This document shows, piece by piece, positions 1-45,015 of a DNA stretch of 45,015 bases. The position numbers and the translations under genes are program-made. Location: positions 1-45,015 of the forward strand of contig JACSDG010000050.1 in assembly GCA_015660855.1 (NCBI GenBank), read 5' to 3'. The notes beneath the pieces are model-generated. The model was not told the origin of the DNA and made no database searches. It was given only the letters and a program-made list of their open reading frames with translations. This DNA comes from Magnetococcales bacterium. Its GTDB lineage: Bacteria > Pseudomonadota > Magnetococcia > Magnetococcales > UBA8363. Position 1 is the stretch's first letter; every line of letters starts with the position of its first letter.

Positions 1-155
1 AACCTTGGAGGCTCCGCCTCCAAACCTCCGCCGGGGGGGATGATCCCCCCCGGACCCCCGCAAAAATTTTTACCAATAACAATGTTAGCGCATATGGGGC
101 TTTGCCCCAAACCCCTGCGGGGGGGATCCGCAATAATTTTTGCCAAAAGTTGAAA
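1..155 (-). repeat. Composite intergenic repeat, two A-type modules
   Basis: Downstream of mltA lie two copies of a GC-rich module, read on the minus strand. Each begins with a TTGGCAAAAAT-like stretch followed by TTGCGG. The module at 1-80 then has a run of G, ATCAT and a run of C (a strong hairpin), followed by a second hairpin whose stem is TTGGAGGC/GCCTCCAA. The same module recurs at 2580-2640, 7817-7901 and 23450-23530. It lies between genes and probably leads to a minus-strand gene beyond the left edge. No protein is likely here. Confidence 0.8.
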
Positions 156-169
156 AAAGTTCTGGGTAA

Positions 170-1474
170 TTATCGCGGAGCTATAAAATACAGGGCGGAA
201 CCTTCCTGCTTCATGATGCCGGCAGTACTTTCGGCCTCGTCGCCAAATCCGGTGAATAAATCCACTCTTCCAGGTCCGCGAATGGCTCCGCCGGTATCCT
301 GGTTGACGACAAAGCGTACATCGTTACGCCATTGTTGCACCGTTTTTTTATCCGCTGCAAATTCAGGCAGAAATGTTTTTAAAATTCCAGGGGCACCCTT
401 GGGAAACAATCGATGATCGGTCGCAATGGATCGATAAGGGGTCAGCGGCACTCCAATGTTGCCCAAGGCCCCTCCCTTGATCTCACGGAAAAATACATAG
501 GATGGATTGTACTCAAACACACGTTCCATCTGATCGGGATTTTTTTTCAACCATTCCCTCAAGGCGGGCATGCTCATATCCTCTTTGGAAATGGCCTTTT
601 CTTCGATAAGAAGCTTGCCAATGGCGCGATAGGCCCGGCCATTGGCCGAATCATAACCAACGCGCATCATCACACCATTGTCCAGCATAACCCGACCCGA
701 TCCCTGAATCTGCAAAAAAAAGGCATCAATCTCATCATCGACCCATACCAGTTCCAAACCACGATGCGCCAAACGTTTGTTCCGGTCGATATCGGAGCGG
801 TCATAATAGGGGGTCAACCGACCATCGTGAAAACGGGCAACCAAACGCTTACCTTTCAGATCGGTAAACCAGTTTCCCAGGTCGGCTTCCAACATATCGT
901 CAGGGCGTTTGTACAAGGGATAATGAAACGTTTTGGACCGTTTTAAGGATCCCCGCAACAGGGGCTCATAGTAGGCTGTGACCAGGACATCGCCGTTTGG
1001 CTCCGAACCAGGGGAGCGAAACAGTTGAAACTCCTCATTTAATAATTTTTCCAAATCCACAGGGCTCATGGTACGCGCCGCCTGGGCCAGTTTTTGCGTG
1101 GCCCGCACCATGTCTCCAGCCGTAAGGGAACGATCACCAAAGTTAAACTTGGTCTCTGTCGACAGTTTTTTATAATAGCTGACGCTTTGATCCAACGCCC
1201 CTGCCCAGGTTTGTAAGGTGGTATCCGCAGCAAACACCCCGGCGATTTCCGACCAGGGTCTGGGTTGCAGGCGAGTTTCAACAATTTTTTGGGGTGGAAC
1301 TTCTTCGGGCGGTGGCGGGGGTGGGGGCTGACACGAAGACAGCATCAAGCCGACGATCCAGATCCAAAGGCAGCCGAACGAAAAGAAACCTCCGGCGTTC
1401 CTGTGCGTAAAAAAAATCAATTTTTTCCACCTTTTACAATAAGTTTTCACCGGCCAGCGTACAGCCCGGAACAT
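170..1474 (-). CDS. mltA: Membrane-bound lytic murein transglycosylase A
   Basis: MltA cleaves the glycan strands of peptidoglycan non-hydrolytically, leaving 1,6-anhydro ends, while anchored to the outer membrane as a lipoprotein. The N-terminus has a hydrophobic stretch ending in a lipobox (LSSC), followed by a proline run. The middle carries the MltA core (for example TAYYEPLLRGS). The C-terminus is a 3D domain with the motif QDTGGAIRGPGRVDLF, which includes the conserved aspartates expected at the active site. The ATG at 1474 is preceded by GAAAGG inside an intergenic repeat. A TTG at 1420, with AAGGTGG six bases upstream, is an equally credible start and would give a more compact signal peptide. 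The frame is open further upstream to 1528, but that part is repeat sequence. Confidence 0.92.
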   Translation of the reverse strand: MFRAVRWPVKTYCKRWKKLIFFTHRNAGGFFSFGCLWIWIVGLMLSSCQPPPPPPPEEVPPQKIVETRLQPRPWSEIAGVFAADTTLQTWAGALDQSVSYYKKLSTETKFNFGDRSLTAGDMVRATQKLAQAARTMSPVDLEKLLNEEFQLFRSPGSEPNGDVLVTAYYEPLLRGSLKRSKTFHYPLYKRPDDMLEADLGNWFTDLKGKRLVARFHDGRLTPYYDRSDIDRNKRLAHRGLELVWVDDEIDAFFLQIQGSGRVMLDNGVMMRVGYDSANGRAYRAIGKLLIEEKAISKEDMSMPALREWLKKNPDQMERVFEYNPSYVFFREIKGGALGNIGVPLTPYRSIATDHRLFPKGAPGILKTFLPEFAADKKTVQQWRNDVRFVVNQDTGGAIRGPGRVDLFTGFGDEAESTAGIMKQEGSALYFIAPR

Positions 1475-1527
1475 GATGCCTTTCGGGCAAGAACCAAAAC
1501 TTCGGGAGCTCTCGCCCCCCCACTCCA
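1475..1527 (-). repeat. B-type repeat upstream of mltA
   Basis: On the minus strand this reads as a GC-rich stretch, then TTTTGGTTCTTGCCCGAAAG and GCATC, running into the mltA ATG at 1474. It belongs to the B module also seen at 2541-2575, 7713-7760, 12651-12704 and 23715-23790. The small GCCCGAAAGGC hairpin contains a purine-rich, Shine-Dalgarno-like core placed correctly for the ATG. Confidence 0.7.
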
Positions 1528-1563
1528 ACAGACAGCAAAGATCTTTATTTTAAAGAGACTCGA

Positions 1564-2517
1564 CTAAACATCTTGGGAATCATCCATCGGCTTGAATACG
1601 TCCTCCAGGGTTGCGGCATCCAAAATATGGTCTGTCCAGGTATCCAAAGTTTCCAGTCCGGCATCGGCCAACCGGTCATGAACCCATGCCGGCGGTTGGC
1701 CAAAGCGGCGTTGGATCAGGCGCAGCAGAGTGCCCGCTTTTCCAGTGAAAATTCCTCTTAGTTCACCAATTTCGATTCCTTTTTCGATTCCTTTTTGCTC
1801 GCCACGTTGTTCAGCGAAAATGAGTGCGCCACGCTGATCCTGAATAAATAGTTCTCTTCTTTCCTGATCTTCCAACTCTTCCGGGGTCAGCGCAGCCTTG
1901 TTGGCAATCGCGAAGGCTTTCAGGATGGCAGGTTCATCGGCCAAGGCTTTGGGTATCGCCTGCAAAACACCGGCGTGCTTCAGGAAATAGAACCATTTAT
2001 CGACCTGGTTTTCCAGATGCCCTTCACCCTTGGTAAATTTGGGCAATTCGGCAAAAACCAATTCCAGGTCATCCAGACAGACATCGGTGCATTCGGTGGA
2101 CCGCAGCATAAAACGGTTGGTGGGGTTGCCAAGTTCTTCAAACATGACAAAATCGGTAATGGTGACGGCAACGACATTGGTTAACAGATAATACGGTTCT
2201 CCCTGCTGGATTTGACCCGCAAAGGTTTTGCAAGCATTGTATAAAACCCTTTTTTCAAACCCGGCGACATTTAATACCTGCATTTCAATAATATAATTTC
2301 TTTCGCTTTGATCTTTGACACGGACATCCAAATAGGTATCTTTCATACCTTTGATTTTTGGAGCCAGATAGGGATCCATGATTTGTACGTCGGTGATTTG
2401 ATGGGGGGGGTGCAGGGCGAGGATGGCATTGAGAAAGCTGACCAAAATATCGGGACTCTCAATGGACCCGAAAATTTTTTTAAAGGCAAAATCAGTTTTC
2501 GGATTCAGGAAACGCAT
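1564..2517 (-). CDS. Rpn-family PD-(D/E)XK nuclease (copy 1)
   Basis: This protein of about 317 residues belongs to the recombination-promoting nuclease (Rpn)/PD-(D/E)XK transposase-like family. It opens with MRFLNPKTDFAFKKIFG, a family signature. A nuclease motif follows, LDVRVKD then YIIEMQ, with the spaced D...ExQ expected of the catalytic core. A short Gly-Ile-Glu-Lys repeat then leads to a C-terminal helical segment containing LLRLIQRRFG. Rpn proteins stimulate RecA-independent recombination in Escherichia coli; the role here is inferred from family only. The start is the ATG at 2517, because the open frame further upstream is repeat DNA. A near-identical paralogue lies at 12740-13741 on the same strand. 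Confidence 0.88.
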   Translation of the reverse strand: MRFLNPKTDFAFKKIFGSIESPDILVSFLNAILALHPPHQITDVQIMDPYLAPKIKGMKDTYLDVRVKDQSERNYIIEMQVLNVAGFEKRVLYNACKTFAGQIQQGEPYYLLTNVVAVTITDFVMFEELGNPTNRFMLRSTECTDVCLDDLELVFAELPKFTKGEGHLENQVDKWFYFLKHAGVLQAIPKALADEPAILKAFAIANKAALTPEELEDQERRELFIQDQRGALIFAEQRGEQKGIEKGIEIGELRGIFTGKAGTLLRLIQRRFGQPPAWVHDRLADAGLETLDTWTDHILDAATLEDVFKPMDDSQDV

Positions 2518-2540
2518 GGCTGGCTCCAGGAACACCACCC

Positions 2541-2640
2541 CCTTCGGGTACAAACCAAAATCTTGGGGCACTGCCCAAAACCCCGCCGGAGGGGATGATC
2601 CCCCCCGGCCTTCCGCAAAAATTTTTGCCAAACTTTATTT
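2541..2640 (-). repeat. Composite A+B intergenic repeat upstream of rpn copy 1
   Basis: Read on the minus strand this is GTTTGGCAAAAATTTTTGCG, a G-run/ATCAT/C-run hairpin, a GGGG/CCCC stem, then TTTTGGTTTGTACCCGAAGG. It is the complete A+B arrangement in compact form, sitting between the Tim44-domain gene and the nuclease gene and pointing in the direction of transcription. Confidence 0.75.
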
Positions 2641-2651
2641 TTCCGATATAC

Positions 2652-3725
2652 TTAACCGTGGTTCAACGCTTGCCCAGGTTGCTGAATGGCCGCCAGGAAC
2701 CAGTTGGGATCGCGAGAACCCACTGGGCGGGTGAAGGTCCAATATTCTTCCACATCCACCGCGATTGTCCGGCTTCCTTCAACCACCACCCCACGATGAT
2801 CCGTCGAATAATCCAACATGGATACGTGAAAATGGACGGTGATCCAGTCTTCTCCCGACTCCTGCCAGGCTTCGCTGATCGCTGCTTGCTGGAACTGAAC
2901 GTTTTCGATGCAATCCTTAAGGTTGGCAGATTGTCTCTCCTTAAGGTCGGCATGAACCCGTTCCATCATCGCCGGAGTCAACAAAGGACGCAGACTGTCG
3001 GAGTTGCCGTCACTCCACGATTTCTGCATTTGCTGAAACGCCAGTTTGGCACCATGGATAAACTGGCTTTCGTTAAAGTTTGGATCCATGGAGGCAATGT
3101 GCTTCACCCCCTGGGAAACTTCATCCACGACCTCCGTTCTTCCCCCGATGTTAAAGGTGTTTGGCAATCCACGGCTACCCTCTTCACGCGCATGGTTGTC
3201 ACGCGCATGGTTGGGCATGTCCGTACCGCGACCGGGAAAATTAAGATTACCTTGGGGCAACGCGGAACCGGGATAACCCGCCGGGGTCATGGCACGTTGA
3301 CGTTTGATCCAGCGCATGAAAAACCAGATCCCCCCACCGATCAGGAGAATTTCCAACAAACCAATCCCACCACCGCCTGCCCCACCCATTCCCGCGCCGG
3401 CACCGCCAAACAACATGGAACCCAACATGCCCCCCAGCATAAAACCACCCAACCCACCAAGAAGGCCAGAACTCATCCCGCCGAACATCCCCCCCCTGGC
3501 AGCTCCCATCCCACCGGGATTCTGCGAGTTGAAGGATGAAGATGGAGTGGAACTGTCACGAGGGGACGCCGCTTGGGGGGCGGAAGAACTTTTCGATCCC
3601 CGCGAACCCATGGAACTTCCACCCCCCATGCGCTTGGCATCGGCCGTATCGGGAAATACAGCGAGCATTCCAAAGCCGATAAAAATTACAGATATTACCA
3701 CTATAGCGAACCTAAACTTATTCAT
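2652..3725 (-). CDS. Tim44-like domain membrane protein
   Basis: This 357-residue protein begins with a hydrophobic N-terminus (signal or anchor, about residues 5-29). A Ser-rich stretch and a very Gly/Met-rich segment follow (GGMFGGMSSGLLGGLGG region). A second hydrophobic segment at about 120-140 ends in FFMRWIKRQ. The C-terminal 150 residues look like a Tim44/TRAP-type domain (FNESQFIHGAKLAFQQMQKS, then LLTPAMMERVHADL). This is the architecture of bacterial Tim44-domain proteins (COG4395), whose function is not well settled; lipid binding or transport near the membrane has been proposed. It lies 33 bp downstream of glcF and could share its transcript. Confidence 0.85.
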   Translation of the reverse strand: MNKFRFAIVVISVIFIGFGMLAVFPDTADAKRMGGGSSMGSRGSKSSSAPQAASPRDSSTPSSSFNSQNPGGMGAARGGMFGGMSSGLLGGLGGFMLGGMLGSMLFGGAGAGMGGAGGGGIGLLEILLIGGGIWFFMRWIKRQRAMTPAGYPGSALPQGNLNFPGRGTDMPNHARDNHAREEGSRGLPNTFNIGGRTEVVDEVSQGVKHIASMDPNFNESQFIHGAKLAFQQMQKSWSDGNSDSLRPLLTPAMMERVHADLKERQSANLKDCIENVQFQQAAISEAWQESGEDWITVHFHVSMLDYSTDHRGVVVEGSRTIAVDVEEYWTFTRPVGSRDPNWFLAAIQQPGQALNHG

Positions 3726-3758
3726 AGTTTTCTCCCTTTTTAACCGGTGTGGCAGTGT

Positions 3759-5015
3759 TTATGTATAATTTTTGAAATTATTTGATGCTTCCAAAAGGAT
3801 TTCCGCCAAATGTCGTACTTGAAGCGAACGCCCAGCCTTTTTAAGTCCCGCTTCCATGTTGAGCAGACAGCCGGCATTGGCACCCACAACGATTGAGGCA
3901 CCACTTTCTTCGATGGCTTTGAGTTTATCCTTGCGAACTCTTTCGCTGTGGTAGCGATGTGTCAGCATGGTATCCCCTCCTGCACCACAGCATTGGTCGC
4001 TACGGGGGAGTTTCGTCTGCTCACAGAGAATCGCAGCAAGTAACTCCCGAGGACTTCCCATTGTACCCGAAGCATGCTGGGTTTGGCAATGGTCAACAAA
4101 AGCGATTTTTTCAGGGGGGGGGTTGGGGAAAAAACGGGTCGGGTCGCCGCACCTAGCCAACACCAAAGCGGAAAAATCCACCACCCTTGCGCCAAACTGT
4201 TCGGCCAATGGCCCATAATCGGGATCATTGGCCAATAGTCTGGCATAACTCATTACGGTCACCCGGCACACAGCCGTGTCACAAACAATGGCATCGATTT
4301 TTTCTGCCAAAAGGCGGTAACGGTCAAGTACCTTCCTGGCCTGTCGGACAAACGCTTTTCGGTTTCCCGACTCCCGATGGGGGGCACCACAGCAGCCAAA
4401 GCCTTCAAGGTGAAACAGTTCCACGTCCAAGTGAGACATCAGGGAGACTGTGGCGGTTTCCACGTTGGGATAAAACATGCGTGCCATACAGCCGCAGAGC
4501 AGGGCCACTCTCAAGGGGTTTTTCCGGGGGGAGGCGGCGACCGTTGTGTATGCGGGGGGCAATTCCGGTATCAGGTTATCCAAACGTTGAATCCAGGGAA
4601 GGTTTGTCAACCATCTTCTTTTTTTTACTTCTTTGCGCAAAGGCGATTTTTGGTAAAAACGCACCAAGCGGGTGACGGGGCGCGAAACAGGAGCGTGATC
4701 GGTGATGAAGTGGAACAGACGTACAGTCCACGGCTTGGCGATTTTTGCCAAAGAGCGGGCTGTCATCACCAACTTTCCCACCTTCACTCCGGCAGGGCAG
4801 GCACTGTGACAGGCGCGACACAACAGACAATAGGAAAGGGCTTTCCCTGTTTCTTTCGCCGTCAGTGTCCCATTTCTCAGGGCCAGTATCGCCGATACGC
4901 GACCGCGTGGCGATTGAATCTCCTTGTTCTCCGCCCTGTAGGTGGGGCAAACCGGCAGACAAAAACCACAATGGGTACACAGCAGGGCGTTGTCGAGCTT
5001 GGCAAAATCTTTCAA
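3759..5015 (-). CDS. glcF: Glycolate oxidase iron-sulfur subunit (GlcF-like)
   Basis: This 418-residue protein has two 4Fe-4S clusters: C13, C16, C19 and C23, and C63, C66, C69 and C73. Two cysteine-rich CCG domains follow (GFGCCGAPHRESG and SDQCCGAGGD). This is the layout of GlcF, which passes electrons from glycolate oxidation by GlcD/GlcE to the quinone pool; the E. coli protein has 407 residues. The flavin subunits GlcD and GlcE are not in the window, so another CCG-domain oxidoreductase such as a lactate-oxidising subunit remains possible. It starts 25 bp after the tolA stop codon, where tolB is usually found, and may be co-transcribed with the tol genes. Confidence 0.85.
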   Translation of the reverse strand: MKDFAKLDNALLCTHCGFCLPVCPTYRAENKEIQSPRGRVSAILALRNGTLTAKETGKALSYCLLCRACHSACPAGVKVGKLVMTARSLAKIAKPWTVRLFHFITDHAPVSRPVTRLVRFYQKSPLRKEVKKRRWLTNLPWIQRLDNLIPELPPAYTTVAASPRKNPLRVALLCGCMARMFYPNVETATVSLMSHLDVELFHLEGFGCCGAPHRESGNRKAFVRQARKVLDRYRLLAEKIDAIVCDTAVCRVTVMSYARLLANDPDYGPLAEQFGARVVDFSALVLARCGDPTRFFPNPPPEKIAFVDHCQTQHASGTMGSPRELLAAILCEQTKLPRSDQCCGAGGDTMLTHRYHSERVRKDKLKAIEESGASIVVGANAGCLLNMEAGLKKAGRSLQVRHLAEILLEASNNFKNYT

Positions 5016-5040
5016 TCCTTTCTCCGTTCAGATGCAACCA

Positions 5041-6122
5041 TCAGTCCCCCGGTTTGAAATAAAAATCCAACTCTCGACATTCATCACAACCAGCAGGGGG
5101 AGGATCCACCGTTCGGGTTTTCCAAATGGCCCGCAAAACCGATCCGTCATATCCTGGGTTACCCGAAGACTGTACGACCTGAGCATCCTGTAGCGAACCA
5201 TCCGGACCAACCCGTACCAACAACCTGACTATAAGTTTGGCCTCGTTAACCAAACCGCTTGGTTTGTTCCAATTGTTGCGTACCGTCGTGTAGATGTTGC
5301 GTTGCCACAAGGAAATCACCCTGGGTGAAGCCGAAGGCGACGGCTCATCCGCACTGTCCGGCGGCCCTTCCTCAACCGCAGCATGCGGTTGTGCTTTGTC
5401 CTGATATTTGGCAATGGCCTTGGAAAAATCAAGAGCCGGTTTCTTTTTATCCGGAGCTTCCGTTTTCTCAACCTTGTTGGGATTCGTACTCTCTTCGGAG
5501 GCTTTGACCGGAGGCTTCTCCGGTTTCTCCGTCTCCTTCTTTTTTGGGCCTGGCTCGACCATGGGCTTGGGTTTTACCAGGGGTTTCTCTTGAGGAACTT
5601 CCTTGACCGGTTCGGGAACCTTTTCCGGCTTAGGCTCCGGCTTAGGCTCCGGCTTAGGCTCTGGCTTAGGCTCTGGCTTAGGCTCTGGCTTAGGCTCTGG
5701 CTTAGGCTCTGGCTTAGGCTCTGGCTTTCTGGCTTAGGCTCCGGTTTGGGTTTTTCTATAGGCTTTTCCGGTGGCGGTGGCGGAACCTTGGGCGGTTCAG
5801 GTTTGACCGGTTCGGGTTTGATGACAGGTTTGGCAACGTCGGGTGGTGGCGGTGGTTCCGGTGACACTGGCTTTTTGGGGGGAGGCGCAGGTTCCGGCTT
5901 GGGCGCAGGTGCAGACTTGGCCGGAGCTTCACGGGCAGGAGGCTTTGCCGAAGGAGGGGCCGCCAACGGAGCCGGAGCAGGCTTGGCCATCTGCACCAGA
6001 CTGACGGATAAAACCGGCGGTGCCTCCACTTCAAATTTTGCCATAGGCAAAAAGTAGGCGACCAACAGCAGGGCCAGATGGATCGCAATCGACCAAATCA
6101 GGGGTGCTCGGCGCAACTTCAT
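5041..6122 (-). pseudogene. tolA: TolA with a frameshift in a 12-bp repeat array
   Basis: TolA spans the periplasm and links the TolQR motor to the outer membrane. The N-terminus here is typical: a short basic start, one membrane helix (about residues 9-27) and then a long Pro/Ala/Lys/Glu-rich rod. The C-terminus, in another frame, is a TonB/TolA-type domain (LWQRNIYTTVRNNWNKP, LIVRLLVRVGPDGSL, DGSVLRAIW). The two halves are out of register. In the rod a 12-bp unit is repeated, and one unit at 5723-5730 is only 8 bp long. Restoring 4 bp would give an uninterrupted frame of 361 codons plus stop. Read as it stands, the first half ends in a Ser-Gln-Ser-Leu tract and stops at 5574. It could be a true null, a slippage-prone phase-variable gene or an assembly error. 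Confidence 0.85.
5627..5742. repeat. 12-bp minisatellite inside tolA
   Basis: Eight units of GGCTTAGGCTC(C/T) run from 5627 to 5722. A truncated 8-bp unit follows (GGCTTTCT, 5723-5730), then one more full unit (5731-5742). On the coding strand a full unit encodes Pro-Glu-Pro-Lys or its equivalent. The short unit is what shifts the tolA frame. Confidence 0.95.
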
Positions 6123-6124
6123 AG

Positions 6125-6439
6125 CTAATCAGGCAATTCCGTAATCAGTCCCACCCGGTCCACACCCGCTTGCTGCAACGCGGCCATCACCCTGATGACA
6201 TGACCATAATCGGCCTGTCGATCTCCGCGCACATAAACCGGCAACTTGGGGTTGGCCAAGCGAATTCCCCGGACCTTGCTCCCCAGCTCGGAAATGGCAA
6301 TCCCCTTTTCCTCGAGGTAAACGCTCCCATCCGTCCGCACCGATATGACCAGGGGTTCAACATCGGTGGAGATTGCCTGGGCACTCTCCTTGGGAAGATC
6401 GACCTCGACCCCCTGAGTCATCAATGGTGCCGTCACCAC
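6125..6439 (-). pseudogene. tolR: TolR periplasmic part lacking its membrane anchor
   Basis: The 104 codons from a possible GTG at 6439 encode the ExbD/TolR periplasmic domain (VTAPLMTQGVEVDLP, ISVRTDGSVYLEEKGI, PVYVRGDRQADYGHVIRVM). TolR normally starts with a short cytoplasmic tail and one membrane helix carrying the aspartate needed for proton-driven motion, and this helix directly precedes the VTAPLM motif. I translated the three minus-strand frames upstream and none encodes such a helix. The tolR frame upstream reads into a non-hydrophobic stretch (SAGPRQISTSRAV), while the tolQ frame runs through the area. A deletion at about 6435-6480 is the simplest explanation. Without the anchor the protein should not work as a TolQ partner. 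Confidence 0.75.
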
Positions 6440-7203
6440 TGCGCGGGACGTCGAGATTTGCCTCGGCCCTGCGCTCGTGACTCCACTCGTCCCCGGCCTG
6501 GGCGACGCCCAACCCGGCGGGCTGCCTGACGTTCCAGAATGTTGAGAAACTCGGCCCCAAAATTATCCATGTTTTGATGCATCCGTCGCAGGTCGGCGGC
6601 ATATTTATTGTAAGCGATCACCGCAGGAATGGCCGCTACCAAACCCATGGCGGTGGCGACCAATGCCTCGGCAATACCAGGAGCCACCATGGTTAACGTG
6701 GTCGTCTTCGCTCCCGCCAGGCCGCGAAACGCATTCATGATCCCCCAAACCGTCCCGAACAAACCAATGAACGGACTGGTTGAACCTACGGTGGCCAGAA
6801 AGGTTAATCCTTGCCCGATATTGTCCAACTCACGATTCAATGTGACGGTCATGGAACGGCGAACATTGGTCAACAGATCCCCAACTTCCGGATCCCGGCC
6901 CGTGGAACTCCCTTCCCAACGCTTCCATTCACGAAAACCGGCCAGGAATACCGCCACCATCGGGCTGCCAGGCCATTCATCCGCAGCGGTTTGATAGAGC
7001 TTACCCACGCTACCACCACTCCAGAATTTTTCTTCAAAAGCTTCGGACTCACGTGCGATCCGTCGGAACCGGCGCCATTTATCCAATATGATGGCCCAGG
7101 ATACCACGGAGGACATGAGCAGTGAGAGCATGACCAGTTTCACAACCGGTCCCGCCTGGGATACCAGATCCATGATGCCGTGCGAGGCTACTGCTTCGTT
7201 CAT
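6433..7203 (-). CDS. tolQ: TolQ proton-channel subunit
   Basis: TolQ is the MotA/ExbB-type inner-membrane subunit that, with TolR, energises the Tol-Pal envelope system during cell constriction. Three membrane segments are visible: about residues 19-42, then 138-160 and 170-195 (FLATVGSTSPFIGLFGTVWGI and ALVATAMGLVAAIPAVIAYN). The conserved GLFGTVWGIM motif is intact. The family-like sequence ends near FLNILERQA, about residue 226. The last 30 residues are an Arg/Gly-rich tail ending in AQW that is unlike TolQ ends, and this tail overlaps the broken 5' end of tolR. The gene lies 50 bp after ybgC, the usual order. Confidence 0.92.
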   Translation of the reverse strand: MNEAVASHGIMDLVSQAGPVVKLVMLSLLMSSVVSWAIILDKWRRFRRIARESEAFEEKFWSGGSVGKLYQTAADEWPGSPMVAVFLAGFREWKRWEGSSTGRDPEVGDLLTNVRRSMTVTLNRELDNIGQGLTFLATVGSTSPFIGLFGTVWGIMNAFRGLAGAKTTTLTMVAPGIAEALVATAMGLVAAIPAVIAYNKYAADLRRMHQNMDNFGAEFLNILERQAARRVGRRPGRGRVESRAQGRGKSRRPAQW

Positions 7204-7253
7204 GTGCGGCAGTTTTCCTTTATTGCGGATTGATCCAAGTTCGGTAAAGCAAC

Positions 7254-7712
7254 TTACTTTTCTGCTCCGAACGCTTTCTGTCCCACCCGTGCGGCGATAT
7301 CCGGCGGCAGGCGTGTGGGTTTGAAATCACGATTCAATGTGGCAACCCTGACCGAAGCTTCAATCAACAGGGCGCGATCTGGGGTGCGTAAAACATGTTG
7401 GTGCAAGTGTAGGCTAGCTCCCCCCCTTTTGACCAGTGTTAATGTAATCAAGAGGGCATCATCCATACGGGCCGGGGCCAAAAAATGGACCTGAATACGG
7501 CTGACCGCAAAAACCAAGCCCCGATCACGGGCCAATCGGGATTGATCAAACCCAAGGCTGCGCAACCATTCGGTCCTGGCCCGCTCCATATAATTGAGGT
7601 AAACGGAGTGATAAACAACCCCTCCCGAGTCGGTATCTTCGTAATAGACGCGGGCTTGCCATTCAAAAGAGTGACGGTTCATGGCCATCTTGTCCATGTA
7701 TCGGAAGAACAT
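7254..7712 (-). CDS. ybgC: YbgC/4HBT-family acyl-CoA thioesterase
   Basis: This is a hot-dog fold thioesterase of the Tol-Pal-associated YbgC type, which hydrolyses acyl-CoA (or acyl-ACP) thioesters at the cytoplasmic face. The signature YYEDTDSGGVVYHSVYLNYMERARTEWL contains the catalytic Asp of the DTD(x)GGVVYH motif. Possible starts are the ATG at 7712, preceded by AAAGG in a repeat, and the in-frame ATGs at 7697, 7688 and 7682. Conserved sequence begins only after the last of these, so the exact start is uncertain. It is first in a ybgC-tolQ-tolR-tolA set. A repeat-filled spacer of about 225 bp separates it from ruvB. Confidence 0.9.
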   Translation of the reverse strand: MFFRYMDKMAMNRHSFEWQARVYYEDTDSGGVVYHSVYLNYMERARTEWLRSLGFDQSRLARDRGLVFAVSRIQVHFLAPARMDDALLITLTLVKRGGASLHLHQHVLRTPDRALLIEASVRVATLNRDFKPTRLPPDIAARVGQKAFGAEK

Positions 7713-7901
7713 GCTGCCCTTTGGGCAAAAAAACAAAATCAAAACCCTGGGGCTGCGCCCCTAGCCCCCCTTGGGGGGAAGTAAAATCAAAATCAAAATC
7801 AAAATCAAAATCAAAAGAAAAACCTTGGAGGCTCTGCCTCCAAACCTCCGCCGGGGGGGATGATCCCCCCCGGACCCCCGCAATGATTTTTGCCAAACTT
7901 T
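7713..7901 (-). repeat. Complete A+B composite intergenic repeat between ruvB and ybgC
   Basis: Read on the minus strand this begins AAAGTTTGGCAAAAATCATT. A G-run/ATCAT/C-run hairpin follows, then a TTGGAGGC/GCCTCCAA stem-loop, an array of a 6-bp unit, a GGGG-rich stem and finally a TTTTGCCCAAAGGGCAGC stretch that meets the ybgC ATG. This copy is the clearest full-length example and is co-directional with the flanking genes. Confidence 0.85.
7783..7812. repeat. Hexanucleotide array (AAAATC)5
   Basis: Five perfect AAAATC units, followed by an imperfect AAAAGA. The array lies inside the composite repeat between ruvB and ybgC, so copy-number change would alter the length of the leader ahead of ybgC-tolQ. 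Confidence 0.95.
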
Positions 7902-7937
7902 GTTTTTCCGATACGTAAATATTATGGTCCAAAGTGT

Positions 7938-8969
7938 TCACAGTAACGTCGCCTGTGCTGGTTTTAGAATCTGCCGGCCCAGGTGGGTAAAGGCAGCGGT
8001 TGTCGCCCGGCGTCCCCGGGGGGTTCGATCCAGAAAACCCTGCTGCAACAGATAGGGTTCGATGATGTCTTCAATGGTATCGCGGGTTTCGCCAATGGCG
8101 GCGGACAGGGTATCCAAACCCACGGGTCCACCGAAAAATTTATCGATGATGACCGTCAGCAACCGTCGGTCCATGTTGTCGAGTCCCAACGCATCCACTT
8201 CGAGAAACCCCAGAGCTTTTTTGGCCATGTCCTGATCGATTACCCCTTGTCCCATGACTTGGGCAAAATCGCGCACCCGCCTGAGGAGTCGGTTGGCGAT
8301 TCTGGGCGTTCCGCGTGCGCGATGGGCGATTTCCCAGGCCCCCGGGTCATCGATCCGGATATTCATGATCACACTGGAACGGCGAATGATCTGGACCAAT
8401 TCTTCAGCGGAATAAAATTCCATGCGTGCTAAAATGCCAAAACGATCACGCAGCGGACTGGTCAACATTCCCGCTCGGGTGGTGGCCCCTACGAGGGTGA
8501 ACGCCGGCAGGTCAATCTTGACCGAACGCGCCGAAGGACCTTCTCCGATCATGAGATCCAGCTGCGAATCTTCCATAGCGGGATAGAGAATTTCTTCGAT
8601 TACCGGGCTGAGTCGATGAATTTCATCGATAAACAAAACATCGCCCCGTTCCAGATTGGTCAATAACGCCGCCAGATCCCCTGCCTTTTCGATGACAGGG
8701 CCAGACGTGGCACGCAGATTGACGCCCATTTCGGTTGCGATGATGCGGGCCATGGTGGTTTTGCCCAACCCAGGAGGACCATGCAAAAGCAGATGGTCCA
8801 GGGTTTCTCCTCTTTCTCTGGCGGCATGGAGAAAAACTACCAGATTGGCTTTCAATTGGGCCTGGCCGATAAAATCTTCCAGGCGGACCGGGCGGATGGA
8901 ATGGTCTCCTGTGGCATCTCCCAACACTTCAACCCCTGTAATCAGTCGTTCCGGGTTTTCCTCGTTCAT
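7938..8969 (-). CDS. ruvB: Holliday junction ATP-dependent helicase RuvB
   Basis: RuvB is the hexameric AAA+ motor that drives branch migration of Holliday junctions together with RuvA. In this 343-residue protein the Walker A motif is at 64-71 (GPPGLGKT), Walker B at about 112-118 (LFIDEIH), and sensor and arginine-finger regions are present ([19 protein letters not shown]). The C-terminal winged helix ends with the conserved [15 protein letters not shown]. Its start overlaps the ruvA stop by 4 bp (ATGA), indicating translational coupling. Length and motifs match the family fully. Confidence 0.98.
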
Positions 8970-9580
8970 TTGGAGAGTACCTTGAGGGCAGAGCGGATCC
9001 CCAGAGAAATATCTTCCAAGGCTTCCGGGGGTAACGTTTGAATGGCTCGTTCCGCCTCACCGCGTTTGTATCCCAGGTTGAGCAATGCCGACAGCAAGGC
9101 TTGCCGGGTTGTGGGCGTGAAAGTATCTTTCGGGGGTGCTGAGGGATGGGCGTTTTCGGATGCCTGCGCTGGAGGCAGGGCCGCCAGGCGATCCCTAAGC
9201 TCCATGACAATTCTTTGGGCCATTTTTTTTCCGATGCCCGGGATGCCAACCAGGGTGGGGACATTTTCGCTGATGATGGCTGCAATCAAAGCCTGGGGTG
9301 TCATGGAGGAAAGGACCGCAAGGGCGAGTTTCGGGCCGATACCATTGACATTATTTAAATATTTAAATAGGTTTTTTTCCTCAGTGGAAGAGAATCCATA
9401 TAGGTGAAAGGCGTCTTCGCGTACCTGGGTATGGATCAGCAGACGGCAGGTTTTTCCGATGTCGGGTATTTTTTCCAAAGTCAGCAGGGAAGTGAAGACG
9501 CGATACCCCACCCCTCCGACGTCGATGATGGATTCATCGGGGCTTTTTTCCACGACTGTGCCTTGCAGCAGGGCAATCAT
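8966..9580 (-). CDS. ruvA: Holliday junction DNA-binding protein RuvA
   Basis: RuvA binds the four-way junction as a tetramer and loads RuvB. The 204-residue protein has the N-terminal OB fold ([26 protein letters not shown]). Two helix-hairpin-helix motifs follow ([14 protein letters not shown] and [15 protein letters not shown]). After a flexible linker (about 140-155) comes domain III, which contacts RuvB ([16 protein letters not shown]). It overlaps ruvC by 4 bp and ruvB by 4 bp. Confidence 0.97.
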
Positions 9581-10074
9581 GAGGCCCGCAACCCTGTCAG
9601 ACGCAACAAGGGGATCTGATTCAGGTGACAGATGGCGACTGCCAGGGCGTCGGCGGCATCGGCTGGGGCCTGTTTGGGCATGGCAAGAAGCATTTTGACC
9701 ATTTCCTGGACCTGATGTTTTTCGGCCCGGCCATAGCCGACCACCGCTTTTTTAACCTGGAGGGCCGAATATTCGTAGACTTCCAGCCCCCCGTGATTGG
9801 CCGCGACAATGGCTGCCCCACGGGCATGTCCCAACTTGAGGGCACTGGCGGGGTTTTGCGCGACAAATATTTCTTCGACGGCGACCCGTTGCGGTTGATA
9901 CTCGGCGATGACCAAGTTGATTCCGGAAAAAATCGCCCCTAGACGCATGGGAAGGGTGGTTTCCCTGGCGGTGCGGATGCAACCATGGGCCACGGCGCGA
10001 TATTTGTTGCCGCTGGATTCGACCACCCCCCAGCCCGTTACGGCTATTCCGGGATCAATGCCCAGGACGCGCAT
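9577..10074 (-). CDS. ruvC: Holliday junction endonuclease RuvC
   Basis: RuvC resolves Holliday junctions by paired nicking. The acidic catalytic residues are visible: D7 in GIDPG, E68 in VEEIF, and D139 and D142 in ADAADALAVAICH. The length of 165 residues is normal. It lies 8 bp after yebC, so yebC-ruvC-ruvA-ruvB is probably one transcript. Confidence 0.97.
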   Translation of the reverse strand: MRVLGIDPGIAVTGWGVVESSGNKYRAVAHGCIRTARETTLPMRLGAIFSGINLVIAEYQPQRVAVEEIFVAQNPASALKLGHARGAAIVAANHGGLEVYEYSALQVKKAVVGYGRAEKHQVQEMVKMLLAMPKQAPADAADALAVAICHLNQIPLLRLTGLRAS

Positions 10075-10082
10075 GTTAACGC

Positions 10083-10832
10083 TCAGTCGGCGGCCAGATG
10101 TTCCATGACATCCTCCGGAATATCAAAGTTGGCCGATACATGTTGCACATCGTCGTTGTCCTCCAACCGATCCAACATTTTCAGCATGGAGGCGGCATGT
10201 TTTTCGTCGAGGGTCACCGTGTTTTGTGGCCGCATGATCAAGCCCGAAGAGGTGGGCTTGCCCACTTTCATGGCGGCCAGGGCATCCCTGACTTTTTCCA
10301 GATCTTCCGGGTTGGTAATCACCTCGCAGGTATCGCCATCCACGACCACATCTTCGGCACCCGATTCAAGGGCGGCCTCCATCAGGCGGTCTTCATCGAA
10401 ATCTTCAAACAGAATGTGTCCTTTACGATCAAACATGTAGGAGACACAGCCTGTCGTACCCAGATTGCCGCCGTAACGGCTGAAAATATGCCGAACATCC
10501 GCCACGGTGCGGTTATTGTTGTCGGTAAGGGTATCGACGATGATCGCCACTCCGCCGGGGCCGTAGCCTTCAAAACGTATTTCCTGGTACTCAGCACCAT
10601 CCAGGTCGCCAACTCCCCGCTTGATGGCTTTTTCCATGGTGTCTTTGGTCATGTTCTGCCCCCTGGCGGCGGCCAGGGCGGCACGCAGTCGGGGGTTGGA
10701 ATTTTGATCTCCCCCCCCCATACGGGCCGAGACGGTGATCTCACGGATCAGTTTGGTAAAAATCTTGCCCCGTTTGGCGTCCTGAGCCCCTTTTCGATGC
10801 TTGATATTTGCCCATTTACTGTGTCCAGACAT
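10083..10832 (-). CDS. yebC: YebC/PmpR-family (TACO1-like) protein
   Basis: This is a cytoplasmic YebC/TACO1-family protein of about 249 residues. The N-terminal signature [23 protein letters not shown] region and the internal [13 protein letters not shown] and [14 protein letters not shown] motifs are diagnostic. Family members have been described as transcriptional regulators; more recent work links some to translation through difficult sequences, including proline stretches. The second in-frame ATG, at 10832, is chosen because it gives the conserved MSGHSKW start. Its place ahead of ruvC is the common order in Pseudomonadota. Confidence 0.97.
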
Positions 10833-10992
10833 AACCACTCCAAAAAAAAGTCGGGTCTGTTCGTTTCAATAATCAACCGGGAAATGTTAAACAAATCCCA
10901 CGCAACTGTCTATGCCGGTCGATGGCTTTGTGCTTCGGTTTTTTTCGCCATCCGGGGAAAAACGATTGGGGGCCAGGAGTTCAGGGGATTTT

Positions 10993-12111
10993 TCAGGCGT
11001 TTGGCCTGGCGATGGCGGAAAGATTCTTTACCTTGATTTTTCGCGACAATGAACCGAGGGTCAGCCACGCCAGGATCATGGTGGACCCCCATGCCAGCCA
11101 GGACGGGAGCCACTCCTGCGTGGGCGATAGGTGTTGGGATGGCATGTTTGTTCCAAAAAGAACGGTTATTTCATCCAGAAGCAATCCCAAGGCCATGGCA
11201 CTGACGACGATTCCCGTCAGGTAGGCCACGAGAACTCCCCTCCCCAGTTCTTTATGGACGATCACCAGCGTTGCTAGGTTGGTTGCGGGGCCGGCGATCA
11301 TGAAGGCCAAGGCCATGCCGGGGGACAACCCGCTGTAGAGCATGGCGGCGGCGATGGGGGTGGAGGCGGTGGCGCAGACATAGATGGGGACACTGACCAG
11401 GATCATGACCAGCATGGCCAACCAGCCATGGTTGGACAAAGCATTCAATTCGTTGGGGGGCATCCAGGTCATGACGACAGCGGTGACGACCAGACCGCCT
11501 ATCAGCCAGATTGCTAGGTCATCCCAAAGGTCATGGGTGGCAAAATGCAAACCCGATTGTAGACGCTGTCCCAGCGTTGCCATTGCGTTGCTATTGATGA
11601 CCTCACGGGTTGTGGATGCGCATTGGGATGTGCAGCAGGCGGGTCTAGCATCGGGGGCATCGGGGGGTGATGGGTTGGCGCACGACGCAGTGGGGGCGGT
11701 CTTTTCGGATCGGGAATCGATCGACAGAACCAGCAAACCCGACACGACGGCACTGATGATGGCGGCGACAGGACGGGCGACGGTAAGCACCGGTCCCAGC
11801 ATTGCCCAGGAAATGGCAATTGAGTCCACACCGGTTTCGGGTGTGGCGACGAGAAAGGAGACGGTGGCGGCCTTCGAGGCCCCTTTGCGTCTCAGTCCCA
11901 TGGCCATGGGAATGACCCCGCAGGAACACAACGGCAAGGGCGTCCCCACCAAGGCTCCCCGTAGGATAGGCTTCCATCCGTTTCCCCCCAGCCAGCGAAA
12001 TACCAACGCTTCCGGAATCCAGGCCTTGACCACCCCCGCTGAAAACAACCCCAACAACAACCATGGTGCCGTTTCAAGCAAGAGATCCTGGAAAGTGAAC
12101 AGAAAAGACAT
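10993..12111 (-). CDS. SO_0444-type Cu/Zn efflux permease
   Basis: This polytopic membrane protein of about 372 residues belongs to the COG0701 permease family. The hallmark TPLPLCSCGVIPMAMGLRRK contains paired cysteines and is followed by ATPETGVDSI. After four helices comes a cytoplasmic or loop segment rich in Cys (TASCANPS, RPACCTSQC) that looks like a soft-metal binding site, then a second helical half. The family includes copper/zinc and arsenical exporters; the cysteine layout favours the Cu/Zn type, and this is inference. The ATG at 12111 is used; another lies 9 bp upstream. The gene is separated from yebC by about 160 bp. Confidence 0.85.
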   Translation of the reverse strand: MSFLFTFQDLLLETAPWLLLGLFSAGVVKAWIPEALVFRWLGGNGWKPILRGALVGTPLPLCSCGVIPMAMGLRRKGASKAATVSFLVATPETGVDSIAISWAMLGPVLTVARPVAAIISAVVSGLLVLSIDSRSEKTAPTASCANPSPPDAPDARPACCTSQCASTTREVINSNAMATLGQRLQSGLHFATHDLWDDLAIWLIGGLVVTAVVMTWMPPNELNALSNHGWLAMLVMILVSVPIYVCATASTPIAAAMLYSGLSPGMALAFMIAGPATNLATLVIVHKELGRGVLVAYLTGIVVSAMALGLLLDEITVLFGTNMPSQHLSPTQEWLPSWLAWGSTMILAWLTLGSLSRKIKVKNLSAIARPNA

Positions 12112-12281
12112 GGTGGGCATCGCTTTCGGGGTGCAGGTTCGGGATGGACGAAAACGGCCAACCTTCAGGGGGAGGGGTCATCTATAGTCCGGGTGCTTTC
12201 TCTTGTCAAGACTGCCGACTTTGTTCTTCCGAGACGTTCAAAATTTGTACACCAGCCCTTCCGGCTACCAAGATTCTGATG

Positions 12282-12623
12282 TCACGAGTTCGTTTGGTGG
12301 GGGTGGGGATCATCGATTGGCAGGGTAGCGTGTCCCAGGCGGACATTCTTTTCGTGGGTGGCTTGCCGCCGTTTTTCTTGCCAGGGGATGGCCTGGTTGC
12401 GAAGCCCCTCCAGGCGGTTCTCCAGCAGGATCTTTTCTTCCGCTTCGCGAGTGTTCCGTAACAGGGCCTTGATCTCTTTGGCTTGCCTTGCCAACTCCCG
12501 AAGTTGGGCCAGTGCCGCCAGCTCGTCTGCGGACACCGCATCCATGGTGGAACAAAAACTGCCGACAACCCGGTGGCTTCCGGCTTCAATAATGGGTATG
12601 GAGGGAAAGTTTCCTGGTTTCAT
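12282..12623 (-). CDS. Small protein of unknown function, coiled-coil prone
   Basis: I do not recognise this 113-residue protein. From about residue 30 it is rich in Ala, Glu, Leu, Arg and Lys with a heptad-like pattern (LAALAQLRELARQAKEIKALL, EAEEKILLENRLEGL), suggesting a helical or coiled-coil protein. The C-terminus is polar and His-rich. The ATG at 12623 has CCAGGA 7 bp upstream; a GTG at 12653 inside the B-type repeat is an alternative start in the same frame. A competing frame on the same strand over 12206-12589 lacks natural composition. It could be an anchorless accessory or regulatory protein. Confidence 0.6.
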   Translation of the reverse strand: MKPGNFPSIPIIEAGSHRVVGSFCSTMDAVSADELAALAQLRELARQAKEIKALLRNTREAEEKILLENRLEGLRNQAIPWQEKRRQATHEKNVRLGHATLPIDDPHPHQTNS

Positions 12624-12650
12624 CGGGGCATCCTGGTCAGGGGTGAACGT

Positions 12651-12704
12651 CACGCCCTTCGGGCAAAAACCAAAACTTTGGGGGAATCGCCCCCGAATCC
12701 TCAC
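12651..12704 (-). repeat. B-type intergenic repeat
   Basis: On the minus strand this is a GGGGGCGATTCCCCC hairpin, then AAAGTTTTGGTTTTTGCCCG and AAGGGCGTG. The terminal GTG is in frame with the small gene at 12282-12623. It is the same B module as at 1475-1527 and 7713-7760. Confidence 0.75.
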
Positions 12705-12739
12705 AGGCAATGAAGTTTCTTGTTTTTTAATGGATTCGA

Positions 12740-13741
12740 TTAACCGTCTTGAAAATCATCCATCGGTTTGAATACGTCTTCCAGGGTTGCGGCATCCAAA
12801 ACGGCGTCTGTCCAGGTATCCAACTCTTCCAGTCCGGCATGGACCAACCGGTCATGAACCCATGGTGGTGGTGGGCCAAAGCGGCGTTGGATCAGGCGCA
12901 GCAGGGTGCTCGCTTTTCCAGTGAAAATTCCCCTTTGTTCACCGATCTCAATGCCTTTTTCGATCCCTTTTTCGATCCCTTTTTCGATCCCTTTTTCGAT
13001 CCCTTTTTCGATCCCTTTCTGCTCGCCGCGTTGTTCAGCAAAAAGGAGTGCGCCACGCTGATCATGAATAAACATTTCTCTTCTTTCCTGGTCTTCCAAC
13101 TCTTCCGGGGTCAGTGCCGCCTTGTTGGCCATTGCGAAGGCTTTCAGGATGGCAGGTTCATCAGCCAAAGCTTTGGGTACCGCCTGCAAAACACCGGCGT
13201 GTTTCAGAAAATAAAACCATTTATCGACTTGGCTTTCCAGATGTCCTTCACCCTTGGTAAATTTGGGCAGTTCGGCAAAAACCAATTCCAGGTCATCCAG
13301 ACAGACATCGGTGCATTCGGCGGACCGCAGCATGAAACGATTGGTGGGGTTACCAAGTTCTTCAAACATGACAAAGTCGGTAATGGTGACCGCGACAACG
13401 TTGGTCAACAGACAATACGACTCTCCCTGCTGGATTTGACCCGCATAGGCTTTGCAGGCGTTGTATAAAACTCTTTTTTCAAACCCGGCGACATTTAATA
13501 TCTGCATTTCAATAATATAACTTCTTTCGCTTTGATCTTTAACGCGGACATCCAGGTAGGTATCTTTCATACCTTTGATTTTTGGAGCTAGGTAGGGATC
13601 CATGATTTGTACGTCGGTGATTTGATGGGAGGGGGGTAGGGCGAGGATGGCATTGAGAAAGCTGATCAAAATATCGTGGCTCTCAATAGACCCGAAAATT
13701 TTTTTAAAGGCAAAATCGGTTTTTGGATTCAGAAAACGCAT
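12740..13741 (-). CDS. Rpn-family PD-(D/E)XK nuclease (copy 2)
   Basis: This 333-residue paralogue of the gene at 1564-2517 differs by only scattered substitutions. It has the same MRFLNPKTDFAFKKIFG start and D...ExQ nuclease motif (LDVRVKD, YIIEMQ). The main difference is the linker before the C-terminal helical part: Gly-Ile-Glu-Lys is repeated five times before Gly-Ile-Glu-Ile, against a single copy in the other gene. The repeats come from a 12-bp DNA unit at about 12953-13020. AAGGGAG lies 7 bp before the ATG. With copy 1 it forms a pair of direct repeats of about 950 bp, some 11 kb apart. Confidence 0.88.
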   Translation of the reverse strand: MRFLNPKTDFAFKKIFGSIESHDILISFLNAILALPPSHQITDVQIMDPYLAPKIKGMKDTYLDVRVKDQSERSYIIEMQILNVAGFEKRVLYNACKAYAGQIQQGESYCLLTNVVAVTITDFVMFEELGNPTNRFMLRSAECTDVCLDDLELVFAELPKFTKGEGHLESQVDKWFYFLKHAGVLQAVPKALADEPAILKAFAMANKAALTPEELEDQERREMFIHDQRGALLFAEQRGEQKGIEKGIEKGIEKGIEKGIEKGIEIGEQRGIFTGKASTLLRLIQRRFGPPPPWVHDRLVHAGLEELDTWTDAVLDAATLEDVFKPMDDFQDG

Positions 13742-13754
13742 GGCTGGCTCCCTT

Positions 13755-13820
13755 CAAAAGGTATTGCGGGGTGAAGAGGGGGATCATCCCCCCATTAACC
13801 CCGCAATAGTTTCAACCTTA
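13755..13820. repeat. Hairpin-forming A-type repeat upstream of rpn copy 2
   Basis: A long imperfect palindrome: ATTGCGGGGT on one side and ACCCCGCAAT on the other flank a GGGGGATCATCCCCCC core. It shares the ATTGCGGGG and ATCATCCCCC blocks with the A modules elsewhere but lacks the B part. It may act as a terminator for ppiD or as a leader for the nuclease gene. Confidence 0.7.
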
Positions 13821-13848
13821 ATAAAGAGGGGGGGACGGAATGGTTACT

Positions 13849-15753
13849 CTAGAACTGGTCCATGACCTTGTGATTGATGCGAATGCTGGACGCATTCCAA
13901 AGACCGTCCAGGTAGGCGGTTAACTGCTCCAGTCCCAGACTGTCCATCAGTTTGGCAACCTGTACCTTGCGCTCTTGCTCGCTGAATTTTGTTGGGTCAG
14001 ATTTTTCTACGGTTTTAAGTCGAAGGATCAACAGGCTATCCGGATTTTGGATGATTTCGGTGTGGATGGGAGCCTCCAGGGTCAACTTGAAGGCGGCTGA
14101 ACGAATGGTGGGGCTGGCTTTTGGGCTTTGTCCGGTGCGAACAAACGGTTCCAGGGTCTCGGTTTTCAGGGCTGCGTGGGAAGATGCGGCTTTTTCCCAG
14201 GGGGTTCCCTCCAACAGTTCCTTATGAATGCGGCTCATGTGCTCCTTGGCGAGGGCTACCGATTTTTCTTGTACATAATCCTTGGTTACCTGATCCTTGA
14301 TATCCTTGAGGGGACGGGGTTGTGGTTCATGGCGATCGGTTACCTGGAGTACGAAAAAACGCCCTTCGGATAACTCGACAACGGGACTCAACCCACCCTT
14401 GTTGGTTGAAAAGGCGGCATCCATGAACTTTTGGTCTTGCTCCAACGTATCCAGTTTCGCGACGGCGTCACGGCTGAAAAAATCCATCTCCTTATAGCGA
14501 AGATTCAGGTCTGCGGCGATGGTTTTAAGATCTCCCGATGCAAAAACTTGATCCTCCAGGACGGTGGAACGCTCATAGACCATGTCCAAGGCTTTTTTCT
14601 CGGTCAGAATCCCCCGGATTTCCGTCTTGACCTCCTGTTCGGGCCGATTCTTGGCAGGATGAATTTCATCAACCCGGATCAGATGGACACCAAAAGGGGT
14701 GGTTACCGGTTCCGAAATATGGCCCGTTTGCAGTGAAAATACCTTGTTATCAAAAGCCTCTACCATGGCCCCCCTCGAAAAAAGCCCCAGATCGCCCCCC
14801 TGGGCCGCTGTAACATCTTCGGAAAGTTCCTGAGCGACGGCTGCAAAAGATTCACCCTTGTCGATGCGGATTTTGGCGGCGTTGGCTTTTTCTTTGGCCT
14901 GGTCCTCCGAAACACCATCGCCAACTTTAAACAGAATATGGCTGGCACGCCTTTTTTCATCCTGAACCGAGTCATCCTTATTCTCGTTATAATATTCATC
15001 CACTTCGGTCTCGGAAACGGAAACCGATTCCCTGACGCTGTCGGTGGTCAGCAGGATGTAGTTTAAACGAACCTGGACGGGGGTGAGGTAGTGTTCCCGA
15101 TTTTTTTCCAAAAAGGTGGTCAGTTCTTCATCGGAGGGCTTTATGGAGGCCTTCAACGGGTCAAAGGGGAGGGTCAAAACTTCTGCGGTACGTTTTTCAT
15201 TTTCAAGGTCATGAATATCGTCGATCAACAGATTTGGGATGTGCATCGTGGTTCCAACCACCTGTTGCACTTGGATGCTGATGAGGTCGGTTTTCAGTTT
15301 TTGCTCATAGTCTCTGGGAGACATGCGATTGTTGCGCAGAACCAGATCGTAGTGTTGCGCGTCGAAGACCCCATTCTTCTGAAACTCCGGTGTGTGCGAG
15401 ATGGATTCGCGCAGGGTATTGTCGGAAACCGTCAGCCTGAGATCCTGGCCCTTGTCGAGGATCAGGTTGCGGTTGATCATGGCGTTGAGGGTTCTTTGCT
15501 TCAGACCAAGGACTTCGGCCGTTTTTTTGTCCAGGGATCCGCCAAAACGCTGACGCATGCGTTGAAATTCATTGTCGTAGGCCATGGCGAATTCACGCGG
15601 ACCGATGGACCAGTTTTTGGCTTCGGCGAGGGGTTCCTGGCTTTGGTTGTTGACGTAGTCGCCGACGCCCCAGACCATGAAGCTCAAAGCGATGAAAAAC
15701 AGCAAAAGCTTGACGATGAAAGTGTTGGCGCCTTTGCGCATAAAATTAAGCAT
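13849..15753 (-). CDS. ppiD: PpiD/SurA-type periplasmic folding chaperone
   Basis: This 634-residue protein is anchored in the inner membrane by one N-terminal helix (about 14-30, FIVKLLLFFIALSFMVWGVGDY), with the rest in the periplasm. A SurA/PpiD N-terminal chaperone region (about 40-200) precedes a parvulin-type PPIC domain at about 265-360 (RRASHILFKV, GGDLGLFSRGAMVEAFD, TPFGVHLIRVDEI). A second PpiC-like region may follow. PpiD assists newly translocated proteins at the Sec exit. Size and layout match E. coli PpiD (623 residues). The start ATG has GGAG about 9 bp upstream. It is divergent from ribF. Confidence 0.93.
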   Translation of the reverse strand: MLNFMRKGANTFIVKLLLFFIALSFMVWGVGDYVNNQSQEPLAEAKNWSIGPREFAMAYDNEFQRMRQRFGGSLDKKTAEVLGLKQRTLNAMINRNLILDKGQDLRLTVSDNTLRESISHTPEFQKNGVFDAQHYDLVLRNNRMSPRDYEQKLKTDLISIQVQQVVGTTMHIPNLLIDDIHDLENEKRTAEVLTLPFDPLKASIKPSDEELTTFLEKNREHYLTPVQVRLNYILLTTDSVRESVSVSETEVDEYYNENKDDSVQDEKRRASHILFKVGDGVSEDQAKEKANAAKIRIDKGESFAAVAQELSEDVTAAQGGDLGLFSRGAMVEAFDNKVFSLQTGHISEPVTTPFGVHLIRVDEIHPAKNRPEQEVKTEIRGILTEKKALDMVYERSTVLEDQVFASGDLKTIAADLNLRYKEMDFFSRDAVAKLDTLEQDQKFMDAAFSTNKGGLSPVVELSEGRFFVLQVTDRHEPQPRPLKDIKDQVTKDYVQEKSVALAKEHMSRIHKELLEGTPWEKAASSHAALKTETLEPFVRTGQSPKASPTIRSAAFKLTLEAPIHTEIIQNPDSLLILRLKTVEKSDPTKFSEQERKVQVAKLMDSLGLEQLTAYLDGLWNASSIRINHKVMDQF

Positions 15754-16089
15754 GGTACAGGACTCCGCGCACTGTGGAGGGGGATGCGGGCTTGACCGAG
15801 ACGCCCAAAAGTGTGGTAGAGGATAGTGTCACCGGGCAAAAATTTCCAGTTTTTGGTTTGTTTTGTTTCCGATCCAGGTCACTTTTGTCCGAGTCCCTCC
15901 CGTTGTGGCATGTATTGTGGGTATCGGCAAGGTCTGTCGTCTTGCATCGGCAGGGATGGGTATCGATGCGAGTTGACGGCAACCTTGGCATCCGGTAGCC
16001 TCCCCGATGGGGTGTGGTTTCCACAGCCGCGTATTTTAATGGTGTGTATGGGATGAGGTTTAAGCATAGGCTGGAGTCGTGCGTTCGGG
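15754..16089. other. Divergent ppiD/ribF intergenic region
   Basis: This 336-bp stretch separates two divergent operons and must hold promoters for both, but I cannot assign convincing -35/-10 boxes. I looked for an FMN riboswitch ahead of ribF and did not see its conserved core. No tRNA or open frame with natural composition was evident. Confidence 0.5.
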
Positions 16090-17043
16090 ATGTACATTAT
16101 TCGAGGCAATACCAACATTACTCCCCGTTTTACGAGAGCTGTCGTTACCATCGGTAATTTTGACGGCGTTCATCGTGGGCATCAGACCATCTTTTCCCAC
16201 CTGCAGTCTCTTTCCCGCCGCCACGGCGACTGCCCTAAGGTGGTGATCACCTTTGAACCACATCCCCGGCAGTTTTTGGCCCAGGAACGAGCCATGGCCA
16301 GAATAACCCGTCTCAGGGCCAAGGTTCGCCGACTGGAACAGGTGGGGGTCGATGGGGTGTTTGTCCTGCGGTTCAACCGGGAATTGGCGCAATTGTCGGC
16401 GGTGGACTTTGTCCAACGCCATCTCGTCGCCGGTCTCCGGGTTCGGGAGGTGCTGGTTGGTGAAAATTTCCGCTTTGGCTGTGGCGGTGAGGGAAACCTG
16501 GAAACATTGCGGCAACTGGGTGAATATCATGGCTTTGGCGTGCATGGCCAGCCATTGATGCGCGTTGCCGATACGGTTATATCTTCCTCTATGATCCGTG
16601 AGGCGGTGGTCCGGGGGGATTTGGAACAGGCCGGCGTCATGCTGGGCCGTTCCTTCGAGATGGAAGGGCGGGTGGTGCCTGGCGTGCGCAGGGGGCGAAT
16701 CCTGGGGTTCCCAACCGCCAATATCCCGGTAAAAAATATGCTGCATCCCCCCATGGGGGTGTGGATCGTGCAAGGGTGGGTGGATGGGCATTGGTGTCGG
16801 GGCGTTGCCAATCTGGGCAACAATCCCACTTTTGGCCAGGGCTGGGTCAGCCTGGAAACGCATCTGCTGAATTTTGACGCCGATTTGTATCGGCGATGGT
16901 TGCGGGTCAGATTTTTAAAATTTATCCGTCCTGAACGAAAGTTTCCAGGTGTGGATGCCTTGAAAGAAAGAATCGCCCAGGATGTCTCAGAGGCGGAAAG
17001 TTTCTTTTTCGCCATGAATTCCAAGGATCAGGGAGTCGAATAA
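16090..17043 (+). CDS. ribF: Bifunctional riboflavin kinase/FAD synthetase
   Basis: RibF phosphorylates riboflavin to FMN and adenylates FMN to FAD. The N-terminal nucleotidyltransferase domain has VVTIGNFDGVHRGH (residues 18-31) and a later ISSSMIREAVVRGD block. The C-terminal riboflavin kinase domain has RGRILGFPTANIPV and GVANLGNNPTFG. The 317-residue length is normal. It is followed after 3 bp by ileS, giving the ribF-ileS-lspA order common in Gram-negative bacteria. Confidence 0.97.
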   Translation: MYIIRGNTNITPRFTRAVVTIGNFDGVHRGHQTIFSHLQSLSRRHGDCPKVVITFEPHPRQFLAQERAMARITRLRAKVRRLEQVGVDGVFVLRFNRELAQLSAVDFVQRHLVAGLRVREVLVGENFRFGCGGEGNLETLRQLGEYHGFGVHGQPLMRVADTVISSSMIREAVVRGDLEQAGVMLGRSFEMEGRVVPGVRRGRILGFPTANIPVKNMLHPPMGVWIVQGWVDGHWCRGVANLGNNPTFGQGWVSLETHLLNFDADLYRRWLRVRFLKFIRPERKFPGVDALKERIAQDVSEAESFFFAMNSKDQGVE

Positions 17044-17046
17044 GCC

Positions 17047-19893
17047 GTGGACTACAAAGATACGGTGCTTTTGCCCCAAACGGGGTTTGCCATGCGGGCC
17101 AACCTTCCTGGGCGTGAGCCGGAATTTTTGAAAAAATGGCAGGAGATGGATCTGTACCGTCTGCTGCGCCAACAATCGGCGGGCAGGAAGGCATTCATTC
17201 TCCATGACGGTCCCCCCTATGCCAATGGCCATCTCCACATGGGGCATGCCATCAATAAGGTTCTCAAGGACATCATCGTCAAATCACGCCAGATGATGGG
17301 GTTTAATGCCGATTATGTCCCAGGATGGGATTGTCATGGGTTGCCCATCGAAACCAAGGTGGAGCAAGAACTCAAAAAGGAAGGCATCGCCAAGGAATCG
17401 GTGGGTCCTGTGGCTTTTCGCCGTCGTTGCCGCGCCTACGCCGAACATTGGGTGGAAGAGCAAAAAAAAGAGTTTGTCCGTCTGGGGGTGATCGGCCATT
17501 GGGATAAACCCTATCGGACCATGGACCACGCTTTCGAGGCCGATATTGTTCGGGAACTGGGAAAATTTTTGGCCAACGGCGGCCTTTACAAAGGTCTCAA
17601 GCCGGTCTACTGGTGCGTCCACGATGTCACCGCCTTGGCCGAGGCGGAGGTGGAATACCAGGACCATACCTCCCAGGCCATTTATGTTAAATTTCCTTTG
17701 GCAAGCGACGTGTCTCTGGGGGACGTGGCCGATGTCCTGGCGGGTCGCCATCCGGTTTCGGTGGTCATCTGGACCACGACCGCATGGACGCTTCCAGCCA
17801 ACTTGGCGGTGGCGTTGCATCCGCAACTGGTTTATGTCGCTTTGGAAATCCTTGATCCTTGTGGGCATGCCAATCTGGATCGAGGTGAAATTTTGCTCGT
17901 GGCCGAGGGGCTGTGGGAGGCGACGGTGGATGCTCTGGCCCTGCCTCGGGACCGGGTGGCGGTATTGGCCCGCTTTCCCGGCGCACTCCTGGAACGGCGT
18001 CGCTTTCGGCATCCATGGCTCGATCAGGATGCACCCATCGTGTTGGGCGACCATGTGACCCTGGAAGCGGGTTCCGGCTGCGTCCATATTGCCCCAGGAC
18101 ACGGGCATGAAGACCATGAAGTGGGCTTGCGCTACGGCCTGGAGGTGTTCAACCCCGTCGATGACCGGGGGCGTTTCAAACCGGAAACCCCCTTGTTCGC
18201 CGGTGCTTTCATCTTCGAAGCCAATGCCAGAATTATTGACCATCTGAAACAAAGCCGCCATCTTTTGGGGCATGCCCCCCTCCAGCACAGTTATCCCCAC
18301 TGCTGGCGTTGTCATCAACCGGTGGTCATCCGGGCAACTCCGCAATGGTTTATCTCCATGGTTACGAACGATCTGCGGCAAAAAGCCGAGGCGGCCATCC
18401 GTGCCACCCGCTGGATACCCGCATGGGGTGAGGATCGCATTTTCAACATGGTCCACGGGCGTCCCGACTGGTGCGTCTCCCGGCAACGCTCCTGGGGTGT
18501 CCCGATTACGGTGATTACCTGTGGTGCCTGCGGTGTTCATTGCACCGGGCCGGAGGTGATCGAAACGGTGGCAAAGGCCGTAGAGCAGGGAAGTGCCGAC
18601 GTTTGGTTTGCAAGGGAGGCCAAAGATTTCCTTCCTCCAGGGTTCGTCTGTCCCCAGTGCGGCGGGGGTGATTTTCGCAAGGAATCCGATATCCTTGACG
18701 TGTGGTTTGACTCGGGGGTGACCCATGCGGCGGTTCTGGAAAATCGCCGGCCCGACGGCTGGGGTCTTGAGTGGCCGGCTGATCTTTACCTGGAAGGCTC
18801 GGACCAGCATCGGGGCTGGTTTCATTCCAGTCTGCTGGCCTCTGTGGGGACGCGTGGTGTGGCTCCCTACAAGGCAGTTTTGACCCACGGATTTGTCGTC
18901 GATGGTCGTGGGCGCAAAATGTCCAAATCCTTGGGCAATGTTATGGCCCCCGACAAGGTGATTCGACAGTATGGTGCCGACATTCTCAGAATGTGGGTGA
19001 GTGCCGAAGACTATGCCGGCGATATTCGCATTTCCGACGAAATCCTCAAGGGTCTGGCCGACGCCTATCGGCGCATCCGCAACACCATGCGCTATCTCCT
19101 GGGTAACCTCCACGGCTTCGATCCTGCACGGCATGGCGTAGCCCTGGGACAAATGCCCGATTCGGACCGCTGGGCCTTGGATCGCCTTGCCCACCTGATC
19201 GGCCAGGTGAAGGCCGCCTATGATGCGTATGCCTTCCACCGGGTCTACCAGGATCTGCATTATTTTTGTGCCGTGGACATGGGGGCGTTCTACCTGGATA
19301 TCCTGAAGGATCGACTCTACTGTGACGCGGCGGATTCGGTGTCACGCCGTGCGGCACAAACGGTGCTCTGGGAAATATTGAATGCCCTGGTGCGCTTGAT
19401 GGCCCCCATTCTTTCTTTTACCGCCGAGGAAATTTGGCAGCACATGGAAGGGCGATCCGGAGATTCGGTCCATCTGCAGGCGTTTCCCGAAAGCCGTCCC
19501 GAATGGCGCGATGATGCGCTGGCCGAATCCTGGCGGCGTTTCCGCGAAGTCCGCGCCCTGGTGTATCGCCATCTGGAAACGTTGCGCAACGAAAAGGTCA
19601 TCGGCTCCTTCATGGAAGCGAATGTGAAATTCTCAGCCACGAAGGAATGGTCGGACTTTTTGGCCTCTTTCGATGGAATTGCCCGCCTTTTGCTGGTGGC
19701 TGGGGTGGAAATCATCGCCGGGGATGGTGCAAAAACACAGGAAAGTGGCCTACCTGGGTTGCATGTCGCAGTGGTCCGGGCCGAAGGCAACAAGTGTCAA
19801 CGTTGTTGGAACTGGGGTGTGGATGTCGTGGGAGAGGCGGGGAACGAAATATGCCCCCGTTGCGCCCAGGTGGTGGCGGGTGACCGCTCATGA
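17047..19893 (+). CDS. ileS: Isoleucyl-tRNA synthetase
   Basis: IleS charges tRNA-Ile. The 948-residue class I enzyme has the HIGH signature as HMGH at 64-67, the KMSKS loop at 624-628, and the editing (CP1) domain between them (WTTTAWTLPANLAVALHP). A C-terminal zinc-binding element, CQRCWNW...CPRC, is at about 918-938. The start is a GTG three bases after the ribF stop. The stop overlaps the lspA start by 4 bp. It is the bacterial form similar in length to E. coli IleS (938 residues). Confidence 0.98.
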   Translation: MDYKDTVLLPQTGFAMRANLPGREPEFLKKWQEMDLYRLLRQQSAGRKAFILHDGPPYANGHLHMGHAINKVLKDIIVKSRQMMGFNADYVPGWDCHGLPIETKVEQELKKEGIAKESVGPVAFRRRCRAYAEHWVEEQKKEFVRLGVIGHWDKPYRTMDHAFEADIVRELGKFLANGGLYKGLKPVYWCVHDVTALAEAEVEYQDHTSQAIYVKFPLASDVSLGDVADVLAGRHPVSVVIWTTTAWTLPANLAVALHPQLVYVALEILDPCGHANLDRGEILLVAEGLWEATVDALALPRDRVAVLARFPGALLERRRFRHPWLDQDAPIVLGDHVTLEAGSGCVHIAPGHGHEDHEVGLRYGLEVFNPVDDRGRFKPETPLFAGAFIFEANARIIDHLKQSRHLLGHAPLQHSYPHCWRCHQPVVIRATPQWFISMVTNDLRQKAEAAIRATRWIPAWGEDRIFNMVHGRPDWCVSRQRSWGVPITVITCGACGVHCTGPEVIETVAKAVEQGSADVWFAREAKDFLPPGFVCPQCGGGDFRKESDILDVWFDSGVTHAAVLENRRPDGWGLEWPADLYLEGSDQHRGWFHSSLLASVGTRGVAPYKAVLTHGFVVDGRGRKMSKSLGNVMAPDKVIRQYGADILRMWVSAEDYAGDIRISDEILKGLADAYRRIRNTMRYLLGNLHGFDPARHGVALGQMPDSDRWALDRLAHLIGQVKAAYDAYAFHRVYQDLHYFCAVDMGAFYLDILKDRLYCDAADSVSRRAAQTVLWEILNALVRLMAPILSFTAEEIWQHMEGRSGDSVHLQAFPESRPEWRDDALAESWRRFREVRALVYRHLETLRNEKVIGSFMEANVKFSATKEWSDFLASFDGIARLLLVAGVEIIAGDGAKTQESGLPGLHVAVVRAEGNKCQRCWNWGVDVVGEAGNEICPRCAQVVAGDRS

Positions 19894-20393
19894 CGCCCTG
19901 GGGTCGCGACAAAAAAGGTTTGCTCCTCGGGATTTTCATAGCTTTGTGCGTACTTTTGTTGGACCAGATGTCCAAATGGGTGGCCCTGGGGCAGTTGGCG
20001 GATGGACGAAAAATCATTTTGTGGGAAAATTTTTTCGATCTGGTCCTGGTTTTCAACGTCGGTGCCGCTTTTGGCATGTTCCATGATCTATCCCCGATTT
20101 GGCGACACATCGTCCTTGGCGGCGTGGCCTTTGGCGCGGTTGTGGCCATTGTCGTCATCCTTGGCCGTACTACCAGCCTTTGGCTCATTGTCGGCTTTGG
20201 GTTCATCCTGGGGGGGGCCATGGGCAACTTGAGCGACAGAATTCGTCTGGGCAAGGTGGTGGATTTTATTCATGTCCATTGGCACGATCTTTCCTGGCCC
20301 GTGTTCAATCTGGCCGATAGTGCCATTTCTGTGGGGGTGGCCATGCTCTTGTTGGACTATTTCCTCAACGATGATGACAGGGAGGCGGCATGA
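19890..20393 (+). CDS. lspA: Lipoprotein signal peptidase
   Basis: LspA is the aspartic protease that removes signal peptides from diacylglyceryl-modified prolipoproteins. The 167-residue protein has four membrane helices. The two catalytic aspartates are D125 in GNLSDRIRLGKVVDF and D143 in VFNLADSAIS. It overlaps ileS and the following lipoprotein gene by 4 bp each. Confidence 0.97.
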   Translation: MTPWGRDKKGLLLGIFIALCVLLLDQMSKWVALGQLADGRKIILWENFFDLVLVFNVGAAFGMFHDLSPIWRHIVLGGVAFGAVVAIVVILGRTTSLWLIVGFGFILGGAMGNLSDRIRLGKVVDFIHVHWHDLSWPVFNLADSAISVGVAMLLLDYFLNDDDREAA

Positions 20394-20752
20394 AGTTCGA
20401 CCGGTGGATTCTGACGCTCCTGGTGGGGAGCGGTTTGTTGGGGGGATGTTCCAGTTCTGTGACCCTCCCGTGGGAGAAGGATTTGTTGGATCCGGGGCGG
20501 GTGGCCACCCGTGAACCTTTGGAAATTCCTCCGGATCTCAGCGAATTGCCGGGTCCGGAGGCCAAACAGCAAGACGCCTCTCTGGATGCCTGGGTCAATC
20601 CATATCCATCGGCAGAGGGGGGCAGGGGGGCCAGCGGAAACCAAAAGCTTCCTTTTGAAATCCCTACCGTCAGTGAGGAAAAAGGGGGACTCTCCCGCAA
20701 TGAAAATGATAAACTTCCAGCTTGGATGGAATCTCCGGTCAAGGTTCGTTGA
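20390..20752 (+). CDS. Small DUF3035-like lipoprotein
   Basis: This 120-residue lipoprotein has a short basic start, a hydrophobic stretch and the lipobox LGGC (cysteine at about 20). The mature part carries REPLEIPPDLSELPGPE, which matches the APLxIPPDF-type motif I associate with DUF3035 proteins, a family that includes the alphaproteobacterial BAM-complex lipoprotein BamF. The rest is low-complexity and polar. The assignment to DUF3035 is by motif only. The M16 peptidase frame begins inside its 3' end, so the two overlap by 53 bp. Confidence 0.7.
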   Translation: MKFDRWILTLLVGSGLLGGCSSSVTLPWEKDLLDPGRVATREPLEIPPDLSELPGPEAKQQDASLDAWVNPYPSAEGGRGASGNQKLPFEIPTVSEEKGGLSRNENDKLPAWMESPVKVR

Positions 20753-22070
20753 TCCTTTTACGGTGTTTTTTGCCCTCGTCCTGACGTTGGCAGGGATCCG
20801 GGGTGCCTATGGGTTGGAATCCGAGGATCTGGTCCTGGACAATGGATTGCGGGTCATTCTGGTGCGGGAACCCAAGGCCCCTGTGGTCATGACCCAGGTA
20901 TGGTATCGGGTGGGGGCGGTGGATGAGGTGGACGGCAAGACGGGGCTGGCCCACATGCTGGAACACATGATGTTCCAGGGAACGCGGGAGGTTGCGCCGG
21001 GGAAGTACAGTCGGGTGATTGCCCAGAATGGCGGCGAGGACAATGCCTCGACGGGGTGGGATTACACCAATTATTGGTCCAAGCTTCCCTCCGCGCAACT
21101 GGACTTGGCTCTCCGCCTTGAGGCGGACCGCATGCGTAATCTGGTGCTCGACGCCAAAAAATTGGAATCGGAAAATCTTGTCGTGCGCGAGGAACGGCGA
21201 ATGCGTACCGATTCCAATCCCCAAGGCCGTTTTTCAGAAAGATTCAGAAGTTTCTTTTTCCAAGACCACCCTTATGGCCGGCCAATCATCGGTTGGATGA
21301 AGGATATCGAGGGGCATACCCTCAAGGATTTGGAATCGTGGTATCGCCAGTATTACAGCCCGGACAATGCGGTGATCGTGATTGTTGGCGATGTGGATTT
21401 CGTCCAGGCGAAAACGTTGGTGCGTACCTATTTTGGTGCATTCAAGCCGAGTGGTCGTGAATGGAAAGCCAGGTTACCCCAATCGCAGGAAGTGATTGGA
21501 AACCGGCGCTTGGTGGAATCCGATCCTGCGGCCAGGGCACCGGTGTTCAGTATTTCCTGGCCGGCCCCTTCCTATACTTTCGGTAACTTTGAAGACATCT
21601 ATGCCTTGGATTTATTGGCGACGGTTCTTGGTGGGGGGGGATCGAGTCGGTTGTATCGGCATATCGTCGTCGAGCAACAGAAAGCGGTTTCCGCGCAAAC
21701 CCAGTATGGGGGGTCTTCCCTCGGGGTTGAAACTTTCGATGTCTTCGCCGATCCGCGGGATGGTTTGTCGGTTGCTGTTCTGGAACAGGCTGTCTTTGAG
21801 GAGGTTGGTGCGTTGATGGAAACCCTGGTGTCGGACGAAGAGTTGCAGCGGGCGAAAAATGGAGTTTTGGCAGAGCGCATTTATGCCCGGGATTCCATCG
21901 ATCATCTGGCGGTGATGATTGGCCAGATGAGTGTCAACGGTCTCGATTGGCGGCGTTTGGTGGATGATTATCCCAAAAAAATTCAGGAGGTGACGGCCCA
22001 GCGCATTCGCGAAGTTGCGATGCGTTATCTGTCCAGGGATAAGGCGGTTGTCGGGATTTTGACGCCATGA
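20700..22070 (+). CDS. Periplasmic M16 zinc metallopeptidase (catalytic partner)
   Basis: A 456-residue pitrilysin/insulinase-family (M16) peptidase. The zinc-binding HxxEH is HMLEH at 85-89, and the distal Glu lies in ESENLVVREERRM. An N-terminal hydrophobic stretch (about 20-38, ending GAYG) suggests export. The ATG at 20700 is preferred because the open frame further upstream lies entirely inside the lipoprotein gene and is not family-like. It is followed immediately by a second M16 gene without the metal motif, the usual catalytic/non-catalytic pairing. Substrates are unknown; quality control of envelope proteins or peptide turnover is plausible. Confidence 0.93.
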   Translation: MKMINFQLGWNLRSRFVDPFTVFFALVLTLAGIRGAYGLESEDLVLDNGLRVILVREPKAPVVMTQVWYRVGAVDEVDGKTGLAHMLEHMMFQGTREVAPGKYSRVIAQNGGEDNASTGWDYTNYWSKLPSAQLDLALRLEADRMRNLVLDAKKLESENLVVREERRMRTDSNPQGRFSERFRSFFFQDHPYGRPIIGWMKDIEGHTLKDLESWYRQYYSPDNAVIVIVGDVDFVQAKTLVRTYFGAFKPSGREWKARLPQSQEVIGNRRLVESDPAARAPVFSISWPAPSYTFGNFEDIYALDLLATVLGGGGSSRLYRHIVVEQQKAVSAQTQYGGSSLGVETFDVFADPRDGLSVAVLEQAVFEEVGALMETLVSDEELQRAKNGVLAERIYARDSIDHLAVMIGQMSVNGLDWRRLVDDYPKKIQEVTAQRIREVAMRYLSRDKAVVGILTP

Positions 22071-23404
22071 ACCGCTGGATATTTTTTCTCATGGTTGTGG
22101 TCGGTTGGTTTCCTGCCGTATCGTTTGGCGAGACGACCTTAGCGGATGCCCGGTTTTTTCAGACCGGGGGAGGGATCCGGGTCTATCTGCTCGAAAATCA
22201 TGCCAATCCTATGGTTGAGGTGAACATTTTGACCCGTGGTGGTTCGGCCTATGATCCCGCAGGAAAGGCGGGGGTGGCGTCCTTGACGGCGTGGATGTTC
22301 AACGAGGGTGCCGGGGATATGGATGCGGAAACCTTTCGTGGCCGTTTGGATTTTTTTGGTATTTCTATGGATGGGGATGCCAACAGAGATACCTTGGTGG
22401 TCAAGATGACGACGTTGTCGGAGCATTTTGAGGAGGCTTTGCGTCTGTTGGCACTGGCTTTGACCCAGCCGCGTTTTGAGCTTAAGAATCTTGAACGGGC
22501 GCAGCGGGAACGGATCGTGGAGTTGAAACAACACCGGGAACAGGCCGGTTGGCTGGCGGGTTTGCAGTTGTATTCCATGATGTTTGCCGGTCATCCCTAT
22601 GGGCATCCGACTTCGGGTACGGAGGAGAGTGTCGGGCGGATCACCCTCAATGATGTTCGGCAGTTCCATGCAAAAAGCTTCCGCGCCCCGGAAATGGTCA
22701 TGGCGGTGGCGGGGGATGTAACGCAACCGGTTCTTGTGGCGTTGTTGGACCGGTTTTTGGGCGGGTTGGATTCCCGTCCGTCTCCGCACGGGAAAATCCC
22801 TCTCGCTCCGCAGTCTGAAAAGGGGGGGGAGTTTCATGTGGAAATGGATACGTCGCAGACGGCCATTCAGATGGGGGTTGTCGCCATGGACCGGGAGGAT
22901 CCCGATTATTATCCGCTGCTGGTGTTGGGGCAGGCGTTTGGCGGTTCGGGGTTGACCAGTCGATTGTATGTGGAACTTCGTGAAAAGCGTGGTTTGACCT
23001 ATGGTGTGCACTCCATGTTCCTTCCCTTGAAAGAGCGGGGGCCTTTCATGGTGGCTTTGAATACCAAAACGGCCTCGGTGGCCGATGCGGTGCAGTTGAT
23101 TCGCGATGAAATGCGCCGCATGGCAGCGGAGGGGTTGAAAGATGAGGAATTGTTGGATGTCAAACGCTATCTGACGGGATCGTTTGCCCTGAATCTGGAC
23201 ACGCTGAAAAAACAGGCCGCTACTTGGAGTTTGATCGGCTATTATCGGCGGGGAATGGATTATTTGCGGCGTTGGCCTGAGCGTATACAGGCGGTGAGCG
23301 GAGAGGATGTCAAGAGGGTGGCTAGGCGAGTCCTTGAACCGGAACGTTTTTCCACGGTCACGGTGGGAAAAACCGTTGGCGGAGGCAAAACTTCCGATCC
23401 TTGA
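22067..23404 (+). CDS. M16-family non-catalytic partner peptidase
   Basis: A 445-residue exported M16-fold protein with signal peptide MNRWIFFLMVVVGWFPAVSFG. Where the active partner has HMLEH this protein has SLTAW at about 72-76, so zinc cannot be bound. The C-terminal domain retains the conserved ELREKRGLTYGVHSMF region, with the Arg/Tyr pair that helps bind substrate in active/inactive M16 pairs. It overlaps the active gene by 4 bp, supporting a 1:1 complex. Confidence 0.92.
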   Translation: MNRWIFFLMVVVGWFPAVSFGETTLADARFFQTGGGIRVYLLENHANPMVEVNILTRGGSAYDPAGKAGVASLTAWMFNEGAGDMDAETFRGRLDFFGISMDGDANRDTLVVKMTTLSEHFEEALRLLALALTQPRFELKNLERAQRERIVELKQHREQAGWLAGLQLYSMMFAGHPYGHPTSGTEESVGRITLNDVRQFHAKSFRAPEMVMAVAGDVTQPVLVALLDRFLGGLDSRPSPHGKIPLAPQSEKGGEFHVEMDTSQTAIQMGVVAMDREDPDYYPLLVLGQAFGGSGLTSRLYVELREKRGLTYGVHSMFLPLKERGPFMVALNTKTASVADAVQLIRDEMRRMAAEGLKDEELLDVKRYLTGSFALNLDTLKKQAATWSLIGYYRRGMDYLRRWPERIQAVSGEDVKRVARRVLEPERFSTVTVGKTVGGGKTSDP

Positions 23405-23449
23405 GAAGCTTGAACGGGTTGGCCGCAGTTTTGCTCATGATTTGACAAA

Positions 23450-23610
23450 GTTTGGCAAAAATTGTTGCGGGGGTTAAGGGGGGGATCATCCCCCCCGGCG
23501 GAGGTTTGGAGGCGGAGCCTCCAAGGTTTTGGTTTTGAATTAAAACAAAAAAGCTTTATTGCCTATGGGGGTTTGGGGCGAAGCCCCCAAGGTTTTGGTT
23601 TTTGCCGTAA
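23450..23610 (+). repeat. A-type composite repeat downstream of the M16 operon
   Basis: A plus-strand copy of the composite repeat. It has AAAGTTTGGCAAAAATTGTT, a G-run/ATCAT/C-run hairpin (about 23478-23496) and a perfect stem TTGGAGGC/GCCTCCAA at 23506-23524 followed by a T-rich tract. A second stem GGGGCGAAGCCCC and another TTTTGGTTTTT tract follow. GC-rich stems with T-rich tails resemble intrinsic terminators, which would fit the end of the ribF-M16 operon. Confidence 0.8.
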
Positions 23611-23623
23611 CCGTTCAGACCCC

Positions 23624-23693
23624 GTCATTCCCGCGAAAGCGGGAATCTAGGATTTGCGGGGTTTCCCTGGATCCCCGCTTTCGCGGGGATGAC
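23624..23693. repeat. dRS3-like inverted-repeat element (MITE/REP type)
   Basis: A 70-bp element with terminal inverted repeats. The left arm is GTCATTCCCGCGAAAGCG and the right arm is CGCTTTCGCGGGGATGAC. Each half is itself a hairpin: ATTCCC-N8-GGGAAT at 23627-23646 and ATCCCCGC-TTTC-GCGGGGAT at 23671-23690. The first fits the neisserial dRS3 pattern, and similar elements are widespread in Proteobacteria. It sits within the composite repeat, splitting its A and B parts. Confidence 0.85.
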
Positions 23694-23714
23694 GTTTGTC
23701 AAAGGGGGGGGAAC

Positions 23715-23790
23715 GGTTACTTTTTGCCCGAAGGGTATCATGTTCTCCAGGGTTTTGGTTGTGATTTTGTGCCCGCAGGGCATCATGCAC
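23715..23790 (+). repeat. Tandem B-type repeats upstream of gspL
   Basis: Two successive copies of the B end appear on the plus strand: TTTTTGCCCGAAGGGTATCA followed by TG, and further on TTTTGTGCCCGCAGGGCATC followed by ATG. They lie 25-75 bp upstream of the gspL start. Neither ATG is in the gspL frame, unlike the copies near mltA and ybgC. Confidence 0.75.
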
Positions 23791-23812
23791 GCGAATGACG
23801 GCCTGAAGGATT

Positions 23813-25027
23813 ATGCGCAATCCCCTTTTTCTGTTCCTGCCACCGCTTGATGACGACAAGATTGTCTTTGTTGGCGGAGATGATGGTCTGGACCACGTTC
23901 GTCGAGAACCGGTGGGGGTTGTGGCGTTTGCGGCACGGGGACAAAAGGTGGTTTTGGTTGTCCCTGGACGGGATGTCCTGTTGACCCGGGTGGAACCGCC
24001 GTCCGGGGCAAAGAGGCGGCAATTGGAAAAGGCGGTTCCGTTCCTGCTGGAAGATGACCTGCTCAATTCGGTGGAGCAACTGCACTTTGCCCTGGGAAGG
24101 GTGGGTTCGGATGGTCTTCTGTCGGTGGCGGTGGTGGCGCGCAAAACCATGGAAAGCTGGATGGCCTTTGTTGAACAACTCGACATCCAACCCTACGCCA
24201 TGGTTTGCGACACCTTGCTGTTGCCGTTGACGCCGGGTAAATGGCAGGTGTTTCTCGACGACCATGTGGCCTGGGCGCGTATGGGCGAGAATGAAGGCTT
24301 CATGGTGGAGCGGGCCAATCTGGAGATTTTTCTGACCCTGGCCCTCAAACGATCGGATCCGCCGGAACGGATTCGCATATTGGATTTTTCCAGAGATGTC
24401 CAGCCGGGTGATTGGTCTGGTTTTGCGCTGCCGGTGGATTGGGTGGTGGGCCATCGGGACAGGATTGTGGAGATGGTTGGTGGTGGTTTGGAGGCGGGTG
24501 GGCTGAACCTGTTGCAGGGGGGCTATCGGTCGGCGGGTTTGTTTGGTGGTGGCTGGAAGCAGATGCGCTGGAGTCTGATGCTGTTGATTTTGTGGGTTGT
24601 GGTCCGCTCGGCGGTTGGTTTTGTGGAGTTGGGATATTTGGAAAAGCGTGAGGCAGCCCTGAAAAATCAAGCCCGGACTATTTTGACCGATGTTTTTCCC
24701 GATATGCGGGTGATCGTTAATCCCAAAGGGCAGATGATGCAACGTTTGGAGGAGATGAAAGCCAAACAAGGCAAGAGTCAAAAAGGTGGGTTCATGGAAT
24801 GGCTGACCAAGGTGGGGATGGCTGCCCGGGGGGAGGAAGGTTTTTTGTTCAGTCGGGTGAACTATCGGGAAGGTACCTTGGGCATTTTTGTGAAAAGTCC
24901 CGACATGGGCCGGCTGGACAAAATGCTGGGAACCTTGACGAATCAATATGGACTTCGGGCTGTTTTGCGTAAAGCCGATCGTGGCAGCGATGGGGTCGAG
25001 GGGCAGATCGATATTGGAGCGATGTAG
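23813..25027 (+). CDS. gspL: Type II secretion protein GspL
   Basis: GspL is the bitopic inner-membrane protein that recruits the GspE ATPase and pairs with GspM. This 404-residue protein has an actin-like cytoplasmic region (about 1-235, with LFLPPLDDDKIVFVG and VVLVVPGRDVLLTRVEPPS). One membrane helix follows at about 250-268 (SLMLLILWVVVRSAVGFVEL). A periplasmic ferredoxin-like end follows at about 330-404. It is followed 3 bp later by gspM. The remaining gsp genes are not in the window. Confidence 0.9.
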   Translation: MRNPLFLFLPPLDDDKIVFVGGDDGLDHVRREPVGVVAFAARGQKVVLVVPGRDVLLTRVEPPSGAKRRQLEKAVPFLLEDDLLNSVEQLHFALGRVGSDGLLSVAVVARKTMESWMAFVEQLDIQPYAMVCDTLLLPLTPGKWQVFLDDHVAWARMGENEGFMVERANLEIFLTLALKRSDPPERIRILDFSRDVQPGDWSGFALPVDWVVGHRDRIVEMVGGGLEAGGLNLLQGGYRSAGLFGGGWKQMRWSLMLLILWVVVRSAVGFVELGYLEKREAALKNQARTILTDVFPDMRVIVNPKGQMMQRLEEMKAKQGKSQKGGFMEWLTKVGMAARGEEGFLFSRVNYREGTLGIFVKSPDMGRLDKMLGTLTNQYGLRAVLRKADRGSDGVEGQIDIGAM

Positions 25028-25030
25028 GCG

Positions 25031-25543
25031 ATGACTGCGTTAACGAGCCTGAAGGATACGTGGAGGGATCTGGGGGCGAGAGAGCGCCGGATGGTGGTGA
25101 TCGGTTCGGTGGCGTTGTTGGTGACGCTGATTTATTTCATGGTTTGGTCGCCATTTTTGGAGCGCGTGGACAATGCCCGTCAGCGCGTGGCGGCGGGTTT
25201 GGATTCTTTGCAATGGATGCAGTCCAAAGCGGCGGAGGCCAGGACATTGCAGGCGTCCCTTGGAGGGCCGGGCAGGTCAGGCTTGACCTTGTCGGGTTCT
25301 TTCCTGTCCTTCGTGGAAGAGAGTGCAAAGAAAGGTGGGTTGGGGGGGGGCCTCAAGGGTGCGGAGCCTTCTGGCAATGATCAGGTGTTGATCCGGTTTG
25401 AGCAGACCCCTTTTCATGCTTTGATCGCCTGGATGATCGATTTGCATTCCAAAGGGGTGGAAGCCTTTTCGGTCGCGTTGGAACGGGAACAGGAACCGGG
25501 AAAGGTTCGTGCCCGACTGGTTCTTGGCCGTAGCGGTGGATGA
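25031..25543 (+). CDS. gspM: Type II secretion protein GspM
   Basis: A 170-residue bitopic protein with a short cytoplasmic N-terminus containing the typical LGARERRMV stretch, one helix at about 22-40 and a periplasmic domain. GspM anchors and stabilises GspL. The gene is coupled to gspN by a 4-bp overlap. The identification rests on topology, size and position between gspL and gspN. Confidence 0.87.
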   Translation: MTALTSLKDTWRDLGARERRMVVIGSVALLVTLIYFMVWSPFLERVDNARQRVAAGLDSLQWMQSKAAEARTLQASLGGPGRSGLTLSGSFLSFVEESAKKGGLGGGLKGAEPSGNDQVLIRFEQTPFHALIAWMIDLHSKGVEAFSVALEREQEPGKVRARLVLGRSGG

Positions 25544-26310
25544 TGGGGATCAAGGGTTACCTGTCGCTGGGGGTGATGGGTTATCTGTTTTTCCTGGTTT
25601 CTTCCCTACCGGCCAGCTTGGCTTGGTCCTGGATTGGGGTTGATTCGGGTGTTCTCACGCTGGAGGAAATCTCTGGAACCCTTTGGTCGGGGCGGGCGAC
25701 CAGGGTGGTCGCGGCCCATTTTAACATGGGACCGTTCAAGTGGAAAATCCGCTGGGACAAGGTGTTCAAGTTGTCGCCTCAGGTGGATTTTGTCTTGGAG
25801 GGGAAGGATGGTTTCCACCTGCATGGGGCGGTTGCGTTGGCTGCGGGACCGACCCTTCATATCAAAGATTGGGTTTTTTCCAGTCCCCTCTCCAGTTTAA
25901 GTCCGTTGATGGTGCGTGTCCCTGTGGATTTGACTGGCCAACTGGATGCCCACGTCGATCATTTGGCCGTGGACAGGGAGGGGAAAGTGGTGGAAATCTC
26001 GGCGGGTGGAAAATTGATGGATTTTGCCGTGGGGGTTCCGTGGGACAAGCCGCTTGGTGGTTATGGATTGGAGGCGGTCTTGGGGGTGGATGGGGAAGTA
26101 TTGATTCATATCAAGGATGTGGAGGGGGCAATCCGGACGGCATTGGTTTTGAAAATATATCATGATGGCCGCTATCGATTGCGGGGAAGTTTGAGTGCGG
26201 GAAAAAAACTGGACGATCAATCGGCTGAATTTTTAAAACAGTGGATCGGTTTTGATCGTGCCAAACTGTTTCCCGTGAATACCGAAGGCCGACTGGGTGA
26301 TTTATTGTAA
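25540..26310 (+). CDS. gspN: Type II secretion protein GspN
   Basis: A 256-residue protein with one N-terminal helix (about 6-29) and a beta-rich periplasmic part (VLTLEEISGTLWSGRA, then FKWKIRWDKVF), characteristic of GspN. GspN is an accessory inner-membrane subunit present in some type II secretion systems. It ends 18 bp before the convergent nuclease-family gene. Confidence 0.88.
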   Translation: MMGIKGYLSLGVMGYLFFLVSSLPASLAWSWIGVDSGVLTLEEISGTLWSGRATRVVAAHFNMGPFKWKIRWDKVFKLSPQVDFVLEGKDGFHLHGAVALAAGPTLHIKDWVFSSPLSSLSPLMVRVPVDLTGQLDAHVDHLAVDREGKVVEISAGGKLMDFAVGVPWDKPLGGYGLEAVLGVDGEVLIHIKDVEGAIRTALVLKIYHDGRYRLRGSLSAGKKLDDQSAEFLKQWIGFDRAKLFPVNTEGRLGDLL

Positions 26311-26328
26311 CCTGTCGTGCGTACAAAA

Positions 26329-27384
26329 TCAGGTTTTGTCTGAAAATACATCTTCCAAGGATTGGGCATCCACAAACCGAAGGCTCCATTCCTCCAGAGA
26401 CGCCGGTTCAGCCTTGTTAATTTTTTCACTGGCCCAATCAGGTAGGGTGCCAAAGCGGTGCTGTAACAAGCGCGTCAGCATTTGGGCCATGCCTTTTAGT
26501 TGGCCAATTTGTTGGCCAATCTGTTGGCCAATCTGTTGACCAATCTGTTGACCGATCTGTTGACCGATCTGTTGACCGATCTGTTGACCAATCTGTTGGC
26601 CTTTTTTCATAGCAATCCGTTCAAAACTTGAGATATAAGGCATTTTTTGGCTCTCCCCAAATTCAATGATTTCATTGAACAGCCGGGTGTCAGCTTCTTC
26701 TGGAAGATGAAGCACCCAGTCGATAAAACGGAACAGATCGACAATTTTTTGGCGACTGAAACGCATTTGATACAAATTTCGGATCATGCGCTTTTTGATC
26801 TGATAGCGGTCCTCGGTATGATTCCTGGTTTTTTTGGCTTGAAGATGGGCTAATGTCACAACGGCAAAGGGGTTGGTGGATTTTTCCAACGAGGCTTCCT
26901 GGTGGTCCAATAATTTTATCGATGTAAATTTGAAGATGACCTGAGTTCCCCACAATTCGTGCTCGTATTCTGCGGGTCGCCAACCGTCCTCATCGTCGGT
27001 CAGGATCGCCAAACTGACCACTGGCCTGCGATGAAGGTCATAGGCGCGGTATTGGTAGGTGTACATTTCCGCTGCAAAGTTTTGTTTGCGGTTTCCTTGG
27101 ATTTCGGCGTGAATCAGTACCCACTGTTCGACGCCATCGCGTTGCCATACCTTGACCAACTCGTCCACGCGTCGATCACCGATTTGAGCCTCACGGGTGA
27201 TGCGGGCCAGTTCCTTGTCCAAGAACTCATATCCACGTTCCCAATCGATGCCATCGTGTGCCTTTGGCAGGAAAAAAGCCAGAAAATCTTTGAAGTATAA
27301 TCGCAGAATGTTTTTCCATGGGGTATCGAATTCATTATGTTTTATCTTTTTCTTCGCAGGGGACATTTTTTTCTCCAGACTCAT
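26329..27384 (-). CDS. Rpn/DUF4351-type putative nuclease (copy 3, divergent)
   Basis: A 351-residue protein from the PD-(D/E)XK transposase-like superfamily, distinct from the other two copies. The N-terminal region has WKNILRLYFKDFLAFFLP and a nuclease-like core with VLIHAEIQGNR (ExQ motif). A helical region precedes a tandem Gly-Gln-Gln-Ile repeat, and the C-terminus has LTRLLQHRFGTLPDWA, which resembles a DUF4351 domain. No inverted repeats or target-site duplications are visible around it. It lies on the opposite strand to gspN and to the following regulator gene. Its function is unknown. Confidence 0.82.
   Translation of the reverse strand: MSLEKKMSPAKKKIKHNEFDTPWKNILRLYFKDFLAFFLPKAHDGIDWERGYEFLDKELARITREAQIGDRRVDELVKVWQRDGVEQWVLIHAEIQGNRKQNFAAEMYTYQYRAYDLHRRPVVSLAILTDDEDGWRPAEYEHELWGTQVIFKFTSIKLLDHQEASLEKSTNPFAVVTLAHLQAKKTRNHTEDRYQIKKRMIRNLYQMRFSRQKIVDLFRFIDWVLHLPEEADTRLFNEIIEFGESQKMPYISSFERIAMKKGQQIGQQIGQQIGQQIGQQIGQQIGQQIGQQIGQLKGMAQMLTRLLQHRFGTLPDWASEKINKAEPASLEEWSLRFVDAQSLEDVFSDKT
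26499..26602. repeat. 12-bp minisatellite inside the third Rpn-family gene
   Basis: About eight units of a 12-bp sequence (TTGGCCAATCTG with variants TTGACCAATCTG and TTGACCGATCTG) encode Gly-Gln-Gln-Ile repeats between the nuclease domain and the C-terminal helical domain. Array changes in whole units would stay in frame. Confidence 0.95.
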
Positions 27385-27659
27385 GAGATTCGAGGCTGCA
27401 AATCAGTGGACGGCCAATGGACCCCCGCTCGTGGATTATCCAGTATTTTACCCTTTCAGTCTACGGCAATCTGTGCCATTGGATTCCCGTGGCATTCAGG
27501 TTGGACGCGGATGAAACCATGGGATTTGTCTGCGGTTTTGATGTTAAAGGGCAGTCTGCTGTGGTATTCTTCGGGCGGGGTGGGGATTGGGTGGCTGCAA
27601 TGGCTAAAGGTTCTTTGGGATCTTGGTGTTCAAGAGTTTTGGGACAAGGCGGGGAGGCG
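27385..27659. other. Divergent intergenic region, no gene recognised
   Basis: A 275-bp spacer between the minus-strand nuclease-family gene and the plus-strand response regulator. A frame in phase with the regulator is open back to 27417, but it does not read like a conserved domain and the regulator start at 27660 is preceded by GGGGAGG. Promoters for both flanking genes should be here; I cannot place them. Confidence 0.4.
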
Positions 27660-29786
27660 ATGAACAAGAAACCGCTTTTTTATGTGGTGGATGACGATGC
27701 CATTACCCGGCTTACCCTGTGTCGGTTTCTGGAAAATCAGGGCTACGCTACGGTGCGACTGGAAAGTGGCCAGGCCGCTTTGGAGGAACTTGACCGGCGG
27801 CTGCCGGACATTATCCTTCTGGATGCCCGGATGCCCGGCCTGGATGGTTTTGCCACCTTGGCTGCAATCAAAGAAAAGGAGGGGGCGCAACGTATCCCGG
27901 TTTTGATGATTACCGGTCTGAACGATGATGAATCGGTGGACCGGGCGTACGAACAGGGAGCGGTTGATTTTATCACCAAGCCTATCCATTGGGCCATACT
28001 GCGCAATCGCGTCACCTATCTGCTCCGGGAAATCGACCATGAACGTCGGCTTTATCTGGCGGCGAGCGTTTTCGACAATACCACCGAAGGTATTGTGGTT
28101 ACCGACATGGACGCCACGATTCAGTCGGTCAATCCTGCATTTACCAGGATTACCGGGTATACCTCCTCCGAGGTTGTGGGAAGCAACATGCGCGTTTTGC
28201 GTTCGGGGCAGCACGACCGAAAATTTTATACCCAGTTTTGGGAAAGCTTGCAGACCACGGGGAAATGGCAGGGTGAATTTCAAAACCGGCACAAGGATGG
28301 TTCGATCATTTCGCAATGGGCGACCATCAGCAGCGTTATCGGTGTGGATGGCCAGGTGGAAAGGTATGTATGTTTATTTTCCGATCTGACGGCATTGAGG
28401 GAATCGGAAGCCAATTTTGCGCATCTTTCAGGGCATGATTCTCTCACAGATTTACCCAATCGCCACCTGTTTCAGGCACGATTGGCTTTGGCCCTGGCCG
28501 AGAATCGTGAGTCATCGTTGTTGCTGGGAGTCATGGTGTTGGACATCGACCGTTTCAAGGTGGTCAACGACACCCTGGGGCATGATAAAGGGGATCAATT
28601 ATTAATACGGGTCAGCCGCAGGTTGCGCAAGGCATTGCCCAGACAGGTCACCATGGGCCGATTGGGGGGTGACGCATTTGGGTTTATTCTGCCCGATTTG
28701 CAGCAATCCGCAGACGCTGCCAAAATTGCCCAGACCTTGTTGGATGCCCTGGGACAGCCTTTTGTTATCGACGGCAATGAGGCGATGGAATTTTTTGTCG
28801 GGGCCAGCGTGGGTATTGGTGTTTCGCCACTGGACGGGGTGGACGTGAAAACCTTGCTGCGCAATACCGACGCCGCCATGTATCATGCCAAGGAGCAGGG
28901 ACGCAACAATTTTCAGTTTTACAGAAACGATTTGAATATTGCCACCATGGCCCGCATGCTTATGGAAAGCAGTTTGCGCAGTGCCTTGGAAAAGGGAGAA
29001 TTTGTCCTGTACTACCAACCGCAGGTCGATGCGATCACAGGTGAATTGACGGGGGCGGAGGCACTGATCCGTTGGCAGCATCCTCTCCAGGGTATGATAG
29101 CCCCTGGCGAGTTCATACCGCTGGCGGAGGATACGGGTTTGATTATTCCCATTGGTCAATGGGCTTTGCAAACGGCGTGTGATCAGATGGCCCTTTGGTG
29201 TCAGAAAGGGTTGGCTCCGCTCCGGGTTGCCGTCAATCTTTCGGGTATTCAGTTCAAACAACCCGATTTTTCCGAGCGTGTCCTCCAGGTGGTGCGGGAG
29301 ACGGGGGTGGAGCCGCAATGGTTGGAATTGGAATTGACTGAAACCATCGCCATGGGTGATGTGGAAGAGACCTATGCCAAACTGAAAATTCTTTCCGAAG
29401 GCCGGATTCAGTTGGCCATTGATGATTTTGGCACGGGGTTTTCGTCATTGAGCTATTTGCGCCGCTTTCCCATCGACACCCTGAAGATTGACCGTTCTTT
29501 TGTACGCAACTGTGTTGAAGACGCCGATGATGCCACTATTGTGCGTACTTTTATTGGTCTGGCGCACAGCCTTGGGCTTTCTGTGGTGGCTGAAGGGGTG
29601 GAGACCAGGGAACAATGGGAGTTTCTCAAGCGTGAGGGATGTGATTGTATCCAGGGGTATTATTTTGGTCGCCCTTTGTCCCCGGAGGCCTTTGAAGACA
29701 TCATGAGGGAGATGCAGACCAAACGGTTATCGGCGGGGGAACACGCCAAAGGGAAGAGAAAAAAAATCCGGGCAAGAGGGGATTGA
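27660..29786 (+). CDS. Response regulator with REC, PAS, GGDEF and EAL domains
   Basis: A 708-residue soluble regulator. The receiver domain (about 5-120) has the acidic cluster D11-D13, phosphoacceptor D55 and K107. A PAS domain with PAC motif covers about 132-245. The GGDEF domain (about 255-420) carries GGDAF at 336-340, so the catalytic Glu is replaced and cyclase activity is doubtful. The EAL domain (about 440-685) keeps E467-A468-L469, DDFGTG (588-593), VAEGVET and QGYYFGRP, so c-di-GMP phosphodiesterase activity is likely. The start is the ATG at 27660, just after GGGGAGG. No cognate histidine kinase is adjacent. It may tune c-di-GMP for the nearby Pel locus, by inference from proximity only. 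Confidence 0.9.
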   Translation: MNKKPLFYVVDDDAITRLTLCRFLENQGYATVRLESGQAALEELDRRLPDIILLDARMPGLDGFATLAAIKEKEGAQRIPVLMITGLNDDESVDRAYEQGAVDFITKPIHWAILRNRVTYLLREIDHERRLYLAASVFDNTTEGIVVTDMDATIQSVNPAFTRITGYTSSEVVGSNMRVLRSGQHDRKFYTQFWESLQTTGKWQGEFQNRHKDGSIISQWATISSVIGVDGQVERYVCLFSDLTALRESEANFAHLSGHDSLTDLPNRHLFQARLALALAENRESSLLLGVMVLDIDRFKVVNDTLGHDKGDQLLIRVSRRLRKALPRQVTMGRLGGDAFGFILPDLQQSADAAKIAQTLLDALGQPFVIDGNEAMEFFVGASVGIGVSPLDGVDVKTLLRNTDAAMYHAKEQGRNNFQFYRNDLNIATMARMLMESSLRSALEKGEFVLYYQPQVDAITGELTGAEALIRWQHPLQGMIAPGEFIPLAEDTGLIIPIGQWALQTACDQMALWCQKGLAPLRVAVNLSGIQFKQPDFSERVLQVVRETGVEPQWLELELTETIAMGDVEETYAKLKILSEGRIQLAIDDFGTGFSSLSYLRRFPIDTLKIDRSFVRNCVEDADDATIVRTFIGLAHSLGLSVVAEGVETREQWEFLKREGCDCIQGYYFGRPLSPEAFEDIMREMQTKRLSAGEHAKGKRKKIRARGD

Positions 29787-29790
29787 AACG

Positions 29791-31035
29791 ATGATTCATG
29801 GTTTGGCAGGGTTGTTGGGTTTGACGGTGCTGGCTTGGCTGGCGAGTGAAGATCGCAAACGCTTTCCCTGGCGGGTGATGGCGATGGGGTTGGCGTTGCA
29901 GTTGGGGATAGGGATTGTTTTATTGAAATTTCCGCCGGTTCGTTCGGTTTTTCTGCTGCTCAACGATGGCGTGATTGCCCTGCAGAAGGCTATGGGGGAA
30001 GGGACATCTTTTGTTTTTGGATACCTTGGAGGTGCTCCGGCTCCCTTTGCCAAGGGGGAAACGGGGACACTGTTCATACTGGCGTTCCAGGCCCTGCCTT
30101 TGGTGCTTTTGGTCAGTGCCCTGTCGTCGTTGCTTTATTATTGGCGGGTGTTGCCGTGGATTGTGCAGGGGATTTCCAAATTATTGCAGAAAGGATTGGG
30201 GGTGGGAGGTGCGGTTGCCCTTGGGGCAGCCATGAACATATTTGTAGGAATGGTGGAAGCCCCTTTGTCCATTCGGCCCTACTTGGCCATCATGAGTCGG
30301 GCGGAATTGTTTGCGACGATGGTTTGCGGCATGGCCTCCATTGCGGGGACCATGATGGTTCTTTACGCATCCATCCTTGAGAGTGTGATTCCAGATGCTA
30401 TGGGTCATGTGCTGACCGCCTCCATTCTCAGTGCGCCAGCGGCATTGATGGTGTCTTTGATCATGGTGCCGCAGACAGGGCCTTCGACGGGGGGGGAGGA
30501 CATGCCGCCTTCGGAGGCGACGGGGGCCATGGATGCCATTACCCGAGGCACGGCGGAAGGGGTGACCTTATTAATAAACATTATTGCCATGTTGGTTGTG
30601 TTGGTTGCCTTGGTTTCGCTGGTCAATCAAGGGTTGGCCGCCATGCCGGAGGTGTATGGCGATCCGTTGACCTTGCAGCGGGCTTTGGGTTGGCTTATGG
30701 CCCCGGTGGCCTGGCTGATGGGGATTCCCTGGCATGAGGCGCAGGTGGCGGGATCGTTATTGGGGACAAAAACCATCCTTAATGAATTTATCGCCTACAT
30801 GGATTTGGCGAAGGTGCCCAGGGAACAACTGGGAGATGTAAGTCGGTTGATCATGATGTACGCTTTGTGCGGATTTGCCAACATTGGCAGCCTTGGCATC
30901 ATGATTGGAGGAATGGGGGCCATGGTTCCTGAACGCAAGAATGAGATTGTTGAATTGGGTTTGCGTTCCATCATCGCCGGGACCCTGGCCACTTGCATGA
31001 CCGGTGCTGTTGTGGGACTTGTTTTCAAATTTTAA
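29791..31035 (+). CDS. CNT-family concentrative nucleoside transporter
   Basis: A 414-residue polytopic inner-membrane protein of the NupC/CNT family, which imports nucleosides using H+ or Na+ gradients. Visible hallmarks are GTSFVFGYLGG, the AAMNIFVGMVEAPLSIRPYL block with the conserved xVEAP motif, SIAGTMMVLYASIL, and the C-terminal CGFANIGSLGIMIGGMG. The start is 4 bp after the preceding regulator stop. It is convergent with pelF. Confidence 0.93.
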   Translation: MIHGLAGLLGLTVLAWLASEDRKRFPWRVMAMGLALQLGIGIVLLKFPPVRSVFLLLNDGVIALQKAMGEGTSFVFGYLGGAPAPFAKGETGTLFILAFQALPLVLLVSALSSLLYYWRVLPWIVQGISKLLQKGLGVGGAVALGAAMNIFVGMVEAPLSIRPYLAIMSRAELFATMVCGMASIAGTMMVLYASILESVIPDAMGHVLTASILSAPAALMVSLIMVPQTGPSTGGEDMPPSEATGAMDAITRGTAEGVTLLINIIAMLVVLVALVSLVNQGLAAMPEVYGDPLTLQRALGWLMAPVAWLMGIPWHEAQVAGSLLGTKTILNEFIAYMDLAKVPREQLGDVSRLIMMYALCGFANIGSLGIMIGGMGAMVPERKNEIVELGLRSIIAGTLATCMTGAVVGLVFKF

Positions 31036-31103
31036 CGTACTTTCGTAATACATTGAAATTATGCTATATTTTGTGAAAAACAGTCTTGACAGTGGGGAGT
31101 CTT

Positions 31104-32609
31104 TCAACCATCCCGGAATCCCACATACAAATCCCGATAACGACGTTTCATGTCGTCTATGGCGTAATAAGCTTTGACCCTTTCCCGAATGGCGTTGGCG
31201 CAGCGGTCGTACCACTCCTGGTCGCTGAGCAGATGGATCAAGGCCCCAGCGGTTTCTCGCGGGTTGGAAACACGGGTGATGGCCCCAGCCGGACCCAGAT
31301 GCGGATTTTCGTCGGGATGGCCCAGGATCATCTCCCGGCAGCCGCCGACGTCGGTCGCCACCGTAGGGATACCTGCCGCCCCCGCCTCAAGGATTACAAG
31401 AGGTTGACCTTCGCTGATGCTGGTCAGGACGTTGATATCGATCTTGCCCATGTACTCTTTCAGGTTGACCCGGCCTGTGAAAGTAACCATATCTTCCAAG
31501 TGAAAATGTTCGATCAACCGCATGCACTCGTTGAAATACTCCTGGTCTTCCTCGGTTGGCCCCATCACCATGGCCTTGGCTACGGGAATGGCATCGCGCA
31601 GAATGGCGCAGGCGCGTAGATAGCTTTTAATGTCCTTGATCGGCACCACACGCCCGATGAGTGCCACCGTTGGCGGTCGGTTCGGCTCGCGCTGAATGGA
31701 GCCGAAATGCTCCAGATCGATACCGTTGGGGATGATCTGCATCTTGGTCGGATCGGCACCGTCGGCTTTCTGGAAAAGCTGGTTGCCCGAATGCAGAGTG
31801 ATGATCTGGGCACTGGCTTCGTAGCAAACCTTGGAATAGGCGTGAAAAGAATCAATCCAGAGGCTTTTGATGTCCTTCTCCGATCGGTCTACCTGAATGG
31901 AAATGCGCGGTTTTTCGTAGATCCAACTGGCCATGTTGATTTCAATGCGACGCTCATTGGTATAGATGCCGTGTTCGGTTACGAAAACCGGTTTGCCGCT
32001 TTCGATGTGGGCGCGGGTCAGAGCCAGCCCGGCGAAACCAGTGGAAACCGAGTGATACACCTTGGCTGGCGGCATGTTGCAGGTCAAAAGAATGAAAAGG
32101 TTGCCGGTGAGATAGCGCCAGGTCCAGAAAAAATCGGAAAAAGAGGCGTCTGGCAGGAGTTCCTGGTAAAAACGCATAAACAATCGCCAGGCGTGACGCG
32201 AGTTCATCAACTCTTCCCAGCCCAGATGATCCTGATAGGGACGGATCACCTCGCTTAGGACAGTCATGGACTCCAGGCTTGGCGACCTGTAAAAGGCGAT
32301 CAGTGCCTCTTCAAGTTTGTTGAAAAAGGGGCGGAGCCACATCCAGCGTTTTTTCCGCCGCGCCTGGAAGGGTGCCAGGTAGACATTCTGAATCGCCTGA
32401 AGATTTTTCGGCGGCTCATAGCGCATCTTCGTATCCGCTCCGGCGGGCAGGATGGCCAACAGGTTGAAGGAGACATCGGGAATGGAGCGGATGATGTCAT
32501 GCACCCAACTGGAGACGCCGCCGGGCACATAAGGATAGGTTCCCTCCACCATGATGCAGACATCGGCGGGGGGCGGATAGTCGGTAATCAGATTTTTGTG
32601 ATCGCTCAT
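31104..32609 (-). CDS. pelF: Pel polysaccharide glycosyltransferase PelF
   Basis: PelF is the cytosolic GT4 glycosyltransferase that makes the Pel polymer from a UDP-amino sugar. Of 501 residues, the N-terminus has the family motif ADVCIMVEGTYPYVPGGVSS. The GT-B C-terminal domain has the nucleotide-sugar site with SEGQPLVILEAGAAGIPTVA, carrying the E-x7-E pair. The ATG at 32609 overlaps the pelE stop (ATGA). An upstream start at 32627 is possible but unnecessary. The length matches Pseudomonas aeruginosa PelF (507 residues). Confidence 0.96.
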   Translation of the reverse strand: MSDHKNLITDYPPPADVCIMVEGTYPYVPGGVSSWVHDIIRSIPDVSFNLLAILPAGADTKMRYEPPKNLQAIQNVYLAPFQARRKKRWMWLRPFFNKLEEALIAFYRSPSLESMTVLSEVIRPYQDHLGWEELMNSRHAWRLFMRFYQELLPDASFSDFFWTWRYLTGNLFILLTCNMPPAKVYHSVSTGFAGLALTRAHIESGKPVFVTEHGIYTNERRIEINMASWIYEKPRISIQVDRSEKDIKSLWIDSFHAYSKVCYEASAQIITLHSGNQLFQKADGADPTKMQIIPNGIDLEHFGSIQREPNRPPTVALIGRVVPIKDIKSYLRACAILRDAIPVAKAMVMGPTEEDQEYFNECMRLIEHFHLEDMVTFTGRVNLKEYMGKIDINVLTSISEGQPLVILEAGAAGIPTVATDVGGCREMILGHPDENPHLGPAGAITRVSNPRETAGALIHLLSDQEWYDRCANAIRERVKAYYAIDDMKRRYRDLYVGFRDG

Positions 32610-33727
32610 CGGGTTGGCTCGCGCCATAGCTGGATTGCCTGGATGATGTTGACCGGAAACTCATCCAGTTTTTTCAACCGGTCGCCAAAATTGCGCGCCA
32701 TATCGTTCACCTGCCCATACTGTCTCAGGCGGAACAGAACATCCATGCGCCAAGCGATCATCTGCGTGGATGGCTCCTCCTTTTGCATCTCCGGTTCCAT
32801 CATCTCCAGGCACTCTTGGAGCCGCCCATTTTTCAAAAGAAGGCGGCATGCACGGGTAACCGCTTCGCTATTTTCAGGCCGAATGGCCAGATAACGACGA
32901 TAATAGTCGAGTGCCTTCTCCCGGCTATTGCGCGCATTCAGGTCATCGAGCAGGCCACAAAAAGCATATTCGTCGATATGACACGCCGTCTTCCACAACA
33001 GATCAGGATTTTCTGGATTTTTCTTCAATTCTCCCTCCAGTTCGATGGCCCGCTTGGTATAGTTGTTTTCCACATGCGATACGCCGGTGGCGGCCTGTAC
33101 GCGGATGGCATTGTCGGGCGAATTAACTGCTTCGAGCAGGATGGGGGCGAACTGGTGGCGAAAATAGCGGGTTACCAGGGCGATCATGGCTAGTTTTTGC
33201 CCCTGGTTGCCGAAGGCAAGAATATCCTGAAAGGGGGAAAGACCACCTGGGGCATCGGAGACGGCGATGCGCAGTGTATCGGCCAACTCTTCGGAATACT
33301 GTCGGTTTTCCTCCGGAAAGAGTTCGGCGTACCACTCCTCGAAAGGTCGGGCGTGACGACTGTAGTCCAGGAAGAGTAGAAACACCACCAGTACCCCGGC
33401 GAGGCCAACCAGGCCCAGAAAGAGGGTCGCACCCGCCAGCAGCAGAAAGAAGGCCTGGCCACACCGTTTGCCGAACCAGGGGGTCATGGCGACCAGGGCA
33501 AGGGCGGCGGACAGCAGAATGTGCATGGTCTGATAAGGTACAGGCCCCCAGTAGGGCGACAGACGGGTGCCGATGATGATCATCCAGAGGGTTTGGAGAT
33601 GGAACGCCATGGCCAAAACCCAGACCACGAGAAACTTGACCACGCAGGAGAAGGACCGGACGATGATCGGATTTTCCGGTTTCGGTGCGACCGCTGGATT
33701 GTTTTCGCTCTCGTCATCCTCTTTCAC
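32606..33727 (-). CDS. pelE: Pel synthesis membrane protein PelE
   Basis: A 373-residue inner-membrane protein. Hydrophobic segments are at about 25-55 and 65-120 (VVKFLVVWVLAMAFHLQTLWM, ILLSAALALVAM, FFLLLAGATLFLGLVGLAGVL). They are followed by a helical, TPR-like cytoplasmic domain. PelE interacts with PelD and PelG in the Pel synthase complex. The assignment rests on topology and on its place between pelD and pelF. It overlaps pelD by 14 bp and pelF by 4 bp. Confidence 0.88.
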   Translation of the reverse strand: MKEDDESENNPAVAPKPENPIIVRSFSCVVKFLVVWVLAMAFHLQTLWMIIIGTRLSPYWGPVPYQTMHILLSAALALVAMTPWFGKRCGQAFFLLLAGATLFLGLVGLAGVLVVFLLFLDYSRHARPFEEWYAELFPEENRQYSEELADTLRIAVSDAPGGLSPFQDILAFGNQGQKLAMIALVTRYFRHQFAPILLEAVNSPDNAIRVQAATGVSHVENNYTKRAIELEGELKKNPENPDLLWKTACHIDEYAFCGLLDDLNARNSREKALDYYRRYLAIRPENSEAVTRACRLLLKNGRLQECLEMMEPEMQKEEPSTQMIAWRMDVLFRLRQYGQVNDMARNFGDRLKKLDEFPVNIIQAIQLWREPTR

Positions 33728-35126
33728 TGCGCTCGCCCTCTGTATGACGGATGATCTGTGCGTTCATGGAAAAGGTGGCCAGCGGGGCGACCCAGGTGAT
33801 GCGCTGCTTGAGAATGCCTCCGACCTTCTCTTCCAGCCGGGGTAGCTGCTCTGGATCGGTGGCAGGCATGAACAACGCAAAGCGGATGCCGGAACCGTCA
33901 TAATCAAATACCATGTCGGTCTTGCGCATGGCGCGTGTCAGGGTTTCTCCGATCACCCCCGGCAGAAGGGCAGACTCCTGTTCCGACAGATCGTCGGGAT
34001 TGTCCAGGGTGATGATCAGCAGGATGACGTCGAATGCCAGCCGCCGCCCAAGAAGTCGGAACACCTCCATTTGGCGGCTCAGAAATCCCTTGGAGTAGAG
34101 TTTGTGGTCTTCATTGACCATTTGTTCGGTCTGGGCACGATGTAAGCGCACGGCCTTGTCGTAGGCGATGCCGATCCATTCGCAGAGCAGTTTGAAGTTT
34201 TCAACGCTACTGGTATTGAGTTCGGCGAATTCCAACCGTTCCACCTTGAGCATGCCAATGACGTTACCGCTTTTCAGGCTGATCAGGGGGCTGGCCATGA
34301 TTCCCTCGTCCATCAGAATGCCACGGTCCTCGGCCCTGGCCACCACCAGGGTCTTCTGATTGCCGATGACGGCGCGAAAGAGCGGAGAGTGGGGTTCAAA
34401 GGCGATGGAGTACTCTGCGTCCTCTTCCCATCCGTCACGGATCAGCACTTCCAACCCCTCCCTCTGCAAAAGAAAGATGGAGAAGGATTTCGGGTCAAGC
34501 ACCATGCGAATCAGCTCGCGCGCCCCTTTGAGGATGCTTTCGGTGTCGTGGCCTTCCATGATTTGGGCCATCTTGAAGTAGGAGATCATGGTCTCGGTTT
34601 GACCCGCCACCTGGGTTTCCAGACGATCTTTGACCCGATGCATGCGCACGAAGGCCTGAGTAATGGCTTCTTCGCGTTCCTGGGCCTCAATCAGACTTTT
34701 GCGCAGAAAATTGCGGTCGCGGATGTGGCGCAGTCGCAGCTCCCCCAGAACGATGGCCGTGACCAGCCAGAAGGTGGGAAGATAGGAGATGGCATCGATT
34801 CGGTCGAAAAGATTTTCGCCGAAGACTTGCCGATCAAAATTTTCCGACAGGTAGAACAGGGCAGAAAGGAACGTGGCCAGCAGCCCCTCCCAACGACCAT
34901 ACTGGCAACTCATGAGCAGGATGATGATCCAATAGGGATGGGGGTCAACGCCCCTGAAACGATCCGCCTGACCGAGATTGAGATCAATGGCCACCGCTAC
35001 CATGAAAAAGATTGAAATTTCTACCAGGGCACTGATCCGCAGGCCCAGGAAGGTTTTGGAAGGGGGAAATGTGAGGCGCGGGAGGGTGGATTGGCTGGGC
35101 TGGGCTTCAGAGGGTTCGATACGCAT
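33714..35126 (-). CDS. pelD: c-di-GMP receptor PelD
   Basis: A 470-residue inner-membrane protein. Several N-terminal helices (about 25-125) and a coiled linker lead to a GAF domain (about 180-320) and a degenerate GGDEF domain (about 325-460). PelD activates Pel synthesis when it binds c-di-GMP at the inhibitory-site motif RxxD. Here this is R401-K-T-D404 in AMRKTDMVFDYDG, while the GGDEF motif itself is not recognisable. The ATG at 35126 is chosen; a TTG five codons upstream is possible. The protein is expected to act in a complex with PelE, PelF and PelG. Confidence 0.93.
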   Translation of the reverse strand: MRIEPSEAQPSQSTLPRLTFPPSKTFLGLRISALVEISIFFMVAVAIDLNLGQADRFRGVDPHPYWIIILLMSCQYGRWEGLLATFLSALFYLSENFDRQVFGENLFDRIDAISYLPTFWLVTAIVLGELRLRHIRDRNFLRKSLIEAQEREEAITQAFVRMHRVKDRLETQVAGQTETMISYFKMAQIMEGHDTESILKGARELIRMVLDPKSFSIFLLQREGLEVLIRDGWEEDAEYSIAFEPHSPLFRAVIGNQKTLVVARAEDRGILMDEGIMASPLISLKSGNVIGMLKVERLEFAELNTSSVENFKLLCEWIGIAYDKAVRLHRAQTEQMVNEDHKLYSKGFLSRQMEVFRLLGRRLAFDVILLIITLDNPDDLSEQESALLPGVIGETLTRAMRKTDMVFDYDGSGIRFALFMPATDPEQLPRLEEKVGGILKQRITWVAPLATFSMNAQIIRHTEGERSERG

Positions 35127-35192
35127 GACGGGCCAAACCAATCCTTCTGAAAAAAACGCATCACCGGGGGCGCGACGCCAGCCGTGTGGCGG

Positions 35193-35831
35193 CTATTGCG
35201 ACGTTTGCGGTGCTGTGGCGGGCAGCAAACCGGCGACCAGGCGGTGCGCTACCCGTTTGGCGGCGGAAACCAGGGTCTCCCCTGGGCCGACCACGGTGCC
35301 GCGTTGCGACAGGCTGCCCCGCCACAAAATGCGTCCGTCGGAGACGCGGGTCAGGACCAGGATCATTCCCGCCACCGGGTCGGATCGCACCCCGTGTTGA
35401 TAGGAAAACTCTGGCACGCTGCCGCTCATGATGGCGTCCACCTCCAGGCGGCGGCCTATGTCACTCAGGTTCAGTCGGTTGTAGGCCCTATCCAGTTCGA
35501 CGCCGTCGGTTTCAAACAGACGGCGCACCGTCTCTTCGTTTGGTTGAGTGTGTGCCCCCTGGGCATAAAGCTCGGTGGAGACCAACTGGGCGGCGATTAC
35601 CCCGGCATTGGGCGTCGGGCTGAAATTTTCAAAGGGGATGACGGCGATGGAGAGTTGGCGCGCATCCCCTAACTCCGGATGGGCATAAAGCGAGACCCCG
35701 GCGGCAGAGTCCAAAACGGCGCAGCCCCCCAAAAAGTGAGACAGACACATCGCCAAAAACACCTGGAGGCAGGCCACCAAAGGACGTCCGGCAGAGAAAC
35801 TATGGGCAGGATGACAACAAATCACGCGCAT
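35193..35831 (-). CDS. pelC: Outer-membrane lipoprotein PelC
   Basis: PelC forms a dodecameric periplasmic ring below the PelB pore and funnels the polymer to it. This 212-residue precursor has a signal sequence ending in the lipobox LGGC (C37). The mature domain has LSIAVIPFENFSPTP, the typical PelC/TolB-N-like strand, and the C-terminus has RILWRGSLSQRGTVVG. The ATG at 35831 is preceded by AGGA at suitable spacing; the open frame continues another 20 codons upstream without support. It is the first gene of the leftward pelC-D-E-F unit. Confidence 0.88.
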   Translation of the reverse strand: MRVICCHPAHSFSAGRPLVACLQVFLAMCLSHFLGGCAVLDSAAGVSLYAHPELGDARQLSIAVIPFENFSPTPNAGVIAAQLVSTELYAQGAHTQPNEETVRRLFETDGVELDRAYNRLNLSDIGRRLEVDAIMSGSVPEFSYQHGVRSDPVAGMILVLTRVSDGRILWRGSLSQRGTVVGPGETLVSAAKRVAHRLVAGLLPATAPQTSQ

Positions 35832-36065
35832 TCCATTCCTATCGGTTGAAGAGGACAACGATCTGGCGTCTCTCACGATCCAACCCGGCACCGCAGCCCA
35901 ATTCGGGAACGGGCGGCTGAATCGTAACGCTATTTGCGGAAAAAATCTATAGCCCCCCTTCCAACCAACCGATCTAAGGCGGGATAAGCCCCAATTGGTT
36001 TCCCCAACTCAAGGGAATCCCGGCGCCGGTTGTTATCCGGAGGCTCCCGTTAAACGAAAGAGACC
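35832..36065. promoter_or_regulatory. Shared intergenic region of the divergent pel operons
   Basis: This 234-bp region separates pelC (leftward) from pelG (rightward) and must carry both promoters and any shared operator. I see no confident -35/-10 pair. AT-richer sequence occurs around 35930-35955. No open frame of natural composition is present. Confidence 0.55.
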
Positions 36066-37445
36066 ATGGCTGGAATTGGTTTTGTACTGCGCAAACTGAC
36101 CTACAAGGATGACCTCATGGGCGTCCTGGCCGGGTTTGGCTACTCTTCGCTCATCGCAACCGGTCCGTGGATCTTCACCATCATCGCCTTGAGCGGCTCC
36201 TCCGCTCTGCTGACCGCCTTCACCACGCCGGAACAAAAGTTGGCCTTCCAGTCGGTGGTGGTCTACAACTTTTCCTTTTCGCTGGTACTGACCGGCCCCA
36301 TATTTATGGTGGTGACCCGTTTTCTGGCCGACCAGATCTACAAAAAAAGGTCCGATGCCATTCCGGGAACCCTTCTGGGCGGCATGCTTATCCTCTTTGC
36401 GACCCAATATCCCCTGGTGGCGTGGTTCTACCTCTATTATATCCAGGCCGATTTGTCATTCCAGATTTTTGGCCTTATCAACTACGCCCTGATCTCCGGC
36501 ATCTGGCTGGCTTCGGTTTTCATTTCGGCGCTCAAGGCCTATCAGACGGTGGTGCGTACATTTCTGGCGGGCATGTTGATCGGCATGGCCGCCAACGTCC
36601 TTTTGGGTCTCAAGTTCGGTGAAGTCGGCATGCTTTTTGGCTTCAACATCGGTCTGGCTTTCATCCTTTTTTCCATGATTGCGCGCATCTTCGCCGAATA
36701 TCCCCACGGCATATCCGGTTCTTTCCTGTTTTTAGGCTATTTCCGCAAATATTGGGATCTGGCCCTGGGTGGACTGGTAATCAACGCCGCCGCCTGGTCC
36801 GATAAATGGGTGATGTGGTTTTCGGACCAGAGCGAAACCGCCGCCGGAGGCTTTGTCTCGGCTCCGATTTATGACAGTGCCATGTTTATGGCCTATCTGA
36901 CGGGCATTCCAGCCCTCTCGGTTTTTTTATTTAGCATGGAAACCGATTTTTTTGAGCACTATCTCAACTTTTACCGCTCCCTGGGACAGCATCTGCCTCT
37001 GTCAACCATCCAGAAGCGTTATGACGAGATGACCGCTTCGATCTACGCCAGCAGTTTGAACTATCTGGTGCTCCAGGGCGGTATCGCGCTGGTGACGATC
37101 CTGCTGGCACCACGCATGTTTAAGCTCCTGGACATGGATCTGCTCTCCCTGGGCATGTTCCGTTTCGGTGTGCTGGGGGCGTTTTTTCATCTGATGGTCC
37201 AGTTTCTCGGCATTTTTCTCTCTTATTTCGATTTTCGCCGCGACATCCTTTTTATCAGCTGCTTCTTTCTGGTCACCAACGGTTTGTTCACCTGGGTGTT
37301 TATGAAGCAGGGGTTCGCCTTCTACGGCTTCGGCTACTTTCTGGCCAGTCTGACCACTTTCGCTGTTGCCTACATCATCACCTTTTTCAAGGTCAAGGAA
37401 CTGCTTTACCAGACCTTCGTGGTCAAGAACAGGTCGCCGCAATGA
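36066..37445 (+). CDS. pelG: Pel polysaccharide inner-membrane transporter PelG
   Basis: A 459-residue polytopic protein with about twelve helices. It belongs to a Wzx-like exporter family and forms the inner-membrane conduit for Pel with PelD and PelE. The N-terminus MAGIGFVLRKLTYKDDLMG and the following YSSLIATGPWIFTIIAL are characteristic. The length equals that of P. aeruginosa PelG (456 residues). It starts the rightward pel operon and overlaps the sensor gene by 4 bp. Confidence 0.95.
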   Translation: MAGIGFVLRKLTYKDDLMGVLAGFGYSSLIATGPWIFTIIALSGSSALLTAFTTPEQKLAFQSVVVYNFSFSLVLTGPIFMVVTRFLADQIYKKRSDAIPGTLLGGMLILFATQYPLVAWFYLYYIQADLSFQIFGLINYALISGIWLASVFISALKAYQTVVRTFLAGMLIGMAANVLLGLKFGEVGMLFGFNIGLAFILFSMIARIFAEYPHGISGSFLFLGYFRKYWDLALGGLVINAAAWSDKWVMWFSDQSETAAGGFVSAPIYDSAMFMAYLTGIPALSVFLFSMETDFFEHYLNFYRSLGQHLPLSTIQKRYDEMTASIYASSLNYLVLQGGIALVTILLAPRMFKLLDMDLLSLGMFRFGVLGAFFHLMVQFLGIFLSYFDFRRDILFISCFFLVTNGLFTWVFMKQGFAFYGFGYFLASLTTFAVAYIITFFKVKELLYQTFVVKNRSPQ

Positions 37446-39193
37446 ATGCGCATGTGGGTCAAGAACAGCCGGAAAAACCGCGTTTATCCGCACGCAGGCG
37501 CGGGAGGTTTCTGCGCTCTCTGGGTAGCAAGGTGCTGATTCTGACCATCCTGGTAACCTTCATCAACGACTGCGGCATGGTGATCTTTTACGCCAGGCAG
37601 CAGGAGGAGTCGATCCTGGAGGATCACCACCAAAGTCTGCGCAAACTGACCGAGTCCATCGCCAAGGGATTGGAGGCGTTGATGATCGACGGCTACGCCG
37701 ATGTCGCCCGCAACTATGTGGAGATGATTAAGACTCTGCCTTATCTGGATAATTTCTACATCCTGCGGACCAATGGTATGGAGGCCTTTCTGGACAACGA
37801 GACCATTGACCGGGTCAACCGGCGACTGGGAGAGGAAGAGTTTCTACCCCGGGAGTTGGAAATTAAGCGGCGCAAGCTGGCCGAAAACGACCCCTTGCTG
37901 CGGCAGATGTTGGAGTCGCGCAGGTCGATCTCCTATGAGACTGGAGAGGGCAAAGAGGCGGTGCTGACCCTGATCGTGCCGATTCTCAATGGCGAACGCT
38001 GCCGGAAATGCCATGGATCGGAATTCGCCGTGCGCGGTGTGGTCACCATCAGCACCTCACTCAAAACGGTGCGCCAGGAGATCGCAAAAACGCGACTGCG
38101 CGCCATCGTTATCTTGTTTATCGTCCTGGTTGGCGGCAGTGGACTGATCTATCTGCTGCTGCGTTATTCCATCGTCAAGCCGATCCGCTTTCTTTCGGAC
38201 AGCATGGAGCGTGTTGCCCATGGGGATTATCACTCCGAGGTACCGGTCAAGGGGGGGGATGAACTGGCCCGCATTGCCCGCACCTTCAACGAGATGACGC
38301 AGCAGATTCGCCTGAGTCAGGCCGAGCAAATCAAGGAAAAGAACAAACTGACCAGCATCATCAACGGTGCCATGGAGGGCATCATCGTTACCGACGCCGA
38401 AGACCGGATTATGATCGTCAATCCCCTGGCGGAAAAACTGTTGGGTAAAAGCCGCAGGCAGATCGTACAGGATGGTTTTTCCCAAGCCTTCGACGATCCG
38501 GATCTGCTGCGGAAAGCCATTCGGCCTCATACCGAAGAGTCGCCGCCGCAGATCGTCATCTACAAACGCCGAACGCTTCAGGTCTCCCTGACCACCATCC
38601 ACAACGAACGGGAAGAAAAACTGGGTTCCACGGCCATGATCCGCGACATCACCGAGGAGAAACGGCTAGAGGATAAGCTTCGGGCCATGGCCTATACGGA
38701 CATGCTCACCGGGCTGAATAACCGGCGTTGGCTGCATGAAATCCTGGGCAAGGAGTTCAAACGGGTACGCCGGCATGAAGGCCGGTTGGCACTGCTGTGC
38801 TACGGCATCGTCGACTACGAGAATTTTTGCCGCAACTACGGCCAGGGCATGGGCAACAGTGCCGTCATGCGGGTGGGAAGTGCCTCTCTGGACGCCTTTC
38901 GCGAGTCGGACCATTGCTGCCGGGAAGAGGACGCAACCTTCTGTCTGATTATGCCGGAAACCAACGCCGACGGTGCCATTGAAGCCGCCCAACGGCTTCA
39001 GAAGCAAGCTCAGGAAACGCCAGAGGGCATTCCCTTCACCATTCGTTTCGGCGTGGCTGCTTATCCCGACAATCTGACCTACAACCCGGAGGAACTCTGG
39101 CGTCTGGCCCGCAAAGCCCTGGCCGAGGCAATGGCGAGCAAAGATGATCTTTTCCTGGTGGCCCCGCCGACGGAGAAACCGAATGTGGAATAG
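37442..39193 (+). CDS. Membrane sensor with CxxCH haem motif, HAMP, PAS and degenerate GGDEF
   Basis: A 583-residue protein not among the canonical pel genes. A first helix (about 25-48) and a second (about 216-240) enclose a periplasmic domain of about 165 residues that holds a single c-type haem motif, C187-R-K-C190-H191. Next come a HAMP domain (about 241-293), a PAS domain (about 305-410, IINGAMEGIIVTDAEDRIMIVNP) and a GGDEF-like domain (about 415-575). In the last, GGDEF is replaced by EDATF at 496-500, so cyclase activity is very unlikely. It overlaps pelG by 4 bp and the hydrolase gene by 11 bp, placing it firmly in the operon. A haem-based redox or gas sensor that controls Pel assembly is my inference. 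Confidence 0.85.
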   Translation: MNAHVGQEQPEKPRLSARRRGRFLRSLGSKVLILTILVTFINDCGMVIFYARQQEESILEDHHQSLRKLTESIAKGLEALMIDGYADVARNYVEMIKTLPYLDNFYILRTNGMEAFLDNETIDRVNRRLGEEEFLPRELEIKRRKLAENDPLLRQMLESRRSISYETGEGKEAVLTLIVPILNGERCRKCHGSEFAVRGVVTISTSLKTVRQEIAKTRLRAIVILFIVLVGGSGLIYLLLRYSIVKPIRFLSDSMERVAHGDYHSEVPVKGGDELARIARTFNEMTQQIRLSQAEQIKEKNKLTSIINGAMEGIIVTDAEDRIMIVNPLAEKLLGKSRRQIVQDGFSQAFDDPDLLRKAIRPHTEESPPQIVIYKRRTLQVSLTTIHNEREEKLGSTAMIRDITEEKRLEDKLRAMAYTDMLTGLNNRRWLHEILGKEFKRVRRHEGRLALLCYGIVDYENFCRNYGQGMGNSAVMRVGSASLDAFRESDHCCREEDATFCLIMPETNADGAIEAAQRLQKQAQETPEGIPFTIRFGVAAYPDNLTYNPEELWRLARKALAEAMASKDDLFLVAPPTEKPNVE

Positions 39194-40046
39194 GTCTGGC
39201 ATCTCTTGCTCTCTGACGGCACTGTTGGCGGCTCTGTGGTTCATGGCCGTACCCTCCCGGATCCGGGCGGAATCGGCACCGCTGTTGGTCTTTTACGGCC
39301 CTTCGGCCCCGCTCGAAGCACTTTTGCCGTTCGACCTGCTGGTCTTTGATGGTGCCGCGCACCCCCCCATCGAATCACTGACCGAACGGGACAAAACGAC
39401 GCTGGGATATCTGAGTTTGGGCGAGGTGAAAAACCACCACCCTTATTTCAAGGCACTGGAACGGGAACGGTTGCTGCTTGAGGAGAACGTCAACGGAAAG
39501 GCAAGCTTCTTCATCGATCTGCGCGACCGACGCTGGACGCAACGGGTCATCGAGGAGTTGGTCCCGCGCCTGATCCGCAAAGGGTTTGACGGCATCTTTC
39601 TCGATACCCTGGACACTCCCCCTTTTTTGGAAAAGCGCGAGCCTGAAAAGTTCAAGGGGATGCGCGAAGCCGCCATTAATCTGGTCAAGACCATCCGTCT
39701 GCACTATCCGCAACAGAAGATCATGATGAACCGGGGCTATGCCCTGCTGCCGGAGGTTGGACCGCATATCGATATGTTGATGGCGGAGTCCTTGCGTTCC
39801 AGCCATGATTTCGCCAACAATCGCTATTACCGGGTGGATGAGGCGCAATACCGAACCATGGTTGACGTCTTGCAGAAAACTGCCAAACGGTTTGTGAACC
39901 TGAAGATCTACACCATGGACTATTGGGATACCGATGATGGCCCAGGCGTCGCGGCCATTTACCGGGAAGAGCGTGCCAACGGATTCCTGCCGTATGTTTC
40001 CACCATCAAACTGGACCAGATCACGCCGCCTCCCCAGGAGCAATAA
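39183..40046 (+). CDS. pelA: PelA-type glycoside hydrolase (separate protein)
   Basis: A 287-residue exported protein (signal peptide about 1-29, ending RIRA) that corresponds to the N-terminal hydrolase domain of PelA, related to endo-alpha-1,4-polygalactosaminidases. Motifs GFDGIFLDTLDT (D141) and LMAESLRSS (E202) match the positions of the catalytic Asp and Glu known from PelA. PelA of P. aeruginosa fuses this hydrolase to a deacetylase; here it stands alone. The ATG at 39183 overlaps the sensor stop by 11 bp. Confidence 0.88.
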   Translation: MWNRSGISCSLTALLAALWFMAVPSRIRAESAPLLVFYGPSAPLEALLPFDLLVFDGAAHPPIESLTERDKTTLGYLSLGEVKNHHPYFKALERERLLLEENVNGKASFFIDLRDRRWTQRVIEELVPRLIRKGFDGIFLDTLDTPPFLEKREPEKFKGMREAAINLVKTIRLHYPQQKIMMNRGYALLPEVGPHIDMLMAESLRSSHDFANNRYYRVDEAQYRTMVDVLQKTAKRFVNLKIYTMDYWDTDDGPGVAAIYREERANGFLPYVSTIKLDQITPPPQEQ

Positions 40047-40138
40047 GCCCGATCCATCTGGAAACATGGATGTTTCACCGTTTCAGGGTTATTGGGCCAG
40101 ACCGGCCTGTGAAAATCTCTATGTAAAAGGCTCGTTGC

Positions 40139-42487
40139 ATGCAATTTTGGTGGTTTCCTGCAATTTTTTTCCTGCTTGCGCTCGCAAGCCCGCCTGTTCA
40201 GGCGGCAGCGCAAGATAGTTTTCGCCCCGAACCGCGTGTGATCCTCGCCTTTTACGACGGACGCGACCACCAATCCTACTGGCTGCAACGTCCGCACAGG
40301 CTGGCGGAAACCCCCTTGAATCATCTGGGCCTGATCCTCCGCCATCGGGACATTCGTGCGCCCCTGCCGGATCTTCGGGAAATGGCGGATGTTCGAGGTG
40401 TTTTGCTCTGGATGTCCAGTGCCGCCACGCCCGATCCGGCGCGTTTCATTCACTGGTGCGTCCAGACCATGAAAGCGGGAATACGCCTGGTCCTGATGGG
40501 CTCTCCCCCCTTCGGGCAGAACGACAAGGGGGTGATTACCGAACCGGGAACCCTGCGCCCTTTCTGGCGCACCCTGGGGTTGGAACCCCGCTTTGACTGG
40601 ATCCGGTTCACGCACAAAACCCGGCTGTTGGATTCGGACTCCCGCATCATGGACTTTGAGCGCGGCTTCTCCGGCTTGCTACCACCATTTGAAACCCTCA
40701 AGCGCCGCGATCCACGCATGACCGTTCATTTGACTGGACGCCAGTTCAACGATCCCAAGAGCGACGCCGTTCTGGTGACCACCAGCCCGCACGGCGGTTA
40801 TGTCGCCGATGGCTATGAGCTCTACATCGCTCCGGGGGAAGATTTCATCCAGTGGCGCATCGATCCTTTCGCATTTTTTGCCCTGGCCTTCGACGCCTGG
40901 AATCTGCCCAAACCCGACGCCACCGTCCTTTCTGGCCGCCGCATTTTCTACAGTCACATCGACGGCGACGGCTGGCGCAACATTTCGCAGGTGGAGGGGT
41001 ACCGGCAGAAGAAAAAGCTCTCTGCCGAGGTCGTCCTGGAAGAGATTCTCAAGCCCTATCCCGATTTTCCCAGCACCGTCGCTCCTATTGTTGCCGACAT
41101 CGACGGACGACTCGACCCGAATCCGGACATTCAGAAGATCGCCCGGGAAATCTTTCTGCTGCCCCATGTCGAGGCGGGCAATCACACTTATACCCATCCG
41201 CTCTTCTGGCAGTTTTTCGAGGCGTACCAGGCCGACAAGGAGGCCCCCTATCTTTGGCTCTATCCGCAACCTCTGGAGGGGGACTATCTCAAGCGGCTCG
41301 CCTCTCTGTTCGACCTGGACGCCCGCAAGGAGAAGGTGCAGATGGATACCGGCGTTTGGAAGCGGGAGTTGAATAATGCGATAAAAAGCAAGGAAAAGAA
41401 ACCAAACATTGTCATGGACTACCGCACCCCGCGCGTCTACCGTTCCGGCGATTTTCGCCTGGAACAGGAGTTCGGGGCGGCCAACGCCGTCATCGAACGC
41501 CTTACGCCGCCTGGAAAGAGAGTCCAGGTGGTCCAGTGGAGTGGCGACACCCTGCCCTTCGAGGCGGCCATCGCCGCCGCCCGGGCGGAGGGCATGACCA
41601 ACATCAACGGTGGCGATTCCCGTTTCGACAAGCAATATCCCTCCATTGCCTGGGTCGCGCCTTTGGGACGACAGGTGGGCGACCAGTGGCAAACCTATGC
41701 CTCCAACTCCAACGAGAATACCTATACCGAATTGTGGACCGCCAATTTTTTCGGTTTCAAACAGTTGATCCGCACCATACGCAATACCGGTCATCCCCTG
41801 CTGCTCAAGCCGTTCAACCTCTACTACCATATGTATTCCGGCGAGCGGGTCTCCAGCCTCAACGCCCTGCGCCACAACCTGGAATACGCCCGCGCCCTTC
41901 CGTTGACGCCGGTGGCTACCAGCCATTTTGCCCGTATTGTGGAAGGGACCGTGTCTGCCCGCCTGGAGCGCGGTGACCCGGAGGGTTGGCGCATCCTCGA
42001 ACGTGGTGCCATGCAGACAATCCGCTTTGACCGCGCCCTCTTTCAGGCCGTGGACTTGATTCGTTCCCAGGGGGTCATCGGCCAGAAACATTACCAGGGC
42101 AGCCTTTACGTCTCTCTGGAGGCGGACCATCCGGCTCCGGTGATCATTCTGAAGGATCATCCGCAAAGCGGCCAGCGACCCCAGGCGACCATCCCCTATC
42201 TGGTGGAGTCGCGCTGGTTGGTCCGGGGGGTCGCGCACCCTTCCGCCGCTGGGGTCGTCTTCCGGGTCCAGGGATTTGGCCCCGGCCAGATGGTTTGGCA
42301 GAGCCCATGGCGCGGCGGCTTCATCGCCTTATTGCGCGACGATGACGGACGCCTTTTGGAAAAGCACCAAGGGATGATCGAGGCCGACGGGCTGATCCGG
42401 TTCACCTTTTCCGCCTCGGCCCTGGACGGTGCCGCCGCCGAACTGCGCTTTCAGCCGGATGTGGCGGAGGTTGCGGCACCGTCATGA
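40139..42487 (+). CDS. pelA: PelA-type polysaccharide deacetylase (separate protein)
   Basis: A 782-residue exported protein (signal peptide about 1-23) that corresponds to the remaining part of PelA. The CE-type deacetylase core shows FYSHIDGDGW with D275 and EAGNHTYTHP with H349 and H353, forming the metal-binding D-H-H set. The preceding 260 residues resemble the PelA reductase-like region, and the C-terminal 150 residues form a beta-rich module. Deacetylation in the periplasm makes mature Pel cationic. A 92-bp gap separates it from the hydrolase gene, and pelB begins inside its stop codon. Confidence 0.9.
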   Translation: MQFWWFPAIFFLLALASPPVQAAAQDSFRPEPRVILAFYDGRDHQSYWLQRPHRLAETPLNHLGLILRHRDIRAPLPDLREMADVRGVLLWMSSAATPDPARFIHWCVQTMKAGIRLVLMGSPPFGQNDKGVITEPGTLRPFWRTLGLEPRFDWIRFTHKTRLLDSDSRIMDFERGFSGLLPPFETLKRRDPRMTVHLTGRQFNDPKSDAVLVTTSPHGGYVADGYELYIAPGEDFIQWRIDPFAFFALAFDAWNLPKPDATVLSGRRIFYSHIDGDGWRNISQVEGYRQKKKLSAEVVLEEILKPYPDFPSTVAPIVADIDGRLDPNPDIQKIAREIFLLPHVEAGNHTYTHPLFWQFFEAYQADKEAPYLWLYPQPLEGDYLKRLASLFDLDARKEKVQMDTGVWKRELNNAIKSKEKKPNIVMDYRTPRVYRSGDFRLEQEFGAANAVIERLTPPGKRVQVVQWSGDTLPFEAAIAAARAEGMTNINGGDSRFDKQYPSIAWVAPLGRQVGDQWQTYASNSNENTYTELWTANFFGFKQLIRTIRNTGHPLLLKPFNLYYHMYSGERVSSLNALRHNLEYARALPLTPVATSHFARIVEGTVSARLERGDPEGWRILERGAMQTIRFDRALFQAVDLIRSQGVIGQKHYQGSLYVSLEADHPAPVIILKDHPQSGQRPQATIPYLVESRWLVRGVAHPSAAGVVFRVQGFGPGQMVWQSPWRGGFIALLRDDDGRLLEKHQGMIEADGLIRFTFSASALDGAAAELRFQPDVAEVAAPS

Positions 42488-45015
42488 AATCCGATCTCTT
42501 CATCCTGGCTTTGTTGACGCTTCTCGGCCTGGCGGCTGGGGTGGTCATTCTGCCCAGCCATGACGAACTGGCTTTGATGCATATGAGTGCCGGGCGTTTC
42601 GAGCAGGCGCGGCGGCACATGGACGACTCCCTGGCAGAGGCTCCGGCCACGGTCCACACCCTGCTGCCCATGCTGGAGCTGCGTTTCCAGCGCGGCGATG
42701 TGGAAGGTGCCATCGCGGCCCTGGAGCAGTTTGTTGCGGCCAACCCCGACATTCTGGAATCGCGCACACTCCTGGGTCGGTATTACCGGGTTGCGCAACG
42801 GCCTATGGACGAATTGCGCAACCTGGAGCAGATCCGCAACCGCCATCCTTCGCTCAAGGTGCTGGAAGAGCTGGTCAGCCGTTACGATCTGCTGGCCATG
42901 TACGACCAGGAGATCGACGTTCTCTTCCAACTGGTGCGGGAGTATCCGCAGCATCCGCAACATTTCATCCGACTGGCGGAACTTCTGGTTACGCGCGAAA
43001 GATGGCTCGACGCCGTTGACGTGATCCACGCCCTGCGCGGTGCCCATCCGGAATCAATCGACGCCGATATTATCCTGCTGCTGGTAGACACCCTGATTTT
43101 GTCGGGCAATCCGAAGGAGGCGCTGGCGGAAAGCCGGGAGTGGCTTCAGGGCCGGTTCGACCCCGAATACGCCGCCATGTTCGGCGATTTGCTCCATTAC
43201 GGCGTTGGCCCGGAGCTGGCTTGGAGTCTGTTGGAGCCATGGCTGGGCTCGGCCTTGCGCTCCAACGAGCTGTTGGCCAAATGGATTGAACTGGCCGGAG
43301 TCATGAACAAACAGGAACGGGTGCTGCCAACCCTGGTCAAGCGCTATCGGCAGGACAAGCTGCCTCCCAAAGTATGGCCGCAACTGTCGGAACTGGCACT
43401 CAAAAATGGCAACATCGCCCTGGCACAGGAGGTGGCCGCCCGTCTGGAGAGTCCCGCCTTTCCCGGTTGGCTCAAGGATTATTTCATCGACCGAGCCTTG
43501 GCCGACCAAAACCGCGCCATAGCGGATTTTATTGCTCCGCACCTGGATGCGACCCACTTGACCCATATGCCGCTCAAGGCGGCCTCCCTGGCCTGGCTGC
43601 GTGAGGAGAAAACAGAGGCCACGCGCCTGCTCGATTGGGCCTGGAAGCAGGGTTATTTTGAACTGGAAGATCTCAATTTGGGTATCTCCCTTCTGACCCG
43701 CATGGGCGAACGCAAAAAAGCCATGGAGTGGGCGCGCAAGGCGGTCATGGATCCGAGTGCCTCCGAATGGCTGATCAGCGATCTGGCGCGCTTTTTCATC
43801 GACGAAAAACAGCCCGAAGAGGGGTTGGCTCTCTTTTCCCATCTGAAAGGGCGTCGCGACTTACCTGCGGTGCGCCAGGGATGGGCACTGCTGGCGACCA
43901 TGACCTCGGATCGGCATAACGATCAGGTCATCGCCTGGCTCGATCAAGAACCGGGCCTTCTGCAACCTTTCCTGTCCGAAATGGCCTACGGTGCTTTCAA
44001 TTATAGAAATTTGAAGGTCGCCGCTGCCGCTGCCGAGAAGCTCCATCGACTGACCGGCAATGATGCCGACCAGCGTCTGCGGGCGGAAATTCTGCTGGCG
44101 TTGGGCAAGCCGGAGGAAGCCATGAAGCTTGCCCGCGTCGATGATGCAGGTTCCAATACCGACGCACGCCGTTTTTATGGCCGCATCGTCCGGGAAGCCT
44201 GGGAAAAGGGTTTTCCGGTCAAGCCGGAGATGCGGCGACTTCTCGTTCTGAGCCGTCATTCGCCTGACCGCTACGCCCTGGCTACCGACGCCGCCGACCT
44301 TGGCTGGATGGCTCTGGAGCTTGGGGAGCGTCAAATGGCCCAGGACAGTTTTTTCAAGATGGCCCGAAAGGCCGGTCCCGACGACCCTTCCGTTTTGCAA
44401 CTGCTGCACTTGTGGGGTCCGACGCCGCCGTCCGAGGGGTTGGCTTGGCTTGTCGGGCGCGCCAGAGAGGATATTCCGAAAAACCGGGCACTGTGGCTGC
44501 AACGCCTGTTGGATGTCGATCGCCCGCAGTCGGTCATCCAACTGGGCCGGGCCTTTATTGAGGAGCGCGGCCCGGATTCTAAGATTGAAGAGCAGATCAT
44601 GGAGGCTCTCCTGCTTCAGGGGGAAACCCAGGAAGCGCAAAGGTTTTTGATTCGGCAGATTGAGGCGGCGCACGCGTCGTCGGAGCAACTGCGCGCCTTG
44701 GGAAAACAGGCTTCTGCCCTCGATATGGGTGCCGCCTCGCTCCTGGCCTATGAAGCACTGCTCAAACAGGATCCGTATGATCTGCATGCGTTGCGGACTC
44801 TGGCGGCGGCGGATTTTTTCAACCATCGGTGGGACCGGTCGGAGACGCGCTATCGGCGTTTGCTCTCCCGAAACGCGGGGGAGCCGTTGGATTTTCTGCG
44901 CCTGGGAGAGGCCATCATCAATCAGGGTCGGGAATCCCATGGCCAGGCCTATCTGCGCCAAGCCCTGGGTCTTCTGGAGAAACAAAATCCCAAAGGTTTC
45001 GATGAGCGTGCCATG
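42484..45015 (+). CDS. pelB: PelB TPR scaffold and outer-membrane pore (3' end missing)
   Basis: The frame from the ATG at 42484 is open to the last base (844 codons, no stop). One hydrophobic N-terminal segment (about 4-22) is followed by many degenerate TPR helices (for example SAGRFEQARRHMDDSLAE, LALGKPEEAMKLAR, AADFFNHRWDRSETRYRRLL). PelB of P. aeruginosa is about 1190 residues, with a long periplasmic TPR region that binds PelA and a C-terminal beta barrel. The barrel would lie beyond this window. It overlaps the deacetylase gene by 4 bp (ATGA). Confidence 0.88.
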   Translation, partial: MKSDLFILALLTLLGLAAGVVILPSHDELALMHMSAGRFEQARRHMDDSLAEAPATVHTLLPMLELRFQRGDVEGAIAALEQFVAANPDILESRTLLGRYYRVAQRPMDELRNLEQIRNRHPSLKVLEELVSRYDLLAMYDQEIDVLFQLVREYPQHPQHFIRLAELLVTRERWLDAVDVIHALRGAHPESIDADIILLLVDTLILSGNPKEALAESREWLQGRFDPEYAAMFGDLLHYGVGPELAWSLLEPWLGSALRSNELLAKWIELAGVMNKQERVLPTLVKRYRQDKLPPKVWPQLSELALKNGNIALAQEVAARLESPAFPGWLKDYFIDRALADQNRAIADFIAPHLDATHLTHMPLKAASLAWLREEKTEATRLLDWAWKQGYFELEDLNLGISLLTRMGERKKAMEWARKAVMDPSASEWLISDLARFFIDEKQPEEGLALFSHLKGRRDLPAVRQGWALLATMTSDRHNDQVIAWLDQEPGLLQPFLSEMAYGAFNYRNLKVAAAAAEKLHRLTGNDADQRLRAEILLALGKPEEAMKLARVDDAGSNTDARRFYGRIVREAWEKGFPVKPEMRRLLVLSRHSPDRYALATDAADLGWMALELGERQMAQDSFFKMARKAGPDDPSVLQLLHLWGPTPPSEGLAWLVGRAREDIPKNRALWLQRLLDVDRPQSVIQLGRAFIEERGPDSKIEEQIMEALLLQGETQEAQRFLIRQIEAAHASSEQLRALGKQASALDMGAASLLAYEALLKQDPYDLHALRTLAAADFFNHRWDRSETRYRRLLSRNAGEPLDFLRLGEAIINQGRESHGQAYLRQALGLLEKQNPKGFDERAM

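Follow-up and report, generated by a model that had tools for sequence, protein, structure and literature searches.

The window analyzed here, the whole stretch of 45,015 nucleotides, belongs to the draft genome (238 contigs; completeness 97.8%) of a Magnetococcales bacterium, a relative of the magnetotactic cocci, and carries the genes for Pel biosynthesis in two divergent transcription units. The unit on the minus strand consists of a pelC-like lipoprotein gene (35193–35891), pelD (33714–35141), pelE (32606–33727) and the glycosyltransferase gene pelF (31104–32627), the product of which matches the NCBIfam PelF equivalog NF038011 at 450 bits (cut-off 100). The unit on the plus strand begins with pelG (36066–37445; PF16933, 421 bits) and continues with a sensor gene, two pelA genes and a gene for a pelB-like TPR protein (42484–45015, continuing past the window end), which shows TPR matches and is homologous to the pelB ORFs of the order. 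The first pelA gene (39183–40046; start placed by its ribosome binding site) encodes the GH114-like hydrolase part (PF03537, 3.6e-16) and the second (40139–42487) the deacetylase-like part, which had no match in the Pfam search and aligned at 707.7 bits with the corresponding ORF of another pel locus (L075 of G029). PelB, PelC, PelD and PelE were assigned by homology to pel operons elsewhere in the order; PelD combines a GAF domain with a degenerate GGDEF domain in which the RxxD motif is kept (R406/D409), and a PDB sequence search with it gave no match. As pelF, pelG, pelD, pelE and pelA/B/C occur together, which is the gene set expected of a Pel biosynthetic operon, the cluster is, by its predicted products, a genuine Pel cluster. 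Its layout (31104–42487), with divergent units and with hydrolase and deacetylase encoded by separate pelA genes, sets it apart: elsewhere in the order, the pel loci examined each run on one strand. For B. cereus, pelA has likewise been reported as two genes. The same genome encodes a second PelG (G000:C130:12879–14231) and a second PelF (G000:C202:15216–16031), which indicates that it has two Pel systems.

The sensor gene (37442–39193, plus strand) encodes 583 amino acids without internal stops (P0001). Its start lies inside the pelG stop (overlap of 4 bp, ATGA), and its last 11 bp are shared with the gene for the PelA hydrolase part, provided that the latter gene starts at the ATG at 39183, which is preceded by GGAG, and not where the mechanically called ORF begins (39144). 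Between pelG, the sensor gene and pelA, no convincing promoter or terminator was found; the region from 35700 to 42700 contains one promoter-like site (2.8 expected) and six terminator-like sites (8.6 expected), and an Rfam search of 29000–45015 for a c-di-GMP riboswitch or any other RNA yielded none at E 1. The original prediction had described both overlaps and assigned the gene to the pel transcript, which is supported for the pelG-side unit. P0001 is composed of a transmembrane helix (TM), a periplasmic haem-c Cache domain, a second TM, a HAMP domain (residues 239–290; 38156–38311), a PAS domain (residues 304–403; 38351–38650) and a GGDEF-like domain (residues 417–566; 38690–39139), the Pfam matches being 9e-8 (Mcp40H-20_sensor), 2.8e-14 (HAMP), 2.1e-7 (PAS) and 3e-23 (GGDEF; 82.8 bits). 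Translation and Pfam thus agree with the architecture first proposed, including its CxxCH and EDATF motifs. P0001 is not a PelD, as its domain order differs and a separate PelD is encoded at the locus. Single-sequence structure prediction of the full-length protein gave a pLDDT of 36, too low to use.

The periplasmic domain (approximately residues 51–218; 37592–38095) belongs to the Mcp40H-20 family (PF21563), which was recognized in 24/24 family members examined, with P0001 above the gathering cut-off. A profile built from the 24 sensor domains matched the structures 3b47 (8.5e-14; assigned to its gene according to PMC12889525) and 3b42 (5.8e-11; assigned via its residue numbering). By these matches, the sensor is of the type known from GSU0582 and GSU0935, two Geobacter chemoreceptors with haem-c sensor domains (PMC8396549), for which the name sCache_heme was introduced in a 2026 preprint (PMC12889525). 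The haem-attachment motif CRKCH (residues 187–191; 38000–38014), on the conservation of which the original prediction hinged, is present as CxxCH in all 59 correctly read relatives, and so is a methionine at the position of M81 (37682–37684), the predicted distal haem ligand. In the alignment, M81 pairs with Met60 of GSU0935, numbered 26 in the 3b42 chain (the haem histidine being chain residue 110, or His144, hence an offset of 34). The segment around Met60 aligns weakly with 3b42, at 8 bits, and better with 3b47, at 16 bits; the register is adopted because the whole domain matches and M81 is invariant. All near-invariant family positions are retained in the sensor (24/24) and in the TM2-HAMP segment (6/6). 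CcmF, a gene for cytochrome c maturation, was found in the genome, and P0001 is expected to be loaded with haem.

As for the signal, published relatives provide the guidance. In GSU0935, Met60 is the distal ligand; oxidation frees it from the haem, and both NO and CO can take its place. NO binds in both oxidation states and replaces Met60 in the reduced form (PMC8396549). A HAMP-linked member of the family binds NO tightly without forming a stable oxy complex, and stand-alone members appear to be redox-related (PMC12889525). Because of these relatives, NO or redox is our best guess for the input of P0001, and stable binding of O2 is unlikely; of the redox, NO or oxygen input originally put forward, the first two are thus retained. 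A search of the draft genome for cytochrome cd1 nitrite reductase (NirS) found none and so did not point to an internal source of NO. That P0001 regulates Pel by sensing periplasmic redox state through a Met-on/Met-off haem, and not NO, with O2 acting only as an oxidant of the haem, would be compatible with any of the regulatory outputs considered below and has, in our estimation, somewhat less than an even chance. GSU0582 and GSU0935 change spin state and ligation with redox (−156 and −251 mV; PMC8396549), M81 is conserved, and genes for the haem protein EB_dh, which adjoin several paralogues, hint at redox partners; however, the HAMP-linked relative showed the properties of an NO sensor (PMC12889525), and sequence does not separate NO from redox.

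The output domain has fared differently. Where 59/59 correctly read relatives have the signature GGEEF, P0001 has EDATF (residues 496–500; 38927–38941), and it has also lost a metal ligand (D455G), two guanine contacts (N463C, D472N) and the phosphate-contact lysine (K564M). It therefore lacks what marks an active diguanylate cyclase, that is, GG(D/E)EF together with the metal and guanine ligands. None of eight catalytic positions is retained, compared with 31 of the 49 other near-invariant GGDEF positions (Fisher p ~1e-3; 31/57 overall), so that the loss is concentrated in the catalytic center, whereas the domain fold, to judge by the 82.8-bit match, persists. The domain is accordingly predicted to be catalytically dead, as had been claimed on the signature. 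The inhibitory site, in contrast to the catalytic one, is complete: P0001 has RESD (38900–38911), an RxxD with R487 and D490, followed by a downstream arginine, R518 (38993–38995), as seen in degenerate-GGDEF receptors. These residues we take to correspond to R359, D362 and R390 of PleD. Retention of all three has a chance of ~0.16 given 31/57 overall and is by itself weak evidence. The PAS and GGDEF domains have diverged faster than the sensor; the ratio of GGDEF to sensor identity is 0.95 for P0001 versus 1.31–1.75 in 23 relatives (z = −4.6), which indicates normal constraint on the sensor but not on the output domain.

PF21563 sensors occur in 45/48 genomes of the order, and three full-length active paralogues of P0001 (C100, C131 and C8) are encoded in its own genome, C100 (40% identity to P0001) with GGEEF intact. 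In a tree of 64 rows, 60 of them valid, P0001 falls within the clade of active cyclases (100/97), on a branch of length 1.62 (median 0.2) that leaves its position uncertain in detail. Four apparent relatives without GGEEF (L162, L174, L181 and L190) were left out of all counts, being most likely wrong-frame ORFs; they also lack CxxCH and group apart from the rest on a branch of extreme length. P0001 is thus placed by phylogeny as a fast-evolving derivative of the active haem-sensor cyclases common in the order. The active paralogue C100 (L043:5508–14594) sits in another cluster of exopolysaccharide type, with a polysaccharide deacetylase and EB_dh upstream and a Wzx-like flippase and a GT2 protein downstream; the remaining contexts of paralogues and relatives that were examined did not look like exopolysaccharide clusters. 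Genes for the haem-binding EB_dh (PF09459) recur beside haem-c sensor cyclases (L043, L049, L052 and L056), and EB_dh is a possible redox partner of the sensor. On contig C8, a c-type cytochrome gene (L045:4913–5647) starts within ~20 bp after the haem-sensor cyclase.

In 58 other pel loci (14 from the order and 44 from elsewhere, read up to 10 kb to each side where the contig permitted), no GGDEF protein was found inside the operon (0/58), which agrees with the original assertion, made for Pseudomonas, that canonical pel operons have no such protein; five of the loci have one at more than 2.6 kb from pelG. The sensor recurs in none of the 58, so that P0001 does not define a pel-linked orthologous group. 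The haem-sensor family as a whole occurs mostly away from pel loci, and a scan of GTDB with peptide patterns, which finds close relatives only, returned distant matches of at most 36% identity. At the level of the family, these results partly go against the original prediction, and no second pel-linked orthologue emerged. Beyond the order, 44 genomes with PelG were searched for PF21563, and no match exceeded the cut-off, so that the pairing cannot be sampled there. Within the genus, genome G007 carries the gene for a haem-c methyl-accepting chemotaxis protein (MCP) with a zinc-binding CZB domain (L071:6865–9267), which begins ~150 bp downstream of pelG and has the same orientation. Its sensor is of a different subfamily, its output is not homologous to that of P0001, and a promoter-like site lies between pelG and the MCP gene. 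Haem-c sensors thus directly follow pelG at two of 15 pel loci of the order, where 0.013 would be expected (p ~8e-5, or ~1e-3 when four neighboring positions are allowed; the statistic is post hoc). This second, independent haem-c neighbor of pelG hints at selection for coupling.

By analogy with PelD, BcsE and YdaK, all of them receptors with degenerate GGDEF domains, we propose that P0001 is a haem-gated, catalytically silent c-di-GMP receptor that adjusts Pel production, a reading to which we give about an even chance. A haem-c sensor diguanylate cyclase would have been duplicated, relocated and neofunctionalized. Its periplasmic Cache domain would hold a covalent haem c ligated by His191 and Met81; NO or a redox change would displace the methionine and move the signaling path formed by TM2, HAMP and PAS; and the GGDEF domain, which would neither bind GTP nor synthesize c-di-GMP, would have retained the I-site. 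At the inner membrane, such a receptor could adjust the Pel synthase complex beside PelD, as BcsE stands beside BcsA in cellulose operons and YdaK serves the yda exopolysaccharide operon. c-di-GMP binding, PelD or the synthase as the target, and the sign of the effect are points that we infer. Against the receptor model, P0001 is a single instance for which no pel-linked orthologue was found, a second pel locus is encoded in the genome, and PelD of this locus retains its own RxxD, so that a second receptor is not required. That intact RxxD also led us to reject P0001 as a substitute for a broken PelD. A more specific arrangement, in which P0001 and PelD pair via their degenerate GGDEF domains and haem state and c-di-GMP are read jointly at the synthase, independently of c-di-GMP synthesis, is tentative and rather improbable.

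The main rival to the receptor model is a scaffold acting by contact alone, in which the dead GGDEF domain docks on PelD, on a Pel membrane subunit or on an active paralogue without binding c-di-GMP. The loss of the active site from a retained fold, the three active paralogues in the genome, which share the architecture of P0001 and are possible partners, and the overlap of the gene with pelG would all suit such a protein. The original prediction had likewise envisaged a signal passed by protein contact instead of c-di-GMP synthesis; the absence of synthesis stands, but the intact I-site had been overlooked, and it makes c-di-GMP binding a live and probably better option than contact alone. 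The I-site residues were kept (3/3) while the catalytic ones were lost, and the contact of YdaK with its partner cyclase itself requires an intact I-site (PMC7064775). We therefore regard the scaffold as rather unlikely. Next comes decay: P0001 would have arisen by duplication of a sensor cyclase, ended up in the operon as a hitchhiker and now be on the way to losing its function, with no role in Pel synthesis. The branch length, the faster divergence of PAS and GGDEF, and the lack of both an orthologue elsewhere and a pel association of the family are what decay would produce; it is hard to reconcile with an intact ORF of 583 codons tightly overlapped on both sides, with 30/30 near-invariant positions kept in sensor and HAMP, and with losses concentrated on the catalytic face, and we consider it less probable still. 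That the domain is a still active diguanylate cyclase is very improbable: its Pfam match exceeds the gathering score, but positions contacting metal, guanine and phosphate are substituted besides the signature.

NO and redox are classic switches of biofilm formation, usually held to act by altering the c-di-GMP level. If the receptor model is true, a haem sensor joined to a dead cyclase within an exopolysaccharide operon would link haem chemistry in the periplasm directly to the machinery that makes the polymer. It would also show an active sensor cyclase becoming a receptor, with the sensor preserved, the catalytic face lost and the I-site kept, and the active sister cyclases of the same genome allow comparison with P0001.

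P0001 resembles several known systems. With GSU0582 and GSU0935 (DUF3365/Tll0287 family), it shares the sensor family, the CxxCH motif, a methionine at the axial Met60 position and transmission through TM and HAMP; known sCache_heme members, however, have MCP, kinase or GGDEF/EAL outputs, whereas P0001 has a dead GGDEF domain within a pel operon. PelD of P. aeruginosa and B. cereus is, like P0001, a membrane protein of the pel operon with a degenerate GGDEF domain and RxxD, and binds c-di-GMP through this I-site (R367, D370 and R402; PMC2170427, PMC7112168), but it contains a GAF domain and lacks the haem sensor, HAMP and PAS, and the locus of P0001 encodes a separate PelD. YdaK (B. subtilis ydaJKLMN), whose receptor role has been demonstrated (PMC7064775), is a membrane-anchored degenerate GGDEF protein with an I-site from a putative exopolysaccharide operon; unlike P0001, it has four TM helices and no haem sensor, and it serves a Gram-positive exopolysaccharide of unknown structure. 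Enterobacterial BcsE, encoded in cellulose operons, where BcsA is the other c-di-GMP receptor (PMC7439463), resembles P0001 as proposed here in being an extra degenerate-GGDEF receptor in a synthase-dependent system that already has one, but it is cytosolic, carries a degenerate REC-GGDEF tandem without a periplasmic sensor, and acts on cellulose rather than Pel. The active haem-sensor cyclases of the order (e.g., C100) have a domain order identical to that of P0001, which branches among them, and differ from it in their intact GGEEF and their location outside pel operons. Sensor and output type are thus both known, and it is their combination and its location, here in a single instance in one draft genome, that are new.
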